Below are positions 1 through 64,000 of a DNA stretch of 64,000 nucleotides, one piece after another. The notes beneath the pieces were generated by a model. It had not been told where the DNA came from. It did not search any database and worked only from the letters and a program-made list of their open reading frames with translations. A program made the position numbers and the translations under genes. Source of the stretch: Branchiostoma floridae (taxonomy: Eukaryota; Chordata; Leptocardii; Amphioxiformes; Branchiostomatidae); the NCBI RefSeq assembly GCF_000003815.2, contig NC_049989.1:16543702-16607701 (forward strand). The letters are read 5' to 3'. The stretch's first letter is position 1, and each line of letters begins with the position of its first letter.

Positions 1-426
1 CGGTACAAAACTGTTTTTTCTCATTGGACTGGTCCAGAAAAAACGGACTTAAAAAAATCGGTGTACCAGATCTTGGACCTATATTGGCACAAGAACAGAT
101 TATATGAACAGGCATTCACATGTTTTGGGGCTTACCGGTCGGGGAAAATAACAAGTAGGGTAGAGTCTATACATGTAGTCATCTCTACCAAGTTTTACAG
201 TCAATCGTACGAACTTCGGAAGGCAGTTAGCTTTGTAGGAATTTAAAATGCCAGTGGGAGTGAAATATTTCACAAAACAGAAAAGAACTTTGTAACGAAA
301 TGAACCATTGATTTGAGTATTGTCCATTCACAAGTTTTCACATACTGAGTCAGGTTCAGGTTCGGACCTGGACCTGATCCTCTGGACCTGGACCTGAAAT
401 TTCTGTACTGGTACCCACCCTTAGTC
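1..426 (-). repeat. TIR element, 'GGTACCGGTA' family (truncated by window edge)
   Basis: This is a reverse-orientation copy of the element found twice at 29647-30508. It shares the repeated AGGTCC/GGACCT motifs near 350-400, the end GGTACCCACCC at about 410-421, and the internal block around 110-330. It lies in the plastin intron upstream of the first visible exon. No coding capacity is seen, and the small ORFs in it are not conserved between copies. Confidence 0.75.
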
Positions 427-516
427 CTAGCCATTTCCAGCATTTGTGTTTTATTTCCTCGATTATCTTTGGGATGCCCAGTTCTAATACACTGTATCTT
501 TCTCTTGGCGACCTAG

Positions 517-3281
517 GACTGGAGGAGACACGTGAAGAGAAGACATTCCGTAACTGGATGAACAGTTTAGGGGTCAGCCCATATGTCAATCATCTCTACA
601 GTGACTTGATGGACGGTCTCATCCTGCTCCAGACATACGACAAGGTATTAGCTTCGTCTCCACTCAGTCTGTATTGTGTGAGACAGAAGAAGGTGTGTGA
701 AACAGAAGCTGATTTACTTAGATTTCCCACAAGTTATTATCAAAAATCGATGCTGATACACCCTTCAAAATGACACGGTCATCTTCGGCAATATTTCGGT
801 TGTGTGCGGACCAGATTTGGGGTGGTCGCGATCACAGAAGACAAGACAGTGGTCGATTTGGCCACGTTGCTTAATGCTTGTGTCTATGGGGGAAAAATCG
901 GGACCAGCCAAAAGCAGTCGTTATAAGCCGATGGTCGTTTTACGGACGTGTTCGCTTATACAGTGTACATTAGTTTCACGGTATATAGAAGAGCAGGGGT
1001 GTAACTGCAATTTTCCTTGGACCTTTTCAAAACATTCTCCAAGAATGTCCTTCAGTTCAGGCATTTATGCAGAAATGTCTAAGGTCTGTTTCCAATATGT
1101 CTGTTTCCATCAGTTCAACACATCTGCTAATAATGAGGTGTGGTCACAGCATAGATAAAAATAAATAAATTTGACTCCAATCGCACGCAACTTTTTCCCC
1201 CCTGTAGGTAAAGCCAGGAGTTGTTGACTGGGGCAGGGTCTACAAGAAGTTCAAAGCTGGAGGAAACATGAAGAAGATAGAAAACTGTAACTATGCTGTT
1301 GAGCTGGGCAAGGACATGAAGTTCTCTCTGGTTGGTGTCGGTGGCAAGGACATCTTTGATCGCAATAAGACTTTGACACTGGGTATGTCTATATGAATAT
1401 TACATGTCAAGTATTCAGATGTTGTTCTGACATTGTTATGAAAATGTGTGAATCAAAAAATCATTGTATCAATCAAAAATGCACAAAGCACCATGTAAAA
1501 CATGCAAATCTTATGGTATGGAAAATGCAGATTTCAGAACATATTTTCCTAGCTATAATATTTTTTGCTTATTCTGCCCCAAAGATTCTTGAAACCTTAA
1601 ATTACTATATTTTCCTGTTGATAATGCTATGATCTTGAATGGCTTGCTTTGTTATCATGCCATCATTACATGACATGTGATCCAGGCAAGGTTCTGCCAT
1701 TTTGCATTAAAAGATGGTGTTTTCCACAAGATCAGTATGTTTTTTCACAGTGTTATTTGTGTTTTACACATGATTACAAACTAAAATATCTTTATAAATA
1801 TATCTTTAAATATCTTCCATTTTGTGTAGATATTAAATTACTAGTTTGACGGTAATGTTTTGACTTGAGAACATACTGCACGTATTGAAGGTCACATCTT
1901 CATATATTTAACCTTACATATGGATGTGTGCAGCTCTAGTTGTATGTCACATCACCCCTGGACCTTGAATGGTCATTAAGCCTTTTGACTATTATGTCTG
2001 TTTCAGCGTTGGTTTGGCAGGTGATGCGTGCCTACACCCTGGCCCTGCTGCAGAACCTTAAGGGGTAGGAGGGACCAAGTGAAGACGAAGAGATTGTTGA
2101 CTGTGTTAACACCACTGTAAGTAATTTCTTGTTTGTTTGTCTGTCTGTCTGTCTGTTATTGTTATAATTATTATTGGGTGGGCCAACTACTCTCTCTTGG
2201 CAGCCAGGGGTTAAAAAGGCGGGGGTAAATCACAGGATCTTGATCATGCTGCCATTTGACACCACTCAGGTGACCTGTCTGTCTGTCTGTCTGCTTGCTT
2301 GCTTGCATTTTTGTTTGTTTGTGTTTCTGGATAGATAGGTGACAGCATAACTTAAAAACCCGTGGATGGATTTTGATGATGTTGGGTATGTGGGTAGGGA
2401 TTCGGAAGATGAAGGTTGAGGTTGAGTATGGGCCTACTGGCAGCTGACCTGGGTATTGCAATAAAACTTCTGGGTTTTGTATCTTTTGTTCTGGACTTGC
2501 TAGAGCCAGTCATTATGATTTATTATCCAAAAGAAAAGCAAGGAGGTCTGCTGCTTGTAATAAATTTTGACTTTATTACTGTAACAATAGGTTTGATTTT
2601 CATGAACAGTTTTTACATTACTTGTTTTATCTGCAATGGTGACTTGTATCCTTTATTGTGCTACAGAATAAGCCAGTTCTCTTTTACTATTTTAACTGTA
2701 ATATCCAACACAAAAATTGGACACAAATTTTCGACTGAACAGCACCAATCTTTGTCAAGGAATGAACAATCCACTGCTGTCATGACGTCACTTTATGCAG
2801 ATAGAACACGTGACTCAGTAAGGAGTGGACCATACGTTGCAGGAAGTCAATAGCGCCCACCCTCTCTGTTCAGGGATGGTTGTAAAGCTCTGATGTAGAT
2901 GGATATTGCAGTTAAATTACTTCAATAATGACTTCTACCAACAGAGATGAAAGTTCAAGTTAAGTCCTTTTTACATTTGTGTAGCTACAAGAGGCTGGGA
3001 AGGAGACGTCTCTCAGCAGCTTCCAGGACCCTGAGATCATCAGCAGCAGGGTGGTGCTGGACCTTATCGACGCCATCAAGCCGGGTTCTATCAACTACAC
3101 CAACGTGCGCGACGGCACCAACCCCGACGAGAGGTTGTCCAACGCCAAGTACGCCATCTCCATGGCCAGAAAGATCGGTGCACGTGTGTACGCCCTGCCG
3201 GAAGACCTGGTGGAAGTCAAGCCAAAGATGGTGCTAACAGTGTTCGCATGTCTCATGGGGAGGGGGCTGAAGAAGGTTTAG
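517..3281 (+). CDS. PLS: Plastin (fimbrin), C-terminal four exons, partial at 5' end
   Basis: Actin-bundling protein of the plastin/fimbrin family, which cross-links F-actin in the cytoplasm through tandem calponin-homology (CH) domains. Only the last CH domains are in the window; the EF hands and first CH domains lie upstream. Exons are 517-644, 1208-1382, 2007-2116 and 2985-3281, all with AG/GT borders and compatible phases. Diagnostic peptides are [10 protein letters not shown] (exon 1), [11 protein letters not shown] (exon 2), [12 protein letters not shown] (exon 3) and [20 protein letters not shown] ending in [12 protein letters not shown] (exon 4). Exon 3 has an in-frame TAG at 2066-2068, and its normally conserved Trp (VNWVN in vertebrate plastins) is Cys (VDCVN). 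The locus is therefore mutated, mis-sequenced, or a null allele. The other exons are intact and highly conserved. Exact paralogue (PLS1, LCP1 or PLS3) is not resolved; chordate outgroups should have one pro-orthologue. Confidence 0.93.
2172..2275 (-). mobile_element. SINE-1 3' fragment
   Basis: The GGGTGGGCC...CTACTC...GCAGCCAGGGG block and the ACCACTCAGGTGACCT block match the tail side of the longer SINE-1 copies at 9950, 12420 and 19075. A short TTATTATT tail lies on the left, so the element is on the minus strand. It lies in the intron between plastin exons 3 and 4, next to (CTGT)n and (TTTG)n microsatellites at 2130-2155 and 2275-2325. Confidence 0.7.
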
Positions 3282-3445
3282 AATGGAAACACTCTGGAGG
3301 TGTTAACAGTGTTCGCTTGTCTCATGGGGAGGGGGCTGAAGAAGGTTTAGAATGGAAACACTCTGGAGGTGTTAAGTGTTCGCTTGTCTCATGGGGAGGG
3401 GGCTGAAGAAGGTTTAAAATGGAAACACTCTGGAGGTGTTAACAG
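3231..3445 (+). repeat. 69-bp tandem triplication of the plastin 3' coding end and 3'UTR
   Basis: Three head-to-tail copies lie at 3231-3299, 3300-3368 and 3369-3435, followed by the first 10 bases of a fourth. The unit starts in the codons for the plastin C-terminus ([16 protein letters not shown]), includes the stop codon and continues about 18 bases into the 3'UTR. Copies 2 and 3 lie after the functional stop and are untranslated. Copies differ by only a few bases (TAG to TAA in copy 3, one 2-base deletion), so the expansion is recent. Confidence 0.92.
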
Positions 3446-4933
3446 GTCAGTTGTCTTTTTCAAACATGCATCCTCAGTCTGGATGTACAGAAGTGGACTA
3501 AAGTGAACTTTGTTCTAATTCATGTGCATTTGCTCTGCCCTGATATATATGTTTTTGTACTAGACTCTGGCTGGCTTACACACGTTTTAGACTTCTCAAG
3601 TTGACATGGCCAGAGTCAACTTAGGAGCACTCTGTTCACACATGGCCACCAAATGATTTGTGACAGCGGCAATTTTGACTCTGTTGTTCCTCGCTGACTC
3701 TAGTTGGTTTGATGACACGCTGAGTTTCTGTAGTAGTCAATGATCTATCAATGCCTTAATATCCATGTCTCAGCTGACCAACTTGCACAACATGTTTACC
3801 GAAAGTAACAAAACGATGAAATTGGCCCTTGAGTGACATGAGCTGGCCTCTCTGATTGGTGCATTGAGGAGTCGACTCCTTGGATTTACACACTCAATAA
3901 TTACTGTAATTCCTGATTTTTTTCAATGTACTTTTATGTTCACGGTTTTCACGGTGACCACTGTAACGTGAACTTATTACTGATAACAAATGATTTGTTT
4001 TGGTGACGATAACAAATAATTTGTGCACCGTGAACATTTAAGTGAGCGACTGGGGTCACTTTTCAAAGTCACCCAAGTCGACTCCAGAGAAAGGGTATTA
4101 GAGTACCCTAAAGTTCTGCATATATAGTCCCTTAGTCCTGTCATTTTACGACGTGTGTGTACACCCAGCCGAAGTCATGAATCTGATATCCGGGGTGATT
4201 ATAATAGAGGTTTGATTTGCATAAAGGCTTCCACTCAATGGTACTAGATATGAACTTTGAAAATGAAAAGTCAAATGTCCCTTTGAATACTAGAATAATT
4301 TAATGCCTTTGTAGGGGAATGTCTTGTTGATTACCTGAACGTTTTTAGAGTGCACAGTCTACTGTTTTACAGCCATGTATATTTTAATGTCAGGAACATG
4401 TAGGTAAAGTTATTTAGTGGTAGGTAGTAGTCTAGTAAGAGTCTTTCCAAATCTTCCTGGGTCAAGTTTAGTTTCCTTTTAATGGCACATAAATGGTTTA
4501 TAAATTCTCATATATTAAAGTGTTGATCATTAACTTGATGTACTTCTTAATGTACTGTATTGTATGGTAACCATAATTGTTTTGAAAGTAACAATAGATA
4601 ACACTACAAATGCTATCTCTACAGAGAAAGTGAAATGTACCTTTATATACACATTCCAGCTTTGTAGGTTGGAGGTGAAGTGAAAGTGCCTTGAAGTTCC
4701 CTCTTCATGCAGATTCTGCTTACGAGTCATTCTTGCATCATACAGTTTTCAGTAGAGCGAGTACTGCCATTTATAGCATAATGAAATTGAATGTGTGGTT
4801 TTACAGTATCAGTTTCATCTGTATGTGTTTAATGAAATGACCTACAGCATAAAATGTATGGTTATGGTTTAATGTTTTTAATGCGTCTTGAGCATGACTG
4901 TCTCTAGCATTGAATTTTTCTTTGTCCCAATCA
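3446..4933. other. Plastin 3' flank / intergenic
   Basis: This is probably plastin 3'UTR followed by intergenic DNA; no ORF looks real. It contains a diverged copy of the CGCG-rich MITE at about 3902-4044, with the TACTGTAAT end and an inverted TTCACGG/CCGTGAA pair. Nothing else is recognised. Confidence 0.4.
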
Positions 4934-5104
4934 TACTGTAAATGCATTTAATTTCGTGATGGTTTTAAGATCGCTGTAGCACCATGCACTGTAGTCCCTT
5001 ACTGCTATGGAAAAATGTATGCAGCGGTTTTAAGTACGCAGTGAAGCGGCCACTGAGTAAACAGCGAACGTTAAACCACCGCAAAAGTTTCTGTATTTGC
5101 AGTA
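4934..5104. mobile_element. MITE, TACTGTAAAT family
   Basis: The left end TACTGTAAATGCATTTAA and the right end TTTCTGTATTTGCAGTA form imperfect terminal inverted repeats. The interior has the facing TTTTAAG.../...GTTAAACCACCGC blocks. Related copies lie at 3902-4044 (diverged), 17407-17500 (half) and 58869-59088 (best preserved). It is non-coding. Confidence 0.75.
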
Positions 5105-5621
5105 CTCATTGTTATGAGCCCATGTTTTTTGTTTTAATTTTCTATGTTGAATGGGCATTTCATTAAGTTACATAGATCCATTTTCATCATTGTCAGGTGT
5201 TTTGGCAGGTGAAACTTTTACAAGTTTCTGTCAAAACGGAGTGACGAGTACTAGAGACAGCCCTGGTCTAGAGTATACATCATTAGGTAGTTTAGGTATT
5301 GACAAAAATGCCTGCCTTTGAAAACAGATATATATAGAGATGCATCAACTGTAACAAAAATTAACTGTATCATGCATTTAGATGCTAATTGCCATAACTG
5401 TGCGCCAATATAATGTATAAGATTCCACAATCTGGTTCATAAAACATTCTGTAACGTTACCTTACCGTTGCATTCAAAAAACATTCCTAACATACATCAC
5501 TTTCATGAATTGCTTGCATATGGAATCAGGCCATCTTACGAGTATATACTGTGAGTAACAAATATTCATTATTGTGATTGCTTAGAAGTGTTTTTTTATT
5601 ACTTTTGAATAAGAAATAGTC
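5105..5621. other. Intergenic, AT-rich
   Basis: No gene, RNA or repeat is recognised between the MITE and the 3' end of the LINE. Confidence 0.4.
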
Positions 5622-5984
5622 TGTTTGTTTGTTTGTTTTGTTTATTTCGATCTCCAATTAGAGTTACAATTATTATCATAACTCTATTCTTCCTGGAGTC
5701 GTCCATCAACATTACAAATTAAAACCATCAAGTAACATAAAGTCAACAAAAGTACATGTATACTGTATGACATAAGAAAAACTGAAGTGAACTGATTACA
5801 AAAATGTAACATAAACACAGTAAACAGAAATAATGAGGAGGGGTCAGAGGTCAAAGGCTATAACATAAGTAACAAAACATCAATCGTTGAAACCATAAAT
5901 AAAATAACCAAATGGGTGTAATTAACAAAGAAAATATCCACAACACAAGTCAATTATCTACATCATATCAACATACAAATTCAT

Positions 5985-8900
5985 CTACCACCAATCCTGC
6001 AAGGGTTTGTTTGTGTTGATTTTTGTCCGGATCCAATTGACAATGTGTGTTTTGAAAATGGAAGGTGAGGTTGCTTTCATTTGCGGTGGGAAAGTGTTAT
6101 ATGACTTGGTGCATCTATACAAGAAGGTCCTTGTCAAGGCCGCAGTTCTTGGCTTAGGTAATCTAAAACCACCACTTGTCGCAAGACGAGTGCTGTGCTC
6201 ATGTCTGCTACTAATGTTTTCTAATCTGCTATACATAGCTCTAGGTTCCTTAGATACTAATAGCTTGTTGAACATAGAAAGAGTGGCTGTGTACAATCTT
6301 TCTTTAACTGTTGGCCATTGTAGTTTACTATGCATATAATCAATGTTCTCATTATAGCGCGCATTAAGAATTAGTCTAGCTGCCCTATTTTGCAGAATCT
6401 GTAGCTTGTTCAAGGAGGTCTGAGGGCAGGCAGATAACAAGCAAGCACAATAATCCAGATGGGATAACACTAGTGCCTGCGTCACCATCTTTAGCGGTCC
6501 ATCCACAATCAGATGTCTAGATCTCTTAAGCATTGCTAGTGAACCAGTCATCCTATTCAGGACTTTGTCTGCTTGCTGTGTCCATGTTAAGTACTGATCT
6601 ATAATGAAACCAAGTAGTTTTGCTTGAAATACTTGTTCAATCCTTTTGCCATTCAAAGAAAGCTGTAACTCTGGGTTGCTCCTTAATCTGTGGCGACTTC
6701 CCATCAAAATCGATTTTGTTTTCTCCACATTTAATACTAGTTTGTTTGCTTGTACCCAGTCCCATATATGGTTAAGTTCGGCCTGAAGTGTGTTTTGTAT
6801 CATAGAGACATTTGGGCCAGAAGCGGAAGGAGTGGAATCATCAGCATACAACTCTATGTTACAGTGAGTTATAGCAGTGGGTAAATCATTGGTATATATA
6901 CAAAAAAGTAATGGCCCCAAGCAACTCCCCTGTGGAACACCACTTAAGCATTTCCTGTGTGATGAGACTCCACCGTTAACACTGACAGCCTGTGTTCTAT
7001 CTGTCAGATAGCTGTTGACCCAGTTGACGGCCGATTCGACAAACCCGTAGCTCTTTAGTTTGGCTAACAACACCTTGTGGTTTACCACGTCAAAGGCGGC
7101 GCTGAAATCCAAGAGCACTGCACCTACAAGATTGCCTTTGTCTACTTCCTCTCGCCATCTGTCTGTCATTTGCACAAGAGCACTAGCAGTGGAGTGATGC
7201 ATTTTGTATGCATGCTGGCGATCGGACAGAATGTTATTAGAGACTAAGTATGACTGGATTTGGTCTTTACATATTTTCTCCATTAATTTACTTATTGCTG
7301 GTAGGAGACTGATGGGACGGCTATTTGGACCATTTAAGGGAAGGGCTTTGTTTTTTATTAGCGGAAGTACCTTAGCACTTTTCCACTGTGTGGGGAAAAT
7401 CTCCTGTTCAATAGAACTGTTGAATATGTGGCACAAAGGGGTAGCTATGTGGTCGGCAGATATGTGTAGTAATGTATTGTCGATATTGTCAAAACCTGTT
7501 GAATAACACTGGGGAAGATATATTAAAAGCTCATGGACATAGTGCACAGTTACTCTTTGAAAAGAGAAGGAGCATTCGTTGGATTTCATAATGTACTTGT
7601 CAATTGGTGCAGTTACTCTTGTAATATCTGGCTCATCTCCCTGAGTAAGCCGCAACACTTTGTTTACAAAATACTCATTAAAGTGATCGGCAATGTCCTT
7701 AGGCTTAGTCAAAATTTTACCATTTGTCTCAATAAATTTAGGTGTATCACATGTGCTTCTGCCTAGTATTCCATTTATCACCCTCCATAGTTTCTTGGTG
7801 TCACCATTACAACTATGTGTGTCAAGTAATTCTCTGTAATGTGCTTTCTTTTTCTTTCTGTTTTCCCTCACAACAACATTTCTCAGTCTCTTGTACACCA
7901 TGTAATCGGATGAAAGACCTGATGCCAGTGCTTCCTTTTTTGCATCATCCCTTAGTGTCATCAGTTCTCGGAGGTCACCGTCGACCCACTGGGCTGGCGA
8001 TGACCTCACGGTGGACTTCCGAACAGGGGCGTGCTCATCCACAACTTGTGTGAACAAAGTCATGAAGCAATGTAGTGCATCGTTTACATCCTGCTCATTA
8101 CTTACAAGGTGCCATGGGACTTCTGAAATGTCTTGTAGGAATTTTAGTTGATTGAACTTTTTGTATGATCGTTTGTGAGTGATGGTCGGCTGTCCTTTAG
8201 GAGGTTTTGTCTTCCTAGTTATATACACCAGGTTGTGATCAGTGCACCCTAATGGACTAGATTTAGCACATGTGAATAAGTCTGGTCTGTTTGTGAATAG
8301 CAGATCTATACAAGATGATGTTTCAGTGCCATTAACGTTTGTGCAAATTCTAGTTGGATCTTTCACCATTTGTGTTAAGTTGAGTGAAGACAGTTCTAAG
8401 TTAAGTCTTTGTTTCATTGTACATGTATCACTTGACCAATCGATATTAAAGTCCCCTAAAATCATGACTTCCTTGTCCCCGTTAGATACTGTTTTCTATG
8501 ATTGCACANNNNNNNNNNNNNNNNNNNNNNNNNNNNNNNNNNNNNNNNNNNNNNNNNNNNNNNNNNNNNNNNNNNNNNNNNNNNNNNNNNNNNNNNNNNN
8601 NNNNNNNNTCTGATATTGCCAGACATGGAAATTGTTATCATGTAGTAACTGAGATATCTCCTGTGTTTTATTACGCAGACTGTTTATATTCACGTGTCCC
8701 ACATGTAGCCCTTTACACGGTAAGGTGACATTAGGACCTGGATTGGTCTGTATGTCGCCTGACATTAACAGGGTGAGTACGGCTAACAGTAAACTCGGGT
8801 CTGAGGTACCTCCAGTACTGTGTTTTCTTGACTGCGTCACCAGTTGGATGCTGCTGACTGCGAGAGATCCACCCATACCCAGAGACACGGGACGATCAGG

Positions 8901-9032
8901 TGCAATCTGCCATGATGTCAGTGGATCCACAGGAAACTGAGGTGGTAGCACTCGGCTGACGTTTGGGAGTAGGGCTGAAGTAATAGTGGCTCCAAGCAAC
9001 ACGAGGCGAGGCAATGCACTTAACATAGACAT
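5985..9032 (-). CDS. LINE ORF2: 2A-like leader, AP endonuclease, reverse transcriptase
   Basis: Polyprotein that nicks the target (endonuclease) and copies element RNA (RT). From 9032 the ORF reads a hydrophobic leader, then GDIQTNPGP (8733-8759), a 2A-type ribosome-skipping motif with Gln where Glu is usual. The endonuclease start (HVGHVNINSLRNK) follows, then the gap at 8509-8608. Beyond the gap, in the same register, an in-frame TAG lies just after the Ns. The ORF then continues with the endonuclease GDFN motif and the TDHN catalytic His motif. RT motifs follow: DFSAAFDVVNH (A), SGVPQGSCLGPLLF (B) and ELYADDS (C, catalytic YADD). The 826 codons from 8465 to the stop at 5985 are uninterrupted, so this is a young copy. 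The gap is exactly 100 Ns, a conventional unknown-size gap, so frame across it cannot be checked. Confidence 0.88.
8509..8608. other. Assembly gap (100 N)
   Basis: Exactly 100 Ns inside the LINE endonuclease domain. The round number suggests a placeholder of unknown size, and ORFs crossing it are artefacts. Confidence 0.95.
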
Positions 9033-9949
9033 GGTTTCTATGGACTCCAGGCTACCTAATCTATAACAATCAAGATTAGTGCTAAAATCTTTATTTCAAG
9101 GTTAGAAAATGATCACAGGGGTTGATAGTACCTTTTAACGTGTTTACAGAAACTAGTACTATCTAATGATGGATGCGTGACGTTGCACAATCAGTTACGT
9201 GTCATCAGAGTACAGTAATGATAATGTGCCTAAATATACAGATTGGTGAACAGACAATGTGCACTAAGTACAATCATACAATAATACAAGCATTGGAACA
9301 CAGTGTTGGAACCTCCAAGTGAGCTCTTCCTGTACGGCTCTGTACGTTTTGCCACCGGTGATGCCCCAGGGTGTTCTATGCTGCCCTCCCCAGTGCGCAC
9401 GAACGGGCACAATTTGGCAAGGTAATAGACAAACAATTTATAATTTTGTGAACTCCCAGTAATTGGGTAGCGTCTATAATCAGTATGCAGTCAACTCAAG
9501 CTGAGTTGTACGCTCTAACGTTAAGAAACAAGAAAAATTTGGGGGCCTTACTCGCCAGTGGACAAGGAGGCGTCCATCTTGAATCCTGACCTCTGACCTG
9601 TCTGTAAGAAAAGTTTTTAAAGAGAGATGTGTGATCAATCATTAGATGAATATTCTATGAGAAATGTTGCATTTGAAGACTATTCTTTAATTTTAAAAAT
9701 TCTATCTATGCTGCAAGTCTCCATAGTCTGCCAATAAACTGCTGGTAATTTAGTACTGCTTGCTTGTGCCTGCTGTTTGTTTGAACCTTTATTTATTCTT
9801 GAAGGCTCAATAGGCCTGCAGGCCGCTTTTCATTGAGATCATGAGGCAAGGGTCAAGTATATAACAGAGATACAGTTACATCGTTTAAAGTCCTTATAAG
9901 TCTATATACTCAATATATACATATTAACTGTATTCACTTTATTGGATGG
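9033..9949. other. Possible LINE 5'UTR and intergenic DNA
   Basis: This follows the LINE ORF start. On the minus strand, 9560-9600 contains AAGATGGACGCCTCC, which would suit a LINE 5'UTR, but that is only suggestive. A low-complexity T-rich stretch precedes SINE-1. No gene is seen. Confidence 0.35.
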
Positions 9950-10372
9950 ATTGACTATTCTCTTTTCACTGCCAGGGTCTAAATTTCCAGGAGCTTACAA
10001 TAGGCTGTGCTAAATTTCTAGGGTTGCTATTAGATGCTAACGCTTGTGACCTCCGAATACGACAATAGGACTGTATAGGTTTTGAACCACTCTCACCGAA
10101 AAGGACCCCTATACTCTTTTCGATAAGTGTGATGGAATCTTAATGTACTCGAGGTGTGGCTGTTCTCAAACGAGACGGGACCTCCATTTAACGGCCTTAT
10201 AATCCGAGGGACGGAACTAGCCAAAGCTAGATACTCATTTCTAACCTTGAAGTCGTGTAAAGTGCCATTTCAAATGGTACATGGTCATCAAAGACTGATA
10301 AAGGATTCGAAGCCAGGACCTCCGGGTTATGGGCCGAAAACCTTGTCGCTATGCCACACGACTTAACACTTT
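9950..10372 (-). mobile_element. SINE-1, tRNA-derived, near full length
   Basis: On the minus strand, 10309-10370 reads like a tRNA. It has an A-box-like TGGCATAGCGACAAGG, a seven-base loop CCCATAA placing CAT (Met) as anticodon, and a B-box-like GGCTTCGAATCC. The body runs left through the conserved TCCCTCGGATTATAAGG and AGCTCCTGG blocks shared with the other copies. One base appears missing from the anticodon stem, so it is a decayed copy. Other copies: 2172-2275, 12420-12645, 19075-19485, 56040-56277. Confidence 0.72.
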
Positions 10373-11243
10373 GCCCCTATGATGAACTCTTCAGTATCTT
10401 TCGATGTGCGTCCCTCCCCAGTGACATATAGATTAGTTAAAGACTTACAACATAGACCTAGAAGTTGAAGCTTTCCTTGTACAACAGTTGCATAACAACG
10501 ATCATAACACATCAGTCACCCTTCTTCAAAATTTGTACTGAGAAATTAGCTATGAAGGAAAACCAAGGGAAATAAGTTAATAACCTTATTAAAAAAACTT
10601 TAAGCATACGTATGAAAGAGAAAAATACATCTATATATAACAAGTTTTAACAATCGGCAAGCCATGGCTAAAGTAAGGATCCGATCCTTACTTAACCCTC
10701 AACAAATTGAAGCTGGTAGATACACCCGAACTACTCCTAATATTTTGTGAGACGAGGGAAAGAAGCATGTAAAACTATAGATATAAGCAAGCAAGCAAGC
10801 AAACAAACAAACAAACAAACAAACAAACAAACAAATCAAATGCACACATCCAAACAAACAAGCAAATAAGAGGGTTGCACGGTGTGAACCTTCATTCGCG
10901 AGCAAAGAAACCAAACGTTCACCAAGTAATAGTTCCTTTACATCTTAATGCAAAATAACGGAGCTTCGAATTCAGCTCAGCAATAATACAGGCTAATACA
11001 GTAGAATGAAGCTTCAACATATTTCAACTTATGTGTCTGCATAACAAATATATTTCGTTGAGAACCAATTACAATTTAATTCTTCTAAGGTTCTATCATA
11101 TACATGGTTGGCATAGCAAATCCGGCGTCTTTTAAAGGCAGTACTCAAGTTCCATACTTACTTCTAAACTTTATAAAGATATCAAAACGTTAATCTTCTA
11201 ATCGCATCGAGTTGTAGATTTTCTAGTCGTGTCAAGTTGCACT
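10373..11243. other. Intergenic with (CAAG/CAAA)n microsatellite
   Basis: A microsatellite of CAAG then CAAA units occupies 10787-10836, with a degenerate continuation to 10870. The rest is AT-rich with no supported gene. Confidence 0.6.
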
Positions 11244-11621
11244 TTACAGGATGCAGTTAACGTAGCCCTTATGCTTAGTGCACTGTCCTTGTTGCTGACA
11301 AGTCTTCCTGGCGACGTTGACATGATGCGGTTCCTGTGACAAGTGCTGAATGTTACAGCAGGTTTTCCTGTGGCAGACATGAGAAACCTCCAGAGTGACG
11401 TCCTCCTCTCCTGGCCTCTCCAACAGGAAGACTGCCCGGTACACTCTCCGGAACACTCGCCTTCCATCGAGCAGTTTCATCGAGGTTTTGTGGTGTACCT
11501 GTAGGGAATGGGTGTTGTTGGTAAAGTTTCCGTAAGTTTGGGTCGTTGCAGAGGGTTGCTGAGAACACATAAAACACGGCGGTAGAAGAACAAAAGAAAG
11601 TCTGTACACCTTGGATGGCAA
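11244..11621 (-). CDS. His-Cys box (I-PpoI-like) endonuclease-fold protein, 5' end uncertain
   Basis: The 125-residue ORF ends in the zinc-binding loop typical of His-Cys box homing endonucleases (a His-Me finger, beta-beta-alpha-metal fold). Residues and spacing match I-PpoI: SH81 (catalytic His98), C83, C88 and H93 (first zinc site; C100, C105, H110), N102 (metal ligand Asn119), then C108, C114, H117 and C123 (second zinc site; C125, C132, H134, C138). The block reads SHVCHRKTCCNIQHL...N...C...C..H...C. The upstream part VFRRVYRAVFLLER suits the beta strand and helix before this loop. The start Met at 11621 is doubtful: strong acceptor-like TTCTCAG and CCCTACAG occur inside the N-terminal part on the minus strand, so this may be the last exon of a longer gene. 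In animals these domains are of unknown role; nuclease activity is inferred. Confidence 0.6.
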   Translation of the reverse strand: MPSKVYRLSFVLLPPCFMCSQQPSATTQTYGNFTNNTHSLQVHHKTSMKLLDGRRVFRRVYRAVFLLERPGEEDVTLEVSHVCHRKTCCNIQHLSQEPHHVNVARKTCQQQGQCTKHKGYVNCIL

Positions 11622-11871
11622 GACTCAACTATGCGATCTAACGCTAAGTGCACAACCAGCCGTACATGCAAATACGTGCTGTCTACGTGCAAAAACGTGC
11701 AATCTGTTTGGATCTGTACGTGGTAAGTACCGCCTCCGTACGAACTCGTAGTGTGTGACAAAGCCAGCCTACATACTGCCACAGGGGCCACAATGTTAGA
11801 ATTACCCTCACATTCTCAGAAATTCAATATTTGTAAACAATCGGAAGTCGGGTGAACGTCGCCCGACTAAC

Positions 11872-12044
11872 GTAGTCTCCAAGCAGTCCCTACGGTGCCT
11901 TAGAAATAGTATCAAAGCTGGCCAGGGACTTGGTATACCGGCCCGTTTGACTCCCTTAGCCGGCTATCTCCCTTTCGCCGGCTATACTCCTTTGACAGCT
12001 TTGATACTATTTCTAAGGCACCGTAGGGTCTGCTTGGAGACTAC
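11872..12044. mobile_element. Fold-back element with 49-bp inverted arms
   Basis: Left arm 11872-11920 (starting GTAGTCTCCAAGCAG) and right arm 11996-12044 (ending CTGCTTGGAGACTAC) are near-perfect inverted repeats around a 75-base loop. The loop has its own small GCCGGCTAT repeats. It is non-coding and looks like a MITE. Confidence 0.85.
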
Positions 12045-12419
12045 GACTAACGGGCGTTCGCCATCCGATTTGAACTGGATGATTAATAACTATGTCTGTG
12101 CAGACTGTGCTCGCCTATCGTTAGATTGACGCAAGACTATTAACTGATACCCTTGCGAGGTATACATGATTTGCACGCACGATATGCGATTCGGTAACGA
12201 GCTCTGCGATCTCGGAGATCTCCTGCGACTTGTCGCTTATGTTAAGAACATGTTTCGTTGCGCCGCGACCGTCGTAAGACTCCTGAAAATTGCCGGCGAT
12301 CCCTAAAAATCGCAAGATGATCGTCAGAACACCGGACGAACACCGTCAGAACACCGTCACGAAAATGTCATTTAGGGCTCGTAAACTAGTCTTCCGATCG
12401 AATCGCGCCTAATGTATGA
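12045..12419. other. Intergenic
   Basis: No supported gene or repeat. Short repeated phrases GAACACCGTCAGAACACCGTCA lie near 12328-12358. Confidence 0.4.
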
Positions 12420-12645
12420 AAGAACCCACTGAACTTATCGAAAAGACTCCTTCTCGATGTGAGTGGTTCAAACCCGACAGTCCTATGGCCGCACCTGGGG
12501 CAATTATTGTCGTATTGAAGTCACCTGAGTGGCGCCAAATGGCAGACCCTTGCGATTTAGCCCCACCTATTGTAAACTAACAATTCAGCCCCTGGCTCCC
12601 AAGAGTGAGTAGTCGGCCCACCCAATAACAATAACAATTATAAAA
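12420..12645 (+). mobile_element. SINE-1, 3' two-thirds, plus strand
   Basis: This has the shared AAAGAACCCACTG, CGCACCTGGGGCAATTA, TGAGTGGCGCCAAATGGCAG and GAGTAGTCGGCCCACCC blocks, followed by a (CAATAA)n tail at 12626-12645. The tail lies on the right, so this copy is on the plus strand. It lacks the tRNA-like head. Confidence 0.75.
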
Positions 12646-13706
12646 GGTCCCCTTTGTTACGACGGTAGCAAAGCCGTAGGGATGGGAGAGGTCCGAGTAA
12701 TTTGTTTCATTTTACCTGTCTCGTGATCAGTTAATTGGGTGTAAAGTGTCTTTCTCATGGGAACAACATACTTGTCTAACAGTAACTGTATTAAAGTTTG
12801 TTTTATCTGACCATTACCAACTCAGCCAGGTCAAGTCGGCCAAAACCTTGATCAACTTACTTGGAACAAATCCTGGTCAACTCGGACCAACGCTCCTGTC
12901 TTGGTCGAACTATTCCCCTGTTATTGTCGATATCCGTTGGCCCCTGTGGTCGAAGTTAAACTGTGCACTACCTCTTTCCATGCAGTTGTGTCCGCTATGA
13001 TGGTACTCCCTATCGCAACGATCCAATATATGGTTTAAAGGTATACGTGTATTGTTACATGGAGATACTTCAAATTTACCTTAGTCTGGGCTTTTGTTGC
13101 CTGATTGGTGTTTTGCTCATACAACTGCAGATTGGTATTTTTCTCATACAATACAGCTTCTAAAAACACCGGATACAAGTTACCATGTGGATAAAGGTGA
13201 ACTACCGATATGTGTATACATGGAGATACTTCGATTCTACCTTAGGTTTGTGTTGCTTGTAAATTGTTTAATATTTATTCCCTGCAAAATAAACATAGAA
13301 AAAAACAGCAATTGACAGTTTCCGAAGAACGAACCTACAAAACAGACCAATTAACAGACCACTACTATTGTAAGACTACCACGGCACACCCAAAATGCAA
13401 ACCTAGAAAAACAAATTAATTAACAGGCAACTACTATTGTAAGACTACCGCTGCACAACCAATCAATGAACAGCATCCAATTTTGCACATTTGCGTAATG
13501 TCGGTGTGAAAAGTATAAATTTTGCCCCCGTCTCCGTTTTTACATAGCTGCAGTCCGACTTCGTTAGACGCTAGGCACATCGTGATCGCTCTTGCACGGC
13601 AGGAACCAAGTAGGTACCAGGTTTACTTTATCAACTACTCTTATTAGCATTACATCAATTGCATCCGTGACCAACTCTTGATTTTGTTAGTTTTTCGCAA
13701 AGCTTT
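12646..13706. other. Intergenic, older repeat copy
   Basis: The segment 12790-13015 is similar to 14190-14345: shared phrases include GACATCCG/GATATCCG, TGTCCGCTAT and TGGTACTC. It appears to be one flank of a diverged repeat whose centre is the minisatellite at 13707-14215. A GGATAAAGGTGAACTA block at 13191-13206 matches the end of the MITE at 16662-16875. No gene is seen. Confidence 0.4.
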
Positions 13707-14215
13707 CAACTCGGCCAAAACCCCTGGTCAACTCGGTCCAAACCTCTGGCCAACTTGCCCTGACCCAGGTTCATAAGGCCCAGTCAACACGGCCCAAATG
13801 CCTTGACTCTAAACCCTGGTCAACTTGGTCAAAACCCCGGTTAATTTGGCCCAGTCAACTTGGCCCAAATGCCTTTTCAACTCGACTTAGATGCCCTTTC
13901 AACTCGGCCTAAATGCATTTTCAACTCGGCCCAAATGCCTTGTCAACTCGGCCCAAACTAACCCAACTCGGCCCAAATGCCTCTTCAACTTGGCCCAAAT
14001 GCCTTTTCAACTCGACTCAAATGCCCTTTCAACTCGGCCCAAATGCCATTTCAACTCGACCCAAATGCCTTTTCAACTCGGCCCAAACTAACGTTCCTGG
14101 TCAATTCGGCCCAAATGCCTTTTCAAGTTGGCCCAAATGCCCTTTCACCCGGCCCAAATGCCTCATCAACAACGTTAACTCGGCCCAAACCCTGGTCAAC
14201 TCGGCCAAGCTATTT
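13707..14215. repeat. 21-bp minisatellite (CAACTCGGCCCAAATGCCTTT)
   Basis: About 20 degenerate units of roughly 21 bp follow the pattern TCAACTCGGCCCAAATGCCTT. The unit is a multiple of three, so long repetitive ORFs appear in several frames; they are by-products of the repeat. Diverged single units also occur at 12818-12900. Confidence 0.9.
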
Positions 14216-14757
14216 CGTCCCTCCTTGCTCGTCCTGATTGTTGACATCCGCTAGCCCTTGTGATTTGAGTCAATCTCTGCACTACTTCTTGCTATGTATA
14301 TTTGTCCGCTATATGTGGTACTCAGTTTCACCTTAACAAACACTGTTTTTACTGAACGATCTGTATTAAAGCGTTTTACGTGGTAATCACTCCAAGTATC
14401 CTTATATATCAGTTATAACCTTGTAATATTACTTGTATCATAGACTCAGAATATCATAGATACTAGTAGTAACGACTGCTTTCATAGAGTAACACAGATC
14501 GTACAACTGCGAGTCTAGTTTGTAAACACAGATCGCCTCTGTAGTCAAATGATATCCGTAAGAACAAACCTCATATATCGGTTAACGTAATGCTGTTGTT
14601 ATATATTGTATTGTCACCAAAGCTAGCTGTTGAAATAGTCTCCGGCTAGTTGGGTAGCCCTTGCTGTATCTCTCTATACTGCCGAATAATTCAAATCAAA
14701 ATCTCTATATGCGATTGAAAATATCCAACTATAAAGTTCTATTTCCTTTTACCTCAG
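14216..14757. other. Upstream region of the small secreted peptide gene
   Basis: No ORF of note. A good 3' splice site (pyrimidine-rich tract ending TTTTACCTCAG, 14741-14757) lies 13 bases before the peptide start codon, so a non-coding first exon and the promoter must lie somewhere in or beyond this stretch. Confidence 0.45.
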
Positions 14758-14770
14758 GTGAGTCAACACC

Positions 14771-15341
14771 ATGAGGCTGTTCGCCTGTATGCTGCTTGTG
14801 ACGATGGTTTTCACCGCAATGCTGATTGACCACTCGGAGGGCTTCGCTCGCCGCCGGTACAGCAGGAGACGGTACTTCTCGGCAGAAATTGGACAGCTGG
14901 CGAAAGACGTGAAAGAAACGAGGTCCCTCATGGATCAACTGAATGACGTGCTGGATGAAGTGGATGAGCAGCTTGACGCACGTGCACAGGAGTTAGGGGG
15001 TCCAGAGGAGCAAGAAGGTAAGAAATCTCACGTTTTCCTGTCCTTTTTTTTACTATGTATTGTAAATACATTTACGTGTCATTGCACAAGAAACCAGGCG
15101 AAACCAGGCAAAGGTCGGAAGATGGAGTCGGCCGAATCGGCTCATACTTTGTATGTGTGATAGATATGTGGAACCATGAACAGCCATATTGATAAAACCC
15201 TCCATGTATTTTTCGTTATGGCAGTCTGGGATCCCCCTCAAAGACCCTCTAAAATCCAACAATTTATGGCTGAAAATGACTGAATTTTCGATGGCTATGC
15301 TGACAGTTCTGATTGTATGCTTATTTTCAGACGCGCCCTGA
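14771..15341 (+). CDS. Small secreted peptide precursor (85 aa, two coding exons)
   Basis: Exons 14771-15017 and 15331-15341 join with GTAAGA/TTTTCAG borders to give 85 residues ending EEQEDAP. Residues 1-24 are a clear signal peptide (MRLFACMLLVTMVFTAML, then IDHSEG). Next comes a basic stretch with two RRR clusters (27-29 and 32-34) around YS and YF, then a long acidic amphipathic helix (about 37-75; LAKDVKETRSLMDQLNDVL) that could form a coiled coil. There are no cysteines in the mature part. A 5'UTR acceptor lies just upstream, and AATAAA at about 15439 suits polyadenylation. The layout resembles a neuropeptide, hormone or cationic-peptide precursor, but I recognise no family, so the role is open. 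Confidence 0.7.
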
Positions 15342-15621
15342 TGCGACGCTGACTCCTGTACCCGGCATGACAGCCTACCGGATCAACGGAACACCGGCGT
15401 TTCCAGTGATGGGCAAAAAATCAAACGCTGGGTTGATAAATAAAAGTCATGAAAAACGTTATTCTTTGTGCAGTGTGACTTATTTATAAGAACTTGTGAT
15501 ATCGCTGGCCTTGTGTTCGTAGTTATGATCGAAGTCGTATGAATAAAGTAGAGTGGCAGGATTGGAATGTGACAGGAAGAGAAGGCGAAAAGACTTGCTC
15601 ATTGACAGGAAGTAGAATTCC

Positions 15622-15623
<2 letters not shown>

Positions 15624-15661
<38 letters not shown>

Positions 15662-15746
15662 ATGAGTGTGTGTGTGTGTGTGTGTATGTATGAGTGTGTG
15701 TGTGTGTGTGTCACTGTGTGTGTGAGTTTGTGTGTGTGTGTGTATG
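15624..15746. repeat. (TG)n microsatellite
   Basis: Interrupted (TG)n with TATGTATGAG interruptions. ORFs of Val/Cys or His/Thr across it are artefacts. Confidence 0.95.
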
Positions 15747-16039
15747 AAGCCATGCAGTGGGTATATTAGCCTCCATGGTCCAGCGATAAAACAGAATAAA
15801 CAGGTTACCTGTAAGTGTCATGCATGCAGGCTTATTTTTCATGTCGACCTCCAGTTTTTCTTCAGTTTTTACTCGCAAGGTGCATGGAATCTTGGTAGAC
15901 TTGCTGACGTCAAACTTGTCTTTCTTGTCTAAACTAGTACTATCTATGGTGGTTCGAGGTTTGTAACTGTTGCTAATTTCACTAGAAAGGTCTGAACAAA
16001 ATAACGGAGATGCCACGGTCTCCCACACCAAACAATCCA

Positions 16040-16445
16040 ATATTACTAAATATGTTTATTGCAAATTCTTGCCCGAAAGCTAATTGCAGGTACAAACAAC
16101 ATGTAAAATAAGGAAAATACAAAGGTGCTAGGAACTACATTCTATGACTATGCTATGCTAGTGTACATTATGCTGGTTTTGTTGGGTTAGGCTTCTTCTC
16201 TTTAGGCAGTGGAAGACGAATTTACCCACTTCTTTTATAATGTGTGGGTTCTTTGATTTTAATAGTAGGGTTGATTTTTCATTGTCAGGAATGGTTGGAA
16301 AGTAAGCGTGTATTTTGGATACGCTCATAAATAGTTGGTTTCTTATATCATCATAAAAAGAACAATTAGTGATAAAATGACTCTCGTCTTCCACAGCATT
16401 TGAGAGGAAATATTTACAGATCCTCTCAGACACAGGTAGCTTCAT
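16040..16445 (-). pseudogene. LINE-X 3' tail (C-terminal ORF fragment and 3'UTR)
   Basis: Minus-strand ORF 16158-16445 contains VEDESHFITNCSFYDDIRNQLF, the tail domain seen at 53482, 51998, 56940 and 61480 (pattern EDE-x-HF-x4-C-x2-Y-x3-R). The 3'UTR reaches about 16040, where TTTATTGCAAATTC matches the LINE-X end GAATATGCAATAAA. There is no RT, so this is a dead 5'-truncated copy. Confidence 0.75.
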
Positions 16446-16661
16446 ATATCTCCCCTTTTTTCTATTACTATACCTTTATCATGTGAATTTCACTTGCAAC
16501 TCACGTGTTGCTGAAATTATTGAACCCAAGAGTGAAAATAAAAATATACACCAAGTACTGAGCAGTGTGGAAAAATTAAGTGTGTCGATCCTTACTCCCT
16601 TTTGAATAAATCGGCGACAATGGGGACGGCTATTTTACAAACATATAGATATTTTCATGTA

Positions 16662-16875
16662 ACGCTGGTTCACCTTTATCCGAGGGTAACCTATATTCGT
16701 TGTTTGTAAGAAAAACTTATTTAGGGATATGAAGTTGACGCATGGTGGTTTCAAATCGGAGCATTGTGAAAATATTGCAAATTTGAAATCACTGTCCGCA
16801 GACTTAATACTCCTAAATGTGCTGTTTTTAAAGACAACGGATAATGGTCACCCCACGGATAAAGGTGAACTAACG
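16662..16875. mobile_element. MITE with TTCACCTTTATCCG ends
   Basis: ACGCTGGTTCACCTTTATCC at 16662-16681 is the inverted partner of GGATAAAGGTGAACTAACG near 16857-16875. A lone matching end is at 13191. It is non-coding. Confidence 0.65.
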
Positions 16876-17899
16876 ACATATCAAAGAGTGGTAGTGGCGG
16901 CTTCCACTATAGATTTTTTACATCAAAACTTGGTATAGAAAAAAAACACAAACACAGAAATCATCGGACGTCAGAGACTTTACAAATTCTTTATTTGAAG
17001 ATCCTCATAAAAAATGATCCAAGACATCATCTCAAGAAATATATATGCAGATAGTTTCCTGTCCTCAGGGTCTGGGCGGGCAGTCGTAATCGCTGTTGTC
17101 TGTGTCTCATAGAAAAGAAATAAGCCGGTAAGGATCTGTAACACATGAAAACTACTGTCGAAAACATTCAAAGAAGGACAGGTGCATATTTGTGCGTTCA
17201 AAGGTTTTTTAGTTAAGATATAATGGCATTACCTGATTAAAACATGTTTTCCTTTTGCTTTTCGGTACACACTCAAGCAAGACGTCACAACAACGATCGA
17301 AGTAAAGTACAATGCAGCATTTAGTGTACAACAAAACGCAAGAAGCTCTCTCCAACCATAGTACTGTGTGTGTAAACGTAAAAAAGTGTAAATGGAGTCC
17401 TGTTTCCTGTAAATGCATTTAAGTTCGCGGGGATTTAATTTCGCGGTAGCGGGAAAGGGACTTTTCGCGGTGGATTTAAGTTCGCGGTATGGGAAGGGCT
17501 GATGCTTTTTTGCGAAACATTTACGTGGGTCCGTAAGTTGTACGCAGTGACACTCACTTTAAAGAACAATTACTGATAAAGGCTTAAATCCTAAACGAAC
17601 TATTGTATTCAGTGTCTGAAGCTAAGGTCACCATTATGTACACTGCAATCTTATATATTTATTTCTTCTCATTGTACTTATTAAAAAAATTATCCTTGGC
17701 TGAATCTGGAAAAATGACTTTTTGCCCTTTGGCATGGCAACACGGCAATCGGAAATCCTAGAGCCCTAACCCATACCGCTTCGCACATTGTTTCAGTTCC
17801 TTTCACAATATACATGTAGCAACACTGAGAACGTGTATGAAGTGATTATGGCTTTATTTCAATGACAATGACAATGAAGTTTATTGAATATTATCATAT
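16876..17899. other. Intergenic with a half TACTGTAAAT-family MITE
   Basis: CCTGTAAATGCATTTAAGTTCGCGG at 17406-17430, followed by more GCGGTGGATTTAAG motifs to about 17500, is one half of the MITE seen at 58869. No gene is supported; short minus-strand ORFs here show no recognisable domain. Confidence 0.5.
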
Positions 17900-18824
17900 A
17901 GCCAGGCGCCGCGAACCAATCAGAAGGCCCCGTTCCACGTTGGTTATGACGCCGTAACACGTAGATTCAGGCCAGGCAGGTGGGTATCGCTCCTCTGATT
18001 GGTCAGAATGAATCGACACCGGCACCGGTGTCAATTTGCTTCGANNNNNNNNNNNNNNNNNNNNNNNNNNNNNNNNNNNNNNNNNNNNNNNNNNNNNNNN
18101 NNNNNNNNNNNNNNNNNNNNNNNNNNNNNNNNNNNNNNNNNNNNNNNNNNNNNNNNNNNNNNNNNNNNNNNNNNNNNNNNNNNNNNNNNNNNNNNNNNNN
18201 NNNNNNNNNNNNNNNNNNNNNNNNNNNNNNNNNNNNNNNNNNNNNNNNNNNNNNNNNNNNNNNNNNNNNNNNNNNNNNNNNNNNNNNNNNNNNNNNNNNN
18301 NNNNNNNNNNNNNNNNNNNNNNNNNNNNNNNNNNNNNNNNNNNNNNNNNNNNNNNNNNNNNNNNNNNNNNNNNNNNNNNNNNNNNNNNNNNNNNNNNNNN
18401 NNNNNNNNNNNNNNNNNNNNNNNNNNNNNNNNNNNNNNNNNNNNNNNNNNNNNNNNNNNNNNNNNNNNNNNNNNNNNNNNNNNNNNNNNNNNNNNNNNNN
18501 NNNNNNNNNNNNNNNNNNNNNNNNNNNNNNNNNNNNNNNNNNNNNNNNNNNNNNNNNNNNNNNNNNNNNNNNNNNNNNNNNNNNNNNNNNNNNNNNNNNN
18601 NNNNNNNNNNNNNNNNTGAAGCGCCGTCTGGCGCCGCTTTGGGTACTGCAGCTCCAGTACACCTGCCTCATGATTAGCATAACAAAGGTTGCCGTGAGTC
18701 GCCATCACGTGACTAACCCGGAAGTCAGGCACGGTTTCACAACTAAAAGAGGAACTTTTTTTCTTGCAATGCCGGTTTCTCCGGACAACAGAACTTCGCA
18801 AAATTCACAAAAGAACACCTCAAG
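17900..18824 (+). promoter_or_regulatory. Putative promoter and first exon of the LRR-Death-GT gene
   Basis: A GC-richer island around the gap. It has CCAAT-type boxes (AACCAATCAGA at 17914, CTGATTGGTCAGA at 17995), then after the gap CATCACGTGAC (E-box) and CCCGGAAGT (ETS-type site) at 18703-18725. An ATG at 18769 opens a frame that ends in a strong donor CAAG/GTAAGT at 18824. Promoter function is inferred from motif content and position only. Confidence 0.4.
18045..18616. other. Assembly gap (572 N)
   Basis: A sized run of Ns in the putative promoter island. All ORFs crossing it are artefacts. Confidence 0.97.
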
Positions 18825-21800
18825 GTAAGTCAGGTAAGTTTTGTGCGGCAGGTATATAGGTCATGGGATTCGTATACGGTTCCTTCTTAGCTCGAGTCTA
18901 AACTTCCAACCTAACGTTCCTTAAAGTTTAATATTAAAGTGTCGTACCCAACGCATCTTAATGTCAGCATTGGGCAATAATTCTCTCCTAAGAATCCTGT
19001 AAGGGGGTAACCTTGTGCTCGACATCAGTTTGATGAGTTTGATCAAAGAAATTTGAAGCTAAGTGAAATATTGTTGTTATTGTTATTGTTATTGGGTGGG
19101 CCGACTACTCACTCTTTGCAGCCAGGGGCTGAATTGCGAGGAGCTTACAATAGGCGGGGCTAGATCGCAAGGGTCTGGAGCGAGCTGCCATTCGGCGCCA
19201 CTCAGGTGACCTCAATACGACTGTCGCAAGTGTCTGGAGCGAGCTGCCATTCGGCGCCACTCAGGTGACCTCAATACGACTGTCGCAAGTGTCTGGAGCG
19301 AGCTGCCATTCGGCGCCACTCACGTGACCTCAATACGACAGTAATTGCCCCAGGTGCGGCCAAGGTACTGTAGGTTTTGAACCGCTCACACAGCACCATC
19401 GCACATGTGGCGGGTTCTTTAACGTGCCCGGGGTATGGCTCTCCCCAGACACAGGACCTCCATTTAACGTCCTATCCGAGGGACGATATTTTGCTGCGCG
19501 CGTGCGAAACACGCCACAGGTGTTCTACAGAGTCTGTACAAACTTCAGACAATGTTGTAAACTTGGACTCTCATGTTACACCCGGGATGGATGAGTTGTG
19601 TTGCGATATCAATCATTAAGTTTTTCTATTGATGACAAGAAAAGATTTAATGACATTGAAACTTATGAAAGCAAAGCTTCTTTGATTCATGCAGTATTAC
19701 ATAATCACCTCCCTCCCTACCATCCAAAACTCACTAGAGGTGTTTTTATTCAGTACATGTACAACCGTTAGATGTTGGCCAGCTTGACTCTAACTTATAT
19801 AATTGTATTTGAGCTAACTGAATCTCGGAGCTTAAATTTGTTTGCTGCCAACTCCCTCCTGCGTGTGTATACATGGTTACCTTGTTACTCCACTGCTAAT
19901 TAGTAAACTTACTAAAGAACAGAGACGATATCCACCTTAGATACACCTGTACAGCTTTAAGGATGGCCCGTATCATTTTATGTTGTTCTTTAATTTCCAC
20001 TGTGAACACGAAAGAAAAGAGCCAGTAGTGTTGTTTACCCTGTCATGGTACCTGCACCTTGAAAGCACCTGTGACTGTCTGACATTGTACCAAAATGGCG
20101 GATAAGGCACTAACGGTTACATATTTAAAAGTTTCCGTTTATTCAGGAGCGATACCTGTGCTAGGTGACACATGTATAGCTTTAGGGATGCCCGTTAGTC
20201 TTTTATTTTGTTCCTTTAATGTGAATTCCAACCAAAAGAGCTAATACGGGATACAGTGATTTTTACCTTGTTACTGTACCCAACAAAGCACCCATGACCT
20301 TCTGACCTTATAACTAAACTGGCGGACGGGGTACTACGTGTCTAATGTTAAAGTGTGTTTAGCGGTGTATAATTGTGGCGGGGAGGGGGTCTGTGTAGTG
20401 ACTTAACTGCCAATTCATACTGCACGAATTATAATACTCTATGAATATTACAATTTACTAACACACTTTCGGGAAGCGAAATGAAGCAGTGTCTGTAACA
20501 TTGAGGTGATTTCACATGTAATAGTATGTAATGAAATAATCACTAAAAAAGAGCCAAATCGTATCTTGTTATCGAATGAGTGGAAATGTGGCACAGACGT
20601 TGCTAAATAAAGAACCAACAATTTGGGATATTTCAATCTCAAGAGGATGTATCTCTTCATTTCTTCTGCCAAATTTTTAACTTCATAAAATTTGGAGCCT
20701 GTTATGAAACCAATGGCATTACTTTGTTTGGCTGAACCTCATACATAGTGACTTAAACGTGAGCCAAACTAAAGCCACATGCACCTCTACTAATGTGGAT
20801 GGAAAACAACAGGATAAACGCCTTTCCTTTAAATTTTCATAGAGAACGAAAAACTACTTCACAGCCTCCTAAACTTGGCCTAACGGATTTGCGGCACCAC
20901 TGGGAGGCACCGGTGTGTCTGGCTACAGCAGAAAACACATGGAAGAGAAAGAAAAGGTTGGTGAAATCTTTCTTTTAAAGTTGGCACTTTAAATACACGA
21001 ATACAACGAAGAATGCACCCAGCACATAAGTGCACCTTGAAGCAACGGACGCCGGGTAGGATTATGATCATGCCTATTGTTCAATAATAAATATGCTTTC
21101 GCTGAAAAGCTACCTCTGCCTTTCCTGACATCACATCATTCTAAATCATATGTTGATTGACGTTCAATATATGACGAAAACAATATTGTTGTAACATTAT
21201 AACACTCATTTAAAGAATCGTAAATGGTATGACGTGTTGAAGATACTGCAAACATCTCCATTTTGGCACGCTCTGGACAGTCTACCCAAAGTGTCCCGCG
21301 TCTCCCTTCATTCAATGGGATCCGTGAAAATGGTTACGTTACAAAGTCGCGGACCAAACTTCTGTATCTGTATCTATATAGCCGGTATAACCGCCGTTCG
21401 TAACACACCAGCTTCGCAGGCACGCGGCGCGGCAGCAGCTGGTTATATTACACCGAACGACTCGTTACCCCTAACTCTTGCACATCTATCTGCAAGCGTT
21501 CTTTAAAACTATCCAGAGAAGAGGCCCCTACTGTGCTTGGTGATAACAAATTCCACAATACGATAGTTCTGGGAAAATACGAATTTTTGAACACATCAAT
21601 CCTAGGTTGGTAACTCTGGTATTTGAAGGCATGACTGTTTCTTGTTCTTTTTTGAGCTGGTATTAGATAATTATCAGTTGGTACGTCCACCAGTTTATTG
21701 GTCATTTTGTACGTCATGGAAAGTCTGGACATTTTCCTTCTGTCTTCAAGTGACATCCACTGCAAATCTGTTTTCATTTTGGTAACACTAGAATCCTTGT

Positions 21801-24800
21801 TATAGTTGTTTGTGCAGAATCGGGCAGCTTTTCTTCCTGAATGTACACATTTCTGTTCAAGTAAGACTTGGTGACCATAACCAAGACTTGGCCCATACAT
21901 CTTAAATGTATGGAATAAGATTTAAGAAACCGGAACATACAAAGAGTTTTATGTTTCCCAGTTCCACAGGAGCTGATGTATGCCGCCATGCTGGGTGATA
22001 AGATCTTAACTTGTACGTAACATAGATAAAACCAAACATCATCTCAAGGCCATAGCAAGTAAATTTTATGGATGACATCCTCTACAGACTGCAAAAATAG
22101 TGCGATAGGGCGAAAAAAAACAAGATGGGTACAAAAAAACAAGATGGTTATAGGCCCTATAAACGTTGTAACAAGAATTTAAGGGGCAAAATATGACCAT
22201 GGTATCACAGCCAACAAGACATTCATCCCTGTATTCAAGACATGTACTGGAGTAGTGAAAGTGACCCTAGTGTGGTAGACTGGTATCACGAACAAAGCTG
22301 CTAACTACACTTATGGCTTCCAAATTGGTGCCACTTTTATAACTATCCAACAAGTTTCATTTCTACAACTGCAGGTATCTCACAAGTGTCACTTTTACAA
22401 GTAATTATAAGGCTACAGCACAACATATTTGCTCATTTTGGTAATTTTTCGTCATGTTGACCATCTCCAAAGAAGAAGAAAAAATCTTGTTTTTTTTCTG
22501 AAATCAGCGAAAATTAATGAGCGCGCGGATGTCATCCATAAAATTTACTTGCTGTGGCCTAATGAAGACGTCTCTTTTAATCAAAAAGACAAACTTTGAT
22601 AACTATGTGATGACGTTACCTACAGAATGAGAAGACAGCAGAAGAGATTGCAGCAATTAAGAAAGCGCAGAAGCTGTTCCAGTCTTCCAAAGTAAGCCAT
22701 GGCCAAACAAAGTAAATCTTTTCATATACTTTCTGCTTAAAACATCACGTGAAATTTTACACTTTTTTAAAATGATATTAACGCTGTGTTCTGCAGGGTA
22801 AGATCCGGACAGACGAAGGTTGAAACAGCACAACGTTTGGTGAGACGTATCTTTTCAGTGAACACGTGTTTTTATGAAATATGGCACAGATCTTGTTTTG
22901 TAATTTCTGTTTCAATGTCGGCCTGTCTGTTATTCTGTTATCATCGGAACTCTGCATTTCTCATAATTTCTGTGACTCACACATTGTTTAACAAATAATA
23001 GTTACTAAACGTGAAATGGCATGAGATAATTTGCATTGTACATATATATATATAGAGAGAGAGAGACTTTATGTATATATTGAAAGCACGGTCTGTAGAT
23101 ATTGTAGCATAGGGCCCACGGCCTAAGAAATGTGAAATATATATATATTTGTGTACAATACATATATATATATTATTCATGTATATCAGGACATCAGTAA
23201 AGTTTATCTTTTGTCATTGTATGGTGAATCATGTCCCTGCATAAGCTATGTAAACAGGAATGCATTTTGCATTCAGTGTATTCTGTGTTGTGCAAGTAAG
23301 TGAACACCTTTCTTTGAGTTGTTTATGTAAGCTGTAGTATCTATTCATGTTACCTCTTTAACACTTTATTGCATAGAAGTCTGTAATAATGCTTCAAAGC
23401 GATATATTTTAAACTTTTTTTAGCTCTCCAGCCAAATGTGATGGATGGCTTGCTCGCTATACACCTCATCGCCAAAGACCTGACCTCCGTCCCAGCCGAG
23501 GTGTTTAAAAACAGGGATATCGAATGCCTTGTCCTGTCTACCAACAGGCTGACGAGCATACCCGAGGAGATAGGTCAACTACAGAAGCTCCAGGTTCTTA
23601 AACTTAACAACAACCTGCTGACAGAACTGCCGCAAGCAATCACGACGCTACCTAACCTAAAGCACGTTGACCTGTCAAAGAACAGCATTGACACACTGCC
23701 TAGTGGATTCTCAACATTAGACATATACGAACTCCACATGCACAACAATAGGTTCAAAGAGATACCAGAAGAAATTTGTTCACTACTACAGCTGAAAACC
23801 TTTTCTGTGGCAAGCAACCCCCTCAAGTGTCTCCCTGACAAAATATCCCAGCTTACAGGATTGAGAAACATGCACATCGGCAGATGTCAGTTGAAAGAGT
23901 TCCCCAGACAGGTGCTGCAGCTGGAGGGTCTACAGAGGCTATACATGGGGGCCTGGGCTGGGGAGGGCAAACAGTCACCTGTACCTGAAGATATCGGCAG
24001 ACTGAAGAACCTACAAGTCTTGGATCTGCAGAATAGTGGCTTGGCGTCATTACCGGATAGTGTTAGGGAACTGGTGCAGCTGACGTACTTAAACATCTCC
24101 GCAAACAAATTCACATCTGTTCCTGACTCAATTATGAACCTGCGCAATATCGAGAAGCTAGAATTGTCACATAACAGAATTTCCCGCCTTCCCCTGACTC
24201 TTTGCCGATTGGCCAAACTAAAGGGTGTGGGCATCTCTGGAAACCCCCTGACATACCCTCCTCCTGATGTATGTAAGAAAGGTACTGCCGACGTCACCGA
24301 CGTCATGGACTTCATGAGAAGACAGTTGAAGGAAAAAGAGGATGGTATGTTATAAGATTTTCTGGAGAAAAATTTAATAAAGGATAAATCAATTAGAAAG
24401 ACGTACAAATTGTATAAGATACCATGTATGTGCCCCAACAGCATTTGTAGCTTTTCGATTATGTAGCACCAGTAGTTATGATCTGGCTCATTATAGAGAT
24501 GACTCAATATAGACATGATTCGGTATGAAACTGTGAGTGATAAACATGTTTACAAGTCGCAGATGTGGGTGTGGTGTAGATAAGGTAATGCAAATTTATT
24601 TCAAATGAAATTTTCAATGCAGGCTAAAAATGTATTAATCAGTCATATTGATGTTTCAGAGAAAGAACTAAGGAAATGCTTCCATCGTTTCTCGCAAAAC
24701 GTGACTGAAACACGCGAGGTGGAAGATCTGGGTGTTGCACTTGGACTTGCAGCAGATGAGATGACGTCCATTATCCAAGTAAATATTTTTAGTCACTTGT

Positions 24801-26971
24801 ATTAACATTTGGAAACGTTTTGCATAAAGCAGTAATGTGGTATACGCAAACTCTCAGAACAGTCATTTGCGCCTGTAAGAATTTTGAATTGTTTTTGCTT
24901 AGCCTATTACGTTTTATGACTACATACGTGTGTCACAGCATGCAATGTTAACCCTTCCACTTTAAGGGTTCAAACAACCAAACCCCGAGTTACCAGGCCT
25001 ATAACATGCTGTTGAAGTGGATGGAGAAAGACCCAGAAGCGTCCATGGACAAGCTTCGGCAGGAGCTGAGTGACTTTGGCATGGACACGCTAACAGAGGA
25101 CGTTGGCAGGATCAAGGTATACGCAAAAAGTTGTTTTCAAGGTCTAAAAAGTAAGTTTGATATAAAAGTCTGTATTTTTCAACTATAGCTGATACGTTTC
25201 ACCTAACGGTGGAATTTGTTTTTAAAGGTTCAACCAGGTAAGCGACCGACAGATACAACAGTTGGACCGGTAGCCAAGCGATCAGCAGCCGGAGAGTCTT
25301 CTTTTGGCCGGCATCAGGAGGAGCAGCTGACACAGCTACTAGAGGAAAACCGCACTTTGAGAGCCCTGGTGGAAGAACTACAAGGAAAGACGCCAAGAAG
25401 TCGAGGTGAGTTTGTTGGATATGAATGCTACCTCGCAAAGGCACCTTGCTTTCTGCTTTACTTCAGTACATAGGTAATGCTATCAAAATAAATGAAATAT
25501 CGATTGATAGAGAAGGGGAATAACAAAAATTTGCAAACAGCTTCCAACTAACCTAGTTAGAGAGCTTAGCTACTGTCAATATTAACATGTGATGCGTTTG
25601 AAGTGTTACAGATAATAAGTCGAAGTTCTAACTAAATTTACACAGCTCTCTGCAGCTTGTATCTAAGAAGTCTTAAGATATAAATGGTGGTTAAGGTTTC
25701 ATAAAGGTTTCGGCGTCCATACCAATACAAAACATTTAAAAAAATACGGTCAACATTTCTATCCTCCTTTATTCAACTTGCCAGGACCTGGAGCCAAGCC
25801 TGTGGTGTTGCTGCTCAACGATGAGTATGGAACTGCAAAGGGGGGCATATCCACTGTCCACTGCCAGATGGCGGTCCTACTGGCTTCCAATGGTGCAGAG
25901 GTCTATTCTACAGTCCTGAGTGCCACAGAAGACGATGAGAAGGATGCAGCTACTAATGGGGTTAAGCTGATCTTTCCAACAACATCCGAGCGAGACAAGA
26001 GAGAGCCCTGCCTTGATTGGCTGACCTTTGACCATAAGGCTCGTTACCCAGACCTCCCTCCAGTAGACTTCATTGTTGGCCACGTGCCCATCACAAGCCA
26101 TGCAGCAAGGCAGATCAAGGAGCAACGATTTCCTGACGCCAAACTCGTCCAAGTCACTCACGTGATGCCAGAAGACACCAACCAGTACAAGAGTGATGAG
26201 AGGGTGTTGAGCATCGGCGACGAGCAGAAAAACATTCTTGAAGACCTAGAACATGCTGACGTGATTATCTCGGTAGGCCCATACTTGCACGACTACTACA
26301 AGCATGAGACGAGAGATTTCGAACCTCACTTTGAGTTCCTGCCTAAGCCATCCGACATCTTCAGCACAGCAAAGGTCAAATACGTCGATGCCGGCGTTAA
26401 AGTAGTGTTGTCCATCGGCAGGGTCAAGGGTGTGGAGAGGCTGAAAGGCTACGACCTGGCTGCAAAGTCCGTGGGCAAGGTGATCGTAGCACTACCCAAC
26501 ACTAAATGGCGAGCCCGCGGCATCTGTGCTGATGATTTCCAGGAGAGCAGGGACATCATCCAGGCCAACGCGGGTAACATCCATTTCACCCCCCTGAAGT
26601 ACGGCACACAGGAGGAGCTGCGCAAGGACATGGAAAAGGCAAACGTCGTGCTGATGCCGTCACGTGCAGAGCCATTCGGACTGGTTGGTCTGGAGGCCAT
26701 CGCTGCAGGAGTGCCCGTCCTGGTTTCCCACAAGTCTGGTCTTGCAAAGTTTCTGACGAAACAAGACCCCGAGTTTGACCGCACGATCGTAGAGATCGAA
26801 GATGATGACGATGAGGCCGCCAAAACCCTGGCCAAGCGCATAATCAAGATCCTGACGGATGGACACAGAGAGTTTCAGGCCGCACAAAGGTTAAAGGAGA
26901 GGCTTTTGGCCTCAAAGTACTGGGCTGTTTCACACACCAGTTTCCTCGAAACCTTTGGTCTGGAAGGCTAG
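18769..26971 (+). CDS. LRR - Death-like domain - coiled coil - GT4 glycosyltransferase fusion
   Basis: Firm exons: 23424 or 23432 to 24344, 24660-24778, 24967-25116, 25228-25405 and 25785-26971; from ATG 23441 they encode 845 residues. Residues 4-290 are 12 cytoplasmic-type 23-residue LRRs (LTSIPEEIGQLQKLQVLKL). Residues 302-391 form a Death-fold region (ELRKCFHRFSQ...MLLKWMEKDP...LRQELSDFGM). Residues 392-450 include a coiled coil (EEQLTQLLEENRTLRALVEEL). Residues 451-845, one exon, are a GT-B glycosyltransferase resembling family 4: GTAKGGISTVH nucleotide-sugar loop, SIGRVKGVERLKGYD, and the E-x7-E donor motif EPFGLVGLE (E746, E754). Candidate 5' exons are 18769-18824, 22626-22691 and 22797-22839. 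Joined to the acceptor at 23432 they keep one open frame from ATG 18769 (903 residues, basic N-terminus). No signal peptide, so cytosolic. A sensor/adaptor/effector role in innate immunity is inference; the sugar acceptor is unknown. Confidence 0.85.
19075..19485 (-). mobile_element. SINE-1 with internal 59-bp triplication
   Basis: Starts on the left with a (TTATTG)n tail and GGGTGGGCCGACTACTC. Runs through the shared CAGGGGCTGAATTGCGAGGAG, AATTGCCCCAGGTGCGGCC and TGGCGGGTTCTTTAACGTGCC blocks to TCCGAGGGACG. A 59-bp unit beginning GTCTGGAGCGAGCTGCCATT is repeated at 19173, 19232 and 19291. The tRNA-like head is missing. It lies in the proposed first intron of the LRR-Death-GT gene. Confidence 0.78.
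19925..20345. repeat. Diverged ~222-bp direct duplication
   Basis: CAGCTTTAAGGATGGCCCG (about 19951) and TAGCTTTAGGGATGCCCG (about 20176) head two similar stretches. Each continues through TTTTATGTTGTTCTTTAAT-like, AAAAGAGC and GCACCYRTGAC-like phrases. It is intronic and non-coding. Confidence 0.6.
20346..21447. other. Intronic DNA, no recognised feature
   Basis: Lies between the duplication and the LINE-Y fragment in the proposed first intron. Small ORFs only, none with a recognisable domain. Confidence 0.4.
21448..22000 (-). pseudogene. LINE-Y 3' fragment (RT C-terminal tail)
   Basis: The minus-strand ORF 21448-21900 reads KAARFCTNNYNKDSSVT, then LEDRRKMSRLSMTYKMTNKLVDVP and YFPRTIVLWNLLSP, the tail found after RT in Jockey/CR1-type LINEs. 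A second frame (21774-21989) carries the preceding part, so there is a frameshift. A related plus-strand copy lies at 55395-55745. Dead and 5'-truncated. Confidence 0.8.
22047..22560. mobile_element. MITE family B, 33-bp TIRs
   Basis: Left AGGCCATAGCAAGTAAATTT and right AAATTTACTTGCTGTGGCCT, each continued by ATGGATGACATCC or its complement, are terminal inverted repeats. Other copies: 32197-32616 and 37015-37698. A related group with TGTTGATTTGATTATAT ends lies at 44155, 46853 and 47462. No transposase ORF. Confidence 0.85.
23038..23180. repeat. (TA)n/(GA)n microsatellites
   Basis: TATATA...GAGAGAGAGAG at about 23042-23067 and TATATATATATT at 23138-23174, in the intron before the LRR exon. 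Confidence 0.9.
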
Positions 26972-28130
26972 CTTCTAACCTCATTGCTTTTGTACCTACC
27001 AACATATTACATCTGCCTGTTGATGGTTTCTTTTGAATTTATGTCAAGGCGTTCAGAACCCATAAATATTCCTAGGTACAAATCTTCACTATTGATGACC
27101 GTTATGTCGATGTCATCTTTCTACCTATTCATACATTCTGAACTCTTGCAAACATGACAATGAGGAAAACAATTGATATAACATAACATCCCACGTTTTG
27201 TCATTTAGAAGAGAAGAAGCTTGTAATCATATAGGCCTACGGACTCTTGTACTTACATCCCATTCCATTTTCATTGGCAATGGAAATATTACATTCTAGC
27301 TGGATTCCATATCATACTGTATATGATATAGAGTTGGCAGAATCTAGTACAAAAGTATGATTTTAGAGTTGATTACAATTGGTGCTATGTGAGTATTCTG
27401 TTGATCCTATCGTAATTGTAGGGGCTGATTGATGTCTTTATATTCTTATATTTATAGAATGATGATTATAAAGCTTCTAATAAAATTGCAAAGCTTGTAA
27501 TAATAATAATACTCTAAACAGTCTTTATAGAAGGTCGTTATTAGAACTTTGTGACAAATCTATTTTTACTTGAAGGATGAAACATGATAATTGTTTATTG
27601 CTTTTTTAGTAATACTTTCTGTATACCGCATCGACTGTTGTGGTAGGGAATTCACTATGTAACCAGCAGCCAATAATTGTCAGTTGTTATAAATGACCTC
27701 ATATAAAGCAAGAAGTTTTATGTTATTTTTTTTCATATCTTAAGAAGGAGAACTTGATCGCACAATGAAAAATTATAAAATCATTGCCATGTATTGCATT
27801 GTCTGCAATCTCGATCATGCTATTTTGAGTTGTTATGCCGACAACGATAGATAGGGGGCGTGACATCCACGCAACACTCCACAAACCTTCCTGCTCATCA
27901 TTTGACTCACCCACGACCCTATAGGTACCGTTTCCAAATCAGCAAAGTGAGTTGCTGGAGACAGGCCACGATCTATAGAACCTTTCTGTACACTGATGAG
28001 ATATCGACAGGGAGCCTGCAAATAATTGTGACCCATGGACAGGAGGCGTAAACAAGACTTCCGTGGAGACACATTTATCAGAAGTCTATTGATTTTGGCT
28101 GCAGATTCGGCGACAGTCTACTAACGGGAG
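26972..28130. other. 3'UTR and downstream intergenic of the LRR-Death-GT gene
   Basis: AT-rich sequence following the stop codon. An AATAAA hexamer at 27479-27484 (CTAATAAAATTG) is a plausible polyadenylation signal, giving a 3'UTR of about 0.5 kb. No further gene is supported to 28130. Confidence 0.45.
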
Positions 28131-28343
28131 CTATCTCACTGCACTTGGGGCGCCGTTGTGGCAATGCGGGATTCGTTCACTGCGGCACTCTTATAGATAT
28201 TGCGTTATACGTAAAACTATGACTTTGCAGACAACAAAACACACAAAACGTAAGAAAGTCTGTTATTTATCTCTGAAATCCGTCGAGTCATCTACGAACC
28301 CCCGCAGTGCCGCAAAGGTGCCCCAAGTGCAGTGAGATACCAC
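28131..28343. mobile_element. MITE family C (CACTGCACTTGGGGC TIRs)
   Basis: CTATCTCACTGCACTTGGGG at the left and CCCCAAGTGCAGTGAGATACCA at the right are inverted repeats of about 38 bp. The middle shares ACACAAAACGTAAGAAA and TTATCTCTGAAATCC with copies at 31953-32192 and 56278-56510. Length is 210-240 bp in all three. Confidence 0.88.
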
Positions 28344-28532
28344 CTTAAGTCTGTAAGCTCAGAGGCACATAGATTGTTGTCACAGTGTAAATGAAAAATT
28401 GAAAAAAAACGTGAAAAGCCCATATGTATATTGAAGTAATAGCACAAGAATATTGCCTATGAAAAATTAGTAACGATATAGAGGGAAAAAGTACAAACAT
28501 TTGTACTATTATACTATCATAGTTTCTAGTAT

Positions 28533-28585
28533 TACTTGCAATTATCCTTCGGGCATGAATTTTGCAATAAAGATTGTAAATTATA
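28533..28585 (+). mobile_element. LINE-X 3'UTR scrap
   Basis: TTCGGGCATGAATTTTGCAATAAAGATTGTAAATTATA matches the 3' terminus of LINE-X at 61830-61866 and the complement at 53341-53375. Only the extreme 3' end is present. Confidence 0.55.
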
Positions 28586-28824
28586 ACTACTAGAAATTGT
28601 CCATTTAACAGACTGACCAGTGAGTGCATGGAAATCATTTGTGCCCCAGATATTATCTTTACTTTTACGTTCTTGAAGACATTGCGCGAAACACCAACGA
28701 TTTTGTCGAGTGTGTTTTTTTCCCCATTTTTTACATTGGGTTTTCAAATGAAAACAAAACACTGAAAGTTGGGGAACCATCCAACAAAATGACAGCAAGA
28801 ATAACGAAAATGATTTCGATATAA

Positions 28825-29317
28825 CCATAACAATAGTGAACTTAGATTCAAGAAATAATATAACTGAGATCTCAATCCATAACAATAATGAACTTAGATT
28901 CAAAAGATAATATAACTGAGATCTCAAACTATGGAAATATTTAGCTTAGATTCCAAAATAACATAACTGAGATCTCAAACCATAACAATAATGAACTTAG
29001 TTTCAAAAATGATATAACTGAGATCTCAAATCATAACTGTAATTAACTTAGATTCAAAAGATAATATAACTGAGATCTCAAACTATGGCAATATTGAGCT
29101 TAGATTCCAAAATAATATAACTGAGATCTCAAACCATAACAATAATGAACTTAGTTTCAAAAATGATATAACTGAGATCTCAAATCATAACTGTAATTAA
29201 CTTAGATTCAAAAGATAATATAACTGAGATCTCAAATCATAACAATAATGAACTCAGTTTCAAAAAATAATATAGCTGAGATCTCAAACCATAACAATAA
29301 TGAATTTAGATTCAAAG
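28825..29317. repeat. ~52-bp satellite with three-unit (155-bp) higher-order repeat
   Basis: Nine units of 51-52 bp, each containing the 10-bp palindrome TGAGATCTCA preceded by ATATAAC or ATATAGC. The spacer after the palindrome cycles through three variants (AACTATGG, AACCATAACAATAATG, AATCATAACTGTAATT) that recur every 155 bases (28916/29071, 28967/29122, 29018/29173). This shows amplification of trimers as well as of monomers. Confidence 0.93.
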
Positions 29318-29646
29318 AAATGTCGAGTGTGTTTGTGGAAAATGGCTATCATGATTAATTCCTGTAGAAGTTTCTTCCATGTATCACATCAGGAAACTGT
29401 GCAGTGTATTCGCCTAAAGGATTTGGGTTCCCGCCAAAATCGATCCTATCCGGCTTATGTACGGGTCTCTGGAGAAGGCCCGGGGTCTGTGGAGCAGCTG
29501 TCGAAATGTCGTTTGACAGCAAGAAGTTCGTCTTGCTCTCTTACTACGTTATTGAGACGAACATGCGTGTCATTTATCTGATAGCTCATCATCCTTGAAT
29601 TTTTTGGTGAGATCTGAGATATACTTGTAACGTCAAAGCATATCTG

Positions 29647-30508
29647 CTAGGGATGGGTACCGGTACAGAAAATTAAGGTCCAGGTCCGGTTCAGGTCCAG
29701 AGGATCAGGTCCAGGTTTGGACCTGAACATGGACCTGATTCAAAATTTGAGAACTTGTGAATGGAGGATACTCAAAACAATGGTCTATTTCACAACAAAG
29801 ACATCTGTTTTGTATTCGACTCCCACTGGCGTTTGAAAATCCTACAAGGCTAACTGCCTCTGTTTTGACGGTAAAACTTGGCAGAAATGACTATAGACTA
29901 TACTCTACTTCGCTCTTGTTATTGTTTATAGAGCGGTAAGCCCCGAAACGTGTGAATGCCTGATCATATAATCTGTTCATTTTACAATAGGTCCAACATC
30001 TGGTCACCGAATTTTTTCAGGTCCGGTTTTTCTGGACCGGTCCAATAAGAAAAACCGGTTTTGCACCGGCAGCCCTTACTAGGGGTGGGTACCGGTACAG
30101 AAAATTCAGGTCCAGGTCCGGTTCAGGTCCAAAGGATCAGGTCCAGGTCCGGACCTGAACCTGTACCTGATGCAATATGACTTATACCAATGGTCCATTT
30201 CACTACAAAGAAATCTGTTTGGTGGAGTATTAGACTTACACTGGCGTTTTAAAATCCTACAACGCTAACTGCACCAGTAAGATTTGCTGTAAAACTTGGC
30301 AGAAATAACTATAAACTCTACTCTATTTCACTCTTGCTATTTCCTTCCACCTGCAAGCGCCAAAATGTGTGAAAGCCTGATAAAATAATATGTTACTTTT
30401 CTAATTGGTCCAACATCCAGACCTCCTTTACAGTTCCGTTTTTTTTGGACCGGTCCAATAAGGAAAAACAGTTTTGTACCGGTACAATTTACCGATACCC
30501 AGCCCTAA
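29647..30508 (+). mobile_element. Two head-to-tail GGTACCGGTA-family elements
   Basis: Copies at 29647-30078 and 30079-30508 abut directly. Each starts CTAGGG(A/G)TGGGTACCGGTACAG followed by AGGTCCAGGTCCGG repeats. Each ends with GGACCGGTCCAATAAG and (in the second) CCGATACCCAGCCCTAA, inverse to the start. A third copy in reverse is at 1-426. No ORF is shared. Internal similarity is high, so this is a recent tandem duplication or tail-to-head insertion. Confidence 0.85.
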
Positions 30509-30689
30509 TATTTACCCAATAACATCTCAGTACCAGCAATGTGACATCTGGTGGTTGCTGCAGTTGATATCGATTATAGGATCCCGGCTGGAGCTGATGG
30601 TACGATAACTCTTCTACTTCTCTGACAGAAATTACAATAAATTGTAACTGGTATTGTATTGGATTGGACGGGAATGGCAACTGGTCTCC

Positions 30690-31080
30690 TGACGGCCTAG
30701 AAGTGCCACTTATCACGGAAGGGACCTAAAATGGGGGCACCACGTCCAAGGCACTTATACAAGAATGTTAAGGGTAGTGTATGATACACCATGGTGGAAA
30801 CACATTACAAATACTAGTAGTCAGATTTATGAATCATTACCAAATGTTACCTCTGATGTTAAACAATGCCGAGTACTCCTTGCCGGCTATGTGGCTCATA
30901 GTATAGAGCCAGCCGGAAAACTCTTGTTCTGGACACTTGTTTTCTGTAAGAAACGTGTAGGTCGCCCAATGCTAACTTTTAAGAAACTTATTGAGTCAGA
31001 AACTGGTCTGGATGGCATGGAACTTCTCACAGCGATGAAAGACAGACTTTACTGGAAGGCAAACTTCATTTGCTGAACCT
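30690..31080 (+). pseudogene. LINE ORF C-terminal tail (RRGRP-type)
   Basis: The ORF 30765-31076 reads LLAGYVAHSIEPAGKLLFW, KKRVGRPMLTFKKLIESETG and ELLTAMKDRLYWKA. This is the conserved LINE tail of the pattern AGH...GRP-LTY-LL--DTGL--EL--AM-DR--WR. The upstream reading is frameshifted at about 30760. A (GAT)n run at 31096-31110 follows as the 3' tail. Confidence 0.72.
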
Positions 31081-31106
31081 CAGAGGATGACAAATGATGA
31101 TGATGA

Positions 31107-31190
31107 TGATGTGTTCGAAGAGGTGCCTCAAGCACGTCAAAGGGGAGCGGTTAACAACCCCTCCCTGCTACAGAAACAGCAATGATGTAT
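31107..31190 (+). mobile_element. SINE-2 3' fragment
   Basis: GTGTTCGAAGAGGTGCCTCAAGCACG and ACAACCCCTCCCTGCTACAGAAACAG match 48302-48390 of the fuller SINE-2 copy. Confidence 0.65.
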
Positions 31191-31952
31191 CACTCGTTCT
31201 CATTGAAATTGAAAATGGCATTTTTTGATCGAAAAATAAATCGGCTTTATTTACACTGAAAACTACCTGGTTGTTTAGGAAAATTCCTCTTTTAACCATA
31301 GCCAAAGAATTGCAACTTATTATTTTCGGTCCCATTGGTAATGCATTACAGGGCATGCAGGTAACAAACGTTACCGGTAACGTTTGTTACAACAGTAGAC
31401 TTTACCCTGTTTTCTTCGAAGGACTCACCTTATTGAAAGGTAAGTGAAATACCACCCGTGGCTATAATAATCTTCTAAGCCATCAACCAATACGAAAGTT
31501 GTGGTGCATCTTTTGTAAGACATTACAGGGGTTGTGGAAAAATGAAGGAGCCAGTGTGGTTGTCTATATTTTGCTCCATATCAAGGCGTAAAGTCAGGCG
31601 ACAGCATTTTCGACATTTAAATGAGAACGAGCCATATACCTGCTGAGGTACGTGCCTCTCACTAAGCAAAGTGAACAAAAACATATTGCAGTCAAGGGTC
31701 AAAGAGCCTTAGCTACAATTCACATTTATTTCTCACGAACTAACTCGCACAAATTGGTATAAAATCAGATAGAAACTTCTTGTGTAGCTAAGATATTTTT
31801 GATTACCATGCATGCTTTTTCCATCCACACTTTGTACATCAATGTACACCTCATAAATCAAGTTAACAAGCCTGTTTTCAGTAGATTTTCTAATTTAGAG
31901 AACGACCCATCTTACAACACATATGATACATCAGCCAAGACATCGGTAAAGT
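31191..31952. other. Intergenic
   Basis: Nothing recognised apart from the short perfect palindrome around AACGTTACCGGTAACGTT at 31367-31384. Confidence 0.4.
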
Positions 31953-32192
31953 TGGTATCTCACTGCACTTGGGGCACCGGTGCGGCACTGCGGAATTCGT
32001 TTACTACGGCACTGCTGTGTTATTTTCGCCGATTCTTTTCCAAATTTAGATATTGCGTAATACGTAAAATTATGACTTAGATACCTTATACACAAAACTT
32101 AAGAAAATTCGTTCTTTATCTCTTAAATGCGTTTTGTAATCCGTCGAACTCCGCAGTACCGCAATGGTGCCCCGAGTGTAGTGAGATACCAC
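31953..32192. mobile_element. MITE family C, second copy
   Basis: TGGTATCTCACTGCACTTGG at the left and GTGTAGTGAGATACCA at the right, with the ATTGCGTAATACGTAAAAT core shared with the copy at 28131. It ends four bases before a family B MITE. Confidence 0.88.
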
Positions 32193-32196
32193 CCTA

Positions 32197-32616
32197 AGGC
32201 CACACCAAGTAAAGTTTTATGGATGACGACCTCTGCAGACTGCAAAATTAATGAGATCAACATAGGTAAAGAAAGCAAGATGGCTACATTTTCAAAATAG
32301 ACACAATAAACGTTGTAACAAGAATTGAAATAACCAAATATATCATAACAACAAACAAGGCATCCATCCAGAAATGACACTAGTTTGTTATTTCTTATAA
32401 ATTCAAGTTGGCAAATATATGCCTTCCCCATAGTGCCACTTCTACAAGTAAAAATCAACCATCAGTCTACAACACACTCAACCTCTTTGCCCATTTGCCG
32501 GAATGGGTATTTTCATCATGTTGACCATCCCCGAAGAAGACAAAGATTTTTTTTGGCTAAAATCAGGCGAAAATTAATGAGTTGATGCCATCCATATAAA
32601 TTTTACTTGCTTGGCT
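32197..32616. mobile_element. MITE family B, second copy
   Basis: AGGCCACACCAAGTAAAGTTTT at the left, inverse of AAATTTTACTTGCTTGGCTT at the right. The interior matches 22047-22560 (GACTGCAAAA, CATGTTGACCATCC, TCAGGCGAAAATTAATGAG). Confidence 0.82.
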
Positions 32617-32933
32617 TAATGGAAAAATACACTGTGAAATCATAAAGTGCTAATGCAATTTCGTTTGCCAAACGACGCCATTTTGCCGTTGAAATTCTGA
32701 CATCACCATTTTTAAGATAATAACATAATAATACTTATCAGTGCATTGTGTCCAGATTTATTGCTTTAGAATCGCTGTTTATCTTATTTCAAATTATAAA
32801 AAAATCCTGTTGTTTTCAGGATTGTATAATATTTCTCTGCATTTTGATTATGGTAATTTTATACGCATGCGTGGTTAAAAGGGCACAAATGTGTGTGGTT
32901 GTGAAGGCAGTTACCGGGGAGGCGCCAGCGCCT

Positions 32934-33022
32934 GTCAAATCACGCTTTTTCTCGTGAGATGTTGTCAATTCACGCTTTTCTCGCAAGATTTTGTCAAATC
33001 ACGCGTCTTTTCGCGAGAGTTT
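32934..33022. repeat. Three ~30-bp tandem units GTCAAATCACGC...CTCGCGAGA
   Basis: Units start at 32934, 32964 and 32993 and contain TCACGCTTTTTCTCGTGAGA-like hairpins. Spacing is 30 and 29 bases. Confidence 0.8.
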
Positions 33023-35044
33023 GAAATTCGTGAAATCATCCGGATCTATTGTCAATATTTGCATACAAGTCACGTGTATAACCTGATTCATAGAATCGCA
33101 TGGATATCTATCATAATACAGCTGAAGATGTGTAGAACGAGTAGCATTTGAGTCTTTGAATTTATTACAATTAAAAAATTTTTTAGAGATTTTTGAAAAA
33201 AAAAACGGTACAATAAACTCAGGTATTGCAAGATGAATCTTCTAGCACATACACCTGCATTTGTGGTTTTTTTTTACATTTATGGTATATCATACATGTT
33301 TGTATACTACATTCATTCGCCGAATAGGTTACAGGTATAATCAGTTTTAAAATGCAGGAAAGATGGTGTATATACGGATTTCAACTTTTGAGAAAGGTCC
33401 AAGTCCTTGCAAGATGCAACTATCAAAACATAAATTTCGATGTTGATCGAAACTTAGGATGCTTCCAGGCACGATTGCTTCTAAGTATTGATGGGAATAT
33501 GGACTCTGGAAGACATATTCGATCCTTGCCAAGTCTTTTAGCAACCGCAAATTGAAGAGATATGTTTCTTTTCCTGTCGATATTGACATTTTTTCTCATG
33601 TGTCTATGTCTATTTTCCCATTTCCAGCAGCTTAGGCTGACAAGGTTGACAGCTTTCGTAAAGGTATTAGACTGACTCCAAAATGTTATAGATACGTTCT
33701 ACGCAGTCATTCGTCTTCGCAGAACGTACAGAATCCAATTTTGAAACACACCGTAAAGCATCTGTAAAGGTTGTGTTTTTTTCAATAACCTATGCTTTAC
33801 GAATGCTTTCCGTATCGTTAATGATCAGGCTCCGCTCTCATTAGCATAATTTATGAATATCTAATTATAAATGTTTAACTAAGATGTGTTAGATACTAAA
33901 GATATATGAAAAGATATTTAATTTTGCAAGAAAATCTTAAAATCCCTTTGTTTAAACCAAAATTTGTGATTTTTGTAAAATTTACCTTTCATAAACCCGT
34001 TGCCATGGCAATACGAAAAATAATAAACTTACCCCACTTTTTTTGTAAATTGTTGCTAACAATATTCTAGGAAAAGTCACCAAGTTTGGTTGTTCTAGCA
34101 CAAGCCGTTTGGGAGCTATACAACGTCAAAGTTGCCGTGGGCACTTTTAGCCGTTGACATCTATAAAAGTAGTGGCTCAAGTAGTGACTTTTGATGATTT
34201 GATGAATTCGCTTCTGGTGAATACAGAAGTCCCTATGGGAGCACCTTTCACATCGCCAAGAAAATCATATCACGCAAAGTCTTGATAGAAAATGTCAAGA
34301 AAGATGAATCTGTATGCCGAAATCATTCAGTGTCCTCGAGTGTTTGCACTGTTGCGGCGCGTCATTCTCACACTACGCGTCTTATACACTGGCACGATTC
34401 CAAGATTCAATTTGAGATATTATTATTTTTCGCTGTTACGGAGGTTACCCACCAAATCTGTGTATACCTCTATATGCGTTTTGAAAGAAGTCTCAAGGTA
34501 CTAATTTAGTAAAATATATAAAACTGATAACATATAGTTATTGCTTTCATATGGTATCATATTGCATGTCGCTTGCCATCTTCGGTCAGAGGTTTAGTTT
34601 ATCAGAGCATGCGAATCTCCAGAAACTTCCTGATAATTTTAGGTATATGCAAGTACATTGTAAGAAAAGCTACGTTCTAATGTAAGGCAAACATTGAAGT
34701 GATCTGAGATTTTGAACAGAGGATAACAGTCTCTTCAAGCCAGGGTAGAAGAGTTTGGTAATCTCCCTTCTGGCTTTTTAATACAGCATGTCAATACATA
34801 TCACTGGGAATCTCACAGGCAGTCTCGTCATTTTTCAAATGTCAAAGTTATCTTTTATTAATCGGAAAAAGACGTATGCTGCGTTTAGAGACTGTTCCCG
34901 AGGGATGTCATTCAAGTCCACTTCCCTGATTTCAAAGACGCGGCAATAGAAGAGTAGAATCTGCTTCCATCCCGCCGTGGCCTACCTGAACGCATCGAAC
35001 GATTTCCATAGTTGTTAATCGCTAGCATCATTGAACGTTGTTCA
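33023..35044. other. AT-rich intergenic DNA
   Basis: No supported gene. Several T- or A-homopolymers; small ORFs at 33352, 34282 and 34292 have no recognisable domain. It forms the 3' flank of the minus-strand LRR receptor. Confidence 0.4.
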
Positions 35045-36121
35045 TCATATACTTGCAATGTGTGGTGAGTTCTGCATCCTCTGTCTCCTGTTACGCTCCG
35101 TGGTTACCACTGCTGCCACCACTGCCACAACTACCGTTATTGTGATCACGAGAATGGTCACAGTCTCGGCTACGCAGAAATTCGTCCCCAGAGCTTTCAG
35201 TGTCACGTTTCGTACCTCCCCCGGCTTGTGACAGGCAAGCTCCTCGTATCGGACAATATGCAAATTTTTCGTCAAATGTATCTTGTTAAACGTCCTTTGT
35301 AAGTCGCAATCACAGTGCCAAGGGTTAGAGTCCAGGTAAAGGTTCGTGTACCTGCTCTTGATGTTACGAAACGTTTCAAACTTCACGGAAGACAGCTGGT
35401 TCACGTCCAAGTTTAAGGACCTCAATGTTCTTAAGTCCTTGAAGGAAGACGGCGACATTTTGGTGATCCTGTTGCCAGTAAGCAGCACGTGTTCAACGTC
35501 CAAGCTTCCGCTAAATATCCCGTCTTCCATAGCACTTAATTTGTTGTACTCAAGGTGTACGAACTTAAGGCTATGCAGATGGGCGAATGTCAAACTGTTA
35601 AGTGTCGATATATTATTCCTGTCTAGGTATAGAGTTTGTAAGGAGTAAAGGTCCTCTTCGTTTAAGAAACCAAGCTTTCTGAGAGAATTGTAAGACAGTC
35701 TTAGGTCCTGGAGGTTGATGAGACCGCGGAAGACTCCCTTTCTTAGGAATGTCAAGGAGTTCCACTGCAGGTTAAGAACTCTCAACTCTCGCATATTCTC
35801 GAAGGCCAACTCTGCGATGTCAGAGATGTGGTTGCGGTCGAGCGTGAGATAATGCAGTCGACGGAATCTCTCAAAGGACTGAGTGGTTATTCTTGTCAGG
35901 TTGTTGTTTCCGAGGTTGATGTAATCCACGTCGGCGCCCATTCCGCCAGGTACGTTGGTGAAGCCTTTCTCCCGGCAGTTGACGAACCCCGAGACCGCGT
36001 TGCAGGCGCACTGGTTCGGGCACAAGCAGAGGGTCGGCCCGACCATGAGGAGAAAGATGTGCACGAGCTGCAAGATTATGATCATGTCCTCTGGTGATTC
36101 CAATGTCAGACAGCCGTACAT
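35045..36121 (-). CDS. Single-exon transmembrane LRR receptor
   Basis: 358 codons without introns. Met13 (36085) gives a better signal peptide (MIIILQLVHIFLLMVGPTL) than Met1. It is followed by an LRRNT cap (CPNQCACN...FVNC), eight extracellular 24-residue LRRs (LHYLTLDRNHISDIAELAFENM is typical), an LRRCT cap (NPWHCDCDL...C...C), and one membrane helix (TVTILVITITVVVAVVAAVV). A tail of about 18 residues with a basic stop-transfer (ERNRRQR) follows. There is no TIR or other signalling domain, so it would need a partner or act as an adhesion or decoy receptor. The architecture matches the many intronless LRR-only receptors of lancelets and resembles jawless-vertebrate VLRs in layout. Ligand unknown. 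Confidence 0.88.
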   Translation of the reverse strand: MYGCLTLESPEDMIIILQLVHIFLLMVGPTLCLCPNQCACNAVSGFVNCREKGFTNVPGGMGADVDYINLGNNNLTRITTQSFERFRRLHYLTLDRNHISDIAELAFENMRELRVLNLQWNSLTFLRKGVFRGLINLQDLRLSYNSLRKLGFLNEEDLYSLQTLYLDRNNISTLNSLTFAHLHSLKFVHLEYNKLSAMEDGIFSGSLDVEHVLLTGNRITKMSPSSFKDLRTLRSLNLDVNQLSSVKFETFRNIKSRYTNLYLDSNPWHCDCDLQRTFNKIHLTKNLHIVRYEELACHKPGEVRNVTLKALGTNFCVAETVTILVITITVVVAVVAAVVTTERNRRQRMQNSPHIASI

Positions 36122-36184
36122 CCTCCCGGATATTCACAGCTGCCCGGTGGAACTTCCCTGAAACCCAATGAAAAAAAAAATCAC

Positions 36185-36840
36185 GATAACTATCGTTCCC
36201 TTGCTCAGTTATCGTCCTTACAAGATTTTGACAAAAACGCCCCTGCAGTTACAGAGCAACCTGCTAGGCGACCCAAATATAATACTAGTATCATGTTAAT
36301 TCATCGTTCCCTTGTTCAGTTATGCCCCTTACAAGATTTTGACAAAAACGCCCCTGCAGTTCCAGAGCAACCTGCTTGGGGACCCAAACATGCACCACGT
36401 ATTCTCTACGTCACAAGCTATCTGCCACTTAAACCCAAGACCATATCACATCAAGGTCAAAATGAACGAAAAAAGAATTTGTGCTGCAGTAATAAGGTCA
36501 CATACCAGGGGGCCCAAAACTGACATTGACCTTTGTCTTTCCAACACCTACCCACGTACCAAATATAATTGTAATCCATCCTGAGGTTCTTGAGTTATGC
36601 TGACTACAAAAATCCGGAAACACAGACAGACAGACAAACACACAGACACACCCATAACTATATCTCCATTTTTCATGGAGGTAACAAAGATCACACGTAT
36701 AAACGAGGTATCAAAACCAGAAGTTTCGCTCCAATACCTAGGAAAGCCGATAGAGGGCCCATTTTCAGTTTTGCCATACTAGTAATAGCACTCCAAAAAT
36801 TCCTGCAGTCGTTCTTGAGTTATCTTGTTCACACACAATG
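36185..36840. mobile_element. Interspersed repeat with internal duplication and (CAGA)n tract
   Basis: 36190-36278 and 36303-36391 are similar direct copies (TCGTTCCCTTG...GTTAT, CTTACAAGATTTTGACAAAAACGCCCCTGCAGTT, AGAGCAACCTGC). Further right come GTTCTTGAGTTATGCTGACTACAAA and a (CAGA)n run, then a second GTTCTTGAGTTATCTTGTTCACACACA. Repetitive phrases of this type recur in marine invertebrate genomes. The class is not recognised. Confidence 0.55.
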
Positions 36841-37014
36841 TGAGACAAGGCCTTTTAGAGGAAATGTTCTGAGACATGTTCATTCATCACCATGTTAGTG
36901 TGTTCGAGCATGTCCGTAGTTAATGTGTACTTTTCTCTTGCCCTCATGGGATGCGTTCTTGTAGCTTGTAATGCAGCCATCATTGTAGGAAGAAAATCGT
37001 AAGATGTTATAAAA

Positions 37015-37114
37015 AGGCCACAGAAAGTAAATGTTCTGGATGACATCCAATGCAGAGGGCAAAAATAATGAAAAAAAGTTTGGTAAAAAACTATGATTTT
37101 TTATGTGTACATAT

Positions 37115-37150
<36 letters not shown>

Positions 37151-37698
37151 TTAATGATAGTGATTTTATATTGATAATATTTATCGTAGCGATTTTATAT
37201 GTAACAAATTACTAACATGCAACAAGCTGAGCCCTTGGCAATAGCCAATGGATAGTTGGGCAGTCCTGGCCTCTGCAAACAGCCGAACGAATAAATAATA
37301 GAAAAAACAAAAAAACAAAAAAAAAGATTTTTAAAATAGACACCTTAGACGTAGTAACAATATTTGAAGTGCAAACCGTGGCATCAAAACTAACAAGGTA
37401 TCAATTCCTGTATTAAAGAAGTGTAGTAAAAGTGTAGTGCCAAGCTGTCAACTACATTCATGGTTTCCGTATTGGTGGCACTTTTACAACTATCCAACAA
37501 GTTTCACTTCTGCAACTTCAGTCATGGCTACCTCCGCTCCCTAGTGTCACTTCTACAAGTATGATTATTAGGCTACAACACAACATGTTTGCCTATTTGG
37601 GCGTATCTGACCATCCCTGAAAAAAAATTTTCTTCTGAAATCAGGCCAAAATTAATGAGCGCGCTGATGTCATCCATAAAATTTACTTGTTGTGGACT
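37015..37698. mobile_element. MITE family B, third copy, with insertions
   Basis: Left AGGCCACAGAAAGTAAATGTTCTGGATGACATCC, right GATGTCATCCATAAAATTTACTTG. The interior is split by a (TA)n tract at 37118-37148 and by a LINE-3'-end-like block at 37225-37290 (GAGCCCTTGGCAATAGCC...GTTGGGCAGTCCTGGC...AATAAATAA) that also occurs at 51760-51835. Confidence 0.8.
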
Positions 37699-37701
37699 TA
37701 C

Positions 37702-37702
<1 letters not shown>

Positions 37703-37758
<56 letters not shown>

Positions 37759-37760
37759 GC
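37703..37760. repeat. (CA)n microsatellite
   Basis: About 28 CA units, ending in CGCGCACA. Confidence 0.95.
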
Positions 37761-37779
37761 ACATAACTTCCATGACATA

Positions 37780-38651
37780 CGAGGGGTGACCAATAAGTTC
37801 TCGGCCTAAGCCATAAATAATAAGCACAACTCAAATTTTGAGGCACAACTTCATAGTATGGAGCCTTTTATCAATATCCGCCAAATTTCAAATCATTGCA
37901 GTCATTACTTTAGAGGCATCCGTTTCTTGCAAATCAGAAGGGAAGTGACGAGAAAAAGGTGGTGTGAATTGTGATCAGACATGTGTGGGTCGAGTTCCCC
38001 ATGCCGTAAACTAACAAAAGACATTGCCAAATGTTTGATAATGATTCTCTTCCTATTTCAAGCAAAACGAATTGGGCGTCTGACTTCCAGCAGCACAATT
38101 TTACCCGCACACCTCAGGTCAGGTCAATTGTCCACGTTTTTTCCTTCTCCCTTACCTAACATTACTGGGTGTCGCCTGCAAAGTAATGATCACAATAATT
38201 TGAATTTTGGTACATATTTATATAAGACTTTATACTTGACATCTATGCTTCGAAATCTGAGCTGTGCTTATTATTTCTCGGTAAAGCCGAGGATTTATTG
38301 ATAACCCCGCGCACATGTATAAAGTCTTATATAAATGTGTACCAAAATTCAAATTATTGTGATCATTACGTTGCAGGTGACACCCAGTAACGTTAGGTAA
38401 GGAATAACGAAAAAAAGACAATTGACTGAGGTGTGCGGGTCAAATTGTCTGATCACTGCATACTTCACCCTTCTTTTCCTCGCCACTTAACTTCTATTCT
38501 AGAAAAAACGAATGCCGGGAAAGTAATGATTCCAATGATTTGTAATTTGGAGGATATTGATAAAAGACTTCATACTATGAAGTTGTGCCTCAAAATCTGA
38601 GTTGTGCTTGTTACTTCTGGGTCAGGCCGAGACCTTATTGATCACCCCTCG
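37780..38651. mobile_element. Nested palindromic mariner-type MITE (TA target site)
   Basis: TA + CGAGGGGTGACCAATAAGTT at the left and AATAAGGTCTCGG-type sequence ending ACCCCTCG + TA at the right. The arms pair for about 200 bp (37780-37985 with 38440-38651). Inside lies a second palindrome (38120-38295 with 38296-38440) whose CAAAGTAATGATCACAATAATT and TGACACCCAGTAACGTTAGG blocks face each other. The centre GCCGAGGATTTATTGATAACCCCGCG is a second copy of the element end. TA duplication and CGAGGGG ends are typical of mariner-related elements. No transposase. Confidence 0.82.
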
Positions 38652-38653
38652 TA

Positions 38654-39762
38654 CGTCATTCATCGATCAAATTGCGATTGTAGTTTATAAATCGTCTTGT
38701 TTGTTACATGACGTGTCTTATCTCAATTGTGCAATTTAGATAGTGATGAATTTCTGCTCATCATTAATGAATATCTGAATGATGAATTAGTTCTGTTTAC
38801 CATGTATGGAACTGCATATTTGACTAATATCTCATGCTACTGAAAATAAAACTCAATTTTTAAAAACGCTCAGTTTCAGTAAGAATTTGATATTGCTATC
38901 GAAACGATACAAGATATCAATGATTATGTAATTATATTACTGTTATTTCTATCATCATTATTATAATTTTGATGCAAGACAATTCCGGAAGGCTAATTGT
39001 AAACAAAGTAAACATTGGGATAAAGAATTCCATGCTTTCAAACGAAGAAAAATGTAATAATTATTTATAAAAATCTAAAGGGAAATGACATCTATTCTAA
39101 TTTTATTTCCATCAATTTTGCCACAACTTCATAGCACAAATTTTTCAGAGTAAGATAAATATAGAATAGGTTACATCATAATCTTACCTCAATTTTTACC
39201 GCAATGTTGCCCACATTATTGACTTATGCTTAATATCAGTGTTCGTGCAAGCGTAATGAATAACCCTAAGAGATGTTTAAGATGACACTGTGAATCGCTG
39301 TTTAGTAAGTGTTCGTGTTTGTAAGGCCAACGAAAACCGAGGTTGGGTCTTGGGAATTCCCGCCTACAAACCTAACACATGATTGATTACCGCTGCAGAT
39401 ATACACACTGCCCTTTTTTTGTACACGTCAGTTCAAAGTTGATTTTCATACAGTCCTTGTGCCTCTAGGGGATAGCAAGGCCAGGGGTGGCGTCACGAAA
39501 GGTAAAACATAGTCCCACATCGCATTACCGAATCACATCTCCAGCAATGATTTAGTTGATTATTTATAAGATGTAATGGCAAAGTGGAGGACGTAGCCAT
39601 TTCCCTAGGGAAAACTGATGAGGCCATATCTTGACGTTTTAATTCGTAAATTTTTAACGTCTTCTGCTATCCATTATTTAAACTACCAGTTCAATGCGAC
39701 TACTCCTTTAACGTTTTACGCAATGTGAAATTCCATTTGGCAACATGGTCATTTTGTTATCG
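38654..39762. other. AT-rich intergenic DNA
   Basis: No gene or repeat recognised. Confidence 0.4.
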
Positions 39763-40908
39763 TAACTTTAGTTGAACGTTGATTCTCAATTACTTGTCTT
39801 TAGCTGAACGCTCATTCTCAATTGCTTGCCTTTAGCTGAACGCTCATTCTCAATTGCTTGCCTTTAGCTGAACGCCCATTTTCAATTGCTTGGCTTTAGC
39901 TGAACGAACATTCTCAATTGATTGCCTTTAGCAAAATACTCATTCCCAATTGCTTGGCTTTAGCTAAATGCCCATTTTTAATTGCTTGCCTTTAGATGAG
40001 TGCCGATTCTCAATTCATTGCGCATGCTTTTAGCTGAAGTCCATTCTCAGTATTCTTGCCTTTAGCTGACCGCCCATTCTCTACTACATGCATTTAACTG
40101 AATACCCAGTCTCAATTGCTTGCCTTTAGCTGAACGCCCATTTTCAATTGCTTGTCTTTAGGTGAACGCCCATTCTCAATTGCTTGCCTTTAGCTGAACG
40201 AACATTCTCAATTACTTGCCTTTAGCTGAACACCCATTCTCAATTGCTGAACGCCAATTCCCTACTTCCTGCCTTAAAGGGGCATTTCACTCCACACGTG
40301 AGTGTTATTTTCCGATAGATATTAATTTAAGGAAGTAATAAATGCTGAATACCCATTCTAAATTAACGGCTAGGTCTTTAGCTGAACGCCCATTCTTATT
40401 TGCTTTGCCTCTAGATGAACGCCAATTCTTAAATATTCGCCTTTAGATGAATACCAATTCTCAATTGCTTACCTTTAGCTGAACGCTAATTCCCCACTTT
40501 CTGTATTTAGTTGAACGCCTATTCTCTACTGCTTCTATTTTGCTGAACACCCATTCTCAATTGAAGGCTATGCCTCTAGTTGAACGCACATTCTTATTTA
40601 CTTGCCTTCAACTGAACGCTAAATCTTAATTACTCTCCTTTATCTAAAACCCATTCTCAATTGCTTGCCTTTAGCTGAACGCCCATTCTTGTTTGTTTGC
40701 CTTTAGCTGAACGCTAATTCTTAATTGCCCACCTTTAGCTAAACATCCGTTCTTAATTGCTTGTCTTTAGCTGAATACTAATCCCCTACTGCATTCTCTA
40801 CTGCTTTCATTTAGCTGAACGCCCATTCTCAATCGCGTGCATTAACTTCAACGACCATCTCAATCGCCTGCCTTTAGCTGAACTCTTACTTTCTACTGAT
40901 TGCCTTTA
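39763..40908. repeat. 32-bp minisatellite, ~35 degenerate units
   Basis: Unit TGAACGCYCATTCTCAATTG + CTTGCCTTTAGC, 32 bp. Best preserved at 39775-39905 and 40105-40235, degenerate elsewhere. A non-repeat block sits at 40265-40365. There are no stop-free reading frames through the array. Confidence 0.93.
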
Positions 40909-41848
40909 AATTTAATTTCATACACGCAAACCTACACGAGCAGGAAGCTGCAGCCTTCCTGAACTGGTTAAGATTTGTTACATTGGGTATCATAAAAAAA
41001 TTAGTTGAACAGCCATTCACTACTAGGTACCTGTTTGCATTGCATGTCAGTGTCCGTGTCACCGGGGGTGTCCTCCCAAATCTTGGCACGTCTTCGCACT
41101 TGTCAGGCATCTGAATTAGCACACTACTAAGGGCGATGATGTACACGTTCCAGCTTTGGCTCCTTGGTATTTGTACGCTTTGTTTTCTGCTCTTGTTTCT
41201 TGAAATATCAGTCCCGACCGGCCACTTCAGGGCATACGGTATTGGTGTAGTCCCTTGTCTTGCATTTATAACAGTCATGCATAACAGTCGTTACAAAGCA
41301 ACTTCTCTCCAGTCTGCTGCCTTCACTTCCGTTTGCTCTCGTGTTTCGTAGACAACCCAAACTCATGACTGTCGCGTTGAACGTGCATGCGTTTAATGAC
41401 GCCTCAGCAACTGGCATACTAACTGGGACATCATCATCGAAACACGGATCGAAGAACCGTTGATGATCCTATGAGTCCTCTTGCTCCTATCAGGCTCTAT
41501 CTCTCTCCTCCTTTCCGATGAAAGATACAACGAGGCAGAAGATCTATGCGGTGGAGAGCTGTTCCGTTCCGGATGGTTGTTAGTTGGCTGCAAACCGAGC
41601 TGTTTTACCTGCAGGGTGCACAAATACTCGATCAGAGCTCACGGTATAATTCAATAATTCTCGTTCGTGTGCTCTATGCACGCCGCACGCCATCAGTAGA
41701 ATACATAATTGAATCTGAGGAATTGGGGTGCGTTTGTCAGCAGCAGTTCAGCAATGACCGTGACTCCATGTGACCCAGGTCATTAAGCACTTCCTTCTGA
41801 CCCCCGTGTCAAAACTGTCGGGTGTGAGGTGGTGAATTTAATATATTA
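40909..41848. other. Intergenic
   Basis: The minus-strand ORF 40886-41278 overlaps the minisatellite and has no recognisable domain. No supported gene. Confidence 0.4.
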
Positions 41849-43010
41849 TATGCATAGATGTCAGTAGTACTAGTGGCAAGATATTGGGCACTGTAGAACA
41901 GGGGGTATTACAAAACCTTACAGAAAACCTTACAAAACTACGGATATCAATTTAGATAGCTCGTTGTGTTTTCATTATAAACTATCTACTGTTCGCTATA
42001 AATATGCATAAATGTCAGTAGTGGCAAGATATTGGACACTGCAACATAAGAGGTATTACAGAACCTTACAGAAAACCTAACAAAACTACAGGATATCAAT
42101 TTAGATAGCTCATCGTGTTTTCATAATAAACTATATCTATAGTTCGCTATAAATATGCATAAATGTCAGTAATGGCAAGATATTGGACACTGCATAATAA
42201 GGGGTATTGCAGAACATAACAGAAAATCTAAGAAAACTACAGGATATCATTTTAGATAGCTCATTGCGTTTCGCTATGAATTTCTACAGTTCGCTATAAA
42301 TATGCATAGATGTCAGTAGTGGCAAGATATTAGACACCTGTATAATAAGGGGTATTACAGAACCTTACAGAAAACCTTACAAAACTACAGGGTATCAATT
42401 TAGATAGCTCATTGTATTTTTATAATAAACTATCTATAGTTCGCTATAAATATGCATAGATGTCAGTAGTGGCAAGATATTGGACACTGTAGAATAAGGG
42501 GTATTACAGAACATAACAGAAAACCTAAGAAAACTACAGGATATCATTTTAGATAGCTCGTTGTGTTTCATAATAAACTGTCTACAGTTCGCTATAAATA
42601 TGCATAGATGTCAGTAGTGGCAAGATATTAGACACTCCAGAACAGAACAGACTATAAAACTACAGGATATCCATTTAGATAGCTCATTGCGCTTTCATAA
42701 TAACTATCTATAGTTCGCTATAAATATGCATAGATGTCAGTAGTGGCAAGATATTGGACACTGCAACATAAGAGGTATTACAGAACCTTACAGAAAACCT
42801 AACAAAACTGCAGGATATCAATTTAGATAGCTCATTGTATTTTTATAATAAACTATCTACAGTTCGCTATAGATATGCATAGATGTCAGTAGTGGCAAGA
42901 TATTGGACACTGCAGAATAAGGGGGGTTACAGAGAACCTTACAAAACTACAGGAAATCATTTTAGATAGCTCATCGTGTTTTCATTATAAACTATATCTA
43001 CAGTTAACTA
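41849..43010. repeat. ~150-bp satellite, eight units
   Basis: Units begin ATATGCATAGATGTCAGTAG at about 41849, 42002, 42156, 42300, 42449, 42598, 42725 and 42876. Each holds GGCAAGATATTGGACACTG, ACAGAACCTTACAGAAAACC, ATCAATTTAGATAGCTCATT and CAGTTCGCTATAAAT. Spacing is 127-154 bases because of small deletions. Confidence 0.93.
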
Positions 43011-43025
43011 TATACAAATAAAAGC

Positions 43026-43905
43026 TGCCATCAATTGGCTATGACTGTTAGGTCTTAGGTTTGCAGGAAAATGTTGGCTGTGCTTATGTCCCAGACTGAA
43101 TTCAATAGCAGGTGCTGTATGTCTCATTAATAGGCCCTTCACACGGAAAACGAATCAGCAGGAATCAAGCAGAACCAGCCGGAATGAAGTTTGCGTAAAG
43201 TTTGTGCCACATTCGGGGCCATTCCGAGTGTGAATTCCAAATGGACCTGATATCCCCTTCAGACGAGAAGGAATGAGCCAAAATGCCGTCAGAATGAAAA
43301 GTATTTTCTATTCCTGTGCATTCGTAGTGTATTCTAGAAATTCTCACTGCATTCCAGATATTCGGGCAGGATTCGAAATGGCTTGCCGTTTCCATTCTCC
43401 ATGGAATGAAATCAGAATGTCTCGAATAATGCTGGAACGCCGTAGAATGCGGTCAAACTGCATTTCAAATACACTTCGAATGCCATTCGATATTTCTCCA
43501 CTTCACATGCAGCTCGAAAGTTTTTGACATATAAAAAACTTTCGAGCCAGCCAAAAGAACGGGGGCGAATATCTGGAATGCAGTGACAATATCTAGAATA
43601 CACTACGAATTTCCAGTAATAGAAAAAATGTTCATTCTGGCGGTATTCCGGCTCATTCGTGCTCTCGTGTGAAGGGGGCTTAAGAAGTGATCATCAATGG
43701 ACCATGGCCGTTAGGTGTTAAGTGTTAGGTTTGCTAGAAGTGAAAAATGTTGGCCGCGTTTTTGTCCCAGACTGAACTCCATTACTATAACAGGTGCTGT
43801 GTGTTTCGTTAAGACGTGATCATCAATGGACCATTGCCGTTATGTTAGGTGTTGGGTTTTAAGGTTTGCTGGAAAATGTTGGCCATGCATTTGTCCAAGA
43901 CTGAA
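43026..43905. repeat. ~115-bp tandem repeat interrupted by the TTAA element
   Basis: Three units share GGTTTGCAGGAAAATGTTGG, TTGTCCCAGACTGAAYTC and the CAGGTGCTGTRTGT stretch. They start near 43026, 43690 and 43809. The first unit is split at TTAA by the element at 43131-43679. Confidence 0.8.
43131..43679. mobile_element. TTAA-flanked palindromic MITE (piggyBac-type target)
   Basis: Flanked by TTAA at 43127-43130 and 43680-43683. Ends are TAGGCCCTTCACACGG and CTCGTGTGAAGGGGGC. A stronger inner end at about 43252 (TATCCCCTTCAGACGAGAAGG) pairs with the right arm for about 115 bp (AATGAGCC...GCCGTCAGAATG; ATTCGTAGTGTATTCTAGA), so a second copy of the left end is nested. A short hairpin AAAAACTTTCGAGC/GCTCGAAAGTTTTT lies at 43512-43546. 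No ORF for a transposase. Confidence 0.82.
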
Positions 43906-44154
43906 CTGTAAGTGTGTATGTTGTCAATAAGTAGGTTGGCGAATGTCCTTCATTAAGGCATGTAATATTATCTTACACAATTTACATGTAATATCATGTT
44001 ACAAAAAATCGGTCAATTCCCTAAAAAATCGGTCAATTCCCTTGGGTGCAATATCATTCTATGTTAGGTTTTCTGTTAGGTTTGGAAATGCGCTGTGCTC
44101 TACTATGTTCAATGTCTTGCCTTATAGATGTGAAATTCGATAGCAAACCACCTA

Positions 44155-44541
44155 GTTCATGTTGATTTGATTATATCGATGACATTGGCGGGCGCAAAAT
44201 TTTTCAGCCATTTCCAACAAGAAGGTTTTAACTATGCCATAAGCCGTACAAAGCAGTTGTAAAGTAACGAAACATATGTCGTAGATAATGAAATATCTGA
44301 AAACGGATGCTTATATCATGGAATGCCAAAGTCAATTCAAATGTCAAAGAAGATGTCAACGAGCCAAAATGAGGACTCCATGAATGATTTGGTATACTAT
44401 ACTCTGTGCGTTCAGTCATTTGTTCAACCTTTCTGACCACTTAGATTTCATAATGTAGTCAGATTTTTTTCTTAATTCTCACGCTCGCATTAGTTTTGGG
44501 GTTCCTAGAGGATATCGTCCATATAATGAAATCAACAAATG
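44155..44541. mobile_element. MITE family B', ATGTTGATTTGATTATAT ends
   Basis: Left CATGTTGATTTGATTATATCG, right inverse CGTCCATATAATGAAATCAACA. Related to 46853-46912 and 47462-47779. Confidence 0.7.
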
Positions 44542-44749
44542 ACCGTAGGTGACGTACTCTGTGATACATGGTTTAAGCCGCATCAGTTGCAACAATATAT
44601 ATTATGCCGATGATATGGACAGTCCCAGACAGAAAAATAACGATGAACAGGAAAGAAAACAACGAAGTCCAAATACTAGAAAGGCCGACATTTGCTTGAG
44701 AGCAAATACAGCATATTTCAGCCATCTCCCTCCTCATGTAACAATAGAC

Positions 44750-45560
44750 TGTTCCAAAATCACCTATGTGCAAAAATGGAACACTTCTGCTTAAATTGAC
44801 TTCTAACTACTAATCACACTTATGAGCAAAAATGAATCTTACAAAAAAACCTTCAATAATGGACTCTTCTAGTGCACCCCATGTAGAAAGGTAAAATAGA
44901 CTACTCCAAAAACACTTCCGCTAAGAAATGGAATTTTGAATCATCAGCCGTCCAACACCATATTTAAAAAAAACCTCTGTGCAAGAATCGACTCTTCCTG
45001 TTATACCTTTATGTAAAGTGGAGCGATCCAAAAAAACATCAGCTAAAATAGGGCATGGACATAATCACCAAAGTCCACAAAATAAATTTTAAAAATACCC
45101 CCTTCATTGAAGAATGGAATCTCCCAGCACACCCTGTTTAAAATTGCACAATAGACAAGTCCAGAAATACTCACAGTACATGGCCTTTTGTATAATAAGC
45201 ATCCCAGTTCAAAACTGAATTTTGATAAAGTTCCCCGTGCATGAATGGACTCTTCCAGATAACACCAGGCTTGCTGATTGGCTGCCGAATCCTCCTCATG
45301 TGTAGTCTTCAGGTGGGGGTCAACTTCCATTCAACAAATGGAATTCAGAATCATCACCCATGTCCAAAACTGAATTTTTTAAAAATCCCCCTATGTGCAA
45401 AAATTGACTGTCCCAGTAGTTGTCTTATGTCAAGTGGTTCAGTGCAAAAACACTTCCGCTAAAAAGAGCATTGGCATTATCACCAAAGTCTAAAAGTAAA
45501 TTTAAAAAAAACACCCCCTGTCCAACAATGGACTCTTCCAGCAAAATCAGCTCGCTCATT
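44750..45560. repeat. Degenerate tandem repeat with CACTTCCGCTAA motif
   Basis: Phrases AAAACACTTCCGCTAARA, TATCACCAAAGTC, TAAATTTTAAAAAYACCCCC and AATGGACTCTTCCAG recur at least four times at roughly 130-200 base spacing. Copies are too diverged for exact boundaries. Confidence 0.6.
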
Positions 45561-45729
45561 GGTTGGTCATTAATTGCATTTACCTTGTCCCCCAACCACC
45601 TGGATGTCTACGGACTAGGAAGGTAGGTAGATAATTGGATCTACCTGGCACACCTGTGGCCCTGACACACCAGAATGACCTAGAGGTCGTTGACCTCGGC
45701 ACCTTAACCTCACATATCCAAAACTCTCC

Positions 45730-46115
45730 CACAAAAACCTCCTTATAGAGCCATTTTGAAGTAATTTATACCAAATATTATACATGGATCCTTTGAATAA
45801 GTATCTAGGGCACCTCTGCCCCAAATTTCAGGTCATTTGGATGTAATACCATGGTACAGGGGGCCAAATTATACAGTTTTGGTCCAAAAGTTGCAATAAA
45901 ACCTTAATAAAATCATTTAAGGAGCAGATATGAAAAAAATGAAAAAAACACATTTTGGTATTGGCCCATTCTACCCTTGTGCCAAATTTCAGGTCATTCG
46001 GTCTAGGAATGGCGGAGATGAATCACTTTGAAGATTTGACAGGAGAAAGAAAGAAAGAAAGAAACATTACGAATACAATATATTTCACCATACTATGTAT
46101 GGCTGAAATATAATT
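45730..46115 (+). mobile_element. Interspersed repeat with (GAAA)n and terminal hairpin
   Basis: The CCCCAAATTTCAGGTCATTTGG block at 45819 recurs as GCCAAATTTCAGGTCATTCGG at 45981. It then runs GGCGGAGATGAATCACTTTG, GAGAAAGAAAGAAAGAAAG and a hairpin (ATATTTCACCATAC/GTATGGCTGAAATAT, 46080-46111). Class unknown. Confidence 0.5.
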
Positions 46116-46719
46116 ACTAATAGCTTACCGGGACAAAGTATGTACTTGCTATTATAACTCTGACAGTGACCAATGATATGTGCTAGGAAGCCAGAGTCTA
46201 ACATCTGTTAAGGGATTCCTCTATCGCCACACCTGTTCTCACATAACCTACTTGGCAATATCCAATTATCACAACGCCTAACACGCCGAAATAACGCAGA
46301 TCTGGACCAATATACCGAGAGACGTCAATGATACCTGAAATTATCATAACAACAGCTACCGCGAAAAAAAGTGCACCATCGCGCAACTGAGTGCAGACGA
46401 CATGACAAACTACATACAAATGCGATAAACGGAACATAGAGATACAGGTGTGAGCACCCCTCACATCCAACAATAACTATACTCTGTCGACGGAGGTTAC
46501 CCTCCGGTCACAGAGTAACAAGGCCTGATGAGTACGAGTAACAAGACCACATCCGTAAGTTCCCCCAGTGTAATCTTTGCCTTGGTGAAATATCCTATTC
46601 AAATCAGATACTCGAGATTGTAAGCAAGCTACGTTCTGAAACGTTCTGACGTTCCACTTCAATATATAGAATATAGTATACCGAACAATAAATTCTTCAC
46701 TTTTGTTCTTCCACATCCT
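46116..46719. other. Intergenic
   Basis: Two short minus-strand ORFs (46198-46473, 46477-46716) show no domain. No supported feature. Confidence 0.35.
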
Positions 46720-46912
46720 CTTTGACCTTGTAATGTTTTATGACATTAATATACATTTACGGATGTTTATTGTTGCAATCCTCGGCATATATTTGCTTAT
46801 TTTGAAGCTTCTTTGTGCTATTGACAGTATGGTTGAAAAGTGTTTTCTTTTTGGAAACGACCGAAATTCGCGCGGATGTCATCCATATAATCAAATCAAC
46901 ATGGCCCAACAT
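46720..46912. mobile_element. MITE family B', right half
   Basis: CTTTGACCTTGTAATGTTTTATGACAT ... CGCGCGGATGTCATCCATATAATCAAATCAACATGGCC parallels 47645-47779. The left half is absent. Confidence 0.65.
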
Positions 46913-47199
46913 GGCCACAGTATTTCCTCGGTTATCTCGGGAAAACGTTCTGAAAAAAAGTTTCCCATTTATAAAGTCATAGTATGTATACAGACTACTA
47001 CCTACACTTAGTGCAACAACGTCACAGACTTTACATTTTTCCTGTGGCTATCTCAGGTCTTGGCGGTACAACCTTTTCAGACCTGTTACAAGAGATAGCA
47101 ATGTTCCGGAAACTTCCCACATTCAGCCGGCCCACGGGGAATATGTGCATTCTGTAACCACTCTCGTACCTTAGAGAAACATTACAAAAGACGTCTAGC

Positions 47200-47375
47200 C
47201 CGTTGGTCCTTTCGTATAAAAGCCTGGACTAGACAGGGGATTAGGGACAGGGACAGGCAGCTCCCTGGCGGAATGCACCCAGACGTCTAAAAACAGGGAG
47301 GAATGGCGAAGACTTGTGCTGGAGACAACCATAGTCCCCGCCCCTCCTGATGAGGATGGGACTAGGTGAGGTGAA
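47200..47375 (+). pseudogene. LINE ORF C-terminal scrap
   Basis: In frame, SSLAECTQTSKNREEWRRL then VLETTIVPAPPDEDGTR and a stop read like the last residues of an RTE/Jockey-type LINE ORF2, where a D/REEW.R motif ends the protein. No RT is nearby. Assignment is tentative. Confidence 0.4.
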
Positions 47376-47461
47376 GTGAGACAGGGGATAGAAATAACAG
47401 CAAAGGGTGTCTCAGTGATTCATTTGCTGCAAGACGGCTTTTGAATTCCTTACATTGAATA

Positions 47462-47779
47462 AGGCCATGTTGATTTGATTATATGAATGACGTCTTCTGG
47501 GAATCCAAAAAACTGATGCGAGCATGCGAATAAAAAAAAAATGTCCAAAAACAGTTTCCTACATCATGAAATCTAAGTGGCCAGGAAGGTTGAATAAGTG
47601 ACTGACTACACAGAATATGGTGGACGGAGATTCTGAATTTTTGGACTTTCAAATCGTCTTTGACCTTTGTTCTATGACATAAGTATAAGTTTTTCCGATA
47701 TTTGTTTTTGCAAGAATTTTTCGACCGAAAATTGATGCGCGAGCGGATGTCATCCATATACTTAAATTAACATGGCCTA
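47462..47779. mobile_element. MITE family B', complete copy
   Basis: AGGCCATGTTGATTTGATTATATGAATGAC at the left, inverse of CATCCATATACTTAAATTAACATGGCCT at the right. Confidence 0.8.
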
Positions 47780-48149
47780 ACATCTCGCCAAGCTACTACT
47801 GTAGCAATGTCTCACGTAGGTTTGTACATGACATATGGCAGCATTGCCAGCAAGATTTGGATTTGCATTCAGCAGGGCTTGCCAAAAACTTGACGTACGG
47901 CTCCGTCCGAAGAGAGAGAAAGATTCTATCTCTTATCGTAAATCGAGTTTTCCACCTGAGCCTAAAGTATGCAGTCAACAGTCCTATGATAAATGAGGCA
48001 TGAAAATGGGGTGAATGGACTACAAGTAAGTACATGGCATTGCACTAAAGCAAAATGTACATGTTATATGTGTTTGAAAAAAAAGATATACAGTTTCGGG
48101 TACTACGTTTAGCTTAAGGGATTCTGACAGTTTTGCTTTTACATATCTA

Positions 48150-48440
48150 GGGATGTCACTATAGCTCAGTTGGTAGAAGCTTTACAGTTGAGCTTCTGGT
48201 TCTAGTTAGTTGATAACTGGGAAACCCCGGTGCAATCCTGGGTAGGGCATCTCGGTTGGGACTGCACCCGTCTTTCGGTAGGGACGTAAAATGTAGGTTC
48301 CGTGTTCGACAAGGTGCCTCAAGCGCACCAATGGGGAATAACAATTAGCAATCCCTCCCTGTAAAATATATACCCTGCTACTGAAACAAGAAGGGAACTT
48401 GCTGAACTATATGTCACTAGGCACTACAAGGGTCTGAAAT
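48150..48440 (+). mobile_element. SINE-2, tRNA-derived
   Basis: GGATGTCACTATAGCTCAGTTGG carries a perfect A-box (TAGCTCAGTTGG, 48162). GGTGCAATCC (48229) is a one-base-off B-box. The body then has GGGCATCTCGGTT, GCACCCGTCTTTCGG, GTGCCTCAAGCGCACC and AATCCCTCCCTGTA. It ends near GTCACTAGGCACTACAAGGG. No plausible tRNA cloverleaf is closed, so it is a SINE and not a tRNA gene. Confidence 0.82.
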
Positions 48441-48573
48441 CGTTGAAGAGGTTCATCAGTTACGTATGCATACAGTTACAACAATTTTCTTCAATCAATG
48501 ACTGTTTTGTAAAGGTACAGTACATACCTCCCGAATTTTCGATGTCTACGAGCACATCTTCGTCATGGGGAAT

Positions 48574-48614
48574 GACCTAGTCTCAGTTCTCGCGAGAGAA
48601 CACGAGACTAGGTC
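48574..48614. promoter_or_regulatory. 41-bp palindrome centred on TCTCGCGAGA
   Basis: GACCTAGTCTC and GAGACTAGGTC flank GTTCTCGCGAGAGAAC, itself a perfect 16-bp palindrome. TCTCGCGAGA is a known activating promoter motif in vertebrates. No gene starts nearby, so function is unproven; it could equally be a small fold-back element. Confidence 0.45.
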
Positions 48615-50681
48615 TGAAAGAACTATTTCTATCTGGATTTCAAGCCGCAAAACGAGAGGGCGTTGAACTATCAGCAATTTGAAAAAGTGACTGGAAATGT
48701 TTTATCACCTTCAGACGCAGCATTCTGACGAGGCAGGCTAGACAGTAGGGCATGAGTGGTTTGATGTTATGGAACTTAATTTATGGATGTTATTTGGATC
48801 TACGGCACTACTAACGTTGTCTTATGAGTCGTAAGAGGTCGTAAGATTTACTGACATTTCTTTTATGGAAGGGCCATCATTGACCTTATTTCTGACGTCA
48901 TTTCCTGGTTTCTGAAGTTCTATGTGTTAGCTACTGCCATAGAGAAAAACATGGCCAGGTAACCATACCACCGGAAGCTTGTCGCTATCTCTACGGTGCT
49001 GGGTGTGTAGCCCACCCGCCCAGTTCATTGGCGCACGCCGGGGAAGTTTTTACGGGGTTGGGTTTAGTCACCGCGCTCCCTAAGTCCCAAAGTGAGTTAG
49101 TGTCTTGTAAAAGCAAAAAACATGTCGTCAAAAAGCAGTTACTCAATCTTATTACCTGGATGTATAACCTTCATCGAGTGACTTGTAGATTGATAAGGAC
49201 ATTTACATTTTAAAAATCTCTTTTTTCAATGATTCAGAGACTTTCACACTATGAAATCCCACCTTAATGCACGCCTTAAAGCATGCGTAAAGTGCAACCT
49301 TTCACGAAAGTAATGCTTTACGATACAAATCGCATTCTAAGTGGTAACGGTTGCAAAACGCAGTACATTTGAAGGCAATCTCCTTGAGCGTGGCAAGTCA
49401 CAGCTCGGCCAATCTTGAGGAATTCGTTGTCCAAACTGTTCCGACAATGAAACTGCCACAGTAGACAATAAATCAATAAAAAATAGTATGCACGGTATTG
49501 CATTTGCCGTTAATAATCTTTCCACACCAGAGCTATGGTGCTTTCTTCAGATATGAATATTAAAGTCACGTTAGACTAATGATAACGACAATCATGATAG
49601 TTTGGAGGTATGTATAGGAAACGTGCCGCATAACGTGTATTGCTTATATGGTACCCTTTTTTAGAGTTTTTTTTCCCTTGTATCTCCTATGTTTAATCCA
49701 TCAATGCCCTCACCCTATCTATAGTGTCTCTTATCATGACAATACTAAGTGAACAATTCTTAAAACTTGATCAGTAAGGCCGTAAGATAGCAACGCTGAC
49801 AGTTGAATATACTTCAGTAACTTGAGTCAAATAGCTCGTCTTTTGATAGATAGTATTTCGCTTTTAAGTCATAAAAAATCTTCCAAGATTAATGTCTTAG
49901 TTACTTTTTATCACTTCGTTCATCTTTGTAAACCTAGTCGGCAAGAGAGTGCAATTCTCGTGATATATGTTGCTATTTGCACGTCCAACAGAAAGGAATG
50001 TGTCTTTACGACCAACAAAGCGTCGGCAAGACTCGAAAAGTACTATCAATCTTCGGTAATATTGGACCGTTCCCTTTCTTCCTACCGTCTTAATGTTGTA
50101 GACTCCATCTTGAGGCTAAGATAAATCTTATTTTTATGGACTTTGGCGGAAGTACAGATGTTGTGCGAATAGATCAAAAGAGTAAATTCACCTGTTCATC
50201 ATGTTGTCTAAGTTTGTGAAGGAATTTCCCCAATGGGAGAAACGTATTTGTGCCTGTTATATCCAGCGAAATGTTATAGCTGCCAGCTTCGCTGGAAGTG
50301 GGTTTCTTGATGGCAACATATTTCAAGCTTCAGATGTTTCTGTAACATACATTTCACTAAATACACATTAATATCCCCTTCAAATAGCCTGTGTGCCAAA
50401 AGACATATCCAAATGTGTACTGACTTAAAGATATTGGTTTCTTGCTGTACAAAAAACGTCTAAAAATTAATATGGGACATGATATTCCTTTTTTCCTGTA
50501 CTGCATCTTTAGAATAGTAGTTTGACAGTTACAGTCAAATCTAAATTTATAATTCCGGACGGACATTCTAATTCCAAATATTTAAGAAATTCATTTCTTG
50601 AAGAAAATGACACTATCTGATTTACATGATAACATGATGCAGAATACCAATGGATAACGGGTAACATCTTTTATTCTTATA
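48615..50681. other. Intergenic
   Basis: No gene, repeat or RNA recognised. Small ORFs at 49028 and 49822 lack recognisable domains. Confidence 0.35.
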
Positions 50682-50859
50682 CAGTAGAAGCCTTTTAATT
50701 GCATGTTTCGTGCCAGCGTATTTCGTGCAATTACCCGGGCTGTGCAACAAAGCGAAGTTATCAAGCTTGACAGCACCGGTTTGGGAGTTTGGGATTTCGT
50801 GCAATAAACAGACAGAAGTGTTTGTCAACTTACGTTGTGCAACTTACTGGCTTCTACTC
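50682..50859. mobile_element. pogo/Tigger-type MITE (TA target)
   Basis: TA + CAGTAGAAGCCTTTTAATTG at the left and GTGCAACTTACTGGCTTCTACT(C) + TA at the right. TTCGTGCAATTA and TTGTGCAAC subterminal motifs resemble pogo-group ends. 178 bp, non-coding. Confidence 0.72.
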
Positions 50860-51371
50860 TATGACATACAGTATTTCTGAGGTTCCCAGACTTCTCAAGA
50901 ATTCTTGCTGACGTTCTTAGAAATTGGCAGTATTCTTGAGCATACTAGTATTTTCTTCTTGAAAAACTTAAAGGTGGTCATTGTAAATGTTTTCTTTTTC
51001 GAAAAGGGTCAGAAGTCACTCAGAACTATAAATCGTATTGGAGACTTCGATTTCTTACCTAGTTATCAATAACATATTGTTACACCATGCTTCTTGTAGT
51101 TATTAATTTATTTCATCTAGTTAGAAAAAATAGATTATCATTTCCGCAAGTAGACTGCCAGCCTTAATTTATATCATCGCCTGTTATACTCATATTTTAA
51201 CATTTGTAACATGAACAAGAGTCCGTGGGGCACAATCCTCCTGATGTAATTATGGTGTTTGCGGTTTGGCTAATGTGTTTGAAACCATCTTTGTTTACCG
51301 ATATGTTAAATGCCAAACAAAATGATCTTGTTTGTAGGCGCGAACACACAGGCTCAAAAGAAAACAAGTTG

Positions 51372-51440
51372 TTTAAAAAGTATTAAAAGTCTTAGCAAAA
51401 AAGGCTACTGCAGTATTTGCTCATACCGTATGTAAATGAG
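51372..51440 (+). mobile_element. LINE-Y 3' end scrap
   Basis: AAGGCTACTGCAGTATTTGCTCATACCGTATGTAAAT matches the end of the LINE-Y copy at 55700-55745 (GACTACTGTAGTATTTGCTCATGC...TGTAAAT). Confidence 0.55.
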
Positions 51441-51756
51441 GCATTGATTTGCATGGTTTATGTAATGTTCAGCTGTACTTCGAAATGCGGCAAGAATGCT
51501 TTCACTCGAAACCCAAACAGCTACCACATTATCCTCCTTCAAAGCCAAAGCCTGGCTCTCTCTCGGAGATCCATTCTCTGTGAACTAATGTCAGTACATG
51601 TACTACCTCATGCTATGTACAGATTGTATATATTTGTACGTATATAATGTAAATTTGTGGCCGTTTTGCTTCTACATTGGAAGATAATGCAGTGATTTTA
51701 TGTCAACATTGTTTATTGCAGTGATTGTATTTGTAACATGTATGTATTCTCCTCTC

Positions 51757-51840
51757 CCAGGGTTAGCCCTTGACAATAGCCTACGGCTAGTTGGGCAGCC
51801 CTGGCTGTTTGTATACAGCCGAACAAATAAACAGAAATCT
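51757..51840 (+). mobile_element. LINE 3'-end block (GGGCAGCCCTGGC)
   Basis: CAGGGTTAGCCCTTGACAATAGCC, GTTGGGCAGCCCTGGCTG and AACAAATAAACAGAAA match the block at 37225-37290. A short A-rich tail follows. Confidence 0.55.
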
Positions 51841-52400
51841 TTATTGACGCGACAAAAGTACAGCGCCTTTCGTAAGGTCTACATGTATAACAACTACTTA
51901 CATACAGTACAACTAAACAGAAATATATGGAAATCTATAGCTATAGGTATGAATAAGTCAACATGTTGGATCTAGCATGTCATTTACACTATTGATTCTA
52001 CGGTATAAACATTCGTGGATATCTGCCTACTTCTACACAGTGAGAGTTATCGCCTCCCAGAATGTAGTTGAATTTGTCTATCGAACAGAGAGTAGCAAAT
52101 TCTTTAGAGCAAGCGGAAAGTAATGTGAACAGCTCTGTGCGTTTATCATTATATCGTGAACAAGCCATAACAAAGTGACGTTCGTCTTCGATCTCGTTTG
52201 GGCAGAATGGACACAACCTCTGGTCACGGGGAATTTTATTTTATCTTCTGGCTTCTATATTTAGTTTGTGACTACAGATTCTTTGTAATTGATAAATGCT
52301 GTCGGTGATAGTCTCCAACACCATAGAGTTCCTCTCACTAAAATTGATACAGCCGTCGATGGTTGCATTAGCCTTGACGGCTCTTAAGGGCGAGAAATTC
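51835..52400 (-). pseudogene. LINE-X-like C-terminal tail
   Basis: The minus-strand ORF 51998-52216 begins CPFCPNEIEDERHFVMACSRYNDKR, a CxxC plus EDE.HF...C tail. In the frame above 52230, IDGCINFSERNSMVLETITD precedes it with a stop between. On the minus strand the 3' end is a UTR with AATAAAG near 51840. Dead copy. Confidence 0.65.
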
Positions 52401-53031
52401 CCTTCCTCATAAGTCTCTCTATCTCATCATATATGATGGATAACCATTGCAGACTTCCTCTTTGCACCGCCGGCCAAATATACCATTACATCCACCACAC
52501 TATCAGACAGTCATTAATTACTTCTCCATGTACGCTTTGAATATGATGGGTATGACTTCTGACGGGACACCTCATTCGCAACCACAGATGTGAACTGTGA
52601 AGAACTGTGTACACTCAAGGTGCTGAATGAGGAAATGAAGTGTCTTGTTATATCCAAGGAATAAATCATCCGTCTGTACAATTCCACCGTCAAAAGAAAA
52701 GGGGACCTACTCATTGATCTGTTTTGCACTTGGGACTTTGCGAGAAAGCAATAGCTCCTGTACTAAAGCAACGGAAGCTTATTCATTCATTTTCATCATC
52801 ATTGTCAAAAGCTCTATATATTAGTTAACACAAAACATATTATTTCAAAGGGAATTAACGGCTTCATAGTGTGTGACGACCTCTGAGAGAAAATGTTCTG
52901 AAATATAATCATTTGTCAATGTGCTGGTGTCTTCAATCATGTCCGTATACGCGTAGGAATGTGTATTTTTCGCATACGCCCAGAAAATGCTATTCTTGTG
53001 GTTTATAAGAGAGCTTTGGAAATTGTTAAGG
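52401..53031. other. Intergenic
   Basis: No supported gene or repeat. The minus-strand ORF 52514-52729 lacks a recognisable domain. Confidence 0.35.
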
Positions 53032-53116
53032 GCCACACGCACACACAAACATGCACATAAAACGTACACACAAAAACACACACATACACACACACACACA
53101 CACACAAACGCGCGCG

Positions 53117-53156
<40 letters not shown>

Positions 53157-53340
53157 CACAAAAAACACAAACACACACACATAGACACACAAGAACACAC
53201 ATAAACACACACACGAGCTCACACAAACACATAACGTTACACACATATACACTCAAGCATACACATACAAACATACACATAAGCACACACGCACACACAC
53301 ATAACGTTGCGCACATAAGCACACACAGTCACATAATGAT
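53032..53340. repeat. (CA)n-rich tract with (CG)n core
   Basis: A long imperfect CA/ACACAT repeat containing a CGCGCGCGCGCGCGCG run at 53109-53124. The alternating purine-pyrimidine run could adopt Z-DNA. ORFs here are low-complexity artefacts. Confidence 0.93.
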
Positions 53341-55020
53341 AATCTTTATTGCATATTCATGCCGGAGGGCTAAATGCACAAAGGGACCACATATGGTCTT
53401 ATGGATGCAGAGGAAAAAAGAAACTAGACTACTACAATGGTTTAAATGGAAAAGGAACTAAGACACTATGTGTTACAATCTCTAATGGCTGCTTCTAACA
53501 TGTTCTTCTCTCCTTTTGAAACACATGGAGACATATTTACATATTGTGTCGATAGCATGATCGTCCTTGCATAACATCAAGTACTTAAACAAGTCTTGTT
53601 TTAACATTTTCTTACAGATATTGTCTATTTGTAAAGTATTAAATAGGGATTGGCGTTCGTATTCATATAATGTACACTCTAGTAAAAAATGTGTCTCGTC
53701 TTCAAGATACAAGTGGTCACAGAATTTACATGTTCTATCATTTAAAGGAGTACGGTTATGCCTGCCGGATTCTATATATAATGGATGGTCACTTATGCGA
53801 AATTTACTCATAGCTCTGTGATGTTCAAAGCTTGAGATGCTAAGATAAGTTTCTCTTTCATATGTCTCTTTGAATGTTTTGTACGTTCTCAATTTGTTTC
53901 CTAGTTTCCTTTTCGTCGAATTGCTTGCAGTTCTGAATGAAATTTTTGGGTGAAGATATCTTTCAACCTTTGCTTTAGTTGATTTAGATGAGTGGGTACC
54001 TTAGAGTGACCGTTTACATACAGGTAGGCAAAGCCGGACTCCTCTAAGAGTTTCCTTACATCAGATAGCCAGCAGGGTGTTTTACGGCGATCTAGTTCCT
54101 GCTGTGTCATATAAGCTTCATATTGAAGACTATCTGTGTGCACTTCGTTTGCTAATCTAAAATAATAACTATACATTCTGCATTGAGCTTCAATCCACAA
54201 GGGGAAACGCCCCAGTTCCGCTCTACTTGCAAAATTACTGGCGTTCCTTCGAACACCTAGGATGTACTTACAGAATTTCAGATGAACGGACTCTATCGGA
54301 GATTTGTCGTTCAATTTGCTATTGCACCATACTTCAGATCCATACAATAGAATCGGTAGGACACATGTGTCGAACAGTTTGCAATGTAAAGATACAGAAG
54401 ATCTAGTTTCTCCTAATGTACTTCTAATACTAAATAATGCTCTTAGGGCCTTCTTTTCTAGATTCTTTACAGCAGTGCTAAATGTACAACCTGCTGTAAA
54501 CGTAATACCTAGGTAACAGTAAGTTGGAACGATGTCTATCCTTTTGTTGTATAAAGAGAAGTTTAAATTAGAAAATAAGTGACCCCTTTTATTGAATACA
54601 ATAATCTTTGTTTTCGCTAGGTTGACTGTTAATTTCCATTTTTGGCAATATCGGCCAAGGGTGTCAATTGCGTTTTGTAGTCCTTGTTGAGTTTCAGATA
54701 ACAAAACAATGTCGTCAGCATAAAATAAGCTGTTCAATTTTGAGCGTTGTAACAGAGGAGCATCTAAGTTTACTGAATCGAGTTCATCTATGAGGTCGCT
54801 GATGTACAAGTTGAATAAGGTGGGACTTAAAACGCACCCTTGTCGGACACCAATTTCAATGGGAAAACTATCGCTAAGGCCTTCCCTAGTTTTGACGCTA
54901 GCTTCGGATCGGTTGTATAGGTCTTTGATTATATCAAAGACTTTGCCTGAAATCCCCCTGGAGAGAAGTTTATACAACAGTCCCTCATGCCAGATTGAAT
55001 CAAAGGCTTTTGACATAGAA
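53341..55020 (-). pseudogene. LINE-X: reverse transcriptase and C-terminal tail, frameshifted
   Basis: Minus strand. From 55020 leftwards: RT motif A (MSKAFDSIWHEGLL), motif B (GVRQGCVLSPTLFNLYISDL), motif C (NSLFYADDIVLL), the thumb region (PTYCYLGITFTAG), ILLYGSEVWCN and VHLKFCKYILGV, up to a stop at 53901. The next ORF (53482-53892) resumes with LRTYKTFKETYERETYL, then NRTPLNDRTCKFC and YLEDETHFLLECTLYEYER. One frameshift near 53900 therefore splits a single protein. The start is cut inside motif A by the (CA)n tract at 55020, so endonuclease and early RT are gone. The 3'UTR ends at 53341 with CCGGCATGAATATGCAATAAAG. Non-functional. Confidence 0.88.
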
Positions 55021-55069
55021 CACACACACACATATATATATGCAAGCACAGACAGACAGACACACACGC

Positions 55070-55112
<43 letters not shown>

Positions 55113-55117
55113 TGCAC
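55020..55117. repeat. (CA)n microsatellite at LINE-X breakpoint
   Basis: CA repeats with TATATATA and GACAGACAGA interruptions lie exactly at the truncated RT motif A. Confidence 0.93.
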
Positions 55118-55394
55118 AGCTATCACCACTGTCTCACTGTACACTACTCCGCAGCTAACAAACCGACAGAAGTTGCAGTATCGCATTACCACAATCCCTG
55201 GAGCCCCTTGATTAGATAAACCCAATCACCCATGGAGGTTACAGTATCGGAAAATCAATTCCATCGTAATCCTGTCGTTTTCTTGGCCCTGATTGGTCAG
55301 AGATAGATGACGCATACGTGATCCTCTGTTCAGATGAGCAGGTGTGTACAGACCTGACAACATCGCTTTTTTTCAGTACAATGCTTACAGCAAA

Positions 55395-55745
55395 TCCAGT
55401 CTTCACAAAATACAAAATGGCCAACAAACTGGTGGACGTACCGACTGATAAGTATCTAATACCAGCTCAAAAAAACAAAACAAAAAAAAAACAACAACAA
55501 CAAGGAATAGTCATGCATTCAAGTACCAACCAAGGACTGATGTGTTAAAACAAATTATCATTTTCCCAGAACTGTCATGGAGTGGAATTTGTTATCACCA
55601 AGCATCTTCGTTGGATAGTTTTAAAGGGCATTTACTGATAGATGTGCCAACGCTAGGTGTGACAGTTCGTTCAGCTGGTGTGTTACACCGAAGGGCGATA
55701 ACAAAGAAGACTACTGTAGTATTTGCTCATGCATTATGTAAATAG
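55395..55745 (+). pseudogene. LINE-Y 3' fragment
   Basis: TKYKMANKLVDVPTDKYLIPAQK (55405-55473), then after frameshifts FPELSW and ASSLDSFKGHLLIDVPTLGV, match the tail at 21448-21900. An (AAC)n/(A)n insertion at 55471-55502 breaks the frame. Confidence 0.78.
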
Positions 55746-56039
55746 GCTATATAGATACAGCTACAGAAATCATATATCTAATACACGAGATTCTCTTTAT
55801 ACAACCTTCCACTGTTGACACTACTTGCAATGTATCGTGGGAAGAAATCTACATACTATTTATCTATTTGTTTCGGGAACTTTTATTCGCCACACACTAC
55901 GTATACTTGTAAACAAACACTACTGGACTAAATATTGCCATAAACCACGATGTGACAACCCGTCATAATAACACACTAGGTTTGTACTAAACAGAACAAG
56001 CTGCTGCATATCCGGACAGGTTTTTTTTGTCATTCACTC

Positions 56040-56277
56040 ACACCGAGAATTTCAAAGACCCTTACTCTTTTCGTGTAGTGGTTCTTTAACGTGTCAGGCT
56101 GTCCTCAAACACTGGACTTCCATATAGGGTCTTACCCTTGGGGCGTCACTAGCCAAAGCTAGGTACTAAATGCTAAGTCCATTAAGAATTAGGTGTAAAG
56201 TGTCTTTCCCAAGGACACAGAATCGGGAGCTATCAATGATTTGAACTCAGACCTCCAGTTTCTGAGTCAAATAAAGT
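56040..56277 (-). mobile_element. SINE-1, head side
   Basis: Shares ACTCACACCGAGAATT, GTGGTTCTTTAACGTG, ACTAGCCAAAGCTAGGTACT and GTGTAAAGTGTCTTTCCCAAGGACACA with the family. The decayed tRNA-like part is at 56225-56270 (complement of a B-box near GATTTGAACTC). It abuts MITE C. Confidence 0.7.
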
Positions 56278-56510
56278 TGGTATCTAACTGCACTTGGGGC
56301 ACCGGTGCGGCACTGTGGGGTCCTTTCACTGCGGCACTGTTGTGTTATTTTCACCATTTTTAAAAAAAAACTGCGTAATATGTAGAAGTATCAATTAGAA
56401 GACAACAAAATACACAAAACGTAAGAAAAGTGGTTCTTTATCTCTGAACTTCCTTGAGTTTTCGAGCCCCGCAGTGCCGCACCGGTGCCCCGAGTGCAGT
56501 GAGATACCAT
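56278..56510. mobile_element. MITE family C, third copy
   Basis: TGGTATCTAACTGCACTTGG at the left, CGAGTGCAGTGAGATACCA at the right, with GGCACCGGTGCGGCACTG and its complement as the inner part of the inverted repeat. Confidence 0.9.
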
Positions 56511-56939
56511 CTTAACATGAGGCTACCGTATTGTCGTTGCGAACATATGTCCATAGATTATGGTGGACAGACACAATATCGAACATCATGCTTGTGCCGC
56601 ATTAATGTAATGTAACGTTATGTATATATAAATTTTACGTGGCCTCTTCCACGTACGCCAGTAATTATTTCGTTCGCAATTTCCTAGAACTACTAATGGG
56701 TTCGCAATCCCCAGATATGACACCGATCCATATCGTCGGGCTCTAGCAAAGGTCAGGATACGGTGAGAGAGATATTCGCTATCAGAACTTTTGATATGTT
56801 TCACACAATACTTGTCATTCATACAGAAGAAATTTATTGCACGACAATTGTACATGATACAACGTATGACAACAACTATTACACAAAGTACAAAAAAGTA
56901 TAGGATAAAGGTTAAGCAACCTATATATATATAGTTAAC

Positions 56940-57240
56940 ATAACAATAAGGGCTAACATGATTATTTGATATAGTATTACAATGGATTAGGCTAATCATT
57001 AGTTTCCTTATTCTTTCTAATCACAGAGCTCCTTGATATATTTGCCTATTTTTGCATTATGGGACTTCTGACATCTAAAGATATATACAAATCTGTTTGT
57101 AGCATCGAGTCTCTTGAAATCTGTTGTACTTGATTCGAGAAATATGAATAATTCATTACGTAAACTAGTGTATCTAGTACATTCCATTATAAAGTGAAAT
57201 TCATCTCCAATATGTTTGGGTAGAACCTTTCATATGACAT
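56940..57240 (-). pseudogene. LINE-X-like C-terminal tail
   Basis: The minus strand reads HIGDEFHFIMECTRYTSLRN then ELFIFLESSTTDFKRL, matching the EDE.HF..ECT.Y..LR pattern. No RT nearby. Confidence 0.6.
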
Positions 57241-58813
57241 GTATCAGCCCCTGTATGGTATACATAGGGAAATAAAAAAATGCCTAGAGGTTAAAAATTT
57301 CCTCCAATTATTCTAAAGCTCATATGTTCATCCCAATACTACATACCTCTATACTACATAAGTATAAGGTAGATTGGCCATATGGAACTGTATGTACCAG
57401 TAGATGTCATGCTTTGTATCTTGTGTCTATATAATGACTTTGCATGCAAAGATAAATAACTTTTTTATTCTACAAGTGCATCTCTAAAGTACAAAATCCA
57501 ATGACTTAGTGCGTGGATCATGCTTGATAGCAATAACCAATGCTAACACGACAACACGTGTACATAATAGCCTTTTTAACTACCTTGGTCTGCCAACCTA
57601 AGAACGTTTATAAATCATGACGGTTTTTTACGGTCTTGAGCAGACATAGGTCCCTCTCTAATTACCTGATTGCCATTCGCCATTATTACTCCGCTCTTAT
57701 TTACGAGAACCGTTTAAAACGACATAACCGTAAACCCGTACGTATGTCTGGGCCAGATTGCAGGAGAGGAAGATGCCATGCTGAGGTAAAGGATGCGTGG
57801 CAGGGTTCTTCTTTAGAATTTTTTAGTATAGTTGAGGGGCTGGCAAAAATAACCCGCTGCGCTTTCATAAAAATGGGTTCATTTTGCAATGACAGAGGGT
57901 GTCAAATACTACAAGTATAATATATTATAGTGATTCCTTTTGATTCCGTTGTGAAGTGTCAAAAACGACAATTGTTTGGTTCATCGCCAATTCACAAGGT
58001 TTAGCAGACAATACCGACTAGAAAAATCTGTGAATTTTCATTAATTTTAGCTAAACTAAGCAAGAAAATATGGAAGAAACACACTAAATTTCAAAAGTAG
58101 TATAGTGGAGTTGGGCTGGAGTATAGTGGATGGCCTCCGTTATTCCATCCTCTGGGGAGGACTCTGTGTGATTATAATGAAAGACTGCACTTGTCTGAAC
58201 AACTTTAATAGCGGTCCGTCAACATGTAATGGGAGTACACGCTTTACCTATCTATACGAAACAGACGCTCTTCTGACAGGAAATACTCCGGAGTTGTATA
58301 ATGGGAAACGTCTCGTCCCCTTTGTTCAGGATGCTCGCAGGAGAATTCGAATCCCTTGGTGATCATGAATGTCTTTACGTCAATTAACACAGACTGCCAT
58401 TAAGAATATAAATCCAAACACGTAACAACACACAAAATTTCACTTTTATACCTTGGAGAACGTTCTTTATACTCTAAAGATTACAGGCCCAACATGAAGT
58501 GTTAGCTGTAGTTCATGTTCATTTTAAATGGTCGTCAGGGAACAAAGTTTATATCGGGTATTCAGAACACATTCCATCCAGTACATTCTGATGATTGTAA
58601 TGAAAAATGGCATTTGTAGCATTTACTGTTCTTCAGTAATAACTTAACAGTGGATATATTCTATCCATGGATTCGAGGCACGCTCTAGTTTAATGAAATG
58701 ATAACTCAAGAGACGTCAACATCAAACTGGATATATCAAAGACGCAGTAGATTTGAAACATTTAAAGATATATATTTTTCTTCAAAACTAAGATAAACGT
58801 AAATTTCTTCTTT
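57241..58813. other. Intergenic
   Basis: Two plus-strand ORFs (57636-57920, 58105-58362) were examined. They have no recognisable domain, no repeats of known families and no convincing splice context. Nothing else seen. Confidence 0.35.
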
Positions 58814-59602
58814 TCGAAGAAAAAGATAAAGTGAACTCTTGCAACAAGGATCTGTTACCTGCCTGTACTACTGTAAATGCAGAAATGTTCACGGTGGAGT
58901 TATGTTTGCGGTTTTCGCGGTGGTCATGGCCACTTCAACGTGAACTTAAAACCACCGCGAACATTTTTCCATGGCAGTACAAGACTACAGTTCATGGTGC
59001 TACCGCGAAATTAAAACCACCGCGAACAGTCCTTTTTTCTCGATACCGTGAAAGTAAATCCCCGCGAACTTAAAATAAATTTACAGTATATAGCCAACGG
59101 GTCGAAAAGACAATAAGTTGTAATCCTTTTGATGTCGTTACTAGAGGAATTTAGCTGTGTCACAGAATACGGAGGTTTCACTCGAATGTCACGAAAGATT
59201 CGGGGCAAACCTTTGAGCATCTACCGCAATCATTGTCGTTGTCTATTTCAGGTCAGAATGTAATTTAAGTGTGTTATGGTCAGAAGACAACCATCGTGAT
59301 GACCTATCGTTTATCTCTTTTCCAACCATCGCATCGAGATCGTTGTCATTGAAATGTGCAAAATATGTAGCAAGCCTTTACGACAAGAAATTTGGAGCCA
59401 ATTATAGACAACATCAATGACTTCTTAACTTCCCTACAACACCTATAATGTTTTACAAAAGATGAGTCACAACCTTTTATATTGGTTGATGCCTTGAAGT
59501 AAGTTATATCCAAGGTTGGGATTCCCGTACCTACAGTGTGTAGCCAATCTTTTCGAAGAAAAGGATAAAGTGTGCTCTTGTAACAAGGATCTGTTACCTG
59601 CC
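58814..59602. repeat. Pair of ~53-bp direct repeats ~740 bp apart
   Basis: 58814-58866 and 59550-59602 both read TTCGAAGAAAARGATAAAGT then CTCTTG(C/T)AACAAGGATCTG and TTACCTGCCT. The MITE at 58869 lies directly after the first. They are too short and far from typical LTR ends (no TG...CA with PBS) to be called LTRs. Confidence 0.8.
58869..59088. mobile_element. MITE, TACTGTAAAT family, best copy
   Basis: TACTGTAAATGCAGAAATG ... AAATAAATTTACAGTA form the ends. The interior is a series of facing CGCGG/CCGCG blocks (GTTCACGGTGG/CCACCGCGAAC, TTTCGCGG/CCGCGAAATT), so the transcript would fold into a long stem. Confidence 0.85.
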
Positions 59603-61479
59603 TTAGGAATTGTCCTAAGCAATGAGGTAGGTTTGACTGAGAATTGAGCTGATTTATTTTTTGAACCTAAAATCACTATTATTAGTTACTAATTACTATT
59701 CTGTACATTTCAATGAGAATGAGCCTCCGCTCAGCAAACGATAAGTCTGCACCACTCAACATTGTAATGATGATGGCTGCTTCTTCGTTTTCCGTAGGTC
59801 CGTGGGCAGGGTGGGTTTTGGCGGCCCGCCTGCCTGGCCTGCATGTGACTTTTTAAGGTGAAGGAGGGGTGTGCATTTCCTTCCCTACCCTCTCGTCTAC
59901 TGGCGCACTAAGTCCTACAGGGACAGAACTGTATGACACGTGTGAGACGGCCCCAGCAGATGCAGGTTTGTTGTTTGGAGTTTCCACCTCCTAGGAGGAC
60001 TTCTGACCAAGGATGCAAGGGGATCGTCGTACCCCTGACTCGTTTGTCATGGCGGGTGCGCCATGCCCGAACATGCCCCTAAGACCTACCACTGCCACAA
60101 AGGCCTGTCACTGCCACTAGCCGCAGCTAGATACTCAACATTGCACCGCACGAAGAAACCCTCAATCCCAATCACAACCCAATTGATTTGACCTGCGACC
60201 GCGTAACCACTTGCCTTTCATAAGACACCATCTGATGAGGTTTAATTTTGCTTCATGAACCATGGGCCTACTTTTGGCGCCACCAGGTCACACATGACTG
60301 TTCTTTTGACTGATTAATAACGTGCTTGTAGTGACAGATTTGGGTTACCGGCTCAAAGCACCCATACCGTTGTCCACATCGTGATCTCTGACGCATGTAG
60401 ACATCACACGCGGTCTAGTTTCTTATCATCAAATTGCGGTCCCCTGAGACTAGAGCTTTGGTGGATTGATTGGAAGATTCAGAACCCTAATCCTCCGAAC
60501 AATTCCCTTCTCTATCCATCCGAGGTTCATTTTCTTGGTTATTATGGTCGGATACTGGTAATCAATTTACAAGAATGCTGACAAGACTCATGCAAATGAG
60601 CAACTGACGTGTATACTGAGCTTGGGATTTCAACTGTGTCTAATATCTAACTATATCCAGTTGTTTTTAACACTGCAATAATGAATTTTTACATAGTATT
60701 TTTTATGAGTTCAGAATCGATTTTTGATGTAAGTAAGTCACTTCAGAGTGGAGGTATTTGTAACACTATGAATTAGTATTGATGCTAAACAGAAGGACGA
60801 GTGAATCAAATGGACGGTATAGATGGTGATCGCGTAATAATAATGCGTTTTTGTTTATTCGTGATACCAAAGACGTAAGAAGCGCCGTACGAAACGTCCT
60901 GAAACCATGTTAGAACTGAAAAGGCAACATTTCCGCCGAAATGCAAAATGTTTCCATTTGCCAAGCTACTCACACACAATATAATACCAATACAGGTTCT
61001 GCTATCGCAATTCACGTTCAGCTAATATGCTAATGTCATCGGCAGTGCTAATCTTTGATTGGTTTTCGACAGTTCTAAGTTCTGATTGGTTCATGCCAGA
61101 AGAAGAAGAAAACACACAAGAAAAAAATATATGCTTCCCTGTCGAGGATAACACTTCTTAAACCGTTTATTCCTCCCACACCGATAGAATATTCTAACCA
61201 TGAACTATTCTAAACACTTTGACCTCTTTGAGCGATCCTCATTTCGTTCTTTCATATGTTCTTTAAAACGTATTCTATGTATTCATTGACTGAGACGAAT
61301 GGGTCGTCTGAGTCACCTCTGAGATGACGTACGACGTGACATGTGTCTGATTGGTCCTTAGGGTTGGTTTGATCTTTGACCTTTTGAATAGGGCAGCAGG
61401 TGCACGCATCGATGACGTCAATGGCGCCCATTTACCACTATTAAACGAGTCTGAGCGAAGGGCAATACTTTGGCGGGAA
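59603..61479. other. Intergenic with a GC-rich repeat-like block
   Basis: 59790-60235 is GC-richer than its flanks and looks like an unidentified repeat. The minus strand near 60180-60235 reads AAGTGGTTACGCGGTCGCAGGTCAAATC, which resembles the 3' half of a tRNA-derived SINE. No gene is supported. Confidence 0.35.
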
Positions 61480-61870
61480 GGCGTGGGAGTGACATACCGT
61501 CTATGCGAAAAAAATTGCAAATACTGTACGTTAGATATGGTAGAAGACGAAACACATTTTATTTCAAACTGCACCTTCTTCTATGATAAAGAGGGGAAAA
61601 CTCGTAAAAGAAGCCACCAAATTCTTCTATTATTATATCCCCACGTTTAGTCTCCTTTTAATGTTGCATGAAAAATCCACACATTACAGAAAAAGTAGGA
61701 TTTTTGTCTTCCACTGTCTCAGAAAAAGAAGTCAAACCCAGTAAGTTATACTAGAGTAGTCGCTCACTATACTGTTTTAGTGTTTATCATTATTTGTCTG
61801 TCATTTTCTTTCTTTTGTCACTTGAATTAGCCCTCGGGCATGAATTCGCATTAAACTTATTATTATCATA
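61480..61870 (+). pseudogene. LINE-X C-terminal tail and 3'UTR
   Basis: In frame with the ORF at 61351-61650: YRLCEKNCKYCTLDMVEDET then HFISNCTFFYDK, the CxxC/EDE.HF..NC..Y signature, followed by a frameshift and stop. The 3' end CCCTCGGGCATGAATTCGCATTAAAC (61830-61856) matches LINE-X. Confidence 0.72.
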
Positions 61871-61878
61871 TACCCGTG

Positions 61879-62290
61879 TGGGATGTCCCCGTAGCTCAAT
61901 TGGTAGCGCCCCACAGTTTAGTTCAGCCCCTGGTTCCAGGTAGTTGGTAACTGGAAGACTAGGTTCAATCCTGGTAAGGGCATCTCGGTTTAGGCTGCAC
62001 CAGTCTTATGAAGGGACATAAACTGGGGGTCCGGTGTTACAATGAAGTTTGTTGCATATTCTTGACGTATACAAAGTTAGATAAAATGTAAGTTGTATAC
62101 AAAGAAAATGGCAGGAAAACTATGCTTACTTATATTATTACTTACATCTATATTTCGATGGGTGTTTCGAGTATGTTAAAGGAGTAATGCTAGTAACTTT
62201 TCCCTGTAGAAATATAACCTGCAGTGAAAAAGCAGGGAAACTTGTTACCCTACGTGCCACTAGGATCTACAAGGGAACATATTAAGACAA
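61879..62290 (+). mobile_element. SINE-2 copy split by an insertion
   Basis: GTGGGATGTCCCCGTAGCTCAATTGG has the A-box at 61892. GGTTCAATCC at 61962 is a perfect B-box. The body continues to CCGGTGTTAC at 62040, stops, and resumes near 62205 with CCCTGTAGAAATATAACCTG and the CCACTAGGATCTACAAGGG end. The 62041-62204 insert is unidentified AT-rich DNA. Confidence 0.78.
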
Positions 62291-62865
62291 GTGTTCTAAT
62301 GTGGGATTTCGAAATCTCTCATGCCAAGTGCCGTTTTTGTTTTATTATCAGTCTTTTATCAATCCATAGCCGTAGATATATTGCATTGATCTGTATTAAT
62401 AAAAAGACACGGTCATGTTTTAATTACAAATGCATGTTTCATTCTGTAGAAATCGTTATGTTGTGCCTAGCAAGGTATAGCTATGCTTGTATACCCCCTT
62501 CAGGTTGAAAAGTAAGATATTTTAGAACTTTAATATGATTGTTCGAATGTTTTTAGTTGGAAAACAGATAAAGTCGAAACCAGCGCCTACACGTTCTTCC
62601 ACCAGGACAGTTGGTTTCTATCGATGGACCGATTGAGTCCTTTAAAAATCAACCCCCAACTAACTGATCGATGTCACCAGTGGCTTTGCGGTCAAGCCGT
62701 TTATTTCGTGGTCAATCGGCGTTGACCACCCGTCCACTCAATTTTCGTCCCAGGCCGAGGAACACCATTAAAACTAAATACGTCTCAAAGATATTCTCCC
62801 TCAATGTATATCAAGTTAGAGATGCATTCTAAAGGCAGTTACGAAAGATTAAAGCTAACAGTTAC
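62291..62865. other. Intergenic
   Basis: No supported feature. Confidence 0.35.
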
Positions 62866-63085
62866 TGAAGCAAATAGCTATGGCTTTGGAAACGCTCAGA
62901 CTTTTCAGATAGCGTCTACTATCTTTCGTCAGTGACACTGAGAAAATAAATGGCCATCCGCAGTTCCATAATTTTGGGTTTAGAACCTGCTCTTCAACAG
63001 ATCCTGCTCAGTGTCACTGACGAAAGACAGAGAATGCTACCTAAAAAGTCTGACTGTTCCCAAATCTTATCCATCTGCTTCAGTA
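62866..63085. mobile_element. Fold-back element with ~75-bp arms
   Basis: ACTGAAGCAAATAGCTATGG ... CTTTCGTCAGTGACACTGAG on the left (to 62942) pairs with CTCAGTGTCACTGACGAAAG ... CCATCTGCTTCAGT on the right (63008-63085). The 65-base loop is unrelated. The inner 20 bases are a perfect inverted match. Confidence 0.88.
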
Positions 63086-63480
63086 AGTGTTATATTGCGT
63101 ATTCTATAACCTAGATGTCTAACATTTATCGATGTACTGTAAGCAGTTGTTACAATTGTCAGACGTACAATTGTTTTTGATTGACGTGCATTTCGTGTTG
63201 TTGCCTTTCAGACTGACGTAGAATGACGTCATTTGTCGTCACCAGTGTGACATGTTTACGTCTCCATTCACGTCAATTCCCCCCTTCTAATCTGCACTGG
63301 TGCAAACGCTAACCATAAAATCCTCTGGCGTCGAGAAATATGTGCACGTTGGAGCTACGGATTCAATCAATGTTGATCCGTTAATGGAAATGAATATAGT
63401 GACTTTGTATCAAGCCATTTATTGTATTTCGTGCACAATTCATCCACTCTTCCAGATGGTGCGAAAACGCGTCTGACAGG
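63086..63480. other. Intergenic
   Basis: Contains a consensus CRE-like ATGACGTCAT (63223-63232) but no gene start that it could serve in the window. Confidence 0.35.
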
Positions 63481-64000
63481 CACGTTTCATTTCATTTCAT
63501 TTTTCAAATTTATTTTACCAGGGTAAAATCATTTTCAGGATACTACCTGCTTTTCAGGTGTCCCTGGACACATACGCAACATAATAGGAACATATTATGC
63601 AAAGATAGGCATATATCAAAGACTGCTTTGCTATAAGACAGAATACTGAAACTCATGATTAGCCCAACTCGATTGTAACACTATATCAAAGACTTGTGTT
63701 AGCCTTTCATGTTATGTTAATTAGAACGTTAAGTCTTATTCTATACACCTATTTTGTACTTTGTGTAATACTTGTGGCCATACATTGTAACATGTACAAC
63801 TGTCGTGCAATAAAGTTCTTCTGTACTGAAGTTAACTTAAGAAAAAAGTAGCAATGTAAGTCCTGCTAACAGTACTAGTTCAGTCTGTTGCTAAAAGCTG
63901 TTACTGTTGTTCGCTGTTCAGTAGATAGCTCATTCCACACCGTAGGGCCCTGGAACTGCAGACTACCTCTGAAACACCGGACCTGTGCCTTTGGCAGTGT
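63480..64000 (-). pseudogene. 3' part of another LINE (runs off window)
   Basis: The left end has (ATTTC)n then ATTTTACCAGGGTAAAAT, a LINE-type 3' terminus on the minus strand. At 63900-64000 the minus strand reads RCFRGSLQFQGPTVWNELST then EQRTTVTAFSNRL, the F.GS....G..VWN.L tail that follows RT in many LINEs. The RT itself would lie beyond 64000. Confidence 0.6.

Follow-up and report, generated by a model that had tools for sequence, protein, structure and literature searches.

Can one animal gene join a sensor of leucine-rich repeats (LRRs), a Death domain and a complete glycosyltransferase, and what would such a protein do? The question is raised by a locus of the lancelet Branchiostoma floridae, which lies in a window of 64,000 nucleotides, the whole stretch of DNA that was analysed (C11:16543702-16607701); profile searches were run over the genome of 513 Mb in 431 contigs. 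A first-pass annotation had proposed a five-exon gene for a ligand-gated glycosyltransferase, possibly an immune effector, and had named profile searches (PF00531, PF00534) and a tree against bacterial and metazoan enzymes as checks. Our analysis suggests that the gene encodes a predicted intracellular LRR-Death-coiled-coil-GT4 protein, and we consider it fairly likely that this protein is an immune receptor with its own enzymatic effector.

Structure of the gene and its N-terminal domains

Re-deriving the gene from the DNA returned the five exons with matching phases that had been proposed. All four introns are GT-AG, their phases (1, 0, 0, 1) are mutually consistent, and the exons form a single frame of 845 amino acids from the ATG at 23441 to the TAG at 26969-26971:

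23441-24344 (+), exon 1: LRR domain, residues 1-301 plus one base of codon 302
24660-24778 (+), exon 2: first half of the Death domain
24967-25116 (+), exon 3: second half of the Death domain
25228-25405 (+), exon 4: linker and short coiled coil, 178 nt
about 25327-25380 (+), coiled coil in exon 4: LTQLLEENRTLRALVEEL, heptad pattern found with a simple script and by eye
25785-26971 (+), exon 5 (terminal): GT4-conflict glycosyltransferase and stop codon

The protein could start at the ATG at 23441, but it is also possible that an upstream exon is joined at 23432. A stretch at 22626-22691, in phase 0 with the acceptor at 23430-23431, was tried as first exon and rejected; it matched the synphilin-1 alpha-synuclein-binding family below the cut-off (21.5 bits, cut-off 27) and because of this match is read as the probable tail of a neighbouring synphilin-like gene.

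The window protein matched LRR_8 of Pfam with an E-value of 9.5e-27. Eleven regular LRRs were found by pattern match and a twelfth, longer and irregular one by eye at about residues 167-193, making the earlier count of twelve a fair one. The Pfam residue numbers given here for Death and GT4 are one higher than when counting from the methionine, because the query carried one residue before the ATG. Death (PF00531) scored 25.9 bits in the whole protein (residues 308-387, cut-off 22.6). Exon 2 alone had no Death match and exon 3 alone reached 20.1 bits over profile positions 38-82, whereas the two exons joined gave 31.1 bits (E 2.6e-7, profile 1-82 of 86, cut-off 22.6), rebuilding the domain over the exon junction. 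LRR, Death and a full GT4 are thus predicted in one polypeptide by Pfam matches, as had been claimed. The Death-like helical bundle fared less evenly: the family match lies above the cut-off, but the single-sequence structure model of this piece, with six predicted helices and a mean pLDDT of 48.6, was of too low quality for a structure search. When the Death piece was searched against PDB sequences, no Death structure appeared among the best 60 of 103 matches; these were the EF-hand proteins troponin C, calmodulin and centrin (best E among those listed 0.0065), which we take as chance. The putative Death assignment is taken from the profile match.

Neither NACHT nor NB-ARC was among the 19 Pfam families matched at E up to 1 in the window protein, and an identity as NLR was rejected on these grounds. 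The Roc-COR tandem of ROCO proteins was likewise absent in Pfam, and no TRADD-N was reported, although Pfam may hold no model for such divergent TRADD-N.

The glycosyltransferase domain

The best glycosyltransferase family for exon 5 is GT4-conflict (PF20706), with 261.7 bits (E 1.5e-77, cut-off 26) at residues 460-832; PF00534 reached 55.4 bits in the same domain. Since GT4-conflict is the best family, a plain metabolic glycosyltransferase was rejected. The match covers profile positions 1-379 of 385 and lies within a single exon, in agreement with the proposed full-length domain, which has the GT-B fold of the retaining GT4 type. Its fold neighbours are metabolic enzymes, BshA- and MshA-like, and the list includes the pseudo-glycosyltransferase VldE. 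Both active-site features reported earlier were recovered in the re-derived translation:

25841-25855 (+): GGIST glycine loop, residue 470
26669-26695 (+): E-x7-E motif EPFGLVGLE (E746, E754)

Related GT4 exons in the same genome

PF00534 had 88 matches in the genome, many of them clustered on contigs such as C3, C5, C18 and C19; this number includes other enzymes and multiple pieces of one exon and is not a count of GT4-conflict genes. Relatives of the window GT4 exon were present in 19 of 20 stretches fetched (42-71% identity), one of which, L010, has two; in the remaining stretch (L009) none was detected at E 0.01. The nearest relative among the 19 loci read is L015, with 71% identity in GT4 and about 31% in the LRRs.

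The alignment holds 20 copies, the window and 19 others, with L028 excluded for a stop in its GT4 exon. GT4-conflict matched all 20. The glycine loop is degraded in eight of them (the second copy of L010, L013, L014, L017-L020 and L027), and also in L028; these copies, L028 with its stop included, are possibly inactive or decaying. The GT4 exon is under purifying selection: dN/dS was 0.19-0.29 in all eight pairs, which we had selected, and 0.20 between the window and L015, a rough value given a dS of 0.89.

A phase-1 intron precedes every one of the 21 GT4 exons, the window included, by reading of the acceptor lists, in which the acceptor was chosen by the highest pyrimidine count from -25 to +10 (for the window counted from the exon start, not the codon start); the phase-1 acceptors of the two L010 copies are weak. 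Because the copies are related, these are not 21 independent observations. The proposal of a bacterial-type domain on a single-exon cassette is in line with this intron and with the GT4-conflict match.

In a tree of 20 lancelet and 8 bacterial rows, the window and L015 group with support 100/99. They belong to a set of seven rows (100/100) with both copies of L010, L011, L023 and L024.

Front ends of the GT4 exons

We scanned 28 distinct same-strand ORFs upstream of GT4 exons at 12 loci with Pfam, picked by codon score and by eye. A family above the cut-off was found in 18 ORFs, from 10 of the 19 loci, and none in the other 10 ORFs; the loci without an upstream scan are L013, L014, L017, L019, L020, L026 and L028. 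The domains listed, all upstream of the paralogous GT4 exon, may at some loci span more than one gene:

L015: LRR, Roc, OTU (Pfam)
L024: LRR, Roc, COR-B, OTU (Pfam)
L025: LRR, Roc, COR-B (Pfam)
L010: COR-A, OTU (Pfam)
L011: DED, OTU (Pfam)
L012:452-1513: ORF of an IRG-type interferon-inducible GTPase (IIGP, 111 bits), at a distance of about 6 kb from the GT4 exon
L021 and L022: Roc, Death (Pfam)
L023: Death (Pfam)
L027: Roc, COR-A (Pfam)

Roc or COR exceeded the cut-off before GT4 in L010, L015, L021, L022, L024, L025 and L027; in the same scan L018 had COR below the cut-off only and L016 nothing above it. By eye, L016:572-4004, located before GT4, contains a TIR-like and a ZU5-like stretch, neither of which Pfam matched to TIR or ZU5. 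OTU exons lie immediately before GT4 in four loci (L010:7458-8200 (+), L011, L015 and L024), and their translations contain DGNC and NHY, which we take to be the OTU catalytic motifs. These neighbours form an apparent double-enzyme fusion of an OTU cysteine protease and GT4.

The upstream domains differ even within the seven-row set: LRR-Death in the window, LRR-Roc-OTU in L015, LRR-Roc-COR-OTU in L024, COR-OTU in L010, DED-OTU in L011 and Death in L023. For this reason, GT4 exon and front end seem not to have evolved as a unit. The exact order LRR-Death-coiled coil-GT4 was found in the window only and was unseen in the other 19 loci, seven of which are those without an upstream scan. A tblastn search of the rest of the window at E 1e-3, with paralog ORFs scoring at least 8 and shorter than 700 amino acids, the three largest LRR-Roc ORFs excluded, revealed no OTU, Roc or Death stretch elsewhere; the search is insensitive, as the Death domain of the window itself also went unlisted.

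Relatives in prokaryotes and origin of the exon

Among prokaryote genomes, 173 candidate stretches yielded 32 loci. Eight match most of the domain at 26-32% identity, and GT4-conflict was found in all six of these that were scanned (L029-L034):

L029, 1892-6164: Myxococcaceae MAG, Piwi-domain gene overlapped by a frame ending in GT4-conflict (9.3e-127)
L031, 3987-8846: Streptomyces sp. B93, CATRA-N followed by GT4-conflict, adjoining an NB-ARC-like/TPR gene
L030, L033 and L034: GT4-conflict at the end of proteins of about 1650 amino acids
L032: GT4-conflict at the start of a frame of 988 amino acids

The N-terminus of the GT4 frame in L029 resembles the helical part of a pAgo-associated protein (PADLOC Aga_Helical-REase, 9.9e-25), and the locus resembles an Argonaute system whose effector is a glycosyltransferase. 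NB-ARC in the neighbour of the L031 frame scored 23.0 bits, slightly below the cut-off of 23.5, and L033 and L034 each had a NACHT match below the cut-off. PADLOC reported nothing for the window GT4. A scan of viral contigs gave one weak local match in 51 candidate stretches, and a plasmid search eight records at 25-30% identity, six of them from rhizobia.

In the tree, the metazoan rows of which are lancelet only, a branch with support 100/100 parts the 20 lancelet rows from the eight bacterial ones. This split fits a single origin of the lancelet copies in a tree that has neither an outgroup nor other animals. For the same reason, and because of the long bacterial branches, about which a warning was raised, the tree shows neither direction nor date of transfer. 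The GT4 exon is probably a phase-1, 3'-terminal cassette that derives from a bacterial conflict system and was joined to several different front ends in this genome.

Comparison with known systems

PIDD1 and LRRD1 combine LRR and Death like the window gene but are not known to carry a glycosyltransferase, and PIDD1 carries ZU5 domains between the two. The likeness to bacterial LRR-Roc-COR proteins with GT4 extends to the sister loci L015, L024 and L025, in which LRR and Roc precede GT4.

In the accessible text of Kaur et al. 2021 (PMC8195603), GT4-conflict is presented as a candidate effector in bacterial conflict systems; some animals acquired and expanded it, with more than 500 GT4 paralogs in Acropora. 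It also occurs in CATRA systems, and in bacterial LRR-AP-GTPase proteins it is the effector (section 15 of that paper). The statement that GT4 enzymes normally act alone is therefore wrong for this branch, and the immune or conflict setting that had been suggested gains from the family match and from relatives behind immune-type front ends. The same source describes GT4-TRADD-N-LRR proteins in cephalochordates, hemichordates and cnidarians. These share with the window gene the GT4 family (PF20706), LRRs, a partner from the death-fold network and expansion in marine invertebrates; however, the order in the window is reversed, with LRR first and GT4 last, and Pfam reports Death but no TRADD-N. 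The AP-GTPase proteins have LRRs in front and a C-terminal GT4 effector as does the window gene, which in contrast lacks Roc-COR and has eukaryotic exons; L015 and L024 add OTU, a term absent from the main text of Kaur et al.

Cnidarian, including coral, NACHT/LRR/glycosyl transferase receptors (PMC4083563, PMC12314368 and PMC8260672, in their accessible parts) are likewise multi-copy fusions of a glycosyl transferase group 1 domain with an LRR/NLR-like part, whereas the window gene is without NACHT and has Death and a coiled coil. Amphioxus "shortcut" hybrids such as LRRs-caspase (PMC2575513, as excerpted) also fuse sensor and effector, but the effector in the window is a glycosyltransferase and not a caspase.

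With GT4-conflict effectors published and many GT4 copies in this genome, LRR-Death-GT4 is a variant of a known theme, and the surprise expressed in the first-pass annotation is reduced accordingly. What is of interest is the compact LRR-Death form, together with related GT4 exons behind Roc-COR, OTU, DED and IRG exons. The LRR-Death-GT4 combination was not found in the open-access literature searched, though Figure 6A or the source data of PMC8195603 may show it.

Alternative readings of the locus

The GT4 domain might be a pseudo-enzyme or a lectin-like sensor that binds a nucleotide-sugar or a microbial glycan, with Death as the signalling output; we regard this as rather unlikely. A Death domain is usually an adaptor output, several aligned copies have a degraded glycine loop, and a pseudo-glycosyltransferase, VldE, is in the fold list. 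However, glycine loop and E-x7-E are both intact in the window, the two glutamates are invariant in all 20 aligned copies, and selection is purifying.

It is quite improbable that two adjoining genes, LRR-Death-coiled coil and GT4, were wrongly merged, even though the exon joins are predicted from the DNA and the nearest GT4 paralog has the different front end LRR-Roc and OTU. The frame of the GT4 exon contains no ATG upstream of the domain core, so the whole domain could not be made alone and needs an upstream exon. In addition, the coiled-coil exon begins in phase 0 and, with its 178 nt, supplies the phase 1 that the GT4 acceptor requires, and no further ORF with a coding score lies between the two exons.

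We give little credence to a decayed or silent family copy. The window PF00534 match is the only one listed on contig C11, and a stop interrupts the GT4 exon of at least one further copy (L028), but the five window exons are open with intact splice sites, and the low dN/dS against L015 is not that of a decaying gene. A housekeeping enzyme of sugar metabolism with incidental N-terminal domains, for which the metabolic fold neighbours might speak, is hardly credible given the far higher GT4-conflict score and the many copies with varied immune-type front ends.

Proposed mechanism and wider implications

For the predicted receptor with its own effector, we infer the following course. The LRRs would bind or monitor a ligand derived from an invader or from damage, after which the Death domain and coiled coil would bring copies of the protein together or join it to other Death proteins. 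Clustered in this way, or freed from autoinhibition, the retaining GT4 domain could become active and would transfer a sugar from a nucleotide-sugar donor, which, judging by the BshA- and MshA-like neighbours of the domain, might be UDP-GlcNAc or UDP-glucose. The acceptor might be an invader molecule, or a host molecule that the invader needs, which would be neutralised or tagged. This role is close to that proposed for GT4 in general by Kaur et al., namely to modify invader molecules or to block invader-host contacts (PMC8195603); in the literature seen, including the accessible text of that paper, targets of GT4-conflict enzymes are proposed and no demonstration was found.

More tentatively, lancelets might possess combinatorial intracellular receptors with an interchangeable effector, the bacterial-derived GT4 exon, which is shuffled onto LRR-Death, LRR-Roc-COR-OTU, DED-OTU, Roc-COR-Death and IRG-GTPase front ends, and acts by direct glycosylation of invader or host molecules and not by caspase or NF-kB signalling. 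OTU-GT4 would then be an animal receptor with two tandem enzyme effectors. We hold this wider picture to be possible rather than probable. If the enzyme acts on invaders, chordates would have a direct-acting glycosylation arm of intracellular immunity, similar in kind to bacterial conflict systems. A chordate GT4 with an intact active-site motif and a Death domain offers a convenient system for identifying the targets of GT4-conflict enzymes.

Other features of the window

Elsewhere in the window, frames at 5985-8495 (-) and 53482-55133 (-) are reverse-transcriptase-like and by eye belong to non-LTR retrotransposons. At 35045-36133 (-), a single frame encodes an LRR protein whose C-terminal part includes a hydrophobic stretch; by eye it resembles a membrane LRR receptor.
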